This document shows, piece by piece, positions 1-42,726 of a DNA stretch of 42,726 bases (the first letter of the stretch is position 1; each line of letters opens with the position of its first letter). Under the pieces are notes generated by a model. The model saw only the letters and a program-made list of their open reading frames with translations. It had not been told where the DNA came from and made no database searches. The position numbers and the translations under genes are program-made. The DNA is from a virus, in the IMG/VR virus record IMGVR_UViG_3300022723_000049, positions 1 through 42,726 of that record. One strand, 5' to 3'.

Positions 1-139
1 CTGGGTTGACCTGGGGCAGCCGCGCCTGTTCGAACGGGGTAGCCTCGGCATCCTCGAAGTCCGGCTTCGGTCGGATGAGCTCACCGACCACGAAGAAGAC
101 GGCGGCGATGGCCAGCTGTGCTAGAAAGTTGAACGGCAT
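1..139 (-). CDS. Phage tail protein, N-terminal fragment with membrane-like segment
   Basis: Only the first 46 codons are inside the window. The N-terminus is hydrophobic (residues 4-22, NFLAQLAIAAVFFVVGELI) and is followed by RPKPDFEDA. In phages with phiJL001 Gp84-like tail genes, the gene after that one often starts with a hydrophobic segment, then an RPK-type motif, and continues as a tail-tip or hub component. That match is from memory of the family and is not proven here. Its ATG overlaps the TAA of the preceding gene by one base (TAATG), so the two are translationally coupled. The rest of the gene lies beyond the left edge. Confidence 0.6.
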   Translation of the reverse strand, partial: MPFNFLAQLAIAAVFFVVGELIRPKPDFEDAEATPFEQARLPQVNP

Positions 140-999
140 TAGAGGGCGTCGCCTCCCTTCGTAAAGAGGTTCAGCGGCGGGGTGAAGGGGGAGGCGCCGT
201 AGTTTTCCACGTTCGTGCCTGACGCCTCGGCCGCGTTCGGAAAGGCTTGGCAGTCAGTCAGGTTGTGCTCGCAGCCCTCGATGACCTCCACGGTATCACC
301 TACTTGAATCTCAGGTGCGGGGTACTGTAGCACAAAGGTGTCAGGGGCGGTGTAGCCCACAATCAGGCGGGTGGCCAGGGTCCCCTGCTTACGAAACTCA
401 CCGGCGTTGAAGCGCACCGTAGGCGAAGGGACACCTGAAACGGTATAGGTCACCCCGTCCGCCGCCACGGCGCTGACCGTGCCGACCGACGTAAAGTCAG
501 CGGCCTCCAACCGGCACTCACTGTCGTAAAGCTCGTGGTTGCACTGCGTACCCCAGGTCTTTCGTGGCCCCTGAAGCGTAAACAGGGCCCCGAGGCTTTG
601 GCACTTGAACTCAGTGACCAAGCCACCGTTGTCGTAGTTGGCCGACACCACAAAGCCGACGTAGAACAGCTGAAACTCACTATCCGGGTCCCCTTGATGG
701 GTCTTCCACATGCGCACCCTGGTGTCCCCCGCCTCCGGGGCACGGGGCACGAACAGCAGGGTCAGGGCCTGAGTCGTGGGGTGGTTAGTAGGCAGCCGCA
801 GCTCGACCTCCGCCCCTGGCTCGTCCTGGTTGACCGTGGGCTGAGTGCGGTCGGCCGGCACTGGTTGGAACGTCTGGCCAGAAAACGAGATGGCCCGCTC
901 TGAGTTCGTAAAGCGAAACGTGGTGTTGCCCACGACTACCTCGTACAACTCAACGGGCCGCGCTGACTGGATTGACTCCTCTTGCGACTCGAATGTCAT
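139..999 (-). CDS. Tail-tip protein of the DUF2163 / phiJL001 Gp84 family
   Basis: This 286-residue protein has the two-part layout of the phiJL001 Gp84 family. The N-terminal half begins around ELYEVVVGNTTFRFTNSERA, and the C-terminal half carries the BR0599-type signature: GCEHNLTDC near residue 240, then the NVENYGASPFTPPLN stretch close to the end. These proteins sit at the distal tail end in siphophages and gene transfer agents and help build the tip. Cysteines in RKTWGTQCNHELYDSECRLE and GCEHNLTDC could bind a metal or form bonds. The start overlaps the upstream gene by four bases (ATGA). The length is usual for the family, and no other role is suggested. Confidence 0.85.
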   Translation of the reverse strand: MTFESQEESIQSARPVELYEVVVGNTTFRFTNSERAISFSGQTFQPVPADRTQPTVNQDEPGAEVELRLPTNHPTTQALTLLFVPRAPEAGDTRVRMWKTHQGDPDSEFQLFYVGFVVSANYDNGGLVTEFKCQSLGALFTLQGPRKTWGTQCNHELYDSECRLEAADFTSVGTVSAVAADGVTYTVSGVPSPTVRFNAGEFRKQGTLATRLIVGYTAPDTFVLQYPAPEIQVGDTVEVIEGCEHNLTDCQAFPNAAEASGTNVENYGASPFTPPLNLFTKGGDAL

Positions 1000-2738
1000 G
1001 CCTTGATCTCACGAATAGTGAAGCGCAGAAACCCGTTGAAGTCCCACTCGTGGACGAACTCAAGCTCATCAATGTCCAACCGATACCTCAGCAAGTAGCT
1101 TACCTGAACCACGTTTGCTGCTGACCACTCCTGGCTGATGCCAGCGTTTAGTACCAGCTCCTCAAGGCCAGAGGCCACGACGGCACCGGTGATCTCGCGC
1201 CGGTCGACGGTACCATCGGCGTACTGGACCTCGATGTGCCGCCGCGCCCCGCCAGGGAACACCGACTCCGCGTAGTTGTTGAGCACGGCATTGACCGTGG
1301 TGCTGCCCGCTGCTGCCACCCCAGAGGGGGTGAAGTCAGCGCGCCTGGTAGCGGACCAGAACCGACGCTGACGCCCCCGCCTGGCTCCCATGAACCCGCG
1401 AAGGCGGTTGAACTCAGCGCGGTTAGTGAACTCGGCAAGGTGGATGGTGCCCGCCACGTCAGGAAAGTCGCGAATCGTTTCTTGGAACTGCGCACCGGTG
1501 TTGCTGAGCCCCAGGTCCTTCAGTCCGTGCTCGTAGGTGCGGTCGTAGGTCTGACGGGCCAACAGCAGCTGGTCCTCGTAGACTGGGTCACCCTGGTAGG
1601 TCGTGAACCCACCTTGGTCTCCTGGGTCGTGGTTCTCGAGCACGTTGAACAGGAGGCTGACCTCCGCCGCGTTGACCGCCCAGAGCCGCTGTGGGTAGTT
1701 GCCCTGCACCCGCGCCAGCTTGATGGGCATGACCTCAGTAGTGTCGGGGTCCCACTGGTTGACCAGCGGCTGCTCTACATCGATGGTCGTGCTGGTCAGC
1801 CCAGTGACCAGACCCACCTCAAAGGCCTCGGTGCCGCGGTCCCGCAGCACGACGTTCTGACCAACAAAAAACTCGCGGTCGTCAGTGGACGTCACGTTCA
1901 ACGTGGTGGCCCCGGCCGACGCGGATGCGGTCAACAACACGAAGTCACGCCACAGCGGCAGCCCGAAGACCGACCCGGTCCGTCCGTAGAGCAGGTTCTC
2001 CAGTCGTCGGTTCCGGGCCTCGTCCCCAAACAGGAAGGTGTGCGCCAGCTGCTGACGGGGCAAGTCGCGGCTTGCGTTGCGCTGCTCGGTGCCGTCCGCG
2101 TGCTTGATTAGGTCCGTCTGCCACCCCCACCGCTCCCGCAGTGACTCCTGTGGCTGGAAGTTAAACACAATGACCCGCTGACCGGTGATGTCGTGGGCGA
2201 GGGCGAAGCCACCCGAGAACTGGAACTCGTACGCGGTGTCGATGTTCGGCGGCCCCGCGATGCTGATGATGTACGTGTACGGCTCCGTCTCCCCGAGGCC
2301 TAAGGTGTAAGGGACCCCGGTCAGCCCAACCGTGATGTTTATTCCCTCCGCCGATAGGTCGGAGATGCTGAGCACCTGGCGAATATCCAGGAACCGCGTC
2401 CCGGCGTTATAGACCTCAAACTCCGCCTGCGTGTCTGACAGGACATTGCCTGCCTGAAAGCGGCGCGGGATGATGTGCAGGCGGTCCCGCCAGAACAGCT
2501 CATAAAAGCCGCCCAGGCGAATGCCTAGGTTGTCGTACCCTGTCTCCGCTGGCTGTGTGCTGACCCGCGATGCCGCCGCGATGTCACCGCCTCCGTTGCC
2601 ACGGCGCTCCAGTCGTTCCTGCTCCTCAAAGCCCGGCACGGGGGTCTCGAACGTCGGCGGCACCGTGCCGTCACGAAGGAAGTACTTCTGGTTGCTGGCC
2701 TCAGGGGTGTCCAGCCGGATGCCGATGGTGTCTGCCAC
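996..2738 (-). CDS. Large tail-tip/baseplate protein (phiJL001-like tail module)
   Basis: A 580-residue virion protein lying between a 369-residue tail protein and the Gp84-like tip protein. Two stretches recall the DUF2460/distal-tail fold: around residues 235-270 (RLENLLYGRTGSVFGLPLW), and near residue 470 (GARRGRQRRFWSATRR). The latter resembles the arginine-rich end segment of such proteins. Between them is a small beta-rich insertion beginning TASASAGATTLNVTSTDD. The likely role is the distal tail ring or baseplate. The start codon is GTG directly after the TAA of the upstream gene. The specific function is inferred from position and partial motifs. Confidence 0.7.
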   Translation of the reverse strand: MADTIGIRLDTPEASNQKYFLRDGTVPPTFETPVPGFEEQERLERRGNGGGDIAAASRVSTQPAETGYDNLGIRLGGFYELFWRDRLHIIPRRFQAGNVLSDTQAEFEVYNAGTRFLDIRQVLSISDLSAEGINITVGLTGVPYTLGLGETEPYTYIISIAGPPNIDTAYEFQFSGGFALAHDITGQRVIVFNFQPQESLRERWGWQTDLIKHADGTEQRNASRDLPRQQLAHTFLFGDEARNRRLENLLYGRTGSVFGLPLWRDFVLLTASASAGATTLNVTSTDDREFFVGQNVVLRDRGTEAFEVGLVTGLTSTTIDVEQPLVNQWDPDTTEVMPIKLARVQGNYPQRLWAVNAAEVSLLFNVLENHDPGDQGGFTTYQGDPVYEDQLLLARQTYDRTYEHGLKDLGLSNTGAQFQETIRDFPDVAGTIHLAEFTNRAEFNRLRGFMGARRGRQRRFWSATRRADFTPSGVAAAGSTTVNAVLNNYAESVFPGGARRHIEVQYADGTVDRREITGAVVASGLEELVLNAGISQEWSAANVVQVSYLLRYRLDIDELEFVHEWDFNGFLRFTIREIKA

Positions 2739-3848
2739 TTAGGTCACCACAAGGTCTGGGTTCCGGATAAGAAAGCCCCACTTCTCAGACGAGTCCTGGC
2801 CCTCACCAGTCTTGGTGTGGTAGGGCACCACCATGAACTTCTCACCGAACTGGTCCTGGAAGACAGAGTAGGCGTCCACCGAGCTGATCTCCGCTAGAAA
2901 GACATCGGGGATGATCGCCATGGGGGCGTGCCCTTCGTACCCTGGCGACGTGCCGGTGCTCTCTCCAAGGGGGCCATAGAGCAGCTGGGGCCAGCGCTGC
3001 GAAACTAACGAAAAGCCAGACGGTGAGTACCCAATGAGAAAGGCCAATGTACCACCAGGGTGCAGCGTGGCAATGGGCCAGCCCGGTGAGCTGTCTGATC
3101 CACCACCTAACGTCATCCAACCGTTGTTGGCCTGTGTCGCCAGGTTAGCAAGGCTGATGCCCTGCCAGTCCTCTGACCACACTCCGCCCGGGTAGCGGGA
3201 TGAAATAAATGTTTCTAGAATCGTTGAAAGGGTGCCGACACCAAACAGCTGAGTTGAACTATCAACGCTCTCAGAAGGCTCCCAATGCGTCGTCAGCTCA
3301 AACATCCCGCCAGTGAACGGCACGAGCTTCACGACCTCGCCGAAGCCGAAGGAGCGGAAGAATCCAGTCTCTACTTCAATCACAACATAGAAGTAGAGCG
3401 GTGCCGTGGGGCTGGCAGAGTCCGAGTCGGGGCTGGTGATGAGGCGGCCCCGGACGTACGGGCTGCCCTGAGTAAAGCGGTTCATGCGGCAAGGAAACGT
3501 CGAGGCCGTCGAGGCGTTGACCTCCTTCGTGTGCACCCCGTCGATGTCGTCCCAGGCGTTGGCCCCAGCATTAGATGCCGTAGCCCAGTCCAGGTACGTC
3601 ATGGCGTGCTCGAAGGTGCCACCCGTCTCTGACGACCCGAACTTCCTCATCCCAAAGACCAGGCCCCGGTCCCCGTGAAACGTGTCGGCGGCGTCCCGCT
3701 CTATCCACACCTCCTTGTCGTTGGCGCCGATCGTGCCGGTATTGCGCCGCTCAGTAAAGTGGTGGTTCGTCACCAGCTCGTTGCGCAGCCAGTCGATGAC
3801 ATCGGACTCGTTGTCAAGGCTCGTGCTGGGGATGTCGATAACGGGCAC
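2739..3848 (-). CDS. Virion tail protein, function unknown
   Basis: A 369-residue protein in the tail operon, between the 757-residue repeat protein and the large tip protein. It starts MPVIDIPSTSLDNESDVIDW and has no signal peptide or membrane segment. The sequence is rich in beta-type residues, with aromatic and glycine patches such as GGGSDSSPGWPIATLHPGG, as expected of a structural tail or fibre component. I recognise no catalytic motif. Position argues for a tail-tip or adhesion-device component. Confidence 0.65.
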   Translation of the reverse strand: MPVIDIPSTSLDNESDVIDWLRNELVTNHHFTERRNTGTIGANDKEVWIERDAADTFHGDRGLVFGMRKFGSSETGGTFEHAMTYLDWATASNAGANAWDDIDGVHTKEVNASTASTFPCRMNRFTQGSPYVRGRLITSPDSDSASPTAPLYFYVVIEVETGFFRSFGFGEVVKLVPFTGGMFELTTHWEPSESVDSSTQLFGVGTLSTILETFISSRYPGGVWSEDWQGISLANLATQANNGWMTLGGGSDSSPGWPIATLHPGGTLAFLIGYSPSGFSLVSQRWPQLLYGPLGESTGTSPGYEGHAPMAIIPDVFLAEISSVDAYSVFQDQFGEKFMVVPYHTKTGEGQDSSEKWGFLIRNPDLVVT

Positions 3849-3859
3849 TGTGGTATCTC

Positions 3860-6133
3860 CTAGTTCAGCTCAAGGGCAGCAAAGTCCTGCACGTTCGTCT
3901 TTTCGTGGTTCTGGCCCACAATGTACACCCGCCCCTCCTCAAGGATGCGATTCTTCGTGGCCTGGCCGGTGCCAGTGACGTGAAACACCGATCTCAGGTC
4001 ACCCACAATCGCCTGCGCGGGGTTTCGCATCAACAGCACCACCGGCAGCAGCCCAAAGCGCTGGTCGGGCACCGGGGTCACGGTAGTCGGGGTCGGCCGC
4101 ATCCCGGCTACGAACGGCAGGTACTGAGAGGGGTTGGCCTGCACCCCTGAAAAGTCCCCGTTGATCGTATCAGGATTGATCGTACCAAAGGACGGCGTAA
4201 TGGCCGCCCCGTCTGCCCCGAACCAGTCGGGGTCCAAGCCAGTCTCGGTCCGGTACGGCCACGTAAAAGATCGGAACGCCGCATCATTTAACTGCGACTC
4301 CGCTCCGGCTGACGTCACCCCGTTGTTGCCCACGTTAACCCAGTTTCCATCCACCCAACGAAAGTAGGCACTGCCTGGCTTCGGGTCTGAGCCTGAGTTT
4401 TCGATAACTGGTGACGGGAAAAACCCGAGCTTTGCACCGGAGCTGGCCCTGGTATCGTCGGCCTCATAGCCCGCCCCACCAACGTAGATGGGGCGCGGGT
4501 GGGAGACGGACGTGGCATGCACATCGATGAACCCCGCGTAAAACCACTCGGCCACCGCCGTGTTGACATCGACGAAGCCTGCCACCATCTCGCCGTCGCC
4601 CCGCATGTATGTCTCCATGGAGGGTGAGAACGTGAGGTACAGATACACCGGTGGTGAGGCGTTGCCCAGGCCGCCAAAGGGTGAATCTGACACGATGTCG
4701 AACCCGCGCACCTCCACGTTCTGCTTCGACGTTCCCGTAAACTGGGTCTGAAAGCCGATGTAGATTGTCTGTGGGTTGTTGACCGGGTCATTGCCTGGAC
4801 CGATGCCCACCCACTCAGAGGTGTAGTTGCCGTCGGCGTCCGGTACCGGCGGCAGCTCACCGCTGTCCAGGGACTGACTGGCTGGCCCAGTCACCCCGCT
4901 AGTGGCAGACCAGCGGTAGCGGTGCTCAGTCCACGCCCGGAGGTTGACGTTGCGTGGGGTCGCGTGGATCGTGTCCCCGGTCTCGTCCGCCAGCGTCTCA
5001 GTGGCGTCGAGTGTAATGACCGTCGCGGTCACTGAGTCAATCAGAAACAGCCCGTTGTTCCCGGCGTCCACGGCGTCCTGGACCTCAATGCGGCCCCCGG
5101 CCAAGAAGCCGTCGTCGACCCACGACCCCACGGACCGGGTGATGGTACGCGCCCCTGACGCAAAGTCCACCGCCACTTGGAAGCGGGGAACCAGTGTCAC
5201 CTCAACCGGCCCCTCGTCAGTCAACGCCACCCCGCTGTCCAAGGTAATCGTTGAGGCAGTGACAGTGTCAATGAGGTACCGCCCGTCGTTCGACGCCGAC
5301 CCAGTGACCTCGACCGCCGCCCCCGCTACGAAGCCGTCACGCACGAAGTTGCCATTGTAGTCGTTGCGCGTGATTGAGTCCGCCGATGGTGAGTTGTCGT
5401 TGAAGGTGACGGTGGCGGTAACCGCCCGGTCCTCTGACAGGCTAAAGTTGCCCAGCTCCAGCTCATACTCAGCGAAGTCGTTGACCGCCCAGTTGCCGCC
5501 GTTCCGCATGAACTGCCAGAGGGTGCCGTCCTTCGCCATGAACTCCTGTTCCGACGCCAGCCAGCCCAGGTGCGTGTTGGCACTGCCGGGGTCGTAGCGC
5601 ACGTCGAAGAGGGCGCCGCCGCCCAGTGGGCGGGCAGTAATTGCAACGGCGGCCTCGTCCACCAGGCTGGTGTCGAGGGCATTCAGCGTAATCGTATCGT
5701 CGGTATTCGTCGTGGTGGTGATCGACGCAACGCGAAACACCCCGATGTTGCCCGCGTTCACTGGCCCTGAGACCACACGAATCAACTCGCCCGCCACGAA
5801 GCCATCCGTTGCCCAGCTGCCTGTATCGCGCACGATGGTCCGGCTGGCGGCCGTAAACGTCACCGTCGGGGTCACCGCCGTGCCGTAGCTATTGAGCCCA
5901 CCTGCCTGCACACATGTCGAGCGATAGGTGCCGAGCAGCGCGTCCGTCTCCGGGGCAATGTGAAGGATGTCGCCCGCTGGTCGGGCACCGCCCCCAGACA
6001 GGGTATAGTCCACACCAAGATTGTTGATGTCACGGTGATCGGATCGTACCACACGCGGCGCGTCTTTCAAGAAGGCGCGGACCAGGCGCACAAAGCCGTT
6101 GTAGTTGGGCGAGAACAGCACCTCATGGGCCAT
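3860..6133 (-). CDS. Tail structural protein with three ~80-residue beta repeats
   Basis: A 757-residue protein immediately downstream of the tape measure gene. Residues from about 100 to 400 hold three copies of a module with the pattern 'T-I-x-R-x-x-G-x-W/F-x-x-D-G-F-x-A-G, then V, then N-x-G-x-F/Y-x-I-D-x-V-T-A-x-x-I-T-L-D, then a D-E step'. One copy reads GSWATDGFVAGELIRV and a second reads GSWVDDGFLAGGRIEV. Similar beta inserts occur in tail tube and fibre proteins of related siphophages. The N-terminus (MAHEVLFSPNYNGFVRLVRA) and C-terminal part are unique. It is probably a tail-tip or side-fibre protein; receptor contact is an inference only. Confidence 0.7.
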   Translation of the reverse strand: MAHEVLFSPNYNGFVRLVRAFLKDAPRVVRSDHRDINNLGVDYTLSGGGARPAGDILHIAPETDALLGTYRSTCVQAGGLNSYGTAVTPTVTFTAASRTIVRDTGSWATDGFVAGELIRVVSGPVNAGNIGVFRVASITTTTNTDDTITLNALDTSLVDEAAVAITARPLGGGALFDVRYDPGSANTHLGWLASEQEFMAKDGTLWQFMRNGGNWAVNDFAEYELELGNFSLSEDRAVTATVTFNDNSPSADSITRNDYNGNFVRDGFVAGAAVEVTGSASNDGRYLIDTVTASTITLDSGVALTDEGPVEVTLVPRFQVAVDFASGARTITRSVGSWVDDGFLAGGRIEVQDAVDAGNNGLFLIDSVTATVITLDATETLADETGDTIHATPRNVNLRAWTEHRYRWSATSGVTGPASQSLDSGELPPVPDADGNYTSEWVGIGPGNDPVNNPQTIYIGFQTQFTGTSKQNVEVRGFDIVSDSPFGGLGNASPPVYLYLTFSPSMETYMRGDGEMVAGFVDVNTAVAEWFYAGFIDVHATSVSHPRPIYVGGAGYEADDTRASSGAKLGFFPSPVIENSGSDPKPGSAYFRWVDGNWVNVGNNGVTSAGAESQLNDAAFRSFTWPYRTETGLDPDWFGADGAAITPSFGTINPDTINGDFSGVQANPSQYLPFVAGMRPTPTTVTPVPDQRFGLLPVVLLMRNPAQAIVGDLRSVFHVTGTGQATKNRILEEGRVYIVGQNHEKTNVQDFAALELN

Positions 6134-6135
6134 GG

Positions 6136-8232
6136 TTATCGGACTCCGAGCTCACGTTGAATTTGGCGACGATTGGACTGCACAAAGTTGCGCTGCACGC
6201 GGGCCCCTTGTCGTGTGTTGAGGGCAGAGATGAGGGCCGACGGGTCCTGTTCGTTGACAATAATCACAGTCTGCTCACTACCAAGCTGCTCAACAGGGCT
6301 GATTCTACCCGCCTCACGCGGGATGAACACCTCAGGCCGTCGACCGATGCCTTCGTTCCCGATGAACGGCTCACCCGCGTCAACGAAGCCCCCGAACTGC
6401 CGGCCCGTGCCGCCGAGCGCCTGGCCCAGGGCGCCGAACGCCCCCGCGAATGGGCCGCCGCCACCGCCCAGGTTCGTGAACGTGTCGGTGAGCAGCTGGA
6501 GGAAGAGGCTGGTCAGCAGCTCCTGCCCCAGGTTCGAGAGGAACTGTGCAAACTCCGCTTGAATCTCATCGAGGTCACCTGTGAATGACTCACGAATGAC
6601 CCCGCGAATGGCGCGGCTGGTCTCCTCAGCGATCGTCTCTGTGAAGCTGAACGCCTCCTCCTGCTCACCACGCAGCTCCTGAATTTGCTCGATGAGGGTA
6701 CGAATCTGATCGGCCTGCTCGGTGCCGGCCGCCACGTTGGAACGGATGAGCGCCTCTTGGACCTCACGCTCTTCGTTTGTTAGACGGAGTAGCGCGATCT
6801 CCTGCTGCAGCGACTCGACGAATGCCTCGCGCTCGGCCGTCAGGTCGGCGGCGTCGGCCAATTCCTGCTGGCGGACGAGCTCAGCATTGGCTTCTTTAAG
6901 GGCCGTAACGGTTTCGGCTGAGGCGCCGGCGACCGCCAGTTCCTGAATTTCTAGCTCGCGGATCGCCTGGGCCGCGTCGTCCCCAAGCTCCCTGGTCAAC
7001 CGCAGCTCGGTAGCCTGGTCGCGCAGTGCCTCGAGCAGCTTCACAGCAGACGTCTGCGTCTTCTCGGCCGCGTCCGCCGCGTCACGGTCAGCCTGCGCCT
7101 TCTTCTCCGACTGCTCGGTCAGGTCGACGTCGTCAGCGCCACCGCCTGTGATAAACTCGATGACGTCGCGTTGGGCGTTCTCACGGAGGCGGGCCCTGAT
7201 GTCCTCCAGCCTGGTCTCGGCCTCCCGCTCAGCCTGTGACAGCTCGCGGTCGATGGTGACCCGTTGCTGGGCCAGAAGCGCCGCGGTCTCCTCGTCCCCG
7301 ATGATGGTGGCGAAGGTCCCGGCCAGCGTGTTGCTGAATTGGTCGAAGCGCTCGTCGAACGTGCCGACCAGTGACGCAATCTCAGCAAACCGCTCAGAGA
7401 TGCTGGTCTTGAGAGCCAGGCCGAACAGCACCACATCGTCTGTGACATTGCGGACCGCGCCGGCGACGTCTTGGATGGTGCGACCGAACGACGCGGAGAC
7501 GCCCAGGGCGGAGTCCACCTGGCCGACGAAGTTGAGCACCTCGTTGTTCAACACGGTGAACGACGACTCGATCGTCGGGGTAAGGGTCGCGAACTCGGCG
7601 GCGAGCTGCGGCGCCGTCCGCTGCAGCGCCCCGATGACCCGCTCAGCGGTGAGCTCCCCCTCTGAGCCCAGCTCACGCAGCTCACCGATACCGACGTTCA
7701 AGCCCTCAGCCAGGGCCTGAGCAAGCCGAGGGGTCTGTTCGAGGACCGACCGCAGTTCATCACCGCGGAGGGCGCCTGACGCGAGACCCTGGGCGAACTG
7801 AATAACGCCCGCGCCGGCCTCAGCAGCCGTCGCACCACTGATCTGGATGGCCTGGTTGACGGCCCTGGTCAGGTCGAGGGTTTCTTGCTGGGAGATGCCC
7901 AGCTCAGACGTCGAGCGGGCCACCCTACTGAACAGCTCAGCTGTCGCCTCAAGAGGTGACCGAGTCTCGTTGGCCAGGTTGAGCAGCTCCTCCTGGATGC
8001 GCGTCAACTCAGCCGACGAGTCAGTGACGAGACGCAGCCGGTTGTTGATCAGGGTGAAGGTGTCAGCGTAACGCGCTAGCTCACGAACCCCGAGGGCGGC
8101 GATGACGGCGGTGGCAGCCGTGCGCAGGTCACCCAGTCCAGCCGTCGTCCGACGCGTCTCCTGCTGCACTGTGCGGAGGCCGGCCCTGGCCCCTGACGGA
8201 TCGACGATGACCCGAATGACTCGATCAACCAT
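6136..8232 (-). CDS. Tail tape measure protein
   Basis: This 698-residue protein follows the tail chaperone pair, the standard place for the tape measure. Residues about 40-215 match the tape-measure N-terminal domain: a helix with ARYADTFTLINNRLRLVTD, then ELFSRVARSTSELGISQQ, GALRGDELRSVLEQTPRLAQ and a conserved G-E-L-T-A-E-R-V. The middle (350-540) is alanine, glutamate and glutamine rich and should form long coiled coils. A glycine-rich patch lies near residue 605. If the whole chain were helical, it would span about 100 nm. The start overlaps the GT chaperone end by eight bases. Confidence 0.95.
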   Translation of the reverse strand: MVDRVIRVIVDPSGARAGLRTVQQETRRTTAGLGDLRTAATAVIAALGVRELARYADTFTLINNRLRLVTDSSAELTRIQEELLNLANETRSPLEATAELFSRVARSTSELGISQQETLDLTRAVNQAIQISGATAAEAGAGVIQFAQGLASGALRGDELRSVLEQTPRLAQALAEGLNVGIGELRELGSEGELTAERVIGALQRTAPQLAAEFATLTPTIESSFTVLNNEVLNFVGQVDSALGVSASFGRTIQDVAGAVRNVTDDVVLFGLALKTSISERFAEIASLVGTFDERFDQFSNTLAGTFATIIGDEETAALLAQQRVTIDRELSQAEREAETRLEDIRARLRENAQRDVIEFITGGGADDVDLTEQSEKKAQADRDAADAAEKTQTSAVKLLEALRDQATELRLTRELGDDAAQAIRELEIQELAVAGASAETVTALKEANAELVRQQELADAADLTAEREAFVESLQQEIALLRLTNEEREVQEALIRSNVAAGTEQADQIRTLIEQIQELRGEQEEAFSFTETIAEETSRAIRGVIRESFTGDLDEIQAEFAQFLSNLGQELLTSLFLQLLTDTFTNLGGGGGPFAGAFGALGQALGGTGRQFGGFVDAGEPFIGNEGIGRRPEVFIPREAGRISPVEQLGSEQTVIIVNEQDPSALISALNTRQGARVQRNFVQSNRRQIQRELGVR

Positions 8233-8623
8233 TGCCCTGGCTTCCTTGTGACTTGATGCGCTTACGCTGACGTTCGAGGAAGAGCCCGTCCAGCTTCCAC
8301 ACGATGAGCTTCAGCAACTCCAGGTCCAGGCCATAGCGGTCGGCGTAGTTAGCCATGGCTGAGAACGGGATCGAGTAGAGCCCTCCCCCCGGTCGGTCGG
8401 TTGTCAGGTCTTGCCATGCTGTCCACCACACCTGGTAGCTCGGCTCGATGTCGGGCGGGTTTCCTGCGCGTTCCGGCGCCTTCTGCCCCATCAAGCCATA
8501 CTGATTCTGGACCCTGGCGGCTGCATCTGAGCCAATCTCTAGCTCAAACCACAGCCGCCCCTCTAGTTTTTTACTACTTGCTCCGCGTAGATTTTCCGGT
8601 AGTTGGCAAAGTTGCCAGCCCAC
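8225..8623 (-). CDS. Tail assembly chaperone T part (read by -1 frameshift)
   Basis: This open frame overlaps the end of the G chaperone gene and has no convincing start of its own, which is typical of the lambda-type T domain. It is most likely made only as the C-terminal part of a fusion: ribosomes slip by -1 at 8566-8572 and continue at L-E-G-R-L-W-F to the stop at 8225. That adds 113 residues and gives a 257-residue GT product. The C-terminus is basic (ERQRKRIKSQGSQ) and ends against the tape measure start. In known phages the GT fusion coats the tape measure during tail assembly and is absent from the virion. Confidence 0.85.
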   Translation of the reverse strand: MGWQLCQLPENLRGASSKKLEGRLWFELEIGSDAAARVQNQYGLMGQKAPERAGNPPDIEPSYQVWWTAWQDLTTDRPGGGLYSIPFSAMANYADRYGLDLELLKLIVWKLDGLFLERQRKRIKSQGSQGNG

Positions 8624-8997
8624 TCACGCACCATGCTGAAGAGCCGGGGCAGGTCCTCGAAGAGCTTGACGCAGTTCTCTTCGTTGAACGGAATCTCCTT
8701 GCCGTCCCGACCGATGACGCCGGTCCAGTTCTTGACGATCGTCTTAGCGTAGACGACCCTGAGAAGCCGCACCTGAATTTTCGGGTCCAGCAGCCCACGC
8801 GCCTGAGCCTCCGCGTACGGCTTCATCTGTTCCATGTACTCCTTCTGGAACTCGATGGTGCCGGCGTAGGCGAGCTTGAAGCTGCCGAACCCGCAGTCGA
8901 ACTCTACGCCGTCCTGCTCCAGCTTCTCGTCAGTCTCGAAGATGTCATAGATGCTACGCGGCTTCATTTCAATGGTGTCATTGTGGTCTGTGCTCAC
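8563..8997 (-). CDS. Tail assembly chaperone G
   Basis: A 144-residue acidic protein just upstream of the tape measure gene and downstream of the tail tube gene, the canonical position of gpG-type chaperones. It starts with GTG. The last codons read GTA GTA AAA AAC TAG, so a perfect slippery heptamer lies immediately before the stop codon. The frame is densely helical and contains one cysteine-containing motif (EFDCGFGSFKLAYAG). It should bind the tape measure protein together with the frameshifted GT product and promote tail tube assembly. Confidence 0.85.
   Translation of the reverse strand: MSTDHNDTIEMKPRSIYDIFETDEKLEQDGVEFDCGFGSFKLAYAGTIEFQKEYMEQMKPYAEAQARGLLDPKIQVRLLRVVYAKTIVKNWTGVIGRDGKEIPFNEENCVKLFEDLPRLFSMVREWAGNFANYRKIYAEQVVKN
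8566..8572 (-). promoter_or_regulatory. Programmed -1 ribosomal frameshift site (A AAA AAC)
   Basis: On the minus strand the bases read A-AAA-AAC in the G frame and are followed at once by TAG. This is a classic X-XXY-YYZ slippery heptamer. Slipping back one base joins the G frame to the T frame without another stop until 8225. The position just upstream of the tape measure and the two-frame gene pair match the conserved G/GT arrangement of siphophages. Confidence 0.9.
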
Positions 8998-9010
8998 TTG
9001 AGTCTCCCTA

Positions 9011-10639
9011 TCAGCGGACGAAGGTCCAACGCTGAATGTGAACGGTGTAGCCGAACGTCGGGCTCCGCAGCGCCTGGAAGCCGGGGTTCAGCACCGCATC
9101 CTGGTCACCACCCGGCACGTCCGGTGAGCCAGAGGTGAACTTGATCCGAGGCAGGTCAAAGAGCAGGCCGCGCCCGTCGTTCGAGCTCACCGACGTCACG
9201 TACTCTGCATCGAGGTTCTGCACAATCAGGGTCAGAATCGCCTTCGAGTCGAAGTACGTGTTGATGTTCCCGCCGATGTTGTACCGACCGGCGCCGATCG
9301 ATGCCGCCCCGAACACCCCCACCGCGTTGCGTCGGCGGAGCTGGTTGCCGATGTTGAGCTGCACCTGCAGGGGCAGGTTCTTCGCGGTCGACACGTCGCC
9401 GGACAGCAGGTTTTGCCCCGTCACCGAGACGTAGCCCACGTCGGTCGACGTGTTGAGCACGTCGGTGTCGGTCGTTTCGACGTCGGTCGGCAGTGAGGTG
9501 TAGATGTCCGCATAGCTGCCCGACTCGTCGTCAGAGACATTCGACTTGAAGCCGAACAGTTCGACGGTGCCAGTCAGGATTGACTGCGGCTCGAACGTCA
9601 GTCCGAACTGGTTGATGGCGTTGCCAAGGATCAGCTCCCGCGTGATCGGGGTGTGATCCTCGTAGCGCCGCTCAACCAGGAACGAGTTGGACGGAATCGA
9701 ACCAGGCACGAACTCGCCGATGTTCGATGGGGTGGTGCCGGCCTGCAGCACAGGGTTCCGGATGATGTCGCCCCAGTAGACCTCAGCGCCCTCGGGACCC
9801 ACGGTGGCGGTCATGCCGGTCGGGGTCTCGATGACGGCCGTGGTGGAGGTCACCGCGATCAACCGGGCGTAGACGTCCTGCGCCGCGTCCGTCATCTGGG
9901 ATAGCTTGATCCAGGTCCCGATGACCGGCAGGGTCAAGGCCGTACCTGCGACGTCCGGGTAGGCAGCTGCCCAGTTGGTTGCCGACGTGTTGGCGAAGGT
10001 GATCGTGGTCTGGCCCGCAACCGGGGTGTCGAGCGCGACGGTGATGTCGGACGACGCCTCGGCTCGGTTCCCGACGACGATGACCTCCGCGTTGGTGATG
10101 GTCTCGGTGCCGGCGATGGCCGGGTCGGTCGACCGCAGCGGGGTGACGGTCAGGGTGTCAGCCGCCTTGCTCGCCACGTAGTACATGGCGTCGATGGCCG
10201 GCGAGTTGTCCGGGAACCGCACCCGGATGACCATGCCGTCCAACACGCCAGAGCTGTTCGTGTCACCTGAGTCGGCGTCCAGCGTGATGGTGCCGGCACC
10301 GATCGAGGCAACCGTCGACCGCTGGGTGTTCTTGTAGCTGGCCGTCAACGTCGCCTGAATGATCTCGTCGAAGGTCAGCGTTGACAGCTCGAACTCGACG
10401 TTGCCTCCGGCTTCAGTACCGACGAGGATCGAGTCCGCGGTCTGCCGGTCTGACCGAATCTCATTCGAGACCACCGAATTCGGCTGGCTGCCGAGCCCCG
10501 GCGTACCGGTAAAGCGCAGCTGGAACAGCTGGTTGGCCGGCGTGAAGTTCGCCGGGTTGACGGGGGACGCAGCCACGCCTGAGCCACCGCGTTGGCTCGT
10601 CCTGGCGATGCTGACCCGTACGCGATTGGTATCAGACAT
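9011..10639 (-). CDS. Major tail tube protein with inserted beta domains
   Basis: A 542-residue protein between the tail terminator and the tail chaperones. Residues 35-95 contain a typical tail-tube signature, with LRFTGTPGLG, VVSNEIRSDRQTAD and GGNVEFELSTLTFDEIIQ. The second half returns to the tube fold (FLVERRYEDHTPITRELILG, then QFGLTFEPQSILTGTVELFG). Between them are about 200 residues of beta-rich insertions (GAGTITLDADSGDTNSSGVL and following), which explains why it is far longer than the usual 200-300 residues. The inserts probably decorate the outside of the tail. Confidence 0.85.
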   Translation of the reverse strand: MSDTNRVRVSIARTSQRGGSGVAASPVNPANFTPANQLFQLRFTGTPGLGSQPNSVVSNEIRSDRQTADSILVGTEAGGNVEFELSTLTFDEIIQATLTASYKNTQRSTVASIGAGTITLDADSGDTNSSGVLDGMVIRVRFPDNSPAIDAMYYVASKAADTLTVTPLRSTDPAIAGTETITNAEVIVVGNRAEASSDITVALDTPVAGQTTITFANTSATNWAAAYPDVAGTALTLPVIGTWIKLSQMTDAAQDVYARLIAVTSTTAVIETPTGMTATVGPEGAEVYWGDIIRNPVLQAGTTPSNIGEFVPGSIPSNSFLVERRYEDHTPITRELILGNAINQFGLTFEPQSILTGTVELFGFKSNVSDDESGSYADIYTSLPTDVETTDTDVLNTSTDVGYVSVTGQNLLSGDVSTAKNLPLQVQLNIGNQLRRRNAVGVFGAASIGAGRYNIGGNINTYFDSKAILTLIVQNLDAEYVTSVSSNDGRGLLFDLPRIKFTSGSPDVPGGDQDAVLNPGFQALRSPTFGYTVHIQRWTFVR

Positions 10640-10641
10640 GG

Positions 10642-11106
10642 TTAGCTCCTTACAATGTCATACTGAAAGTCGGCGAGGATGTTCACCTGCCACCACCGAC
10701 CATCCGCCCCGACCTCTTGGAGGCGCGGGTTTTGGAACGTGACGCCAGCCACGTTCGTCACCTGGAAGAAGCGGAGGACGGAGTCCCCGAGCTTCCCCAC
10801 AGTTCGTACGCGACCCCGCCCATTCTCGACGTACAGGGCCCCGCTCATGATGCCGACCTGGCGGAAGTGCTTCGTGCCCAGCGCGGCGATGCTGCCGTCC
10901 GCGTGCTGAACCTGCAGCAGCAGGTAGCCCTCACCAAAGACCTCCGGGTCGTCTGACGTGATGCTCAGGTCCGCCTCAACCGTGTCCAGTGGCACGTTGT
11001 CCCACGTGATGACCGTCCTGACCGACAGCGCCCCCCAGTAGGTATTGAAGGCCGCTTGCATGGCAGCCACAGCGTCAGTCGTGGTTGTGTACGTAGGCAG
11101 CGCCAT
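10642..11106 (-). CDS. Tail terminator-like protein (DUF4128 type)
   Basis: This 154-residue protein lies between the HK97 gp10-like neck gene and the tail tube gene, the position of tail terminators. Its layout fits the DUF4128/tail-terminator-like family: an N-terminal helix (TDAVAAMQAAFNTYW), the V-x-W-D-N segment VITWDNVPLD, then alternating strands with a basic GKLGDSVLRFFQV stretch and a closing WWQVNILADFQYD. It should cap the tail tube and join it to the head. It overlaps the upstream gene by one base. Confidence 0.75.
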   Translation of the reverse strand: MALPTYTTTTDAVAAMQAAFNTYWGALSVRTVITWDNVPLDTVEADLSITSDDPEVFGEGYLLLQVQHADGSIAALGTKHFRQVGIMSGALYVENGRGRVRTVGKLGDSVLRFFQVTNVAGVTFQNPRLQEVGADGRWWQVNILADFQYDIVRS

Positions 11107-11504
11107 CAGATGGCCTTCCTACGCGGCACGCGGTTGATGGCTCGCCGAATCGACAGCTCCACGAACATCGCCGGCGCTTGACGAGACGAACCTTCGTTCA
11201 GCCGGCCGATGTATGGCACGTTGTTCTCAATGATCAGCGGCAAAAAGGCATTGCGCTTCTCCCCGCTCTTGATCCGCGCCACACCGCTTTGAATCGTGTT
11301 CTGACCAGCTTGGTCGACACCTGGCAGCTCCTGCCCGCTCGGCGCCCCGTAGTTGGCCTGCCAATTGCGGCGAGCGTGGCCAGTGTCGACCGGCGTCCGC
11401 GGCACGACGTCACGCAGGAACTCCGTGCCAAGCACGGTCCTGACCTCTTGCAGCTCGCGCTCGATGGCGCGAACGATTTCAGCCGGGTCGAATGGGATCG
11501 CCAC
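11106..11504 (-). CDS. HK97 gp10-like neck/head-tail joining protein
   Basis: I chose the GTG at 11504 (VAIPFDPAEIVRAIERELQE) because GGAG lies just ahead of it and it starts directly after the upstream stop (TGACGTG). A TTG 18 bases further out is possible. The product has about 132 residues. Motifs fit the HK97 gp10 family: an N-terminal helix, then PRTPVDTGHARRNWQ, and later IIENNVPYIGRLNEGSSRQ and PAMFVELSIRRA. These proteins join the filled head to the tail. Confidence 0.8.
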   Translation of the reverse strand: MAIPFDPAEIVRAIERELQEVRTVLGTEFLRDVVPRTPVDTGHARRNWQANYGAPSGQELPGVDQAGQNTIQSGVARIKSGEKRNAFLPLIIENNVPYIGRLNEGSSRQAPAMFVELSIRRAINRVPRRKAI

Positions 11505-11505
11505 G

Positions 11506-11883
11506 TCACCGCTCCACAACAAGCGTCCACAGCAGCGTGGTGCTGCCGGGGCGCGTTCGAGTCACGCCGACGATCTTATACTCCACGGTGTCGAGGATAC
11601 ACAGCCACCCGATGGCGGGCTGGACGGTCAGCGAGGACCCGGAGATGTAGACGGTGAAGTCAGCTTGGCTGATGTCCACCCCGACGGGGTTCTGGTCCTT
11701 GCGCCACGGGGTGACGACGGCCTCAACCGTGTAGGTGGTGCCGCCGTCGGCAGGACCCTCGTACGGACGGGCCGGGTCGAAGAACCCGGCTCCAGGCGCC
11801 TGCAGCGTGACAGTCTGCTTCTCGCCGAGGTCTCTGATCGTCTTCTTGACGGTCTTTTCGATCCGCTTGAAGTCGATCGGCAT
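11506..11883 (-). CDS. Head closure / head-tail connector protein
   Basis: A 125-residue protein between a 181-residue connector gene and the gp10-like gene, where siphophages keep their head-completion proteins. It has an N-terminal helix (FKRIEKTVKKTIRDLG) followed by beta strands, with the pattern GWLCILDTVEYKIVGVTRTR typical of SPP1 gp16-like stopper proteins, which have a 'dRi.y.gk.y.V..v' core. Assignment rests on position plus this weak motif. Confidence 0.6.
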   Translation of the reverse strand: MPIDFKRIEKTVKKTIRDLGEKQTVTLQAPGAGFFDPARPYEGPADGGTTYTVEAVVTPWRKDQNPVGVDISQADFTVYISGSSLTVQPAIGWLCILDTVEYKIVGVTRTRPGSTTLLWTLVVER

Positions 11884-11886
11884 GGA

Positions 11887-12432
11887 TCAGTCCACCTCGA
11901 TGCCGAGCTCTTCGACCTTGGCCTTGCCGCGCACGCGGTACGTGCTGTAGCCGTCGACGACCTCGTAGGTACCGCCACCGACGTGCTTGGCGAACCGCTT
12001 AGCTGCCTGCACGCCGACCAGGTGGTCCAGGTCCTTGTTGCCCTCGACCGGAGAGTCGGCCTTGCTCGTGGACGCAGGCGCGTGGGCGACACGGGCGGCG
12101 GCTGCGAGCCGCTGTTCGGTGTACATCGCGTCGATCCAGTCGGGCGCCTGGGGAAAGCCCTCGTCGGCCTCGGTCAGGCCCTTGGCACGGGCGTACTTGA
12201 CGGACTGCAGGTAGACAGCCCACTCAGCGTAGCGGCTTCCCTTCTCCTCGATCCGGCGCCGCAGCCAGTGCAGCTTCAGGATGTGGAGCGGGAGCTCGCT
12301 GGCATGAAGGGAGTCACCCAGCTGGAGCAGCACGCGCTCCCCATCGCGGGTGATGTGGAAGGGCCGAATCACCACATACTCCTTCACGGTACGCGGTTTG
12401 AAGCCCTGGCGAACGGGACGGCGAATGTTCAT
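11887..12432 (-). CDS. Probable head-tail connector or head protein, unknown family
   Basis: The start is the ATG at 12432 (MNIRRPVRQGFKPRTVKEYV), which has AGGA eight bases ahead and a hairpin further upstream, giving 181 residues. An open frame runs further upstream but that part is antisense-like sequence. The protein is basic and mostly helical, with RDGERVLLQLGDSLHASELP, a long amphipathic helix, and a C-terminal segment GGTYEVVDGYSTYRVRGKAK that recalls a short SH3-like or FI-type tail. The position right after the capsid gene suggests a head-completion or connector role. This is inference. Confidence 0.6.
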   Translation of the reverse strand: MNIRRPVRQGFKPRTVKEYVVIRPFHITRDGERVLLQLGDSLHASELPLHILKLHWLRRRIEEKGSRYAEWAVYLQSVKYARAKGLTEADEGFPQAPDWIDAMYTEQRLAAAARVAHAPASTSKADSPVEGNKDLDHLVGVQAAKRFAKHVGGGTYEVVDGYSTYRVRGKAKVEELGIEVD

Positions 12433-12471
12433 GATCGATAGTCCTATATTTGTGCGATCATCTGATACACA

Positions 12472-12494
12472 AAGGGGCCGCAGTGCGACCCCTT
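12472..12494 (-). terminator. Hairpin between capsid gene and connector genes
   Basis: An inverted repeat, AAGGGG-x-CGC / GCG-x-CCCCTT with a three-base loop, lies between the stop of the major capsid gene and the next start. On the minus strand it is followed by TTTGTGT, a weak T-rich run. It probably lowers transcription of downstream head-tail genes relative to the capsid gene. A stabilising 3' stem for capsid mRNA is the alternative. Confidence 0.6.
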
Positions 12495-12532
12495 GTGCCC
12501 CTTCTTTCAGGGTCCAGTCACCTGGCCTTGGC

Positions 12533-13501
12533 TTACGCCGAGGACACGCTGGTGAACAGGTAGCCGAGGTCGGACGAGACAACCTTGTAGTCGAAGGACA
12601 TCTGACCCTCGATCCGGTCGGCCTCGTTGGCCTCCATGCGGAAACGCTTGATCCGCATGCCGTTCTCCGTGTTGCCCATGAGGCCAGACCAGCTGAACTG
12701 CAGGCCAGCGGTCGGCTCCTCGAGCCCCACGGTATTCGGAGCGTAGTACACCAGGGCGTTGTCGGAGGCCTGGAAGCCCGTGCTCTCCGTGGCGCCTTCG
12801 GCGGCGGTGTTGGACACTGAGTCGGCGACGAAAATCTCGTCCAGCTCGAAGAGCTGAGCGAGCAGCTGACGCTGCACGATCGCCGGGAGGGCGTTGGTCG
12901 CGCCACCCGAGATGCGAGCGATGATCTCGTCGTTGTCCAGCAGGGTATCGAAGCCCGTGCGGCTGATCAGCATCTTGTTCGGCCGGAAGCCGGTATTTGC
13001 ATGAACAGTCTGGATCGCGGTCCGAAGGTCCGTGATCGGGTTCGAGCCAGCCGGCAGCCAGTTCACGTTCTGGTCCGTGCCCCACACACCCGTGTTGTTC
13101 AGGTATGCGTTGAGGAACAGACGCTCACGCAGGATCAGCAGCTTGTGGCTGACATACTGGGTTGCCGAGTTGTCCAGCTGGACAGCCGGGTCCTGGTTCG
13201 CACGCTGCCGGTCAGTCACGTCCTTGTGGAACGCGTAGACACGGCAGAAGTACGGGTCGGTCGACAGGGTGAAGCCGCCACCGGCCGACTCAGCGCCATC
13301 CGCCCGCTCTTCCGCCTGATCGCGGTAGAAGTCGGCCCGCGAGAAGACGTAGTAGAGGTCGGACTGCATCGAGACCGGGATGTTCGGCATCGCACGCAGC
13401 GAGGTGAACATGTCGGCCGAGAGCAGGAACTTCTGGCTGAAGTTGGTCAGGGGACGGTTGACGTGAACGTCACCTGCCGTCGGGTTCAGTACGATAGGCA
13501 T
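12533..13501 (-). CDS. Major capsid protein
   Basis: A 322-residue protein after scaffold and decoration genes, with a strong AAGGAGG before its ATG. Typical coat-protein segments are VYAFHKDVTDRQRAN (about residue 90), the RERLFLNAYLNN region, TGFRPNKMLISRTGFDTLLD, and LLAQLFELDEIFVADSVSNT near residue 215. The last pairs with the late AWW-like strand, as in HK97-fold coat proteins of this class. It forms the icosahedral shell. The strong ribosome site and the downstream hairpin fit very high expression. No large N-terminal pro-domain is seen, consistent with a separate scaffold gene. Confidence 0.9.
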   Translation of the reverse strand: MPIVLNPTAGDVHVNRPLTNFSQKFLLSADMFTSLRAMPNIPVSMQSDLYYVFSRADFYRDQAEERADGAESAGGGFTLSTDPYFCRVYAFHKDVTDRQRANQDPAVQLDNSATQYVSHKLLILRERLFLNAYLNNTGVWGTDQNVNWLPAGSNPITDLRTAIQTVHANTGFRPNKMLISRTGFDTLLDNDEIIARISGGATNALPAIVQRQLLAQLFELDEIFVADSVSNTAAEGATESTGFQASDNALVYYAPNTVGLEEPTAGLQFSWSGLMGNTENGMRIKRFRMEANEADRIEGQMSFDYKVVSSDLGYLFTSVSSA

Positions 13502-13514
13502 GTGTCAACCCTCC

Positions 13515-13943
13515 TTAGGTAGTGGCCGAGCGACCGGCCTTCTGGGCGATCACTTCGATGATCGTCCCGGCCTCCATCGCGCCGACAGCGGTTTTTGCCA
13601 CGCCGAGAATCTCGTCACCGGTGGCGTCGGCGGGCTTCGCCCGACCAGAACCATCGGTAGAGACCGCAGCACCCACGGTGATGGCCTCGGCACCGGCCTC
13701 GACCTCGAGGACGGCCCCGTCCAGCAGGGCGACCGGGATCACGTTGGACGCATTGCCCAACGCAAACTCGGAGTCGTCGTAGGCCTCCAGAGAGACTCCG
13801 ATGACATCGCCTTCTTGAGCCGCACCGCCGCCGTCGGCGGGCAGCACACAGCCAGTGGCCGAGTAGGCCACGAAGCGCCGCTGCGGCAGGTCCTGACCTG
13901 CGTCACACGGCAGCGAAATGGAACGAGCGCTTTGAACGGTCAT
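13515..13943 (-). CDS. Capsid decoration-like protein (DUF2190 type)
   Basis: The start is the ATG at 13943 (MTVQSARSISLPCDAGQDLP), directly behind GGAGGG; a longer upstream extension is not needed. The 142-residue product is small, glycine/alanine/valine rich and beta-type, with EGDVIGVSLEAYDDSE and DATGDEILGVAKTAVGAMEA. This is the usual look of DUF2190-type head decoration proteins, which occupy the slot between scaffold and coat genes. It should stabilise the expanded capsid. Confidence 0.75.
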   Translation of the reverse strand: MTVQSARSISLPCDAGQDLPQRRFVAYSATGCVLPADGGGAAQEGDVIGVSLEAYDDSEFALGNASNVIPVALLDGAVLEVEAGAEAITVGAAVSTDGSGRAKPADATGDEILGVAKTAVGAMEAGTIIEVIAQKAGRSATT

Positions 13944-13944
13944 A

Positions 13945-14664
13945 TCAACCCTCCTGCACGGCGCGCTTGGCGAGCTCGGGGTCGGCACCGCTGACGATGT
14001 CGTACGCCTCGTAGAAGCTCGTCTCGGGGTGCTCTTTCACGTACTCGCGTGCACGCTTCTCGAGCTCTTCGTGCGCGTTCTTCGCGCCCGTCCCCTGGTT
14101 GACGTCGTCCTGCTTGCGAATGCCGGCGGTGCCGACCTCACGCAGGGCCTCACCCATGCGGGTGTTCTGCGCCTTGAGCGCCTTGATGGCCTCTTCGCGC
14201 GTCGCCTCGTCCTCGATGCCGTCGACGGCCTTCAGGATGGCGGCACGAGTCTGGACCTCGCCCGGCAGGTTGGGAAGCTCTTCGTCGGCGCGCTTCTCGT
14301 AGCGCTCTTGCTCACGCTCAGCCTGCATCTTGAGGAAGTCGGCGCGCTCCTCGTCGCGTTCCTTCGCCATCTGCACGAGGCGAGGGTCGTCGTTCTTCCG
14401 GAACTCGGTGCCGTTCTTGGCCTTGTACACGACGGGGTTGCTGTCGTTCTGCTTGGCCACTTCGGCTGCGCGCTGCTCCGGCGTCGCGTGCAGGAAGTCG
14501 TGCTGCGCCTCGCCCTCGAGAGACTTGTAAATCTCCCGCTCAGCGTCGCTCAGCTCGGCAACCTTGGTCGCGACCTCCAGGGCCTCGGCCTGGGCCTCTT
14601 CGTTCTCACGAATCAGCTCCTCGACCTCTGCCTTGGAGTACTGGTCTTTGTCCAGCTGCGGCAT
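13945..14664 (-). CDS. Capsid scaffolding protein
   Basis: A 239-residue, very charged and almost entirely helical protein. It begins MPQLDKDQYSKAEVEELIRE and contains a coiled-coil stretch rich in E, K, R and Q (residues 95-135, including QMAKERDEERADFLK). It ends with a compact helical tail (FYEAYDIVSGADPELAKRAV), which probably contacts the coat protein. A strong TAGGAGGGC precedes the ATG. The position between protease and decoration/coat genes is the standard scaffold position. Confidence 0.8.
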   Translation of the reverse strand: MPQLDKDQYSKAEVEELIRENEEAQAEALEVATKVAELSDAEREIYKSLEGEAQHDFLHATPEQRAAEVAKQNDSNPVVYKAKNGTEFRKNDDPRLVQMAKERDEERADFLKMQAEREQERYEKRADEELPNLPGEVQTRAAILKAVDGIEDEATREEAIKALKAQNTRMGEALREVGTAGIRKQDDVNQGTGAKNAHEELEKRAREYVKEHPETSFYEAYDIVSGADPELAKRAVQEG

Positions 14665-14689
14665 TGTCTGCCCTCCTAGGTTTGAGTAG

Positions 14690-15430
14690 TTACTGTGAGA
14701 CCCGTTTCAGGACCGGAGGCATTTGGGTGACCGGGGAGCGTTTGTGGCATGTGAGCCACGCTGCTCGCACCCGCCTCATGACGGACGTTCTCTTCGAGAC
14801 TGGAACTTCACCGCGCTCGAGCGCTTTCACAGCGTTGCCGACCTCGCGGCGGTTGGGGTCACCCCCTGGTCGCCGCGCCAACCGGTATTTCCACGTTTCC
14901 GGTTGGTTCGGGTCCTCAACGAGCGCGTAGTCCCGCGCTGTGAAGTCCATGTCCCGTTCCCTCTTCACGAGGGGCGAGCGCATTTCTACCACATTCACGT
15001 CACTGTGTACAACAGTTTCGAGCCGGAGCCGCTGGATGGTTGCGGCCAGGTCGACGGTGTGGGTGTGGCCGTTCGCCTCACCAATGGTCACGGTACCGTC
15101 GTCGTTAATGACGAAGGGATGGCTGTGGTTATCGAACTCCTCGCTACCTTCGCCTTGGTAGCTGGTCTGGCCGCCACCCTCCTTCCACTCGTATCGGCCC
15201 AAGTGGATGGCGTGTTGGTGGCCGTTGTCGGACGAGGTCAAAGCGATGAGCTTCTCGACCAGCCCGTCGGTCGTCGGACGACGCTTCATAAGCACGGCAA
15301 TCGCCGGCTCCTGCGCCCCGAAGTCGACGGCCGAAATCTCGTCCATCACGAATTCCTTCATGACGTTCTTGCGCTTCTTGCGCTTGGGGTCCTTGCCGTA
15401 GCCCGGGCCCTTGACGAAATCATCACTCAT
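14690..15430 (-). CDS. Protease-associated head protein with His-rich GHTH region
   Basis: I chose the ATG at 15430 because GAGGAGG lies six bases ahead. It overlaps the upstream stop by eight bases, and the product has 246 residues. Its N-terminus (EFVMDEISAVDFGAQEPAIA, about residues 25-45) looks like the segment that normally ends an XkdF-type protease domain, where 'EISLVDxPAN' is usual. The middle carries many histidines: DNGHQHAIHL (about 70), FDNHSHPF and EANGHTHTVDL. These are probable metal sites also seen in other phage head genes. The C-terminus is basic. It is probably the second half of the maturation protease or its substrate/scaffold. Confidence 0.6.
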   Translation of the reverse strand: MSDDFVKGPGYGKDPKRKKRKNVMKEFVMDEISAVDFGAQEPAIAVLMKRRPTTDGLVEKLIALTSSDNGHQHAIHLGRYEWKEGGGQTSYQGEGSEEFDNHSHPFVINDDGTVTIGEANGHTHTVDLAATIQRLRLETVVHSDVNVVEMRSPLVKRERDMDFTARDYALVEDPNQPETWKYRLARRPGGDPNRREVGNAVKALERGEVPVSKRTSVMRRVRAAWLTCHKRSPVTQMPPVLKRVSQ

Positions 15431-15971
15431 CTGATGCCTCCTCGTTCGTGACATAGCGGCCACCGATAGAGAAGCCGGTGTACTCGCCGTTGCGGAACTT
15501 GTCCAGAATCTCTTTGCTGTCTGGCTTCATGGCGATGAGTAGGCCCGTCTGCTTGGTCTGGATGTCGAGGGCCTTGGCCACGTCCTCGGTGAGGGGGAAG
15601 GCGAAGACGACATGACCCTTTGCGATGGGTCGTCCGTCCTTTTTGCCGTGCATCTCGCCGGCCACCCGCGACTTGAGCATGAAGTCAGTGGCCGCCTTGA
15701 GCATGGAATCCTCGGGAATGTAGTCACCGTGGAGGTCGAAGTACGGGTTTCCGTTCTGTTTGCAGACGATCGCAAAGCCGAAGACCAGCCCCAGCTCGCT
15801 GTCCACTTTGATGAAGTCGGCGTCGGCCATGCGTTTGTCACTCCTTTCGAACTGTGCGCTACAGAAAGCGAGGCGTTGGTCCTGGTCAGGGAAGTCACTT
15901 TGGGCCTCGTCGGAGCTCATGCACCGACTGATGAAATCCTTACGTGCCTCCCCTGACCTGGGACTCGGCAT
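15423..15971 (-). CDS. XkdF-like prohead protease domain protein
   Basis: A 182-residue protein. Residues 1-45 form the common phage start module (SGEARKDFISRCM, then QDQRLAFCSAQFERS). Residues 50-180 follow the XkdF-like fold: VFGFAIV, FDLHGDYIPEDSMLKAATDF, the MHG histidine, GHVVFAFPLTEDVAKALDI and GEYTGFSIGG. Family members normally cleave scaffold and coat during maturation. Where many have 'VVES', this protein reads VVFAFP, so the usual serine is absent and activity is uncertain. The domain stops at FSIGGRYV, and its usual end lies in the next gene. Confidence 0.75.
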   Translation of the reverse strand: MPSPRSGEARKDFISRCMSSDEAQSDFPDQDQRLAFCSAQFERSDKRMADADFIKVDSELGLVFGFAIVCKQNGNPYFDLHGDYIPEDSMLKAATDFMLKSRVAGEMHGKKDGRPIAKGHVVFAFPLTEDVAKALDIQTKQTGLLIAMKPDSKEILDKFRNGEYTGFSIGGRYVTNEEASDE

Positions 15972-16000
15972 TACTGCCCCTCGTTCTCTTCAGCCTTCTG

Positions 16001-16336
16001 CTAGTCGATGAGGTCTTGGGTCTCGTCCAGCTCGACGGCCGTAAGATCCAGCTGCTCCTGCACCTCCTCGGTCGTCACGTCGCGGCCCTCGGCCTCGACG
16101 AGCTCGATCAAGGCGACCACCTCGTCGACGATGACACCACGCTGCGTGAGGTACGTCAGGGCAGCGCGGCCCAGCAGGGCGGTCTCCAGGGCGTCACCCT
16201 CCAGGCCGTAGGCCTCGAAGTTTGCGGAACGCAGCAGCTCCAGCGCCGCCGAGCGATCACCACCCTGACGAGCAACGAGATACGAGAGCACCACCCGAAC
16301 GGTGGCGAGAATACCTGTGATGAGTTGCGCGTTCAT
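16001..16336 (-). CDS. Small helical head-operon protein, function unknown
   Basis: A 111-residue helical protein beginning MNAQLITGILATVRVVLSYL. Its start overlaps the lipoprotein stop (ATGA), so it is coupled to it. The N-terminal 20 residues are amphipathic to hydrophobic and could touch a membrane. The remainder is acidic (VTTEEVQEQLDLTAVELDE). It precedes the protease gene. I recognise no family. Confidence 0.55.
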   Translation of the reverse strand: MNAQLITGILATVRVVLSYLVARQGGDRSAALELLRSANFEAYGLEGDALETALLGRAALTYLTQRGVIVDEVVALIELVEAEGRDVTTEEVQEQLDLTAVELDETQDLID

Positions 16337-16746
16337 GCGGCCTCCTTGATGTCAGCACCAGACTCCACACCGACCGACGCCTGAGGCGGCGGTGCGGCAG
16401 GGGCCAGGATCGAAAGCACCAGGTCCAGACTCCGTATCGCCGAGTCCAGGCGATCCTGCCCCTCCAGCGGGTCACCGGAAATGTCCACCGCTGTCAGCGC
16501 ATCCTGAAGGGTGGTGCGGGCATCCCTCAGGCCATCCAACGCTCGTTGAGCGTCATCGGACGAAATCGAGCGAGACCGGATCACCTCCTTGAGCAGCAGG
16601 TTGGCGCCTCTCAGCTCGGCGTTGGCCACCAGGATACCCTTCCGGACGGTATCGATGTCCACGTTCTCGTACGGGTTGCTGCCACCGAAGACGCCACAAC
16701 CTGTGACGCTGAAGACGGCGAGCAGGCTCACTACCAGGTATTTCAT
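16333..16746 (-). CDS. Lipoprotein, possible outer-membrane lysis (spanin-type) subunit
   Basis: The start is the ATG at 16746 (MKYLVVSLLAVFSVTGCGVF), with AAGGAG just ahead inside the upstream gene end. The product has 137 residues. It has a lipoprotein signal with lipobox SVTG-C, the modified cysteine at residue 18, then a helical acidic body with heptad-like leucines (DDAQRALDGLRDARTTLQDA) and a proline/alanine tail. A small membrane protein is encoded two bases upstream. The pair resembles inner-membrane plus outer-membrane lysis proteins, but it could equally be an envelope protein without a lysis role. Confidence 0.6.
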   Translation of the reverse strand: MKYLVVSLLAVFSVTGCGVFGGSNPYENVDIDTVRKGILVANAELRGANLLLKEVIRSRSISSDDAQRALDGLRDARTTLQDALTAVDISGDPLEGQDRLDSAIRSLDLVLSILAPAAPPPQASVGVESGADIKEAA

Positions 16747-16748
16747 GC

Positions 16749-16955
16749 TTACTCCTTGTTGAAGATCGGGGTGGTGGTGATGGCACGCAGGATTGCGTTG
16801 CCGATGCCCCACGCAGCGACCACGGCACCCTCGACCGCGTCGATGCCGGCCGTCACGTCCTCAGCGGACGGGACCGCGGCCTCGGGGTTCCAGAGCGTGA
16901 TGACGGCCACGATGGTCATGATCACGTTGAAGGCGACGGTACGGTATCCTTTCAT
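16749..16955 (-). CDS. Small membrane protein, holin-like candidate
   Basis: A 68-residue protein with GAGGAG ahead of the ATG. It has one clear membrane segment (residues 6-22, TVAFNVIMTIVAVITLW) and a second, weaker hydrophobic stretch (GAVVAAWGIGNAILRAI). It is the first gene after the 17010-17040 promoter element and is followed at once by a lipoprotein. Size, topology and partner suggest a holin or inner-membrane lysis component. No endolysin is visible nearby, so the role is not settled. Confidence 0.6.
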   Translation of the reverse strand: MKGYRTVAFNVIMTIVAVITLWNPEAAVPSAEDVTAGIDAVEGAVVAAWGIGNAILRAITTTPIFNKE

Positions 16956-17009
16956 GTCAGCTCCTCGGCAGGTTTTGTGACAGTTGTCAGGTCTTGCAAA
17001 CGCGATCGT

Positions 17010-17040
17010 GATCCTACGGTGTTCTCACGACGAGTGAAAC
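17010..17040 (-). promoter_or_regulatory. Late promoter-like element, copy 2
   Basis: On the minus strand: GTTTCACT, 15 bases, GTAGGATC. Read as a promoter, this gives TTTCAC (-35 place), a 17-base spacer and TAGGAT (-10 place), with transcription starting near 17004. The same two octamers with the same spacing occur upstream of the large terminase at 26209-26239. It lies in the only sizeable gap of the late region and would drive the membrane protein, lipoprotein, protease, scaffold and capsid genes. Confidence 0.7.
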
Positions 17041-17056
17041 AACCAGTTCTTTGTGA

Positions 17057-17989
17057 TCATGCTGCCTGCTGTTGCTCCTGGGCACGGACCTCGGTCTTAA
17101 GCCAGCACCGGCAGTTGATCGTGTCACTGGCCGGGGCGCGTGGGTCCCCTGGGAAGCGGAGGCTGTTGCCGTTGCCACTGATGAATGTGTCCTCCAAGCC
17201 GCGCTGCTGGCCGAGCAAGGAGCGATGCGAGCTGCGGACCTTCTCGTCCTTTGACGTGACCCACTCGCGCACCAGCGTGTCCTGCTCTACCTGCAGGTCC
17301 TGCACCGCCTGCCGCCAGAAGAGGTTGTCGGCCTCGTTGGCGATCCGCACCGCCTCGGTGGCCGCGATGGTGCGGGCCCGGAAGTCGAGCTGCCTCGACC
17401 GGTAGCGGTCAACCATGCGGTCGATCTGGTCGGTCGTCAGCTGCACCTCACCCGCGATGGCGCGGCGGATGGTCGGGTCAAAGCGGCGGTCCCTGAGGAC
17501 GCGGTCCAGCGCCTCAGACGAGCCCTCCTCGAGGAGCCGCCGGAAGTTGTCCACGGCCCTGATCTGGCGGGCGGTGAGGGTCAGGCTTTGCCGCACCAGC
17601 TGCATACTGCGGATCGGCTCGATCGTCTGCGCGATGCGGCGCATCTCAGCCAGCGCCTCGGTCTGCTGCTGGGTGAGCAGCTGAATCACCCGCTGGTTCA
17701 GCTCCTGGAACGTGGCAGCGGCGGCAGCGCCGGCCGGGTTGAAGGTCAGCGGCTGGTCAAGCTGCTGGGCCGCCTCCTGGGCCGACAGGTTGGAACCGAG
17801 GATCATGATATTGACCAGGTCTGACGCGAACCGCCGCGCCAAGGGCCGGTAATCCAGCTGCAGCTGGTCGTAGCGGATCAGCTCACGCCCGATGTGTTGG
17901 CTGAGCTGCGCCTCGACCAGCCGGTTGAACTCGAGGAACGACCGCTTAATGCGGCGCTCGAAGTCGTCGTAGCGGTCCTCAACCGTCAT
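17057..17989 (-). CDS. Mu F-like minor head (capsid morphogenesis) protein
   Basis: A 310-residue protein whose C-terminal third carries the phage Mu F signature: VREWVTSKDEKVRSSHRSLL, GQQRGLEDTF, the LRFPGDPRAPASDTINCRCW stretch and the closing cysteine pair NCRC. The N-terminal part is helical and glutamine rich (QLLTQQQTEALAEMRRIAQ). Such minor head proteins contact the portal and are packaged in few copies. The ATG overlaps the connector stop by four bases. It is separated from the portal gene by an unusual block of exported and accessory genes. Confidence 0.85.
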   Translation of the reverse strand: MTVEDRYDDFERRIKRSFLEFNRLVEAQLSQHIGRELIRYDQLQLDYRPLARRFASDLVNIMILGSNLSAQEAAQQLDQPLTFNPAGAAAAATFQELNQRVIQLLTQQQTEALAEMRRIAQTIEPIRSMQLVRQSLTLTARQIRAVDNFRRLLEEGSSEALDRVLRDRRFDPTIRRAIAGEVQLTTDQIDRMVDRYRSRQLDFRARTIAATEAVRIANEADNLFWRQAVQDLQVEQDTLVREWVTSKDEKVRSSHRSLLGQQRGLEDTFISGNGNSLRFPGDPRAPASDTINCRCWLKTEVRAQEQQQAA

Positions 17990-18534
17990 GCGAGGCCCTC
18001 TGACTTGTCGTACTTCCCACCGGTGAACTCAGACGTGTTGTCGATGCCCGACGCAAAGTTACCCTTAATGCCACTGGCCCCCTTCAGAAACGGGCGCAGC
18101 AGCGGCAGCAGCCACTCGAAGACCGGTGTGCCTTTGGTGGGAATGAAGAACTCCGCCTCGACGTCACCTGCCTTGACCCGCTTTGTGTTGTCTCGGGTCT
18201 GCTGAGAGAAGCTATCGACTAGCGTCGGGTCCTCGGCCAGCCGCAGCGCCACCTCGTATGTGGCCTCCTTGATGAAGGCCGGCACCGTGCTGCTGTCGAC
18301 CGCTTGTCCCTCCTTGTCCACGACCCCCGACCGGGGCCAGGCCAACGCCTGGGCTGAACTGGTCTTGCTGCCCACCCAGTTGAGCCGGTCTAGGTAGCGG
18401 GTGGCGTCAATGAGGGCTGCGGATTTGGTATTGGTGTCGATCGCGTCCCACCGGGTGCGGCGCAGGGTGTCAAAAAAGTACGTAATGGACTCGCCGATCG
18501 ACGCATATGAGTTGGTGCCGACAATGAGTGCCAT
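17986..18534 (-). CDS. DnaT-like head-tail connector protein
   Basis: A 182-residue protein with the pattern of the phage DnaT-like family found in head operons: GTNSYASIGESITYFFDTL at the N-terminus, then AALIDATRYLDRLNWVGSK, ALAWPRSGVVD, and a central helix PAFIKEATYEVALRLAED. Members of this family are annotated as DnaT-like but sit with connector genes, so a head-tail adaptor role is more likely than DNA replication. The C-terminal half is less typical. Confidence 0.75.
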   Translation of the reverse strand: MALIVGTNSYASIGESITYFFDTLRRTRWDAIDTNTKSAALIDATRYLDRLNWVGSKTSSAQALAWPRSGVVDKEGQAVDSSTVPAFIKEATYEVALRLAEDPTLVDSFSQQTRDNTKRVKAGDVEAEFFIPTKGTPVFEWLLPLLRPFLKGASGIKGNFASGIDNTSEFTGGKYDKSEGLA

Positions 18535-18535
18535 C

Positions 18536-18877
18536 CTAGTTCACCTTTGTGATGTCTTGCTCGAAGATGTAGACGTCTTTGATCAAGGTCTTGACGAAAC
18601 CACCAGGGTCAACCTGCTCGATGTCGTAGAAGTAGACCCCTGGAACCTGGTCTGCCTGGGCAGGGGTGGGTGTAAACCGCACGACGCCCCCGGTGGCCGG
18701 TGACTGAATTGCTCCTTGGATTTGAAGAAGTTGGTTATCGATATTGGATGGATCGCGCTCAGTATTGACCGTCAACCACAGCGTGTGCCCTGTCAAGTCG
18801 CGTGGGTTACCATCACTGTCGGTAATCGTCACCTCGTCCGGTGAGGTATCACCGCGAAACCGGGTAATTTGAGCCAC
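18536..18877 (-). CDS. BppU-like / Ig-like virion protein
   Basis: A 113-residue beta-type protein with FRGDTSPDEVTITDSDGNPR, LTGHTLWLTVNTERD and a late GVYFYDIEQVDPGG segment. This is the usual outline of the N-terminal domain of BppU-type baseplate or accessory structural proteins ('RGDT...DLTG...'). It sits between the large repeat protein and the connector gene. It probably anchors or decorates the repeat protein, but that pairing is inferred only from adjacency. Confidence 0.6.
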   Translation of the reverse strand: MAQITRFRGDTSPDEVTITDSDGNPRDLTGHTLWLTVNTERDPSNIDNQLLQIQGAIQSPATGGVVRFTPTPAQADQVPGVYFYDIEQVDPGGFVKTLIKDVYIFEQDITKVN

Positions 18878-18881
18878 TGTG

Positions 18882-21215
18882 CTAGCCCTCGATCGTTTGG
18901 CTGGTATTTACCAGCTTTGTGGTGAGTGACTGGTCACTATTATTCAACGACGACAACACAATTGACAATGAGGAGTTAATGATCAGTGATACCTGGCCGT
19001 TGACAAGCCCAATCGCAAGGTCAGTCTCTGTGGTAATGCCAAGAGCCTTGAGCTTGGTCTTGTCCACTGAGAACACTAAGTTCGTTTCTTCAGCGGTCGA
19101 GACAAGGGCAGCCTTCAGGGGAGCCAACCCCACACTTTCATCAGACTCAGCAACCTGCCCTATGGTCACATTGCTTGGCGACTGAAGCTGTTGAGCCAAA
19201 TCAGTCTCAGAGACTTGCTGTACCTGGCGTAGTTTGGCTGTCAACACTGCCTGAGCAGTGTCCGTCTCAGTGACCAAGCTAACAGGAATGATCACCCCAG
19301 CCGTGAAGAACTGAGCCTGATCTGTCTCAGTGACTTGGGCCAGCAGCTTGGTTTTCAGCGTCCCGAATGCCTGACTTACATTGACTTCCTGAACTTGACC
19401 AACAGTCACGCCCTGCCCACGGGTGAACGCCTGGCTGGTGTTGGTTTCTGTGGACAGCCCAAGAGCTTTGAGCTTCGCTGCTGCAAGTGATTGCGCTGTG
19501 TTGGTTTCTTCAACCTGCCCAACCACAGCCGGTTGATTCATCTGCTGTGCGAGATCAAATTCCTCGACAAGTCCAGTCAATATCTGCTTGGACGATGACA
19601 CTGTTTGAGAGCTATCTGCCTCTGTGGCTTGGGCTACACCCACCGTCTTGAATGGCGACGCGGACTGAGATTGATCTGTTTCTTCAGCCTGAGCAACAGG
19701 GGCGGCTTTGCTCGACGCAACAGATTGACTTGCATCTGTTTCTACTGCTTGTCCAAGCAGCCTATGTTGAGGATTAACTTCAACCACTTGAGCCTGGTCT
19801 ACCTCAGCAACCTGGCCTACCCCTTTATTTTTAGATGAAGTGGTAGGTTGCGCACTATCTGCCTCAATAACCTGTTCAAGTAGAATGGCTGCAGTCGATG
19901 AGATCGGCTGCGCTACATCCGTCTCGACTGCTTGCCCGGCTACCTTGGCCTTCAGCTTCGAGACCGCTTGAGCCAGATCAGACTCCGATACCTGACCCAC
20001 TCCATAGGCGCGATCCGGCGTGACGGCTTGCGAAAGATCAGTCTCGGCAACCTGCCCGAACACCTTGACCTTCGAGGCGCTGATGGCCTGCGCTACATTC
20101 GTTTCCGTGACCTGGCCCACGCTTACCGTGCTGCCGCCGCTGACTGTCCCGAAGATAAGCTGGAAACCCATCAGGCCGTTGTTAGAACCTGCGCTTTTAA
20201 AGTACTCCCCGGTTGCGGTTACGGTGCCTGACGGAGTTTCGTTCTCGGTTGCGGTATAGATATAGCCAAATGTGAAACTCCCCCAGGGGTTCCACAGTCC
20301 GTCATCAGAACTATCTGCAATACTAGTCCACGTATCGGTGACGACTTCTTCGTCATCAATGTCCGACTTGATGTATACCTGCGCGACCCTGTGAATAGTA
20401 TCTCCGGAATAATCCGTCGCGCTGGTGCCGACCCCGACAGATGTTTCGTCTGCAGTTTGCCCGTTGTTATCACTCGTCGCCTCAAGGAAATCCTCAGTAA
20501 TGGCGTACTCATACAGGCGCAACGCCGTGTCGCCGCCATCACTATTGGTAACCGAGACAGTTGTAGGCTCGCTTGCCCCCGCCTTCTTGGTCCAGACCGC
20601 GTAGCTGCGCCGGTATGTGCTGTTTCCGTTCTCGATGTTCTGGGTGATTCGCTTCGTCCACCCGGAGTTGTCCATTGAGAAGTTAGCGGCGTCGTTACCG
20701 CTTCGATTCAACGCAACCGCGACCAGCGTATTTCCCTGCGTTGGGGTCGAGCCAAACGTTGCAGACGGGCTGCTATCGTAGTCAGGACTAGGACTGTTAG
20801 CAGTTTGGGTTGCTGCCAAGGCGGCCATTTCAGACTGCTCCGCCGCAAAGGACCACGACGCTTCGAGGGTCGTGGGTCCAGGTTCGATAGTCGAACCGGC
20901 CGTTTCGAGAATCTCGTTGGAGTAGGCGCTTTCGGTGCCCTCCGCATCCGAGGCCGTCGCCGCGATGTACACCTGCCCATTGATCGGCTGGATCAGCGCC
21001 TCGGTTTGCGTCTCGTCGGCGACCGCCAGCGATTCGGTGTAGCTGCGTGACTCTGCCCCCCAATACAGCGTGAAGCTGTCCAAATCCGTTAGTGGTGTGC
21101 CGTCCGTGTTCTCCGTCGGAGCCTGCCACTTTACGCAAACCGCATCCTCCGGCACTGGGTCCGGACAGGCCGACCATGCCGTGATCGGAACAAATAGCAG
21201 TAACCAACGCCACAT
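18882..21215 (-). CDS. Exported repeat protein with nineteen ~20-residue repeats
   Basis: A 777-residue protein. Residues 1-16 are a signal peptide (WRWLLLFVPITAWSA, with Cys17 possibly lipidated, though the lipobox is poor). Residues 20-105 look like a fibronectin III domain, and 115-358 like a beta-sandwich domain. From about 365 to 745 there are nineteen tandem repeats of about 20 residues with consensus 'VGQVxETDxAQxVxxxKxxx'. The end is serine and asparagine rich. No strong ribosome site precedes the ATG. It could be a virion surface protein or an envelope-displayed protein of the infected cell. A signal peptide on a head-operon gene is odd. Confidence 0.8.
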   Translation of the reverse strand: MWRWLLLFVPITAWSACPDPVPEDAVCVKWQAPTENTDGTPLTDLDSFTLYWGAESRSYTESLAVADETQTEALIQPINGQVYIAATASDAEGTESAYSNEILETAGSTIEPGPTTLEASWSFAAEQSEMAALAATQTANSPSPDYDSSPSATFGSTPTQGNTLVAVALNRSGNDAANFSMDNSGWTKRITQNIENGNSTYRRSYAVWTKKAGASEPTTVSVTNSDGGDTALRLYEYAITEDFLEATSDNNGQTADETSVGVGTSATDYSGDTIHRVAQVYIKSDIDDEEVVTDTWTSIADSSDDGLWNPWGSFTFGYIYTATENETPSGTVTATGEYFKSAGSNNGLMGFQLIFGTVSGGSTVSVGQVTETNVAQAISASKVKVFGQVAETDLSQAVTPDRAYGVGQVSESDLAQAVSKLKAKVAGQAVETDVAQPISSTAAILLEQVIEADSAQPTTSSKNKGVGQVAEVDQAQVVEVNPQHRLLGQAVETDASQSVASSKAAPVAQAEETDQSQSASPFKTVGVAQATEADSSQTVSSSKQILTGLVEEFDLAQQMNQPAVVGQVEETNTAQSLAAAKLKALGLSTETNTSQAFTRGQGVTVGQVQEVNVSQAFGTLKTKLLAQVTETDQAQFFTAGVIIPVSLVTETDTAQAVLTAKLRQVQQVSETDLAQQLQSPSNVTIGQVAESDESVGLAPLKAALVSTAEETNLVFSVDKTKLKALGITTETDLAIGLVNGQVSLIINSSLSIVLSSLNNSDQSLTTKLVNTSQTIEG
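18981..20123 (-). repeat. Tandem ~60-bp coding repeats (19 units)
   Basis: The C-terminal half of the exported protein is made of about 19 units of 20 codons with a constant E-T-D/E-S-D/E-T-N core followed by S/A-Q. Each unit differs at DNA level, so the array is old or selected for protein rather than recently amplified. Unit edges are approximate. Confidence 0.85.
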
Positions 21216-21217
21216 CG

Positions 21218-21667
21218 TCAGCCGATTGTCGCAATGAGCGAGTCAGCCCTAGTCCGAAATCCGCCCATCTGCGCAGACGTAAACGTCAGTTGGGTGATCG
21301 AGCCGTCTGATCCGTACTCACGCACCAACCACGCGCCGCTCGCATCTTTCGGAAAATTGGTGAAAATCCAGTCTCGAAGTGACGTGGCTTCAGTTTCCAT
21401 CGCCGTGAACTCGGCGCCGACGTCGAGGGAGCTGTCGCCTAGCTGGTCTTGTGCATAGGGGCCGATTCCTGCGAGCGCCTTGGTCTCGGCCCAGCCAACG
21501 AGCGTGCTCGCCAGCGTGCGCATCAGCTCCACCACGTCTTCGCGGTTAACGGGGCCTGATGCGCTGCGATCACGCAAAGTCTGCACTCGACTCTTGAGGT
21601 CTACAGCGCGCCGCATGGCATCCCGCAGCCCGTCATGCAGGGTCAGCTTTGAAGCGGGGAAACTCAC
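21218..21667 (-). CDS. Small helical virion-operon protein, function unknown
   Basis: A 149-residue protein between the two exported proteins. It starts MSFPASKLTLHDGLRDAMRR, with a helical N-terminal half (VELMRTLASTLVGWAETKAL) and a short acidic/aromatic second half (EATSLRDWIFTNFPKDASGA). It overlaps the upstream gene stop by four bases. It has no signal peptide, so it presumably stays in the cytoplasm or virion. I recognise no family. Confidence 0.55.
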   Translation of the reverse strand: MSFPASKLTLHDGLRDAMRRAVDLKSRVQTLRDRSASGPVNREDVVELMRTLASTLVGWAETKALAGIGPYAQDQLGDSSLDVGAEFTAMETEATSLRDWIFTNFPKDASGAWLVREYGSDGSITQLTFTSAQMGGFRTRADSLIATIG

Positions 21668-22065
21668 TGGACCACCCCGCTACAGTTAAACACTTCGCCC
21701 GAATCCGCGACGAACTCACACGTCAGGTCGATGATGGTGGTGCCCGGGACCTGCTGGACTGCCTCAAGCGTCACGGTGTTGGCGAACCCGCCTTCGCCGG
21801 CAGAGTTATAAGCCACGGCACAGACTACCGGAGGAGTCGCCGTGTCCCCGGCCAGGATGTAACTGTTCGCAGCCAGCACGTTGTCAGCGACCAGAGCGCC
21901 TTTCGTTTGCGCAGCCAAGTCGCAGCCCTCATACAGCCGGAATCCATCCACCGACCCACCTGTACCGTCTTCAGACAGTGTGGTGGGCGTGATGGTGTAG
22001 GTGCCCGGCTCGGCAACGGCCAAGGCAGGCAGCAGAAAGACAAAAATGGCGACCAAACGATTCAT
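21664..22065 (-). CDS. Small exported protein with Ig/fibronectin-like body
   Basis: A 133-residue protein with a clear signal peptide (residues 1-18, MNRLVAIFVFLLPALAVA, cut before EPG) followed by a beta-rich body. GGSVDGFRLYEGCDLAAQTK, VCAVAYNSAGEGGFANTVTL and the closing cysteines look like a fibronectin III fold with a disulfide. It neighbours the large exported repeat protein, which also has a fibronectin-like N-terminal domain, so the two may act together outside the cytoplasm. Confidence 0.65.
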   Translation of the reverse strand: MNRLVAIFVFLLPALAVAEPGTYTITPTTLSEDGTGGSVDGFRLYEGCDLAAQTKGALVADNVLAANSYILAGDTATPPVVCAVAYNSAGEGGFANTVTLEAVQQVPGTTIIDLTCEFVADSGEVFNCSGVVQ

Positions 22066-22096
22066 GAAATTCCCTCGTTGTAGGAAGTTACAACAG

Positions 22097-22567
22097 TTAC
22101 GAAGCGCGGTAGAAGCCAGCCGCAGCGATCTGTGCAGTAATGTCTGACCCGTCCGGCGTTACCGAGAAGTCATGCTGCGTCAGCGGCACGATGTTGGCGT
22201 CGGTGCCGGCGCCCGTGTCACTGTCGTAGCACACCAGCAGGTCGGTCCAGTTGTCCCCAGCCGACACAGAAGTCCACGTCTGGTCGGGGATGTCCAAGTC
22301 CACCCGGTCATTGGCGTCGTCCGGCGCGAACGCCGTCAGGTCCGCATCCGTCAACACCTTCCTGGCGTAGTTGGTGTTCGTCACCTCAGCCGTGTTCGCA
22401 TCCCCGAGAACGGCCGCGAGGTCATCGAGGTCCTTTAGTGTCGCGTCGAGCGCGGAAGTGTTGATTGCGGCGATGATGAGGGCCGCGTTGGTGGGGTCGT
22501 TCTGGTCCACCCGGTTGTACAGCTCAGCCACCCGGCCAAGCGCGATATTGAATACTTGGTCAGCCAT
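22097..22567 (-). CDS. Small virion-operon protein, function unknown
   Basis: A 156-residue acidic protein with GGAGGGGC ahead of its ATG. An N-terminal helical part (NIALGRVAELYNRVDQND) precedes SALDATLKDLDDLAAVLGD and a beta-rich C-terminal half with a DNWTDLLVCYDSDTGAGTD patch. Similar proteins stand near portal genes in several siphophages as uncharacterised virion or fibre-linked proteins. I cannot name a family with confidence. Confidence 0.6.
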   Translation of the reverse strand: MADQVFNIALGRVAELYNRVDQNDPTNAALIIAAINTSALDATLKDLDDLAAVLGDANTAEVTNTNYARKVLTDADLTAFAPDDANDRVDLDIPDQTWTSVSAGDNWTDLLVCYDSDTGAGTDANIVPLTQHDFSVTPDGSDITAQIAAAGFYRAS

Positions 22568-22582
22568 GGGTCCTGCCCCTCC

Positions 22583-23035
22583 TTACTGAGCTGCTTTGGC
22601 GCGGGCCTGCGCCTTGAGTTGATCGGCACGCACGGTCGCCGCTTCGACAGAGCCGCCCTGCACTGACGGCATGCCCTTGGGCACCGTCTCCTGCTGCACG
22701 TGCAGCTTGAAGAAGTTGCGGACATCGACGACCTCCGGCTCGACCGGATTCAGAGACCCTGCCTCAAGGTACCGCCGCTCCGCCCCGCTACCGCGTGTGT
22801 CGAGCGCCTCGTCGGTGTCGGCGCGGTAGGCACCCGGCCCATGGACGATGGTGAACTTGATGTCGCCGGTGGTAGCGTGAAGAGTCACCGCCCCGCGGGC
22901 CAGGGTCAGCCAGCCGTCTGTGATACCTTTGTGAAGAAGCTTCGGGGTCAGGTGCCACTCAGGGGACAGGTTCCTGACCTGCACCGTGGTGAACTGACCA
23001 TCGTCATTGGAAATACGCTTCAGGAACATGTTCAT
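22583..23035 (-). CDS. Small virion-operon protein, function unknown
   Basis: I chose the ATG at 23035 (MNMFLKRISNDDGQFTTVQV), with TAGGAGAC ahead; an upstream extension adds unconvincing residues. The 150-residue product has a beta-type centre (DIKFTIVHGPGAYRADTDEA, RYLEAGS) and an alanine/lysine-rich C-terminal helix (VRADQLKAQARAKA). It directly follows the portal gene. A minor head role is possible but not shown by motif. Confidence 0.55.
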   Translation of the reverse strand: MNMFLKRISNDDGQFTTVQVRNLSPEWHLTPKLLHKGITDGWLTLARGAVTLHATTGDIKFTIVHGPGAYRADTDEALDTRGSGAERRYLEAGSLNPVEPEVVDVRNFFKLHVQQETVPKGMPSVQGGSVEAATVRADQLKAQARAKAAQ

Positions 23036-23124
23036 TGGTCTCCTAGTCTTGTGAAAGTCGACTGAGCCGACATCGTCCACGGGCTAGCCACGGTGACCGT
23101 AGCACAGGGCCCAATAGTTGTACA

Positions 23125-24525
23125 CTACTCATCAGTGAGGTCGTCGGTGCTCTCCGGTTCCTTGGTATTCGGTTGGGTACCACCGGGCTCAGTCAGGCTG
23201 GCGTCGGCCATGTCGTCAGCAACCAGGGCATCAGGCAACCCCAGTAGGTCCCGGATGACGTTGATCGCCGGGTCCTCGGGGTCAAGCGCCGCCTTGGCCA
23301 GCTCAGCGAGCGCCCCGGTAATCTCCTTTGGATCCCGGAACTGGAGCTCCTCGACCTTGGCCTCTGGCATCAGCTCCATGTCCCAGCCGTTCAGCTCGAA
23401 CAGCCGCTGAATAATGTCGCGGTTGACCGTCTCTTCAATTTCGCCGAGGGTCGAGCCGATGATTAGTGCCAGGTTGTGGCTCTTGTCCTCGGCCAGCGCC
23501 TGCGTGCCGCGCGTCTGCCCTAGCAACAGGTGCTCGACCCCCATGATGCGGGCAATCTCGTGGTTCAGCCGCTCGATGGTGGTGTTGGCCTCCTCCAGGC
23601 CCTGGCTCGAGCTCTCCAGCAGGGAGAGGTCCCAGAGCGGCTGGTTCGACGGGCGCTGTGCCTCGTCGGTGGTCTCGTACGTCGCCGAGTCTAACACGAC
23701 GCCGCGCTCGGGGTTCTTAATGTGCTTCTGGATGAACGTCTGGAGGGCGTTGATCTGGCTCTGCGCCTCCTCCTCGCTCATCGTTCCGGCGTCAACCAGC
23801 TCCTTGAGCCGTTTGTACGGGGCGCGACCAACCGGGACACCACGCAGGTCCGCCTCGAAGCCGAAACCCTCGAGCTGCTCGACCCGCTCCAGCCGCCTGG
23901 CCGGCTCCACGATGTTCCTGAGGATGCCCAGGCCCTCCGGCGAGTCGTTCAGTGAGTCGTCACACAGGTACATGAGCTTGGAGCGCGGCAGGTAAATACC
24001 TTCGTTGGTCTGCGGGCTGTTCTGGATGACCCCCACCACGCGACCCGTCTCGTCGATGTCCCACTGCTCGATGGTCAGCTGGGCGCGCGGGGCGATGTCC
24101 CGCAGACCGAACGCGCCGTCCTCGCGGCGCTTAGCGGTCCACTCCTGGACCGAGAAGCCGTAGAACTTGTACATGGCAGCGCGGCGCACGACGCGTGACC
24201 ACGGCGTTTCCATGTCGTTGATAATTTCCTCAATCAGCTCCGCCATCTCGACCGCGGCATCCGAGTCGTCGACCGGGTTGAAGCTCCACTTGGCCTTCTG
24301 GACCAGGTTGAGGTAGTACCGCACCCCAGCCGCCACGATCGCCGTGTTGGCCAGGATGTTTGAGTAGGTCTTGTACTTCTCACGGCCCTGCAGCTTCGGA
24401 CTGGTCTCCTTCTCCTCGAGAAAACCACCGTAGACCGCCGTGCCCATAGCGCCGGCTGTCTTTGTGGGAGCCACGTTGCGGCGGAAGCGGCTGACCAACG
24501 AGTCGATGAGTCCAAGTCGTGCCAA
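23125..24525 (-). CDS. Portal protein (Mu gp29 / DUF935-like)
   Basis: A 466-residue protein immediately after the large terminase. The start is TTG at 24525, six bases behind TAGGAGG. Portal-type features in order: an N-terminal basic helix, ILANTAIVAAGVRYYLNLVQ, MYKFYGFSVQEWTAKRREDG, LPRSKLMYLCDDSLNDSPEG with the GLGILRNIVEPARRLER helix, and near the end TIERLNHEIARIMGVEHLL and the GTQALAEDKSHN stem motif. It forms the dodecameric ring for packaging and ejection. The C-terminal tail is acidic and disordered. Confidence 0.9.
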   Translation of the reverse strand: MARLGLIDSLVSRFRRNVAPTKTAGAMGTAVYGGFLEEKETSPKLQGREKYKTYSNILANTAIVAAGVRYYLNLVQKAKWSFNPVDDSDAAVEMAELIEEIINDMETPWSRVVRRAAMYKFYGFSVQEWTAKRREDGAFGLRDIAPRAQLTIEQWDIDETGRVVGVIQNSPQTNEGIYLPRSKLMYLCDDSLNDSPEGLGILRNIVEPARRLERVEQLEGFGFEADLRGVPVGRAPYKRLKELVDAGTMSEEEAQSQINALQTFIQKHIKNPERGVVLDSATYETTDEAQRPSNQPLWDLSLLESSSQGLEEANTTIERLNHEIARIMGVEHLLLGQTRGTQALAEDKSHNLALIIGSTLGEIEETVNRDIIQRLFELNGWDMELMPEAKVEELQFRDPKEITGALAELAKAALDPEDPAINVIRDLLGLPDALVADDMADASLTEPGGTQPNTKEPESTDDLTDE

Positions 24526-24535
24526 GGAAGGCCTC

Positions 24536-26170
24536 CTATTCGATGATCGTGGGACCGAAGATCTTGCCGGTATTGCCCTTCTTCAAGAGATTGGCGTACG
24601 CTCGGCTTGTGGCGTCTGTCTGGTCCTTGAACTGGCCATTGGGGAACACGCACAGCTCGGTGATGAAGGCATCATTCCACGGAGCGCGCACCAAGTACAT
24701 ATTGCCTGCCTCGGCCTGAGCGGAGACCGGGGTGGCCCTTGTGACCTTGTCCCCTGACTCTGGGCTGAACCTGACTGTCCAGCCGTGCAGCCAAGCAGCA
24801 AGGTCTGCCTTCTGCGCCTTGCCTGCCTGGCCTGGGTCTTGTGGAATATCAACCTCAACCGGCTTGCCATCCGCCTCGGCACAGGTCTTGATGAGCTGCT
24901 TCACGCCATGGGCAAGCTTGCGCTCACGCACCGCATCCAAGATGATGAACCGACCGTGCTGGTCGATGATAGCCTTGACGCCGGCGGTATAGGCGGCGGT
25001 CTGACCATCTGAAGCAGCGAGGTCCCAGCCGCGGCACACCTTGCCACGCAGGTCCTTGACCTCCGACGCGTCGATGAACTTGAAGTCGTCGCGGTTGAAC
25101 ATACCACCACCGCGCGGGATAGGCGACTGCTGGAGCTGACCCGCCTCGGCGTAGCCACCGCCCCACGCACGCAGGGAGGGCTTCAGGTCCTTTTCGAGGT
25201 AGCGCTCGCTGAAGCGCTCCGGCCAGAGGAGCTGCCCTTCCTCCTCCCGCCAGTCGCCGGGGTACATGGCGTCGTGCTTGAGCTCCTGCACGTCGAACAT
25301 CGGGTCCCCGTCCGGGGTGCGGGGCAGGTGCTCTTCCTTCTGCCAGAGCCGCTCCCTTGGGTTGAACACAACCTCCACTTTCTTCTGCTCCTCAGGTGGA
25401 CCCATGTACTGGAGTGGCACGCGGATATAGCACTTGCGCCGCGCCTCGTACTCCATGGGCAGCATGAGATGCTCGTAGCCGAGCTCGTTAGCGAGGATCA
25501 GGCCGGAGACGTCCCGCTCGTGCACCCGCTGCATGATTACCACAAAAGCGGCGGTCTCAGCGTCGTTGACTCGGGTGGGCATCGTCTCTGTGAACCAGGC
25601 GAGCGACTCCTCCCGCTTGGCCTCCGACTCGCCGTCCTTTACGTTGTGCGGGTCGTCCACAATGACCCGGTCCCCTCGCTCACCGGTGCCGAGGCCGCGC
25701 ACCGAGGTGGCGATCTTGAAGCCACGCTTGTCGGTCTCGAACTTGGTCTTGGCGTTCTGGTCGCCGACGAGGTTGAAACGCTGCCCCCACCTGGACTGGT
25801 ACTCCTCGGAGTTGATGACGAGGCGGGTGCGGCGGTTGTCCCTCACCGTCAGGGCGTCGGAGTAGGAGGCGCAGACGTATCGGTAGTCGGGGCGGTTGTA
25901 CGGGCCCCACTCCCACGCCGGCCAGAGCACACAGGTGGTCAGCGACTTCATGCAGCCAGGCGGCACGTTGATCAGCAGCTTTCGCAGGTGCCCTTCGGTC
26001 ACGGCCTGGAGGTGGTCACAGATAGCGTCGACGGCGTAGCCAGACACGAACTTGCGGCCTGGCTCGAGCACGGGCCAGACTACTGGGATGAAGGCACGCA
26101 GGCTGTTTTCCGCCTCGAGGGTGTCCTCGTTGAGCTTGGCCCACTGGATTGCTTCGGCGAGCGCGTTCAC
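24536..26170 (-). CDS. terL: Terminase large subunit
   Basis: A 544-residue ATPase-nuclease that packages phage DNA. The ATPase part has a Walker A variant PPGCMKS (residues 70-76), the Walker B strand VIVDDPH (169-175) and a coupling motif near VIMQRVHERDVSG. The RNase H-like nuclease begins with RGWDLAASDG (aspartate about 383), continues with FIILDAVRERKL, and has the DPGQAGKAQ loop (about 445-453) of gene-transfer-agent type terminases. It starts at GTG with no clear ribosome site and is the first gene behind the late promoter at 26209-26239. The small subunit candidate lies about 8 kb away. Confidence 0.95.
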   Translation of the reverse strand: MNALAEAIQWAKLNEDTLEAENSLRAFIPVVWPVLEPGRKFVSGYAVDAICDHLQAVTEGHLRKLLINVPPGCMKSLTTCVLWPAWEWGPYNRPDYRYVCASYSDALTVRDNRRTRLVINSEEYQSRWGQRFNLVGDQNAKTKFETDKRGFKIATSVRGLGTGERGDRVIVDDPHNVKDGESEAKREESLAWFTETMPTRVNDAETAAFVVIMQRVHERDVSGLILANELGYEHLMLPMEYEARRKCYIRVPLQYMGPPEEQKKVEVVFNPRERLWQKEEHLPRTPDGDPMFDVQELKHDAMYPGDWREEEGQLLWPERFSERYLEKDLKPSLRAWGGGYAEAGQLQQSPIPRGGGMFNRDDFKFIDASEVKDLRGKVCRGWDLAASDGQTAAYTAGVKAIIDQHGRFIILDAVRERKLAHGVKQLIKTCAEADGKPVEVDIPQDPGQAGKAQKADLAAWLHGWTVRFSPESGDKVTRATPVSAQAEAGNMYLVRAPWNDAFITELCVFPNGQFKDQTDATSRAYANLLKKGNTGKIFGPTIIE

Positions 26171-26191
26171 TGTGCTTAGTCACTGAGTCGC

Positions 26192-26215
26192 TAGGATCGT
26201 GGACTCACGATCCTA
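26192..26215. promoter_or_regulatory. Perfect 10-bp dyad over the late promoter -10 (operator candidate)
   Basis: TAGGATCGTG and CACGATCCTA are perfect inverted copies separated by four bases. One arm contains the TAGGAT of the late promoter and the other covers the first transcribed bases. It could be a regulator binding site or an RNA hairpin at the 5' end of the terminase message. The second late element has only one half-site. Confidence 0.6.
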
Positions 26216-26239
26216 CTTCAAAGGCGTGGTCAGTGAAAC
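26209..26239 (-). promoter_or_regulatory. Late promoter-like element, copy 1 (before terminase)
   Basis: Minus strand GTTTCACT, 15 bases, GTAGGATC. As a promoter it is TTTCAC, 17 bases, TAGGAT, with the start near 26203, about 33 bases before the terminase GTG. It matches the element at 17010-17040 in both octamers and in spacing, while the spacer itself differs. This argues for a shared, specific regulator or polymerase contact. Confidence 0.7.
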
Positions 26240-26296
26240 AGTTAAATTTTTGTGAATATAACTATCATCAGTTTAATAAAACGGCACAATTTTAAG

Positions 26297-26325
26297 TGTA
26301 CTGAGTCAGCGAACTGAGATACGAT
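26297..26325 (+). promoter_or_regulatory. Early promoter P0
   Basis: TGTACT (26297-26302), a 17-base spacer and TACGAT (26320-26325). The upstream CAATTTTAAGTGTACT matches the CAATTTTAAGGTGTACA of the cassette promoters further right. It should drive the gene at 26358. Confidence 0.6.
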
Positions 26326-26357
26326 GCGAACCATCATCTACACATGAGAGGAACGAG

Positions 26358-26546
26358 ATGATCCTGTTCGAAAAAACCACAGTCGAAGAGGCCGAGGACC
26401 TTGGCCTGCGCATCTACAACTTCACTGACGAGGGCCGTGGGTTCCAGGTCCGTGACGATGACGACAGCGTGCTTGGCGCCGGGCCGACCCGGTTCCTGGC
26501 GTGCCTGCAAGCCGTCGACCATCTGCGTCAGGAGGCAACACGATGA
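26358..26546 (+). CDS. Small early protein, unknown
   Basis: A 62-residue acidic protein, first gene of the rightward early block, with GAGAGGAACGAG directly before the ATG. It reads MILFEKTTVEEAEDLGLRIY and has a DDDD patch followed by a final helix (RFLACLQAVDHLRQEA). Such a short strand-rich plus C-terminal helix fold is common in phage early proteins. I recognise no family. It overlaps the DUF2786 gene by four bases. Confidence 0.65.
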   Translation: MILFEKTTVEEAEDLGLRIYNFTDEGRGFQVRDDDDSVLGAGPTRFLACLQAVDHLRQEATR

Positions 26547-27061
26547 ACGAAGCAACCCTGCGCCGGATGCGGAAGCTCTTGGCCCTCGCCCAGCGTGGCG
26601 TCGGTGGCGAGAAGGACACGGCCCAGCGCATGCTGGACAAGATGCTGAGCCGGCACAAGATGACGATCGACGACCTGAACGTCGACGCCAGGAAGGAGTA
26701 CCGGATCACGCTCACCAAGATGGAGCACCGGACGATCCTGTTCCAGGTGCTGTACAAGGTGCTCAATGTCGACTCGATTCAGTACAAGCATCGACCGAAG
26801 TACCGGGAGGTCTGTGTCGAGCTGACGCCCGCCGAGTACGTCGAGACAATGGAGATGTTCAAGCAGCTGACAAGGCAGTGGGACAAGGAGCAGGAGCGGC
26901 TCATGGTCGCTTTCGTCGGCAAACATGAGCTATACTCAGACCAGCCAGCCAAGGGCGAGCGCAAGTTCACCCAGGAGGAGCTGGAAGCAATTTACCGCAT
27001 GATGGCGGGGATGGACGACGTCGAGCTACGCAAGGGCAGACTCATCGACCACCACGTCTGA
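26543..27061 (+). CDS. DUF2786 domain protein
   Basis: The start is the ATG at 26543, behind CAGGAGG and overlapping the upstream stop (ATGA). The product has 172 residues. Residues 1-45 match the DUF2786 pattern: LRRMRKLLALAQRGVGGEKD, then AQRMLDKMLSRHKMTIDDL. This helical module is found in phages and bacteria and has no settled role. The rest has a strand-rich middle (RITLTKMEHRTILFQVLYKV) and a helical acidic end. An early regulatory or host-interaction role is possible. Confidence 0.75.
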   Translation: MNEATLRRMRKLLALAQRGVGGEKDTAQRMLDKMLSRHKMTIDDLNVDARKEYRITLTKMEHRTILFQVLYKVLNVDSIQYKHRPKYREVCVELTPAEYVETMEMFKQLTRQWDKEQERLMVAFVGKHELYSDQPAKGERKFTQEELEAIYRMMAGMDDVELRKGRLIDHHV

Positions 27062-27071
27062 GGAGACGACC

Positions 27072-27464
27072 ATGTCAAGTGATCATGAACGGTATGCCGA
27101 CCCGAACTACCGCTACAACACGTGGGCAGGCAATCCGAAGGGCAACGCCGCGCATCCTGACTACTGTCGGTGGGAGGTGTTTCAAAACCACCTCTTCCAC
27201 CAGTGCAGCCGCAAGGCCAAGATCGACGGACTCTGGTGCCGCTGGCACAGCCCGGAGTACATGGCCAAGCAGGAGGCGAAGCGCCAGGCACGTTGGGCTG
27301 AGGAGAGCCGCAAGTGGGAGCGGCGCCGGCGAACGAGCGAGCTTAACGAGAAAGCACTAGCCGCGCTAATCGAAATTGCCAAGGGCGAGATGAACGACCC
27401 GGCTGGCTACGCGGCCATGATCCTCGAAGAGTACGAGGACGTGCTAGAAGCCAAACTCAGTTAA
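27072..27464 (+). CDS. Small basic early protein with possible zinc site
   Basis: A 130-residue protein with GAGGAGACGACC ahead of the ATG. Residues 30-60 hold C-R-W, F-H-Q-C-S-R-K and W-C-R-W-H, that is, two cysteines and a C-x2-H pair fit for one metal. A long charged helix (EAKRQARWAEESRKWERRRR) and an acidic C-terminus follow. The histidine/cysteine layout is common in phage small proteins, but I cannot name the family. Confidence 0.65.
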   Translation: MSSDHERYADPNYRYNTWAGNPKGNAAHPDYCRWEVFQNHLFHQCSRKAKIDGLWCRWHSPEYMAKQEAKRQARWAEESRKWERRRRTSELNEKALAALIEIAKGEMNDPAGYAAMILEEYEDVLEAKLS

Positions 27465-27484
27465 CAAAACCGTACAATTATCTA

Positions 27485-27512
27485 TGTACATCGTCTGTGA
27501 TCGTGGTAGAAT
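27485..27512 (+). promoter_or_regulatory. Cassette promoter P1
   Basis: TGTACA, a 16-base spacer (TCGTCTGTGATCGTGG) and TAGAAT. The spacer shares CTGTGAT-Y-GTG with P2 and P3. The predicted start falls on or next to an ATG at 27519. Confidence 0.75.
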
Positions 27513-27539
27513 GTACCCATGACCAACGAGGAACGAACG

Positions 27540-27794
27540 ATGAGCAACTACCGCACCTACGAAGTCCTGGTTCTGGAAGACTACGAAGACGGCCTGCGCG
27601 TTGAGGTCGAGTTCGACATCGACCCGCCGGACTACGGCGTGGGCATCATGCACCCGGAATTCAGCCATCTGGACATCGTCGACTCGGAGCCGCGCAAGGC
27701 TGAGCTGCTCGAGCAGATGACTGACGTCGAGTGGGACCGCGCCGCCGGCCAGATCATGGAAAAGCTCGAGCGCGACTCTCAGCCAGAGTATTGA
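27540..27794 (+). CDS. Small acidic early protein, unknown (cassette 1)
   Basis: An 84-residue protein of the first promoter cassette. I chose the ATG at 27540 (MSNYRTYEVLVLEDYEDGLR), which has GAGGAACG ahead. An in-frame ATG at 27519 would add MTNEERT, but it sits at the predicted transcription start. The protein is very acidic, beta then helical (EFDIDPPDYGVGIMHPEF, DVEWDRAAGQIMEKL). Very acidic small early proteins can be DNA mimics or inhibitors, but nothing here proves it. Confidence 0.65.
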   Translation: MSNYRTYEVLVLEDYEDGLRVEVEFDIDPPDYGVGIMHPEFSHLDIVDSEPRKAELLEQMTDVEWDRAAGQIMEKLERDSQPEY

Positions 27795-27795
27795 G

Positions 27796-28008
27796 ATGCA
27801 CTTCACAGTAGAAGAGCGCAGCGGGGAGCACGTCGTGCTCCTCCACGCGGCGGGCGTCGACGGCGTGAACGCGACGTGGGCGTACGAGAACCGCTACACC
27901 AACCAGCTAGATGCCTACCGCATCAAGCGGACCCTCGAGGAGCTGGCAGATCAAGACCTGCCGATCAACCTCGACTCCTGGCATCTCGACGTGGAGCAAG
28001 CACGATGA
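27796..28008 (+). CDS. Small early protein, unknown
   Basis: A 70-residue protein starting one base after the upstream stop. It has a strand-rich N-terminal half (HFTVEERSGEHVVLLHAAG) and a helix near NQLDAYRIKRTLEELADQ. It is probably co-transcribed from P1 with its neighbours. No family is recognised. Confidence 0.6.
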   Translation: MHFTVEERSGEHVVLLHAAGVDGVNATWAYENRYTNQLDAYRIKRTLEELADQDLPINLDSWHLDVEQAR

Positions 28009-28268
28009 CTGAAGGACACACGACCCAAGAGTACGAGGCCTTCGCCGATCGGAACTTCGAGCGGTATAATCGATTCCACTGCGACGGCGACGACACCATC
28101 AACTACGAGCAGGACATCGTAGAAATTGACTGCCCAGACTTCGCAATCGTGCACCCGTTCCTGAGCGAGTGCGCGCGGTTCAAAGTCGACCCAGTCGAGC
28201 ACTACGGGCTGAAGGAGTACGCGGCTTGGATGGTCGCAGCCGATGCAGCCATGGCGCGGGGCCTCTGA
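28005..28268 (+). CDS. Small acidic early protein, unknown
   Basis: The start is the ATG at 28005, overlapping the previous stop by four bases; the longer frame upstream is a shadow. The 87-residue product reads MTEGHTTQEYEAFADRNFER and is rich in D, E and aromatic residues, with HCDGDDTINYEQDIVEIDCP in the middle and a final helix (AAWMVAADAAMARG). A hairpin overlaps its stop codon and closes the first cassette. Confidence 0.6.
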   Translation: MTEGHTTQEYEAFADRNFERYNRFHCDGDDTINYEQDIVEIDCPDFAIVHPFLSECARFKVDPVEHYGLKEYAAWMVAADAAMARGL

Positions 28269-28275
28269 GCCCCGC
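28256..28275 (+). terminator. Hairpin at the end of cassette 1
   Basis: GCGGGGC and GCCCCGC form a perfect 7-bp stem with a 6-base loop containing the TGA of the preceding gene. There is no good T-run after it, so it may act with Rho or only stabilise the message. It stands just before promoter P2. Confidence 0.65.
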
Positions 28276-28312
28276 AGGAGTCCCTTACTTACAAAATTCT
28301 GCAATTTTAAGG

Positions 28313-28340
28313 TGTACATCGTCTGTGATTGTGATATTAT
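28313..28340 (+). promoter_or_regulatory. Cassette promoter P2
   Basis: TGTACA, a 16-base spacer (TCGTCTGTGATTGTGA) and TATTAT. The upstream stretch AAAATTCTGCAATTTTAAGG is identical to that of P3 and looks like an AT-rich UP element. Confidence 0.78.
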
Positions 28341-28367
28341 AGACCCATGATCAACGAGGAAACCACT

Positions 28368-28550
28368 ATGTACACGCTCTGCTTCACCTACGTCATCAAC
28401 CCGCTACATAACACCCAGTACGCTTCCGCTGACCAAGCCATTGCCGAAGCCAAGCGCTGCGGTTTTGATGCCACGATCTTCTGCACCACGCCTGCTGGAA
28501 CTGCCGTCTATGCCACGTTCAGCAGCATCTCCGGCCTGCGCATCCGCTAA
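28368..28550 (+). CDS. Small early protein, unknown (cassette 2)
   Basis: A 60-residue protein with its own promoter. The ATG at 28368 (MYTLCFTYVINPLHNTQYAS) has GAGGAAA ahead; an in-frame ATG at 28347 lies almost at the predicted transcription start. The composition is strand-helix-strand with a central helix ADQAIAEAKRCGF and a C-terminal strand. No family is recognised. The single-gene cassette layout suggests an independently acquired early function. Confidence 0.6.
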   Translation: MYTLCFTYVINPLHNTQYASADQAIAEAKRCGFDATIFCTTPAGTAVYATFSSISGLRIR

Positions 28551-28562
28551 GCGCAGTGCCGG
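28531..28562 (+). terminator. Hairpin at the end of cassette 2
   Basis: CCGGC and GCGC on the left pair with GCGC and GCCGG on the right, around the gene's stop codon. A second cassette therefore also ends in a hairpin just before the next promoter. No T-run follows. Confidence 0.55.
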
Positions 28563-28599
28563 AATCAAACGCAGTTAACAAAATTCTGCAATTTTAAGG

Positions 28600-28627
28600 T
28601 GTACAAATTCTGTGATTGTGATAGAAT
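28600..28627 (+). promoter_or_regulatory. Cassette promoter P3
   Basis: TGTACA, a 16-base spacer (AATTCTGTGATTGTGA) and TAGAAT, with the same upstream AT-rich stretch as P2. It drives the gene at 28664. Confidence 0.78.
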
Positions 28628-28663
28628 ATACTCACAGTCGAGCAAAACACAGGAAACGCGAAA

Positions 28664-28894
28664 ATGAATGCACTCTTCAACGACACGACCGCCAAGACCT
28701 ACGCTACCCGCGAGAACGCAGTCAAGGCCATCACCAAGTTCATCGCCAAGTGCGAAGAAAACCGCGGTGAGATGATTCCGGGCCACTACGTAATCGCAGT
28801 CAACGAGACAGGTCGGTTCTTCGTGATCGTGCGGTCCCCTGACATGGACCTAGCGATCGCCCTCGTGCACAACGGCTTCTGCGCCATCAACTGA
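28664..28894 (+). CDS. Small early protein, unknown (cassette 3)
   Basis: A 76-residue protein with CAGGAAACGC before its ATG and its own promoter P3. It has an N-terminal helix (ATRENAVKAITKFIAKCEEN) and a strand-rich C-terminal half (YVIAVNETGRFFVIVRSPDM). The sequence is not family-diagnostic. A UUCG-capped hairpin follows fourteen bases after the stop. Confidence 0.65.
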   Translation: MNALFNDTTAKTYATRENAVKAITKFIAKCEENRGEMIPGHYVIAVNETGRFFVIVRSPDMDLAIALVHNGFCAIN

Positions 28895-28908
28895 GCAACC
28901 TTGAGCAG

Positions 28909-28924
28909 GGGCCTTCGGGCCCCT
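28909..28924 (+). terminator. UUCG-loop hairpin after cassette 3
   Basis: GGGGCC-TTCG-GGCCCC is a perfect, very stable tetraloop hairpin (extended by one A-T pair). The T-run is poor. It lies directly before the ribosome site of the next small gene and could terminate or damp read-through. Confidence 0.75.
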
Positions 28925-28938
28925 TGGAGGAACGAGGC

Positions 28939-29079
28939 ATGAACATCACTGAACGTCTTGAGAATGCCACCACCGCGCTGCTTGCTGAGCTGGTAGTGGT
29001 CGAGGAGATGCATCCTGGATTGACCGACGAACAGGTCAGGGAACTGCTCGAGTGGCGTCCGCAGAGCCACACGATTTAA
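28939..29079 (+). CDS. Small acidic helical protein, unknown
   Basis: A 46-residue protein with GGAGGAACGAGGC before the ATG. It reads MNITERLENATTALLAELVV, then MHPGLTDEQVRELLEWRP, and is wholly helical. The segment GLTDEQVRELL resembles a short helical hairpin. No family is recognised. Its stop lies ten bases before promoter P4. Confidence 0.55.
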   Translation: MNITERLENATTALLAELVVVEEMHPGLTDEQVRELLEWRPQSHTI

Positions 29080-29088
29080 AATTGTGTG

Positions 29089-29117
29089 TTTACAACCGCG
29101 CGTCACCATCATACAAT
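29089..29117 (+). promoter_or_regulatory. Promoter P4 (sigma70-like)
   Basis: TTTACA, a 17-base spacer and TACAAT, a good consensus-type promoter of a different sequence from P1-P3. It would drive the membrane peptide at 29151 and the DNA-binding genes behind it. Confidence 0.7.
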
Positions 29118-29150
29118 GCAATTGTGTTCACGGATAGTGGAGTGAGTAAG

Positions 29151-29231
29151 ATGATTGACGTAGCACGAATCACGAAGTTCAGCCTGCTGGGCTTCATGGT
29201 GGTCATGGCGATCGGTATCGCCCTGGCCTGA
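29151..29231 (+). CDS. 26-residue membrane peptide
   Basis: A short frame, MIDVARITKFSLLGFMVVMA and six more residues, with GTGGAG upstream and promoter P4. Residues 9-26 form one hydrophobic helix. Phages often carry such single-helix peptides, some of them toxic or regulatory for the membrane, but no role can be read here. Confidence 0.5.
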   Translation: MIDVARITKFSLLGFMVVMAIGIALA

Positions 29232-29259
29232 GCATCCAAAACGGAGAGGAACGAGAGCA

Positions 29260-29694
29260 ATGAGCACGATCAAAGAACTGCTGCAAGCGCTGAACAACGT
29301 ACGCGCACGCAAGGGTGAACAGCCGCTGAAAAGCTGGAAGCAGTCTGCTGCTAAGCTCGAAGAGCGGCTGCGCAAGGAGCGGCACGACATCGTGGCTGGG
29401 TCCGCCCAGACGGCGATCAACGAGGAGGCTGACACGCCTGTTGGTCAGGCCGCTGACGTCAAGTCGCTCGAGCAGACCCCTGAGCCCAAGGTGCGTAAGT
29501 CCAAGGACGGCGGACCGTCGATCGCGGAGGTGGTGCGCCCTTTGCTGCTGACCACGGAGATGACCAACCGGGAAATCTTCGACCACATCCAGGACAAGCA
29601 TCCTGGGCTGCTGGACGAGAAGCGCAAGTGGTACACCGCTTGGTACCGTGGCGACCTGCGTCGGAAGGGCAAGCTGCCGCCGAAGGACGCGTAA
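29260..29694 (+). CDS. Putative DNA-binding early protein with C-terminal winged-helix-like domain
   Basis: A 144-residue protein behind GAGAGGAACGAG. The N-terminal half is basic and helical (KELLQALNNVRARKGEQPLK, SWKQSAAKLEERLRKER), followed by a linker. The C-terminal 55 residues (PSIAEVVRPLLLTTEMTNRE, IFDHIQDKHPG, WYTAWYRGDLRRKGKLP) look like a small winged-helix module of the kind that begins 'R.LL.....T..EI...I' and ends in a basic wing. It sits directly upstream of the DnaA-like gene, suggesting a replication or regulatory role. Confidence 0.55.
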   Translation: MSTIKELLQALNNVRARKGEQPLKSWKQSAAKLEERLRKERHDIVAGSAQTAINEEADTPVGQAADVKSLEQTPEPKVRKSKDGGPSIAEVVRPLLLTTEMTNREIFDHIQDKHPGLLDEKRKWYTAWYRGDLRRKGKLPPKDA

Positions 29695-29696
29695 GG

Positions 29697-30014
29697 ATGT
29701 TTCGTCCCTGCGACCCTGGGCCGATCCTTGAGGCCTTGGCCGATGAACTCAACGTCTCGGTCGAGGAACTCAAGGGTCCGTCCAGGCAGCAGGCCATCTC
29801 AAACTCACGGGCCGTTGTCCACTGGACATTTCGCCAGCTCGGCTTCAGCCTCCATGAGATTGGCAACATGCTGCACAAGGAACACTCAAGCGTGGCACAT
29901 GCACTCAAGAAGGTGAACAGGCTGCGAGAAGAAAGCGCACTCTGGCACGGAAACAGCAGTGCTTGCCTAGCCATCGCGAAGAAGATCATCGAACAGGAGA
30001 ACAGCCATGACTGA
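29697..30014 (+). CDS. Stand-alone DnaA domain IV-like protein
   Basis: A 105-residue protein whose core matches the DNA-binding C-terminal domain of the initiator DnaA: ILEALADELNVSVEELKGPS, the R-A-V-V-H-W helix, LGFSLHEIGNMLHKEHSSVA and HALKKVNRL. The HSSVAHAL segment corresponds to the DHSTV.HA box that reads DnaA boxes. The AAA+ ATPase part is absent. It could recruit or compete with host DnaA, mark a phage origin, or act as a transcription factor. The start is the ATG at 29697. Confidence 0.8.
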   Translation: MFRPCDPGPILEALADELNVSVEELKGPSRQQAISNSRAVVHWTFRQLGFSLHEIGNMLHKEHSSVAHALKKVNRLREESALWHGNSSACLAIAKKIIEQENSHD

Positions 30015-30102
30015 ATTCGAGCTCGTTGCCGCCGTCATCACCGTTAGTCTCGTGGTGCTTGGCGCCATGATGTGGTTCGTCGAAGACGGGGGTGACTACT
30101 GA
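30007..30102 (+). CDS. 31-residue membrane peptide
   Basis: The frame overlaps the DnaA-like stop by eight bases and the next ATG by one base (TGATG), so it is locked into a translational chain. The sequence MTEFELVAAVITVSLVVLGA continues through MMWFVEDGGDY: one membrane helix with an acidic tail. No role is known. Confidence 0.55.
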   Translation: MTEFELVAAVITVSLVVLGAMMWFVEDGGDY

Positions 30103-30341
30103 TGAACACCCTCATCGCCGTCAGCGGCACCGCTGCCATCCTCTTGGCCTTCTCCATCCTGATCTACGAGGCTGAGGGCTCTGAACCACGTCAGTGCAAC
30201 AAGACCGTAGTCGAGATAGCACCAAGCAACCTGGTCAACGACTGCGAGTTCAGCAACTGCGAATTTATCCACATCGATGAGTACCGGCGACGCGTGAAGC
30301 GGCACCTGCTGGACCATCAATTCGAAGGAGTGAAGCCATGA
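30102..30341 (+). CDS. Small protein with N-terminal membrane helix
   Basis: A 79-residue protein. The N-terminal hydrophobic helix (LIAVSGTAAILLAFSILIYE) is followed by a soluble part containing three cysteines (RQCNKTVVEI, DCEFSNCEF) and a basic C-terminal segment. It could face the periplasm with disulfides. Stop and start overlap its neighbours. No family is recognised. Confidence 0.6.
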   Translation: MNTLIAVSGTAAILLAFSILIYEAEGSEPRQCNKTVVEIAPSNLVNDCEFSNCEFIHIDEYRRRVKRHLLDHQFEGVKP

Positions 30342-30529
30342 AGTGGAAAGTGACGTCAACCGGCCACACCCGCCGTCCTTGGGGCCTGGCTGCTTGGGGC
30401 CGAATCACCGCGACCACCTCGAGCCTGGAGGAGGCGCTGAGCATCGCTGAGCAACTCAACAGTGTACAGTCGCGTGGCAAAATTGTAGAGTTGAAGCCAC
30501 GTCAAACAGGAGCAGCGCAATGCGCATGA
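30338..30529 (+). CDS. Small basic early protein, unknown
   Basis: A 63-residue protein overlapping the previous stop (ATGA). It reads MKWKVTSTGHTRRPWGLAAW, with a strand then a helix (SSLEEALSIAEQLNSVQS) and a basic end. The pattern strand-x-helix suggests a small alpha/beta fold. No family is recognised. Confidence 0.6.
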   Translation: MKWKVTSTGHTRRPWGLAAWGRITATTSSLEEALSIAEQLNSVQSRGKIVELKPRQTGAAQCA

Positions 30530-30744
30530 AAGACCAGGAGCCCAGTCGGGAGAAGAAGTACAAGGCCTACTGGAACAAGAAGGATGGGTCAGTGCAACGG
30601 TACCTAGTCATCACCGGCTTCGGCAAAGGCCAGGGGCGCCTGCCCAAGCAGCGTGGTATCGGCATCACTCGACGGACCAGCTCTCGGCGCCTGCCGGCCT
30701 CGACCCTTGTCCAGCACATCATCAATCCGCAGCGCGCTGCTTAA
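30520..30744 (+). CDS. Small very basic protein, possibly nucleic-acid binding
   Basis: A 74-residue protein with CAGGAGCAGC before the ATG (a second ATG stands at 30526). It is lysine and arginine rich throughout (KKYKAYWNKKDGS, GQGRLPKQRGIGITRRTSS). The high charge suggests DNA or RNA binding. It overlaps the previous gene by ten bases. Confidence 0.6.
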   Translation: MRMKDQEPSREKKYKAYWNKKDGSVQRYLVITGFGKGQGRLPKQRGIGITRRTSSRRLPASTLVQHIINPQRAA

Positions 30745-30778
30745 GGCGCTGTGGAAGCGAGTAAGAGGAGCGCTGAGC

Positions 30779-31558
30779 ATGATCACTAACAAGCACATTC
30801 ACCTGGACATCGCGCTGGACTATGACCACACCTACACCGCGGACCCTGAGCTCTGGGACAAGTTTATCGAGCAGGCCCAGCTCTTTGGGCACGACGTGCA
30901 CATCGTCACGATGCGCTACCCCGAGGAACAGGTGCGGCACGACGTCCCGGTCGGCTGCGAGGTCCACTACACCTCGAGGCAGGGCAAGCGGCGGTTCATG
31001 CAGAACATCGGCCGCGAGTTCGACATTTGGATCGACGACCTGCCTGAGTTCATCCTGCACTCGACGAACGAGGCGCTCTGGCCGGAGGAAGCAGCCGCTG
31101 AGTTCCGCTGTGCCACGCCAGACTGCAACCTGCCCAAGCGAGACAAAGAGCACAGCCACTGTGTGGTCTGCGCCCGGCGCGACGGCCACCACCAGGTCGG
31201 CAAGTCCGAGCGACTCGAGGCCGAGAACGAAGCACTCAGGGCCGAGTGCCTGCGCCTCGAGGGCATGCAGGAACAGCTGCGCATTTCCATCGAGACGGCA
31301 TCGCTGCTCGAGCAACAGATTCACGACCACAAGAACGACCTGCACATGGTCGGCTTCGAGCTCGGTGAGCTGCTCGAGCACCACAATCTCGAGACGGCAG
31401 ACGGCAGGCCACTGATGCCGCCTGACATCGAGGCGAAGATCATTGCCCTGAAGGAGGGCTGCGACATGGCCGCTGAGGCCCTTGGACCGACGGAGCCGTA
31501 CTTGGTGACGCCGGAGTACGCAACCAGAGGAGAGAAGCATGAAGATACCGATGAGTGA
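30779..31558 (+). CDS. HAD-fold phosphatase-like protein with coiled-coil tail
   Basis: The start is the ATG at 30779 behind AAGAGGAG, giving 259 residues. The N-terminal domain has all HAD motifs: IALDYDHTYT (nucleophile Asp14 and Asp16), VTMR (Thr44), a basic GKRRF near 70, and WIDDLPEF (Asp86/87). It could dephosphorylate nucleotides or nucleic-acid ends. A cysteine/histidine segment with four cysteines (CATPDC ... HCVVC) may bind zinc. Residues 155-215 form a coiled coil (ERLEAENEALRAECLRLEGM). Its end overlaps the next gene by 20 bases. Confidence 0.75.
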   Translation: MITNKHIHLDIALDYDHTYTADPELWDKFIEQAQLFGHDVHIVTMRYPEEQVRHDVPVGCEVHYTSRQGKRRFMQNIGREFDIWIDDLPEFILHSTNEALWPEEAAAEFRCATPDCNLPKRDKEHSHCVVCARRDGHHQVGKSERLEAENEALRAECLRLEGMQEQLRISIETASLLEQQIHDHKNDLHMVGFELGELLEHHNLETADGRPLMPPDIEAKIIALKEGCDMAAEALGPTEPYLVTPEYATRGEKHEDTDE

Positions 31559-32078
31559 CATGGTGCTGATGTACCTGAGCACGAAGATCAATTGGGTGCT
31601 GGCTGTGTTCGTGGCGGCCGTGCTGCTAAGCAGCGGCTGCAGCTGGGACGCAGCGACCTACGTCGAGGCGGGCGCCGGTACCAACCACGCACTGTTCAGC
31701 GACGTCGAGTGGCGAGACCGCGGTGGCGTAGGTGCCTCGATCGAGGCCGGCCGCGAGTGGACCGCGCCGCTCAACGCCTACAAGACCAAGTGCCGGTGGC
31801 TGCACCTCAGCCAGTGGGACGTGGGGCCGCCGTTCGACGACCGGACAGAGTCGAGCGTGGACCACATCGGCTGTGCTGTGAGGTTTGAGCTGTTGACCTG
31901 GTGGGTGCAGCTCGTCAACGGACGCGGCACCATGCGGTTCAGCAGCCAGGCCGCTGAGGCCTTGGCTGACCGCATGATGGCCGAACGAACGGCGGTCTCA
32001 GCGTGCGGGAACGTACGCACCAAAGCACCTGAGTACCCTCAACACGTCCGCGACTACGACGGCGACGAGGGGCTTTGA
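31539..32078 (+). CDS. Lipoprotein, possible outer-membrane beta protein
   Basis: A 179-residue protein with GAGGAGAGAAGC ahead of the ATG. A hydrophobic segment INWVLAVFVAAVLLSSGCSW ends in lipobox LSSG-C, so the mature N-terminus would be lipidated. The body has the alternating pattern TYVEAGAGTNHALFSDVEW and GVGASIEAGREWTAPL, which recalls an outer-membrane beta strand. Exposure on the cell surface suggests superinfection exclusion, but that is inference. It is the last gene of the plus-strand early block. Confidence 0.65.
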   Translation: MKIPMSDMVLMYLSTKINWVLAVFVAAVLLSSGCSWDAATYVEAGAGTNHALFSDVEWRDRGGVGASIEAGREWTAPLNAYKTKCRWLHLSQWDVGPPFDDRTESSVDHIGCAVRFELLTWWVQLVNGRGTMRFSSQAAEALADRMMAERTAVSACGNVRTKAPEYPQHVRDYDGDEGL

Positions 32079-32231
32079 ATCCAAGCACGTCAGGGGAACG
32101 TTGTGCCACCGGCTCGCCCCTGAGAAACTAAGCCCTGGCTGCGTGCGCCAGGCGAGCGGCGGGGTCTATCTCCACCCTGGTTGCCGGGTCAGCTCAGCTG
32201 AGGCCTCCCCGGTGCCGCAGAACGAGGCCGC
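32079..32231. other. Convergent intergenic region with hairpins
   Basis: Between convergent genes lie a 6-bp stem hairpin CCTGGC-7-GCCAGG (32134-32152) and a 10-bp perfect palindrome CTCAGCTGAG (32193-32202). No convincing gene is present. It probably stops transcription from both sides. Confidence 0.5.
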
Positions 32232-32399
32232 CTACACCCAGACCCAAATGGCCACGCCAAACCACATCAGAGCGAGTGCCAGGCAGAAGCGCCAAGCAGC
32301 CCCGTCATGAAAGCGGCGTACCGCCCACTCAATGCAGTCATAGCCGATGGTTAGAAACACGAGGCTGAAGAAGACCTTGACCAGAATCACCAGCGACAC
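32232..32399 (-). CDS. Small two-helix membrane protein (holin-like candidate)
   Basis: The start is GTG at 32399, eight bases behind AGGGAGGG, overlapping the lipoprotein gene end; the product has 55 residues. Two hydrophobic segments flank a charged turn: residues 3-20 (LVILVKVFFSLVFLTIGY), then DCIEWAVRRFHDGAAW, then 37-55 (FCLALALMWFGVAIWVWV). Two helices, small size and a lipoprotein gene just upstream fit a lysis or envelope gene set. This frame is easy to miss because it is short and starts with GTG. Confidence 0.6.
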   Translation of the reverse strand: MSLVILVKVFFSLVFLTIGYDCIEWAVRRFHDGAAWRFCLALALMWFGVAIWVWV

Positions 32400-32611
32400 A
32401 CCAGCGACCCTCCCTTAACTTGTACGTGGACCTCGCAGCTCATGGCCTTGGTGCAGGCTGATCGAGCAAGGACGCGCTGACAGATGGCCTGCTCAGCAGC
32501 CGCAGCACGGGCCTGCGCAGCCTGCGCCTTGAGGCACTCGAGCGACGTGCACTGGCCTGGGTCCGTGGCGGCGCAGCCCGCCAGCAACAGGGCTGCCAAG
32601 AGCCTGGTCAC
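32387..32611 (-). CDS. Small cysteine-rich lipoprotein (spanin-like candidate)
   Basis: I chose GTG at 32611, which overlaps the metalloprotease stop (GTGA) behind AAGGAGGGG, giving 74 residues. The signal is short with a strong lipobox, RLLAALLLAGCAAT. The mature part has several cysteines (QCTSLEC, AICQRV, SACTKAMSC, LVCRW) and an alanine-rich helix. Small outer-membrane spanins are similar in size and lipidation but are usually proline rich, so this is a candidate only. Confidence 0.6.
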   Translation of the reverse strand: MTRLLAALLLAGCAATDPGQCTSLECLKAQAAQARAAAAEQAICQRVLARSACTKAMSCEVHVQVKGGSLVCRW

Positions 32612-32958
32612 TTCAAGGTCCCCTCCTTGCTCTTGAGCCACTGGTGCATGCAGCCGGAGAGGGACTCCACGAAGGCCTCCTCATCTGGGACCCTTAGCCC
32701 CGTGGCCGCTGCGTAGGCATGGCCCCACTCGTGGAGGAAGGTGTGCATGAGGTGGTCACGGTCCTTGGACCGCTTGAGGTAGATCGTGGCGTGCTCGACG
32801 TCGCAGTAGCCGTAGAGGCCTGAGGGCGGCGGCTCATCGGGCTCAGCCTCGTGGACCTTCTTGAGCAGCTCCTGCTCCTTGGTGTCTGTGAGCCAGACGA
32901 CCTTCCAGCTGCGGTTGATCAGCTCGAAGCGCTCAGGAACTGTGACATTAATGCCCAA
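32608..32958 (-). CDS. Zincin-like putative metallopeptidase (HEWGH)
   Basis: The start is TTG at 32958, seven bases behind AGGAGGG; the product has 116 residues. The core is HTFLHEWGHAYAAATGL: a HExxH zinc site at residues 76-80 in a helix, and DEEAFVESL further on offers the third glutamate ligand. This is the compact zincin layout of ImmA/DUF955 and SprT-like proteins. In phages such proteins may cleave repressors or host proteins. The GYCDVEHATIYLKR strand fits the family fold. The substrate is unknown. Confidence 0.7.
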   Translation of the reverse strand: MGINVTVPERFELINRSWKVVWLTDTKEQELLKKVHEAEPDEPPPSGLYGYCDVEHATIYLKRSKDRDHLMHTFLHEWGHAYAAATGLRVPDEEAFVESLSGCMHQWLKSKEGTLK

Positions 32959-32986
32959 AGGCCGACCCTCCTGTGTACCTCGTGGG

Positions 32987-33061
32987 TGGGTGGAGTGGGA
33001 TTCGAACCCACGTCAGGGCGAGTGAGCCGGCGCCCCGCTTAGACCGCTAGTTGATCCACCC
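32987..33061 (-). tRNA. tRNA-like gene with intact acceptor/T half, unusual anticodon half
   Basis: On the minus strand 75 bases start GGGTGGATC and end TCCACCCA. The acceptor stem is 7 perfect pairs and the T-arm is perfect (GTGGG-TTCGAAT-CCCAC). The D-loop-like AGCGGTCTAA is tRNA-like, but the D-stem is poor. The anticodon stem GGGCG/CGCCC closes a 10-base loop (CCGGCTCACT) instead of 7, so no standard anticodon is certain. CCA is not encoded directly. It may be a degraded tRNA, a tRNA mimic or an odd functional tRNA. Confidence 0.55.
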
Positions 33062-33064
33062 GGG

Positions 33065-33111
33065 CCGTGACCCAAGTCCCTTTTGGGCCCACGACCAGGA
33101 GTCTATCACGG
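33065..33111. other. Inverted repeat flanking the tRNA-like gene
   Basis: CCGTGA (33065-33070) and TCACGG (33106-33111) bracket a G/C-rich stretch that contains a smaller CCC-TTTT-GGG-type hairpin. This lies just 5' of the tRNA-like gene on the minus strand. It may be a processing signal or terminator; no gene is seen here. Confidence 0.4.
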
Positions 33112-33129
33112 GGCTAGGCTCAGTGCGAA

Positions 33130-33324
33130 CTACTTAAGGTCCGCGGAAGCGATTCTGTGGGGCTGGCGGCGAGGGGGAGGGAAGTCATCGAGGCTCAGGG
33201 CTGGTGCCTGACGCTCACGCTTGTGGTGCCGTGCACCCTGGCACCAAGGACAGGACCCGTTGCTGCGGCAGCTTGGGTCCACGGCCTTGGAGCCAGAGTA
33301 CTCGCGGCGCCGAGTACGTGACAT
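33130..33324 (-). CDS. Small basic CxxC protein
   Basis: A 64-residue protein whose ATG directly abuts the stop of the upstream membrane peptide. It reads MSRTRRREYSGSKAVDPSCR and then NGSCPWCQGARHHKRER: a C-x2-C knuckle followed by two histidines, so a zinc site is likely. The tail is proline rich. Small phage proteins with this knuckle are common and of unknown role. Confidence 0.6.
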   Translation of the reverse strand: MSRTRRREYSGSKAVDPSCRSNGSCPWCQGARHHKRERQAPALSLDDFPPPRRQPHRIASADLK

Positions 33325-33411
33325 TTAGCCCATGCTTGCCGCCACGAGGGCGACGAACAACAGGCCCAGTGCCAAGCCGGTCAGGTTCCTCAGATACTGG
33401 CTCATTGTCAT
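33325..33411 (-). CDS. 28-residue membrane peptide
   Basis: Frame MTMSQYLRNLTGLALGLLFV plus eight residues, with GAGGAGAAC directly ahead, starting eight bases after the upstream stop and ending exactly at the next ATG. It has one hydrophobic helix (residues 10-26). The strong ribosome site and tight fit make it likely to be real despite its size. Confidence 0.6.
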   Translation of the reverse strand: MTMSQYLRNLTGLALGLLFVALVAASMG

Positions 33412-33418
33412 GTTCTCC

Positions 33419-33832
33419 TCAGAACTGAATGGGGTTCTCCGGGTCCTTGGGCACCCACGTCAGGACGCAGGCATGGTGACCAGGAGCCGGGACGCAGTGT
33501 ACCACGCCGTCTGCATCGATGACACGGTGGGTCGAGCCACCGGCCCTAAAGACCAGGGTACGCGGTTGAATGACCGTGTGCGTGTAGCGATTGGGCCCGG
33601 TACCGAAGGTGTAGTAGCGGGTCGCCTCGTCAGAGATGTCCGCCACCGTGTAGTCAGAAGCTGGAAGCTTGGTCGTTGAGTTAACAACCACGTCGTCCTC
33701 ACCGCCCATGATGTACTGCTCCGCCTCTGTGTGTAGCAGCTGCTCCAAGGCGTCGCCTGCCGCGCAGACCGCATCCGCTGCCTCCTGCAACCGGCCCAGC
33801 ATCAGATTCACCGCGCAATCTCGATTAGTCAT
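33419..33832 (-). CDS. Small protein, unknown
   Basis: A 137-residue protein behind AAAAGGAGTGAG, directly downstream of the small-terminase-like gene. The N-terminal helix (NLMLGRLQEAADAVCAAGDA) is followed by a beta-rich part with many tyrosines and histidines (YYTFGTGPNRYTHTVIQPRT, GHHACVLTWVP). No family is recognised. Confidence 0.6.
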   Translation of the reverse strand: MTNRDCAVNLMLGRLQEAADAVCAAGDALEQLLHTEAEQYIMGGEDDVVVNSTTKLPASDYTVADISDEATRYYTFGTGPNRYTHTVIQPRTLVFRAGGSTHRVIDADGVVHCVPAPGHHACVLTWVPKDPENPIQF

Positions 33833-33835
33833 GGC

Positions 33836-34531
33836 TCACTCCTTTTGTGAGTTAGTTTCGTCGTGCTCAATCAGCTCCCCCTCGAGCACCTGGGGGCTTG
33901 GGTCTTCCTTCTGGCGCTCGAGCCTCACAATCTGCAGCAGGAGGCGCTTCTGTTCAGGGGTCATGTTGTCCAGGGGCTGCTCACCCTCGACGAAGTTCAC
34001 CGACTGGTGGCGGGCATCAACACTGACCGAAGGCGGCTTGTCCTTGAGCTCAGGGTCTGCTTTCTTCATCAACATCTGCAGGATGCTTGAGTCGTACTTG
34101 TGCTCCCTGGCCATGAGCACCCCGTTCCGGTCGTACTTCTCGTCGATCCAGCCGTTGACGGCCCGGTCGTAGCCGGTGTCCAGCACCTTCTCGTTGAAGA
34201 CGGTGAGGGCCTTGACGCAGGCCGCCTGGAACTCAGGGTCGTAGTGCCTGGTCGGGTCCAGGTCAAAGGCCTCAGCAATCTTGGGATCAGTCCACAGGTA
34301 GTACGTGGTGCGGCTGAGTTCGGCGAACTCAGCCGCCTTGCGGATGGTGCCGTAGTTCGTCAGGCCCTGGAGGAACAGCCGCTTCTTCTCCTGGTTCACC
34401 AGCTCCTTGGTGCTGGGCGCCTCGATCAACGGCTTCCGCTTCGGCGGCGCCTTGGCCTTAGTCGCCTTGGCCTTGGGACGTGGCTTCCTAGTAGCCTTGG
34501 CCTTTGGTTGTGTCTTTTTGCTCGTTGCCAC
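33836..34531 (-). CDS. Terminase small subunit-like protein with lysine/alanine-rich N-terminal tail
   Basis: I prefer GTG at 34531, behind GAAGGG; a TTG at 34564 would add eleven residues. The N-terminal 35 residues are histone H1-like (KKTQPKAKATRKPRPKAKAT, KAKAPPKRKP). Residues from about 50 form a small-terminase helix-turn-helix: LFLQGLTNYGTIRKAAEFAE, LSRTTYYLWTDPKIAEAF. The rest is helical and acidic at the end. Small terminases bind the packaging site and feed DNA to the large subunit. It is far from the large terminase, so a general DNA-binding role is the alternative. Confidence 0.65.
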   Translation of the reverse strand: MATSKKTQPKAKATRKPRPKAKATKAKAPPKRKPLIEAPSTKELVNQEKKRLFLQGLTNYGTIRKAAEFAELSRTTYYLWTDPKIAEAFDLDPTRHYDPEFQAACVKALTVFNEKVLDTGYDRAVNGWIDEKYDRNGVLMAREHKYDSSILQMLMKKADPELKDKPPSVSVDARHQSVNFVEGEQPLDNMTPEQKRLLLQIVRLERQKEDPSPQVLEGELIEHDETNSQKE

Positions 34532-34586
34532 TTTGCCCTTCGTGCGCCCGTGAAGATTGTTCAATTAACGTTGTGCCGGCCTGCTG

Positions 34587-34615
34587 ATCTTAGCCCAGAG
34601 GGACCTACGTGTAAA
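34587..34615 (-). promoter_or_regulatory. Promoter for the small-terminase-like gene
   Basis: Minus strand TTTACA, a 17-base spacer and TAAGAT, with GCAA directly upstream. The start would be near 34580, just before the TTG/GTG starts of the downstream gene. Confidence 0.6.
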
Positions 34616-34712
34616 ATTGCGTCGTGCTCTGTGGGGCCGCACCAGGCGAAAAGTCGTGCCTCGGATACTGCCTCACCTATGGAATCATGTAAGTTATTGA
34701 AATCCTTATCAA

Positions 34713-34737
34713 TGCCTCTTATGCCTCTCTTGCCTCT
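34713..34737 (+). repeat. Tandem TGCCTCT repeats (iteron-like)
   Basis: TGCCTCT occurs at 34713, 34722 and 34731, a strict 9-base period. Related inverted units occur about 90 bases to the right. Confidence 0.7.
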
Positions 34738-34845
34738 CAATTCTGTATAGGATGAGAAGAAAAGTACTCCAGATGTCCTATTTGGTATTCAGTTCTAGGG
34801 TAAGATAAGGATTTTAGTAGAGGCATGAGGCAAGGGGCAGCCTAA

Positions 34846-36966
34846 CTACTTCTTTTTCTTAGCATTTTCAACTGCCTCAGCAATGGTCTCAACAGAGGCG
34901 AATTTGGCTGCGTAGTGCTTGGCGCATTCAGTTTCTGTGGCCTTGAGCCATTTTTGTGGATTCCTGATCGCCCAGAGGCGCGACTTGCTGAGAGGCACCT
35001 TCGGCCCAAACCGAACTTGGCCCCCGCCGCACACCTGCTTCACCCCCATCCGCTTCAGCTCCATGGTCACGGCCTGATCAGTCACCCTCTGCTCGGTCTC
35101 CGCCTCGTACCAAGTCCTCAGCTGCTTAGTCGTGTAGAGGTCAGAGTCGCAGGTCACGTTCCCGACCTTGATTTCGGTTGAGCCTACGAGGTCCGAGAGC
35201 CAAAGGCCCAAGTTGCTGCGGCTCGAGTTCATCATGTCGAGCTTTGCGTCGGTCGTGGGGGCGTTCGCCTTGGGGTCAAAGCTACTCAGGTCTAGGTGCT
35301 GCAGGTAGTACATGAGATGCTCCACCCCGCCGGCATCCCGCCAGTCAGCCACGGCGTCGTAGAAGCTCTTCTCATGCTGCCCAGGGGTCTCAACGATAAA
35401 GTACCGGCGGTCGTTGTTCTCGAGGAAGAAGGCGTCGGGGTGGTTGGACGTAAAGTAGAAGTTGCAGTGGTTGGGCAGCTCGTAGAGGTTGGCGTTTTTC
35501 CGGTTGATCATGATCATCTGGCCGGTGATCAGGTGCTTCAGCTTGTCCGCCACACGCCTGTGCTCAGCCGACCCGGTACCTGAGATTTCGTCTCCCATGA
35601 TGAACTGCAGGCCGTGCATCCATTCGTTGAACTGGCTGGCAATCTGGTCCTGTCCCACGATCCGGTAGTTCTTCCCGTAGAGCAGCCCCATCAACTCACC
35701 GATCATCGTTTTGCCAGACCCCTGCGGCCCGTAGATGACGCAGGCTTGATTGAGCTTGGCCCCGGGGTGCTGCACGGGGTACGCCAACCACTGCAGGAAC
35801 CACTTGCGGTGCTCAGGGGCACAGTTGCCAAGCACGTAGTCGACCAGGTCTAAGAACGGCTGCACCTTCCCCTTCTTGGGCTCGACGCCCCAGCCTTGCC
35901 ACACGTTCACCTCCTTGATGTAGGGGCTGGTCTGCAGGTACTCGTCTCCCCCTGGTTCGTAGGTCAGGGTGATGACGTCATTGCGGAGCGGCCACTCCAT
36001 CCAGACCTTGGCGATATTGGCGCGCTCGAACTTGAAGTCGTCGCCGCCGGCGTACCGGACCTGATGGTAGTTGACGAAGCTAAAGGCATTGGTGATCGCG
36101 TTGGCCTGGATGATGCCGTCGGTCTTGGTGTCGTAGATGGCGTTGAGGTCGCGGACGTAGCAGTAGCGGTCATTCATCTGGAAGAGCGGCTCGACGGCGC
36201 TCATGGGCTGCGCCTCCTTGAGCAGCTGCTCGAAGGCGTCGGGGCCGACGTTGATCAGGTAGTCGTCCAGCCCCACCTTGTCGAACACGCCCCCCGTCTC
36301 TCGGTCCTTGATCTCCTCAGGGAGCAGGGCAACAAAGACCTTGGCGCCGCGGGCAAAGAGCTGCGCCGCCAAGAAGTTCATCGCGTTGGCCACGTCCTTC
36401 TTGCGGGCCACGTCTGAGTCGTAGACGATGTAGACCTCCCGCTTCCTCCACTCGAAGGCTTCGAGCTGCTCGATCCACTGGATGCCGTGCTGCTTGCTGC
36501 GGAAGGACCACACCCCGCCCAAGGCGATGGTCGGAAACTCGTGCCAGCTGGCCATGGCCGCTTTGAGCTCCCCCTCTGTAATGACGAGGAACTGTCCGGC
36601 GTCCTTGACCTTGCCCGCCCACTCGGTGTCGGGCGGGAAGTACACGGCCGGCTTGGTGCCGTCCTCCTGCGCGTACTTGCAGTCAGGCGGCTCCTGCCCG
36701 AAGGGCATGGTCTTCCAGAGGTAGCGGTAGCGACAGAACACCTTGCCAACCGTCTGGGCCGGGTCGGTCCACGGGTTGCCGTCGTAGTCGTAGTATGGAA
36801 TCTCAATTGCCGCCAGCACGTGGGCCTTGGCGGACTCAGGGACGTAGATGGTGGATGCGTCGTAGATGAGCTTGAGACCGAGCTCCTTGGATCTGGCCTC
36901 GTCGATCCCCCATTTTTCTAGTTGGTCTTTATACGCTGACTGGGCGAGCTTCGCGTCTGTGACCAA
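34846..36966 (-). CDS. Primase-helicase (TOPRIM/DUF3854-like plus SF3 helicase)
   Basis: About 706 residues. No in-frame ATG exists; I chose TTG at 36966, which has GGAG seven bases ahead, while a TTG at 36981 is possible. Residue numbers count from the latter. A TOPRIM-like part holds FLVITEGELKAAMASWHEFP (about 132-151) and VYIVYDSDVARKKD (Asp188/190). The SF3 helicase has Walker A GPQGSGKT (418-425), Walker B LQFIMGDEI (about 458-466) and the C motif FYFTSNHPDAFFLENNDRRY. It primes and unwinds phage DNA. A DUF5906-like helicase is the nearest family. Confidence 0.85.
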   Translation of the reverse strand: MVTDAKLAQSAYKDQLEKWGIDEARSKELGLKLIYDASTIYVPESAKAHVLAAIEIPYYDYDGNPWTDPAQTVGKVFCRYRYLWKTMPFGQEPPDCKYAQEDGTKPAVYFPPDTEWAGKVKDAGQFLVITEGELKAAMASWHEFPTIALGGVWSFRSKQHGIQWIEQLEAFEWRKREVYIVYDSDVARKKDVANAMNFLAAQLFARGAKVFVALLPEEIKDRETGGVFDKVGLDDYLINVGPDAFEQLLKEAQPMSAVEPLFQMNDRYCYVRDLNAIYDTKTDGIIQANAITNAFSFVNYHQVRYAGGDDFKFERANIAKVWMEWPLRNDVITLTYEPGGDEYLQTSPYIKEVNVWQGWGVEPKKGKVQPFLDLVDYVLGNCAPEHRKWFLQWLAYPVQHPGAKLNQACVIYGPQGSGKTMIGELMGLLYGKNYRIVGQDQIASQFNEWMHGLQFIMGDEISGTGSAEHRRVADKLKHLITGQMIMINRKNANLYELPNHCNFYFTSNHPDAFFLENNDRRYFIVETPGQHEKSFYDAVADWRDAGGVEHLMYYLQHLDLSSFDPKANAPTTDAKLDMMNSSRSNLGLWLSDLVGSTEIKVGNVTCDSDLYTTKQLRTWYEAETEQRVTDQAVTMELKRMGVKQVCGGGQVRFGPKVPLSKSRLWAIRNPQKWLKATETECAKHYAAKFASVETIAEAVENAKKKK

Positions 36967-37043
36967 AATACTTCTCCACAAGGGTTCTCAAACCGGGCCC
37001 AGCGTGCTAGAGTCCTTGTCGAGACGATCTTTTGCGGGGTCAT
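36918..37043 (-). CDS. 41-residue leader frame overlapping the helicase start
   Basis: The ATG at 37043 has GAGAGGAACGAG directly ahead, the same ribosome site as the first early gene at 26358. The frame reads MTPQKIVSTRTLARWARFEN, then PCGEVFWSQTR, and ends at 36918, inside the helicase frame. It may couple translation to the TTG start, or be the true N-terminus of the helicase joined by a -1 shift near GTATTTTGG. One inserted T there would fuse the frames. Unresolved. Confidence 0.45.
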   Translation of the reverse strand: MTPQKIVSTRTLARWARFENPCGEVFWSQTRSSPSQRIKTN

Positions 37044-37093
37044 CTCGTTCCTCTCCACCGGGCCTCCTTCCTTCCCCCAGGCCTGGACACTAA

Positions 37094-37120
37094 GGGGGCC
37101 CTCGTGGCCCCCTCGTTTTT
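37094..37120 (+). terminator. Rho-independent terminator in the helicase leader region
   Basis: GGGGGCC and GGCCCCC with a 5-base loop, followed on the plus strand by TCGTTTTT, form a strong intrinsic terminator for rightward transcripts. On the minus strand the same stem stands in the leader of the helicase message between a tiny leader frame and the 41-residue frame. Confidence 0.8.
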
Positions 37121-37145
37121 ACGGGACATTACTCCCGTGGTCCAT
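37119..37145 (-). CDS. Eight-codon leader frame (MDHGSNVP)
   Basis: A tiny frame behind AGGAAGGAGGGCATC, one of the strongest ribosome sites in the window, ending just before the hairpin at 37094-37112. This resembles a leader peptide-attenuator arrangement, but the T-run for minus-strand termination is weak. A chance frame cannot be excluded. Confidence 0.3.
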   Translation of the reverse strand: MDHGSNVP

Positions 37146-37196
37146 GATGCCCTCCTTCCTGTGCTCACCAGGGTTCGTTCCAGGCTGGGGACGACC

Positions 37197-37226
37197 TTTA
37201 TAGCCTGGAAGTCCTTGTGGCGTACA
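37197..37226 (-). promoter_or_regulatory. Candidate promoter for the helicase operon
   Basis: Minus strand TGTACG, an 18-base spacer and TATAAA. The start would lie near 37190, giving a leader of about 150 bases with the tiny frame and hairpin. The spacer is slightly long, so confidence is moderate. Between this and the gene at 37371 I see only a weak 22-codon hydrophobic frame without a ribosome site. Confidence 0.45.
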
Positions 37227-37299
37227 CTCACAGCGTGTCGTATCCGCCCCACGCAGTCTGGGCCATGGCCACGACGACGCAAATAATCAAAATCACGTG

Positions 37300-37328
37300 T
37301 TTACGCGGGAAAATTACTGGATTATACT
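37300..37328 (+). promoter_or_regulatory. Promoter P5 for the right-hand operon
   Basis: TTTACG, a 17-base spacer and TATACT, followed by GAGGAGGA and the ATG at 37371. It would drive the overlapping gene chain from 37371 rightwards. Confidence 0.65.
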
Positions 37329-37370
37329 GGCTTCGCACAACACGCAGTGAGCACAGTGAGGAGGACAGTA

Positions 37371-38204
37371 ATGGGCGTGGATGCGAATCTCTATCTCGGG
37401 GTCCGTGACAAGTTCAAGGACCGTATCACCGACGACGCCATGCTTCGGCTCGGTTGGGCCTTGGGTGAGCGGTTCGGGTACGACTCGTTCTTCATGACGG
37501 AGGAGGCGAAGTTCATCACGATCAGCCACGTGGGCGTGGAGGAGGTGACGGACCCGACAGACCAGGAGGAGGTCGAGTACGTGAAGCAGATGAAGGGCTT
37601 CGCTGAGACCTGGGAGTACCGCCTCAACATCAACGGTCGCTGGTGGTCAGAGGACTACGCGCGTGGGCCCATGCTCCGCTACTGCGACATGATGGACTTC
37701 ATCCTGCTGTTCACCACACAGAACGAGTTTTGGGACCCAAGCCGCAAGGACATCTTCTTCACTGAGTCGCGCTTCGTCATCGGTTACGGCAACGACTACG
37801 ACGAGGAGCCGGTGAGCCACATCATCAATAGCCACCAGGAGGTCAACAGCTGGCGAGTTCGCTACTACATGCACGGCCGGTACTCTTATACGAACGGCAT
37901 GCAGCTCTTCAAGGAGCTCAGGGGCAACGTCAACCAGGACCACGTCGGCTGCAAGCGGTGCGTCCGGCCTCCGGTCGACACCGGTGGGATGGGTGGCTTG
38001 GCGATCTACTCGTGTATGGCGTGCGGGGCGAAGTTCGCGGCGGGGCTGATGAACGGCCAGCGAGTGTGCCATCAGGTTTCCAACAACTGGTTCGGCCGCA
38101 CAAACGAGGGGCTGGTACCCAACGAGCACTTCGAGGCCATCCACCCCGACTACCGCACCGTGCCACTCTGGACGGATGCCATGAACAAGGAGCTGAAATC
38201 ATGA
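37371..38204 (+). CDS. Unknown protein with C-terminal zinc-ribbon-like cysteines
   Basis: A 277-residue protein, first of the right-hand operon, with GTGAGGAGGAC ahead of the ATG. The N-terminal 170 residues are alpha/beta with many aromatics (MGVDANLYLGVRDKFKDRIT, WEYRLNINGRWWSEDYARGP). Two cysteine pairs at about 202-225 (GCKRC ... SCMACG) look like a zinc ribbon. I recognise no enzyme motif. It overlaps the next gene by four bases. Confidence 0.65.
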   Translation: MGVDANLYLGVRDKFKDRITDDAMLRLGWALGERFGYDSFFMTEEAKFITISHVGVEEVTDPTDQEEVEYVKQMKGFAETWEYRLNINGRWWSEDYARGPMLRYCDMMDFILLFTTQNEFWDPSRKDIFFTESRFVIGYGNDYDEEPVSHIINSHQEVNSWRVRYYMHGRYSYTNGMQLFKELRGNVNQDHVGCKRCVRPPVDTGGMGGLAIYSCMACGAKFAAGLMNGQRVCHQVSNNWFGRTNEGLVPNEHFEAIHPDYRTVPLWTDAMNKELKS

Positions 38205-38662
38205 CGGCAATCGACTACTCAGGTGAGCTGATGGAAATCTCACAGGAGCTGGACACCTTCATGTCCAAGCTCATCGACAAGTCGGTGCACAATGGCGGTG
38301 TGCCGATGGAGGTGTTCATGTGTCTCATCGCGGCCAAGACCCAGCACCTGTGGGAGTACACCAGGGAGGTATCAGGCGAGGACGGTCAGGTGCTCGACCT
38401 CATGTACGCGTCGATGTACAACCTCACCCGGCCTGACGGCCCTAACAAAACCAACGTGCTTTTCGCCCTGACCGAGATGCTGGAGCGGGTCAAGGACGGC
38501 TACGACGAGGAGGGCGCCAAGTTGGCGGGGCGGGCACTCGCGCTCATGAAGCAACTCGACGACAAGAACCTCACTGACGCCGAGCACGGACGGATCACCG
38601 ACGAACTCACGCAAACGCTGCAGCGCATGCAGCTTCAGGACTACACACCACAAGGAGACTGA
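38201..38662 (+). CDS. Helical protein, unknown
   Basis: A 153-residue almost fully helical protein overlapping the previous stop (ATGA). It reads MTAIDYSGELMEISQELDTF, SKLIDKSVHNGGVPMEVFM, then VLDLMYASMYNLTRPDGPNK and a final helix pair. No family is recognised. It is tightly co-translated with its neighbours. Confidence 0.6.
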   Translation: MTAIDYSGELMEISQELDTFMSKLIDKSVHNGGVPMEVFMCLIAAKTQHLWEYTREVSGEDGQVLDLMYASMYNLTRPDGPNKTNVLFALTEMLERVKDGYDEEGAKLAGRALALMKQLDDKNLTDAEHGRITDELTQTLQRMQLQDYTPQGD

Positions 38663-38663
38663 G

Positions 38664-38981
38664 ATGGGACGGATCGTTTACAAGTACGACATCATGCGGA
38701 CGCCCCCGCAAGGGGAGCGCCAGCTGGTCGACGAGTTCACCATTGAGCTGCCACACGGGGCCGAGCCCCTGGCCACCATGGTTCAGAACGAGGTGCCCAA
38801 GCTCTGGGTGCTGCACGTCGACAACCCAGCCGCGCCCAAGCAGGCGCGTCACTTCCGCGTGTTCGGGACGGGGCACCCGATCCCCGACCAGGACGACATG
38901 CGGCTCACCCACATCGGCACGTTCCAGCTGCAGGGCGGTCGGTTCGTCTACCACCTGTTCGAAGAAGGAGCACCGGCATGA
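38664..38981 (+). CDS. DUF7352-like small phage protein
   Basis: A 105-residue beta-type protein with the pattern typical of this phage family: RIVYKYDI at the start, then FTIELPHGAEPLATMVQNEV, PKLWVLHVDN, and FRVFGTGHPIPDQDDMRLTH with IGTFQLQGGRFVYHLFE at the end. The 'GTGHPI' and 'IGTFQ' boxes are the family hallmarks. The function is unknown. It has AAGGAGACTGAG before the ATG. Confidence 0.75.
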   Translation: MGRIVYKYDIMRTPPQGERQLVDEFTIELPHGAEPLATMVQNEVPKLWVLHVDNPAAPKQARHFRVFGTGHPIPDQDDMRLTHIGTFQLQGGRFVYHLFEEGAPA

Positions 38982-39469
38982 CCGACGAAATCAGGGTCTT
39001 CGACCCGCGGCAGATGGGGTACGCGCCCGAGGCGATCCGCAAGAACGAGAACCAGGCGACCGGTGACGCCGAGCTGTGGTTGGAGCTGCGGGTCGTTGGC
39101 GGTACCACCACGGCCGAGGAGGCAGGCAAGCTCAAGGGCATGTTCTTCTTCCTGCCTAACAAGCAGGAGCTCTTCGTGTTTGAGTCGGTCCTGGCGCCGC
39201 AGGGCCAAGTGGCCGCGTTCCGCGTGAAGTTGCGCCACGCCGAGCCCGAAGAGGCAGAGCGGTACTGGAACCACGTGCGCAGCCAGCGTGAGGACGAGGC
39301 AGAGCGCGGCGAGGGCCAGATCAATCGGCAGGAGGAGCTGCAGCACGCCCTCCAGCAGCTCTACGGGCTAGGCAGCCTGCTCATCCGGTCCGCTGAGATG
39401 ATGCAGGAACTGGTGTCCGAGAACGAGGAGCTCGCCGCCCAACTGGCTAGGCTGCAACAGGAGCACTGA
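38978..39469 (+). CDS. Unknown protein with C-terminal coiled coil
   Basis: A 163-residue protein overlapping the previous stop by four bases. The first 90 residues are mixed (EIRVFDPRQMGYAPEAIRKN, GMFFFLPNKQELFVFESVLA). From about 95 to the end a long charged coiled coil follows (RQEELQHALQQLYGLGSLLI, ENEELAAQLARLQQEH). It is probably oligomeric. No family is recognised. Confidence 0.6.
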   Translation: MTDEIRVFDPRQMGYAPEAIRKNENQATGDAELWLELRVVGGTTTAEEAGKLKGMFFFLPNKQELFVFESVLAPQGQVAAFRVKLRHAEPEEAERYWNHVRSQREDEAERGEGQINRQEELQHALQQLYGLGSLLIRSAEMMQELVSENEELAAQLARLQQEH

Positions 39470-39470
39470 C

Positions 39471-39662
39471 ATGGGTGAGGACTGGGTAGACATCGTGTTC
39501 GACGGGCCGCCTGGCTAAGAGGGTCCCAGGTTCGTCGAGGCGGAGGACATGTACGGTAACTCCGTGAAGATCGGCGAGTGGGTCTTCGAGAACAACTACT
39601 GGCGGCTCAGGATCGTGCCGTCAAGGTTCCAGCAGGTGCTGGCCGAGGCGGTGCCCAAATGA
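39471..39662 (+). pseudogene. Small conserved phage gene interrupted by in-frame TAA
   Basis: The 64-codon frame reads MGEDWVDIVFDGPPG, then TAA at 39516-39518, then EGPRFVEAEDMYGNSVKIGE and WVFENNYWRLRIVPSR to a TGA at 39660. The two parts together match a common short phage protein whose DIVFDGPPG-PEG-RFVEVED core normally has proline where the stop lies. The rest stays in frame and overlaps the next ATG, so the break is recent, read through, or reinitiated (ATG at 39549). TAA is a normal stop elsewhere here. Confidence 0.7.
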
Positions 39663-39970
39663 TCGATGAGGTGCCTGACCACCCCTGGGTCTTCATGGAC
39701 ATCGATGATGACGGTGCCATTGAGGTGTCGAACCACCCGGACTGGCCGTCCAGGGTCTACGCCATCATCACGACTGTTGAGGTGTTCAACCGATACATGC
39801 AGTCGCTGGACCCAGGTACCCGCATCTACCGTGCCAGGTCGGTACACCCAGATGTGGTCAAGCACTACTCGTCGTTTCCGCAGGTAAAGACCATCGTCAA
39901 CTGGTTGCACTCGATCGAGACGACCGAGGCGCTGCTGAAACGGATGAAGGAGCACAGACGTGACGACTGA
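39659..39970 (+). CDS. Small acidic protein, unknown
   Basis: The start is the ATG at 39659, overlapping the stop of the interrupted gene (ATGA); the product has 103 residues. It reads MIDEVPDHPWVFMDIDDDGA, with a central ITTVEVFNRYMQSLDPGT and a C-terminal helix of basic residues. A longer frame upstream is a shadow of the interrupted gene. No family is recognised. Confidence 0.6.
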   Translation: MIDEVPDHPWVFMDIDDDGAIEVSNHPDWPSRVYAIITTVEVFNRYMQSLDPGTRIYRARSVHPDVVKHYSSFPQVKTIVNWLHSIETTEALLKRMKEHRRDD

Positions 39971-40250
39971 GAAAACGCGTCGCAAAGCCATGTTTGCGTT
40001 GGAGGCTGTGTATCCGCAGGGAGACCCTGCAGAGCGTCTGCAGGCTGTGATACGTGAGTTGGTCGACTGCATCGAGGAATTGGAGCACCGTGCGTTGTTG
40101 GCAAAAGGCAAGCTGGATGTGCACAGGGCCGAGTATGCCAAGCTCGATGACGCAATAAAGGCGTGGGAGCGAAAGTGCGCTAACCTGAAGCGGGAGCACG
40201 ACGAGGCGCGGAAGGAAGTGATGAGACTCAAGCTCAAGGAGCAAAGCTGA
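39960..40250 (+). CDS. Coiled-coil protein, unknown
   Basis: A 96-residue protein starting at GTG 39960, overlapping the previous gene by 11 bases. It is entirely helical and strongly charged (KAMFALEAVYPQGDPAERLQ, ECIEEL-like start, then AIKAWERKCANLKREHDEAR), a clear coiled coil. It overlaps the next ATG by one base. No family is recognised. Confidence 0.6.
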   Translation: MTTEKTRRKAMFALEAVYPQGDPAERLQAVIRELVDCIEELEHRALLAKGKLDVHRAEYAKLDDAIKAWERKCANLKREHDEARKEVMRLKLKEQS

Positions 40251-40381
40251 TGGCGTTGACGACCGTGCTCTGTGTGGCGTTGGTGCTCGAAATCATGGGT
40301 TACGTGCCCACGCCAGAGCAAAAGGTGTTGCTGGGCATGGCGGCGGTCTACGGCGCAATGTGGGACTGGATAAAGAGGTAG
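40250..40381 (+). CDS. 43-residue membrane protein
   Basis: A short frame overlapping the previous stop (TGATG). Two hydrophobic stretches, LTTVLCVALVLEIMGYV and VLLGMAAVYGAMWDWI, are separated by PTPEQ, giving a possible two-helix hairpin. The tight overlap supports translation. The role is unknown. Confidence 0.55.
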   Translation: MALTTVLCVALVLEIMGYVPTPEQKVLLGMAAVYGAMWDWIKR

Positions 40382-40383
40382 CC

Positions 40384-40575
40384 ATGAACGTTGACTACGG
40401 TTGTGACCACTGTCGGTTGGAGAACCAGCTCTGCTGCTCGGCATGCGGCGGTCCAGAGGGGTTGTACTGCACCCGTCCAGCCGGGCACAGCGGTGACCAC
40501 GTGGACTGCGGCATCTCTGAGGACGAGCACCCGATGAGCCGGTGGTCCCAAGATCAAGGAGACGACGATGCCTAA
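40384..40575 (+). CDS. Small cysteine/histidine-rich protein (zinc-binding candidate)
   Basis: A 63-residue protein two bases after the previous stop. It carries GCDHC, CCSACG, GLYCTRPAGHSGDHVDCG: at least seven cysteines and three histidines, enough for two zinc sites. The GHSGDH pattern is seen in many short phage and actinobacterial zinc proteins. No specific family is named. Confidence 0.65.
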   Translation: MNVDYGCDHCRLENQLCCSACGGPEGLYCTRPAGHSGDHVDCGISEDEHPMSRWSQDQGDDDA

Positions 40576-40972
40576 GAAACCAGCGCCCAGGCCGCTGCAC
40601 CAGCTGCGCATCAACCGCATCCGGCCTGACAAGGTGTACCGGAACGTGACGCTGGTGGCACGTACGTTTCGTGGGGTCATCTTCATGACCGAGCACGGTG
40701 GTCTCTATTGGGACGGGGCCGAGACCAGGGTTGACCCGTACCTGATTCGTAACCGCTCAGTCATTCAGGCGTTGCGAGCCCTTGGGGCGTGCACCCACGA
40801 ATCGGCGGAGGCAGCGCTTGAGAAGCTCGATCGCCGTGAGAACAAGCGTCGCAAGCAGGACCAGGCTTGTCAGCTGATTGACGCCGCCGACAATTTGGGT
40901 CTGGAGCTCAGTGACGAGCAAACGAAGCGGTTGAACGCCTGGGTGGACATGGTGGTCGACGACGGTGGGTGA
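40568..40972 (+). CDS. Basic protein, possibly nucleic-acid binding
   Basis: A 134-residue protein overlapping the previous stop by eight bases. The N-terminus is very basic and proline rich (PKKPAPRPLHQLRINRIRP), followed by a strand-rich part (FRGVIFMTEHGGLYWDG) and helices with a further basic patch (RRENKRRKQDQAC). Nucleic-acid binding is plausible. No family is recognised. Confidence 0.55.
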   Translation: MPKKPAPRPLHQLRINRIRPDKVYRNVTLVARTFRGVIFMTEHGGLYWDGAETRVDPYLIRNRSVIQALRALGACTHESAEAALEKLDRRENKRRKQDQACQLIDAADNLGLELSDEQTKRLNAWVDMVVDDGG

Positions 40973-41016
40973 CACACGCCCTCGATGGGGTGAGGAATCA
41001 GTGCAGGAGGCTATCC

Positions 41017-41322
41017 ATGAGCGATGAGAAGGGGCCGGAGAGGATACGTGCATGGGGTCATTCTGGAGATAGTGCCCCGATCAGAGGTTTTGTGTGCCCT
41101 GGTGAACGTCGCTATGACGAATGCGGCGGCGTCGAGTTCACCCGCACCGACCTTGCTGCCCTGCCAGACGATCTGCGAGAAGACTTGCGCACCGAACTGG
41201 AAACTCAGGCTGGTGAAGGCCGTGGCACAACCCACTGGGAGGGCTGCGAGAGATCCCACCCCTGGTGCAGAGTGAATCAGCTGCTGCGGCGTCTCGCCCG
41301 CCACCACGGAGTAGAGCAATGA
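41017..41322 (+). CDS. Small protein, unknown
   Basis: I chose the ATG at 41017, behind GCAGGAGGC, not the longer upstream extension. The 101-residue product reads MSDEKGPERIRAWGHSGDSA, then CPGERRYDECGGVEFTRTDL, with cysteines near CERSHPWCR and a basic helical end. It overlaps the next gene by four bases. The cysteine pattern may form a zinc site. Confidence 0.6.
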   Translation: MSDEKGPERIRAWGHSGDSAPIRGFVCPGERRYDECGGVEFTRTDLAALPDDLREDLRTELETQAGEGRGTTHWEGCERSHPWCRVNQLLRRLARHHGVEQ

Positions 41323-41786
41323 GTGACATCGGGCGATGCGAAGGATGCATGAAGCGACGCAGGCTGTTCGCCGGGCTATGCAGCGAGTGTGAGGCTGACG
41401 AGGACGCGATTGCACAGGCGGACAGCAGCACGAGCACGCCGGAGGATACAGCCATGACTGACAAAGACCCGGAATGGTCGGAAGTTCCAAAGGCCGCATG
41501 GGACGAGACGGGGCAGCCTATCTATGTATATGGCTATGGTACGGATAGCGGCAGATATGTGCTTTCGGCTGTAGCTGAATGCGGTGACGTGTATATACAA
41601 CGCAAACTTTTCCTTGCCATGAGAAAAGAACGCGACGCCGCCCAGCGGGAACTGGCAGAGGCGAGGGAGATGCTAAAACAGTCGGTATGCCCTCTATGCG
41701 ACAACAAAGGCAGTGTGGGATACAAGATGCCCTGCGGCTGGTGTGATCGCCGTGCAGCCCTATCCGGGGAGAAAGACGATGTATAG
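41319..41786 (+). CDS. Protein with two zinc knuckles
   Basis: A 155-residue protein overlapping the previous stop (ATGA). The N-terminus has CEGCMKRRRLFAGLCSEC, one C4 knuckle. An acidic linker, a central alpha/beta part (IYVYGYGTDSGRYVLSAVAE) and a coiled segment follow. The C-terminus has CPLCDNKGSVGYKMPCGWC, a second C4 knuckle of zinc-ribbon type. It may be two small proteins fused: the middle MTDKDPEWSEV would be a natural start. Confidence 0.65.
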   Translation: MSDIGRCEGCMKRRRLFAGLCSECEADEDAIAQADSSTSTPEDTAMTDKDPEWSEVPKAAWDETGQPIYVYGYGTDSGRYVLSAVAECGDVYIQRKLFLAMRKERDAAQRELAEAREMLKQSVCPLCDNKGSVGYKMPCGWCDRRAALSGEKDDV

Positions 41787-41844
41787 AGTAGCCGTAGCCC
41801 CTGACTCTCTGGTAAGCACGGTAGAGCGCAGATACACGTACTAA
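41779..41844 (+). CDS. Possible 21-residue peptide
   Basis: Frame MYRVAVAPDSLVSTVERRYT plus one residue overlaps the previous stop, with GGGGAGAAAG a few bases ahead. It may be a real coupled peptide or chance. No domain is recognised. Confidence 0.3.
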   Translation: MYRVAVAPDSLVSTVERRYTY

Positions 41845-41854
41845 GCACCGCCGA

Positions 41855-41883
41855 TGTACAAAATGGTGCCATTGCAGTAGGAT
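41855..41883 (+). promoter_or_regulatory. Promoter P6
   Basis: TGTACA, a 17-base spacer and TAGGAT. The -35 hexamer is the same as in the early cassette promoters. The ATG of the next gene follows nine bases after the -10, so the leader is very short. Confidence 0.55.
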
Positions 41884-41891
41884 AATCGACC

Positions 41892-42182
41892 ATGAACATC
41901 GACCTGCAGCTCCTGGCCACGGCCGCCACGATCGTCATCGCTTTCGTCGGTGTGCTTTTGGCCGTCTACCTCTACCACCGGTCGCCGGCCAAGGCGATGC
42001 GTAGAGCCAGGTTGGACTACGGCTGGCAGGTCTGTCGGCAGCTTGCGCTCGAGGTACGGCAGGGACAACGCACCTTTCACGAGGCAGACCTGATCCTGGA
42101 CCAGGTGCTGACTGACATGGTCGATGACAGCCTCACTGTGAGAGACATGCAAGAGCGGCTGAAGGAGGCCTTACGACGATGA
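41892..42182 (+). CDS. Membrane-anchored small protein
   Basis: A 96-residue protein. Residues 8-27 form one membrane helix (TAATIVIAFVGVLLAVYLYH) and the rest is soluble, helical and charged (DYGWQVCRQLALEVRQGQRT, FHEADLILDQVLTDMV). It overlaps the DUF3310 gene by four bases. A cytoplasmic-facing membrane-anchored role is inferred from the layout. Confidence 0.6.
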   Translation: MNIDLQLLATAATIVIAFVGVLLAVYLYHRSPAKAMRRARLDYGWQVCRQLALEVRQGQRTFHEADLILDQVLTDMVDDSLTVRDMQERLKEALRR

Positions 42183-42649
42183 ACGCACTTGACGAGCAGG
42201 TGGGCGGCACCCACTACAAAAATAACGCCATTCAGCCCCTCCAGTACGTCATGGCCAACGCCATGGGGTTCTGCGAGGCCAACATCATCAAGTACATCAC
42301 CCGGTACAAGCACAAGGGTGGTGTGCAGGACCTCGAGAAGGTCAGGCACTACGTGCAGCTGCACCAGGAGACGGTCAGCACGGAGCCGGAGGTGTTCAAG
42401 GAGCTGCGCATTTTGTTTCAGACTAGAAGTCTGCTGCCGATCAGCCCGTGGGACTACTGCGAGGCGAACGCCATCGAGGATGAACGGGTACGCTCGATCA
42501 TCGTCATGGTCAGCTACTGGCGGTCAGAGCATTACCACGGCGATGGTCCCGTAAAGGTTGTGCTGAGCGCCGTCGACGAGCTCATTACCGAGCAGCGCGA
42601 GCTGGAGCTCCAGGACCACGACCGTGAACAAACTCAGGACCGGAGGTAG
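42179..42649 (+). CDS. DUF3310 family protein
   Basis: A 156-residue protein with the DUF3310 signature in the first 65 residues: EQVGGTHYKNNAIQPLQYVM, ANAMGFCEANIIKYITRYKH, KGGVQDLEKVRHYVQLH. DUF3310 is widespread in phages and may have a nucleotide-related fold, but its reaction is not settled. The second half is extended and helical with many acidic residues. Confidence 0.85.
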   Translation: MNALDEQVGGTHYKNNAIQPLQYVMANAMGFCEANIIKYITRYKHKGGVQDLEKVRHYVQLHQETVSTEPEVFKELRILFQTRSLLPISPWDYCEANAIEDERVRSIIVMVSYWRSEHYHGDGPVKVVLSAVDELITEQRELELQDHDREQTQDRR

Positions 42650-42651
42650 CC

Positions 42652-42726
42652 ATGGGCGAACGCGTCAAGCTTGGTAAGCTTACCATCTATCGGAACGTCT
42701 TCCGCGAGGAGGTTGACTTCGAGACG
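42652..42726 (+). CDS. Unknown protein, N-terminal fragment
   Basis: The first 25 codons only: MGERVKLGKLTIYRNVFREE VDFET, with GGAGGTAGC ahead of the ATG. The gene runs past the right edge, so nothing can be said of its function. It continues the right-hand operon. Confidence 0.5.
   Translation, partial: MGERVKLGKLTIYRNVFREEVDFET

Follow-up and report, generated by a model that had tools for sequence, protein, structure and literature searches.

The 281-bp gap that separates the stop codon of a primase-helicase gene from the start of the terminase small subunit gene (terS) in a linear virus record is filled by an element in which short repeats and their inverted copies flank an AT-rich core. 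Judging from the sequence, this element is probably a phage replication origin recognized by the adjoining primase-helicase (estimated probability about 0.73), a candidate iteron origin of the SF3-initiator kind, since protein, position and DNA anatomy agree in pointing to such an origin. The window, i.e. the whole stretch of DNA analyzed, is 42,726 nt long. A candidate origin had been proposed at this place in an earlier note, and the proposal is supported by the recurrence of the architecture in relatives, by the placement 3′ of the primase gene in the phages JWX, SC_9 and DoCa6, and by covariation of the element with the primase rather than with TerS. Origins of this kind are already known; the novelty is that the arrangement recurs across a large group of phages while the iteron sequence changes.

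Iterons, AT-rich core and neighboring genes

Both neighbors of the element are encoded on the minus strand. The terS gene (33836-34564; phrog_4044, E 9.7e-13) turns its 5′ end toward the element, and the gene for the 711-aa primase-helicase (34846-36981), the candidate initiator, its 3′ end. The earlier note had missed terS as the left neighbor. Because of terS, the strongest competing reading is a packaging site, which, given the position between these two genes, had to be weighed against an origin. A promoter-like site for terS, TTTACA-17-TAAGAT, lies outside the iteron element at 34587-34615 on the minus strand and is a consensus match only. Searches with the TerS and primase peptides of the window itself found no close relatives. 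As for gene order, terS lies ~7.7 kb from terL (24536-26170) in the window, whereas the two genes are adjacent in nearly all relatives, and the orientation of the primase gene relative to terS is inverted, unlike in nearly all relatives.

On the left of the element, TGCCTCT occurs three times on the plus strand (34713-34719, 34722-34728 and 34731-34737). The core at 34738-34803, a candidate unwinding region to which no strand is assigned, follows directly (66 bp, 36% GC), and beyond it stand TGCCTCT (34819-34825) and TGCCTCA (34826-34832) on the minus strand, which read AGAGGCA and TGAGGCA on the plus strand. The inverted copies that were said to face the left repeats are thus present at 34819 and 34826, and the strict 9-base period claimed for the array is exact for the three left copies but not for the right pair, which is spaced by 7 bp. 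An outlying pair of TGCCTC was found at 34657-34674 on the plus strand (copies at 34657 and 34669), a further copy at 34873 and another, inverted, at 34992. The GC content of 34739-34819 is 33% against ~61% for the whole window, and this segment is the third most AT-rich 80-mer in the contig. GAGGCA/TGCCTC is present in seven copies inside the 281-bp intergenic gap, a number that no hexamer reached in any of 5000 first-order Markov resamples; elsewhere in the contig, windows overlapping the cluster excepted, no hexamer occurs more than 6 times per 281-bp stretch. No hexamer clusters more densely anywhere in the window than GAGGCA with its eight copies over ~380 bp (P = 7.5e-7, corrected for all hexamers). 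The element therefore contains short iterons repeated beyond chance, one of the marks of an SF3-initiator iteron origin.

A perfect 11-nt inverted repeat, AAATCCTTATC/GATAAGGATTT, connects 34700-34710 with 34804-34814, and any such 11-mer pair turned up in 0.6% of resamples. Its longer arms, TATTGAAATCCTTATC on the left (34695-34710) and GATAAGGATTTTAGTA on the right (34804-34819), neither assigned a strand, agree at 88% over 16 nt. The arms are no mirror frame, since the left iterons are inside their arm and the right ones outside theirs. A nested inverted repeat had been thought to enclose the repeat-flanked center; the repeat and the AT-rich core are real, but the right iterons are located outside the right arm. 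The hairpin of the window is modest (z -2.2). Flank complementarity in the window gives a weak P when taken alone (0.05), so that iterons and relatives carry the case.

The primase-helicase showed domain matches to DUF3854, DUF5906 and VapE-like proteins. A structure model built from 50 sequences (mean pLDDT 90) has an SF3-type ATPase and, after it, a small C-terminal domain at residues ~578-690 with the predicted order helix-helix-strand-helix-helix-strand, which we read as winged-helix-like and as a candidate DNA-binding domain. Its Foldseek neighbors include the C-terminal region of NrS-1 polymerase, poxvirus D5/E5 and SaPI5 PriRep1. The score against the P4-family primase model TIGR01613 was 19.9 bits, below the cut-off of 108.7, and instead of an archaeo-eukaryotic primase domain of the pRN1/BIP-1 type the protein carries DUF3854 with TOPRIM-like features. 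At an origin served by this protein, the winged-helix-like C terminus would bind the TGCCTCT units on both sides, and two hexamers might assemble facing each other. The AT-rich core would melt, the SF3 motors would unwind outward to give a bidirectional start, and the TOPRIM-like part or host enzymes could prime both strands.

The arrangement in related and distant phages

Alignment with the primases of AXL3, PW916 and ctUtU524 reached 80 IMG/VR loci, and we compared 83 primase loci, a set that includes near-duplicates. In most loci, terL and terS point leftward and the primase gene rightward, and between them AT content reaches its highest value in the locus, in a stretch flanked by inverted short repeats. 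The element is mostly located ~170 bp before terS (median core-to-terS distance 172 bp) and 340-900 bp from the primase start, and this architecture upstream of the primase operon was seen in PW916, AXL3, ctUtU524 and many IMG/VR loci. Perfect arms of 24 nt surround 95 nt at 26% GC in L008, the 36-nt arms of L013 carry GCTACA twice per side, and in L006 the left side shows three GCTACA spaced by 7 bp and the right side two inverted copies. Four further loci (L053, L063, L066 and L074) are alike, with GCTACA, GTTACA or CGTAAC units. The polarity of the TGCCTCT unit in the window matches that of GCTACA in the relatives, with the GC side outward. Flank complementarity reached P ≤ 0.05 in 24 of the 83 loci, near-duplicates included, against ~4 expected. 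A significant hexamer was obtained in 38 of the 83, a count that overstates iterons because many of these hexamers are GAA-type runs inside the core. As an observation of its own, the element cores of nine loci (L012, L015, L023, L025, L032, L037, L039, L046 and L084) contain 6-9 overlapping AGAAGA units on one strand, a purine/pyrimidine asymmetry.

The exact iteron of the window was present in none of the relatives found, and a search of IMG/VR for the 9-bp-spaced exact TGCCTCT array returned 16 matches, none near this primase and most resembling repetitive coding sequence. Absence of the repeats from relatives had been named beforehand as an observation that would speak against an origin. 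The exact repeat is indeed absent, but relatives keep the arrangement with different repeat sequences, which makes this a weak objection.

An element placed directly downstream of the initiator-helicase gene, a further mark of SF3-initiator iteron origins, was found not only in the window but also in the distant SF3-primase phages JWX, SC_9 and DoCa6. JWX reaches the lowest GC content of its whole 49.7-kb record in a segment that begins ~220 bp past the primase stop and is bordered by TATAGCAGTTA and TAACTGCTAT units. Taken by itself, the iteron hexamer count of JWX is unexceptional, and the case there consists of the GC minimum, its position and the inverted arrangement. SC_9 harbors TGTGTTGGG units at 9-11 bp, beginning ~12 bp past the primase stop, together with 22-nt perfect inverted arms, and its 10 copies of GTTGGG are unequalled elsewhere in the locus. 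In DoCa6, the GC minimum of the 8-kb locus is located 230 bp past the primase stop. No such element was detected at the primase 3′ end of three other SF3-primase phages, RDJL6, S1 and MZH0603. The JWX record (L120) also has an exact 3359-bp terminal repeat (1-3359 and 46356-49714), either a physical end or an assembly choice, whose left end lies ~170 bp past the primase stop and whose right end lies 174 bp before terS.

Packaging, promoter and DnaA readings

The element could be a packaging start (pac or cos) read by TerS, whose gene begins ~130-175 bp away. Such a site belongs beside terS, which indeed adjoins the element on the left; the core-to-terS distance is tight, with 175 bp in the window and the similar median given above for relatives, and the right end annotated for JWX, where TerS is a 30% relative, falls at a comparable distance before terS. 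We consider this reading unlikely nevertheless, as a packaging site should stay and vary with terS. The element of JWX and SC_9 remains beside the primase gene, while terS is found kilobases off (its start 2.2 kb past the primase stop in SC_9) with no such element, and in L020, L042 and L080 leftward genes split the element from terS/terL. The element flanks do not track TerS either. In partial Mantel tests on 24 loci, they correlated with the primase given TerS (r = 0.52, P = 0.001) and not with TerS given the primase (r = -0.01, P = 0.48), TerS being short and aligning poorly; the pattern was the same with TerL instead of TerS (0.32 for the primase vs 0.00 for TerL, 34 loci). Part of this signal is shared descent, because the leader region beside the primase, used as a control, tracks the primase too (0.41). 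A cos site would set a fixed genome end, but the ends of 36 long contigs of relatives are random relative to the element (two within 400 bp), and circular permutation is reported for related Mesyanzhinovviridae (PMC11946847); both points exclude cos more than pac. A core of 7-36% GC, moreover, corresponds to no known requirement of packaging sites.

Even less probable is an operator or promoter whose inverted repeats bind a regulator of terS or, in the relatives, of two divergent operons. The element sits at a divergent-operon junction in most relatives, and AT-rich promoters are common. In the window, however, both neighbors have the same orientation and nothing diverges at the element, the promoter-like site of terS is outside it, and the actual divergent junction at 26.2 kb is devoid of iterons; in JWX and SC_9 the element adjoins the 3′ end of a gene. 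No part of the contig is richer in AT than the divergent junction before terL (26171-26345), which carries operator-like repeats (GTCACTGAGTCGC / ACTGAGTCAGCG) and has the minimum of the cumulative GC skew (25684) near it.

The suggestion that a stand-alone DnaA domain IV protein might act at the element was right about the protein, which is encoded in the window (29628-30014, plus strand; Bac_DnaA_C, E 4.5e-14), but the link between this protein and the element is not supported. A DnaA-type origin opened by it is highly improbable, as the 128-aa protein has no AAA+ domain for melting DNA and the element contains no DnaA box. The sole perfect box of the window, TTATCCACA at 30265-30273, is located ~250 bp downstream of the DnaA domain IV gene, in the small ORF that comes next. 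A tblastn search for the DnaA-like protein in the relatives' loci, which are partial genomes, found no relative.

We dropped GC skew as an origin test. The expected turn of the cumulative skew at the element was not observed in the window, but skew follows gene orientation in this contig, so that a missing turn hardly speaks against an origin. The raw skew minimum of AXL3 (47470) falls inside its element, yet also at an edge of the record as opened, and disappears on detrending, and that of PW916 lies outside the element.

Known SF3 initiators and a possible origin class

The origin reading of the element finds its nearest counterparts in SaPI and SCCmec islands with Rep, PriRep and Cch2 (PMC7581432; PDB 7ola, 7pds), where short iterons are located directly downstream of an initiator-helicase gene; the C-terminal domain of SaPI Rep recognizes iterons directly downstream of rep (PMC7581432). 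Their hexameric helicases have a C-terminal DNA-binding domain, as is predicted here, and the fold matches SaPI5 PriRep1. In contrast, the window belongs to a tailed phage and not to an island, the primase-helicase has a TOPRIM-like DUF3854 front end, the iteron sequence is unrelated, and sequence identity is low (~14%).

Satellite phage P4 has a second site, crr. Its alpha protein likewise unites a TOPRIM-type primase, an SF3 helicase and a C-terminal winged helix that binds ori repeats (PMC4234260), although the window primase stays under the TIGR01613 cut-off. In pRN1 and Bordetella phage BIP-1, the origins are stem-loops directly 3′ of primase-SF3 genes, with a large inverted repeat (in pRN1 a 21-nt stem and a 58-nt loop), and the layout rather than the sequence is conserved (PMC4234260). 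Their primase domain is archaeo-eukaryotic, no iterons are reported for them, and the hairpin of the window is modest by comparison. The SV40 origin and large T antigen also combine an SF3 initiator with inverted short sites beside an AT-rich tract. The window unit and the SV40 origin sites have GAGGC in common, most likely by coincidence, given that GCTACAG, GTTACAG or GTGTTGGG take its place in other members. T antigen differs in using an N-terminal origin-binding domain (PMC7581432).

Tentatively, these elements may constitute a widespread, undescribed class of tailed-phage origins, in which a TOPRIM-like/SF3/winged-helix primase-helicase would read inverted iterons spaced by 6-11 bp around an AT-rich core. 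The iterons would co-evolve with the protein (GCTACAG, GTTACAG, GATACAG, GTGTTGGG or TGCCTCT), the origin could stand 5′ or 3′ of the gene, and a covarying leader RNA that precedes the primase gene in many members might control it. A search by term of the publications on AXL3 (PMC7504290) and the Mesyanzhinovviridae (PMC11946847) turned up no description of a replication origin. A compact pair of origin and initiator with varying iterons allows a direct test of DNA choice by SF3 initiators, and the changing iteron sequences show why sequence similarity misses such origins.

At least 37 relatives (L003 7710-7872, L006 1719-1852, L016 4762-4897, L025 4666-4798, L037 1751-1883 and ~30 more) carry the leader RNA upstream of the primase start; this conserved structured RNA apparently serves the primase operon as its 5′ leader. 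It had no match in Rfam, and a covariance model gave only chance matches in the window (best E 0.06). Its helix of 11-13 bp has arms that change together, with double compensatory changes at all 11 consensus pairs. The loop contains an invariant CCUCAGCA just before the 3′ arm, with which a downstream GCUGAGG could pair as a pseudoknot.
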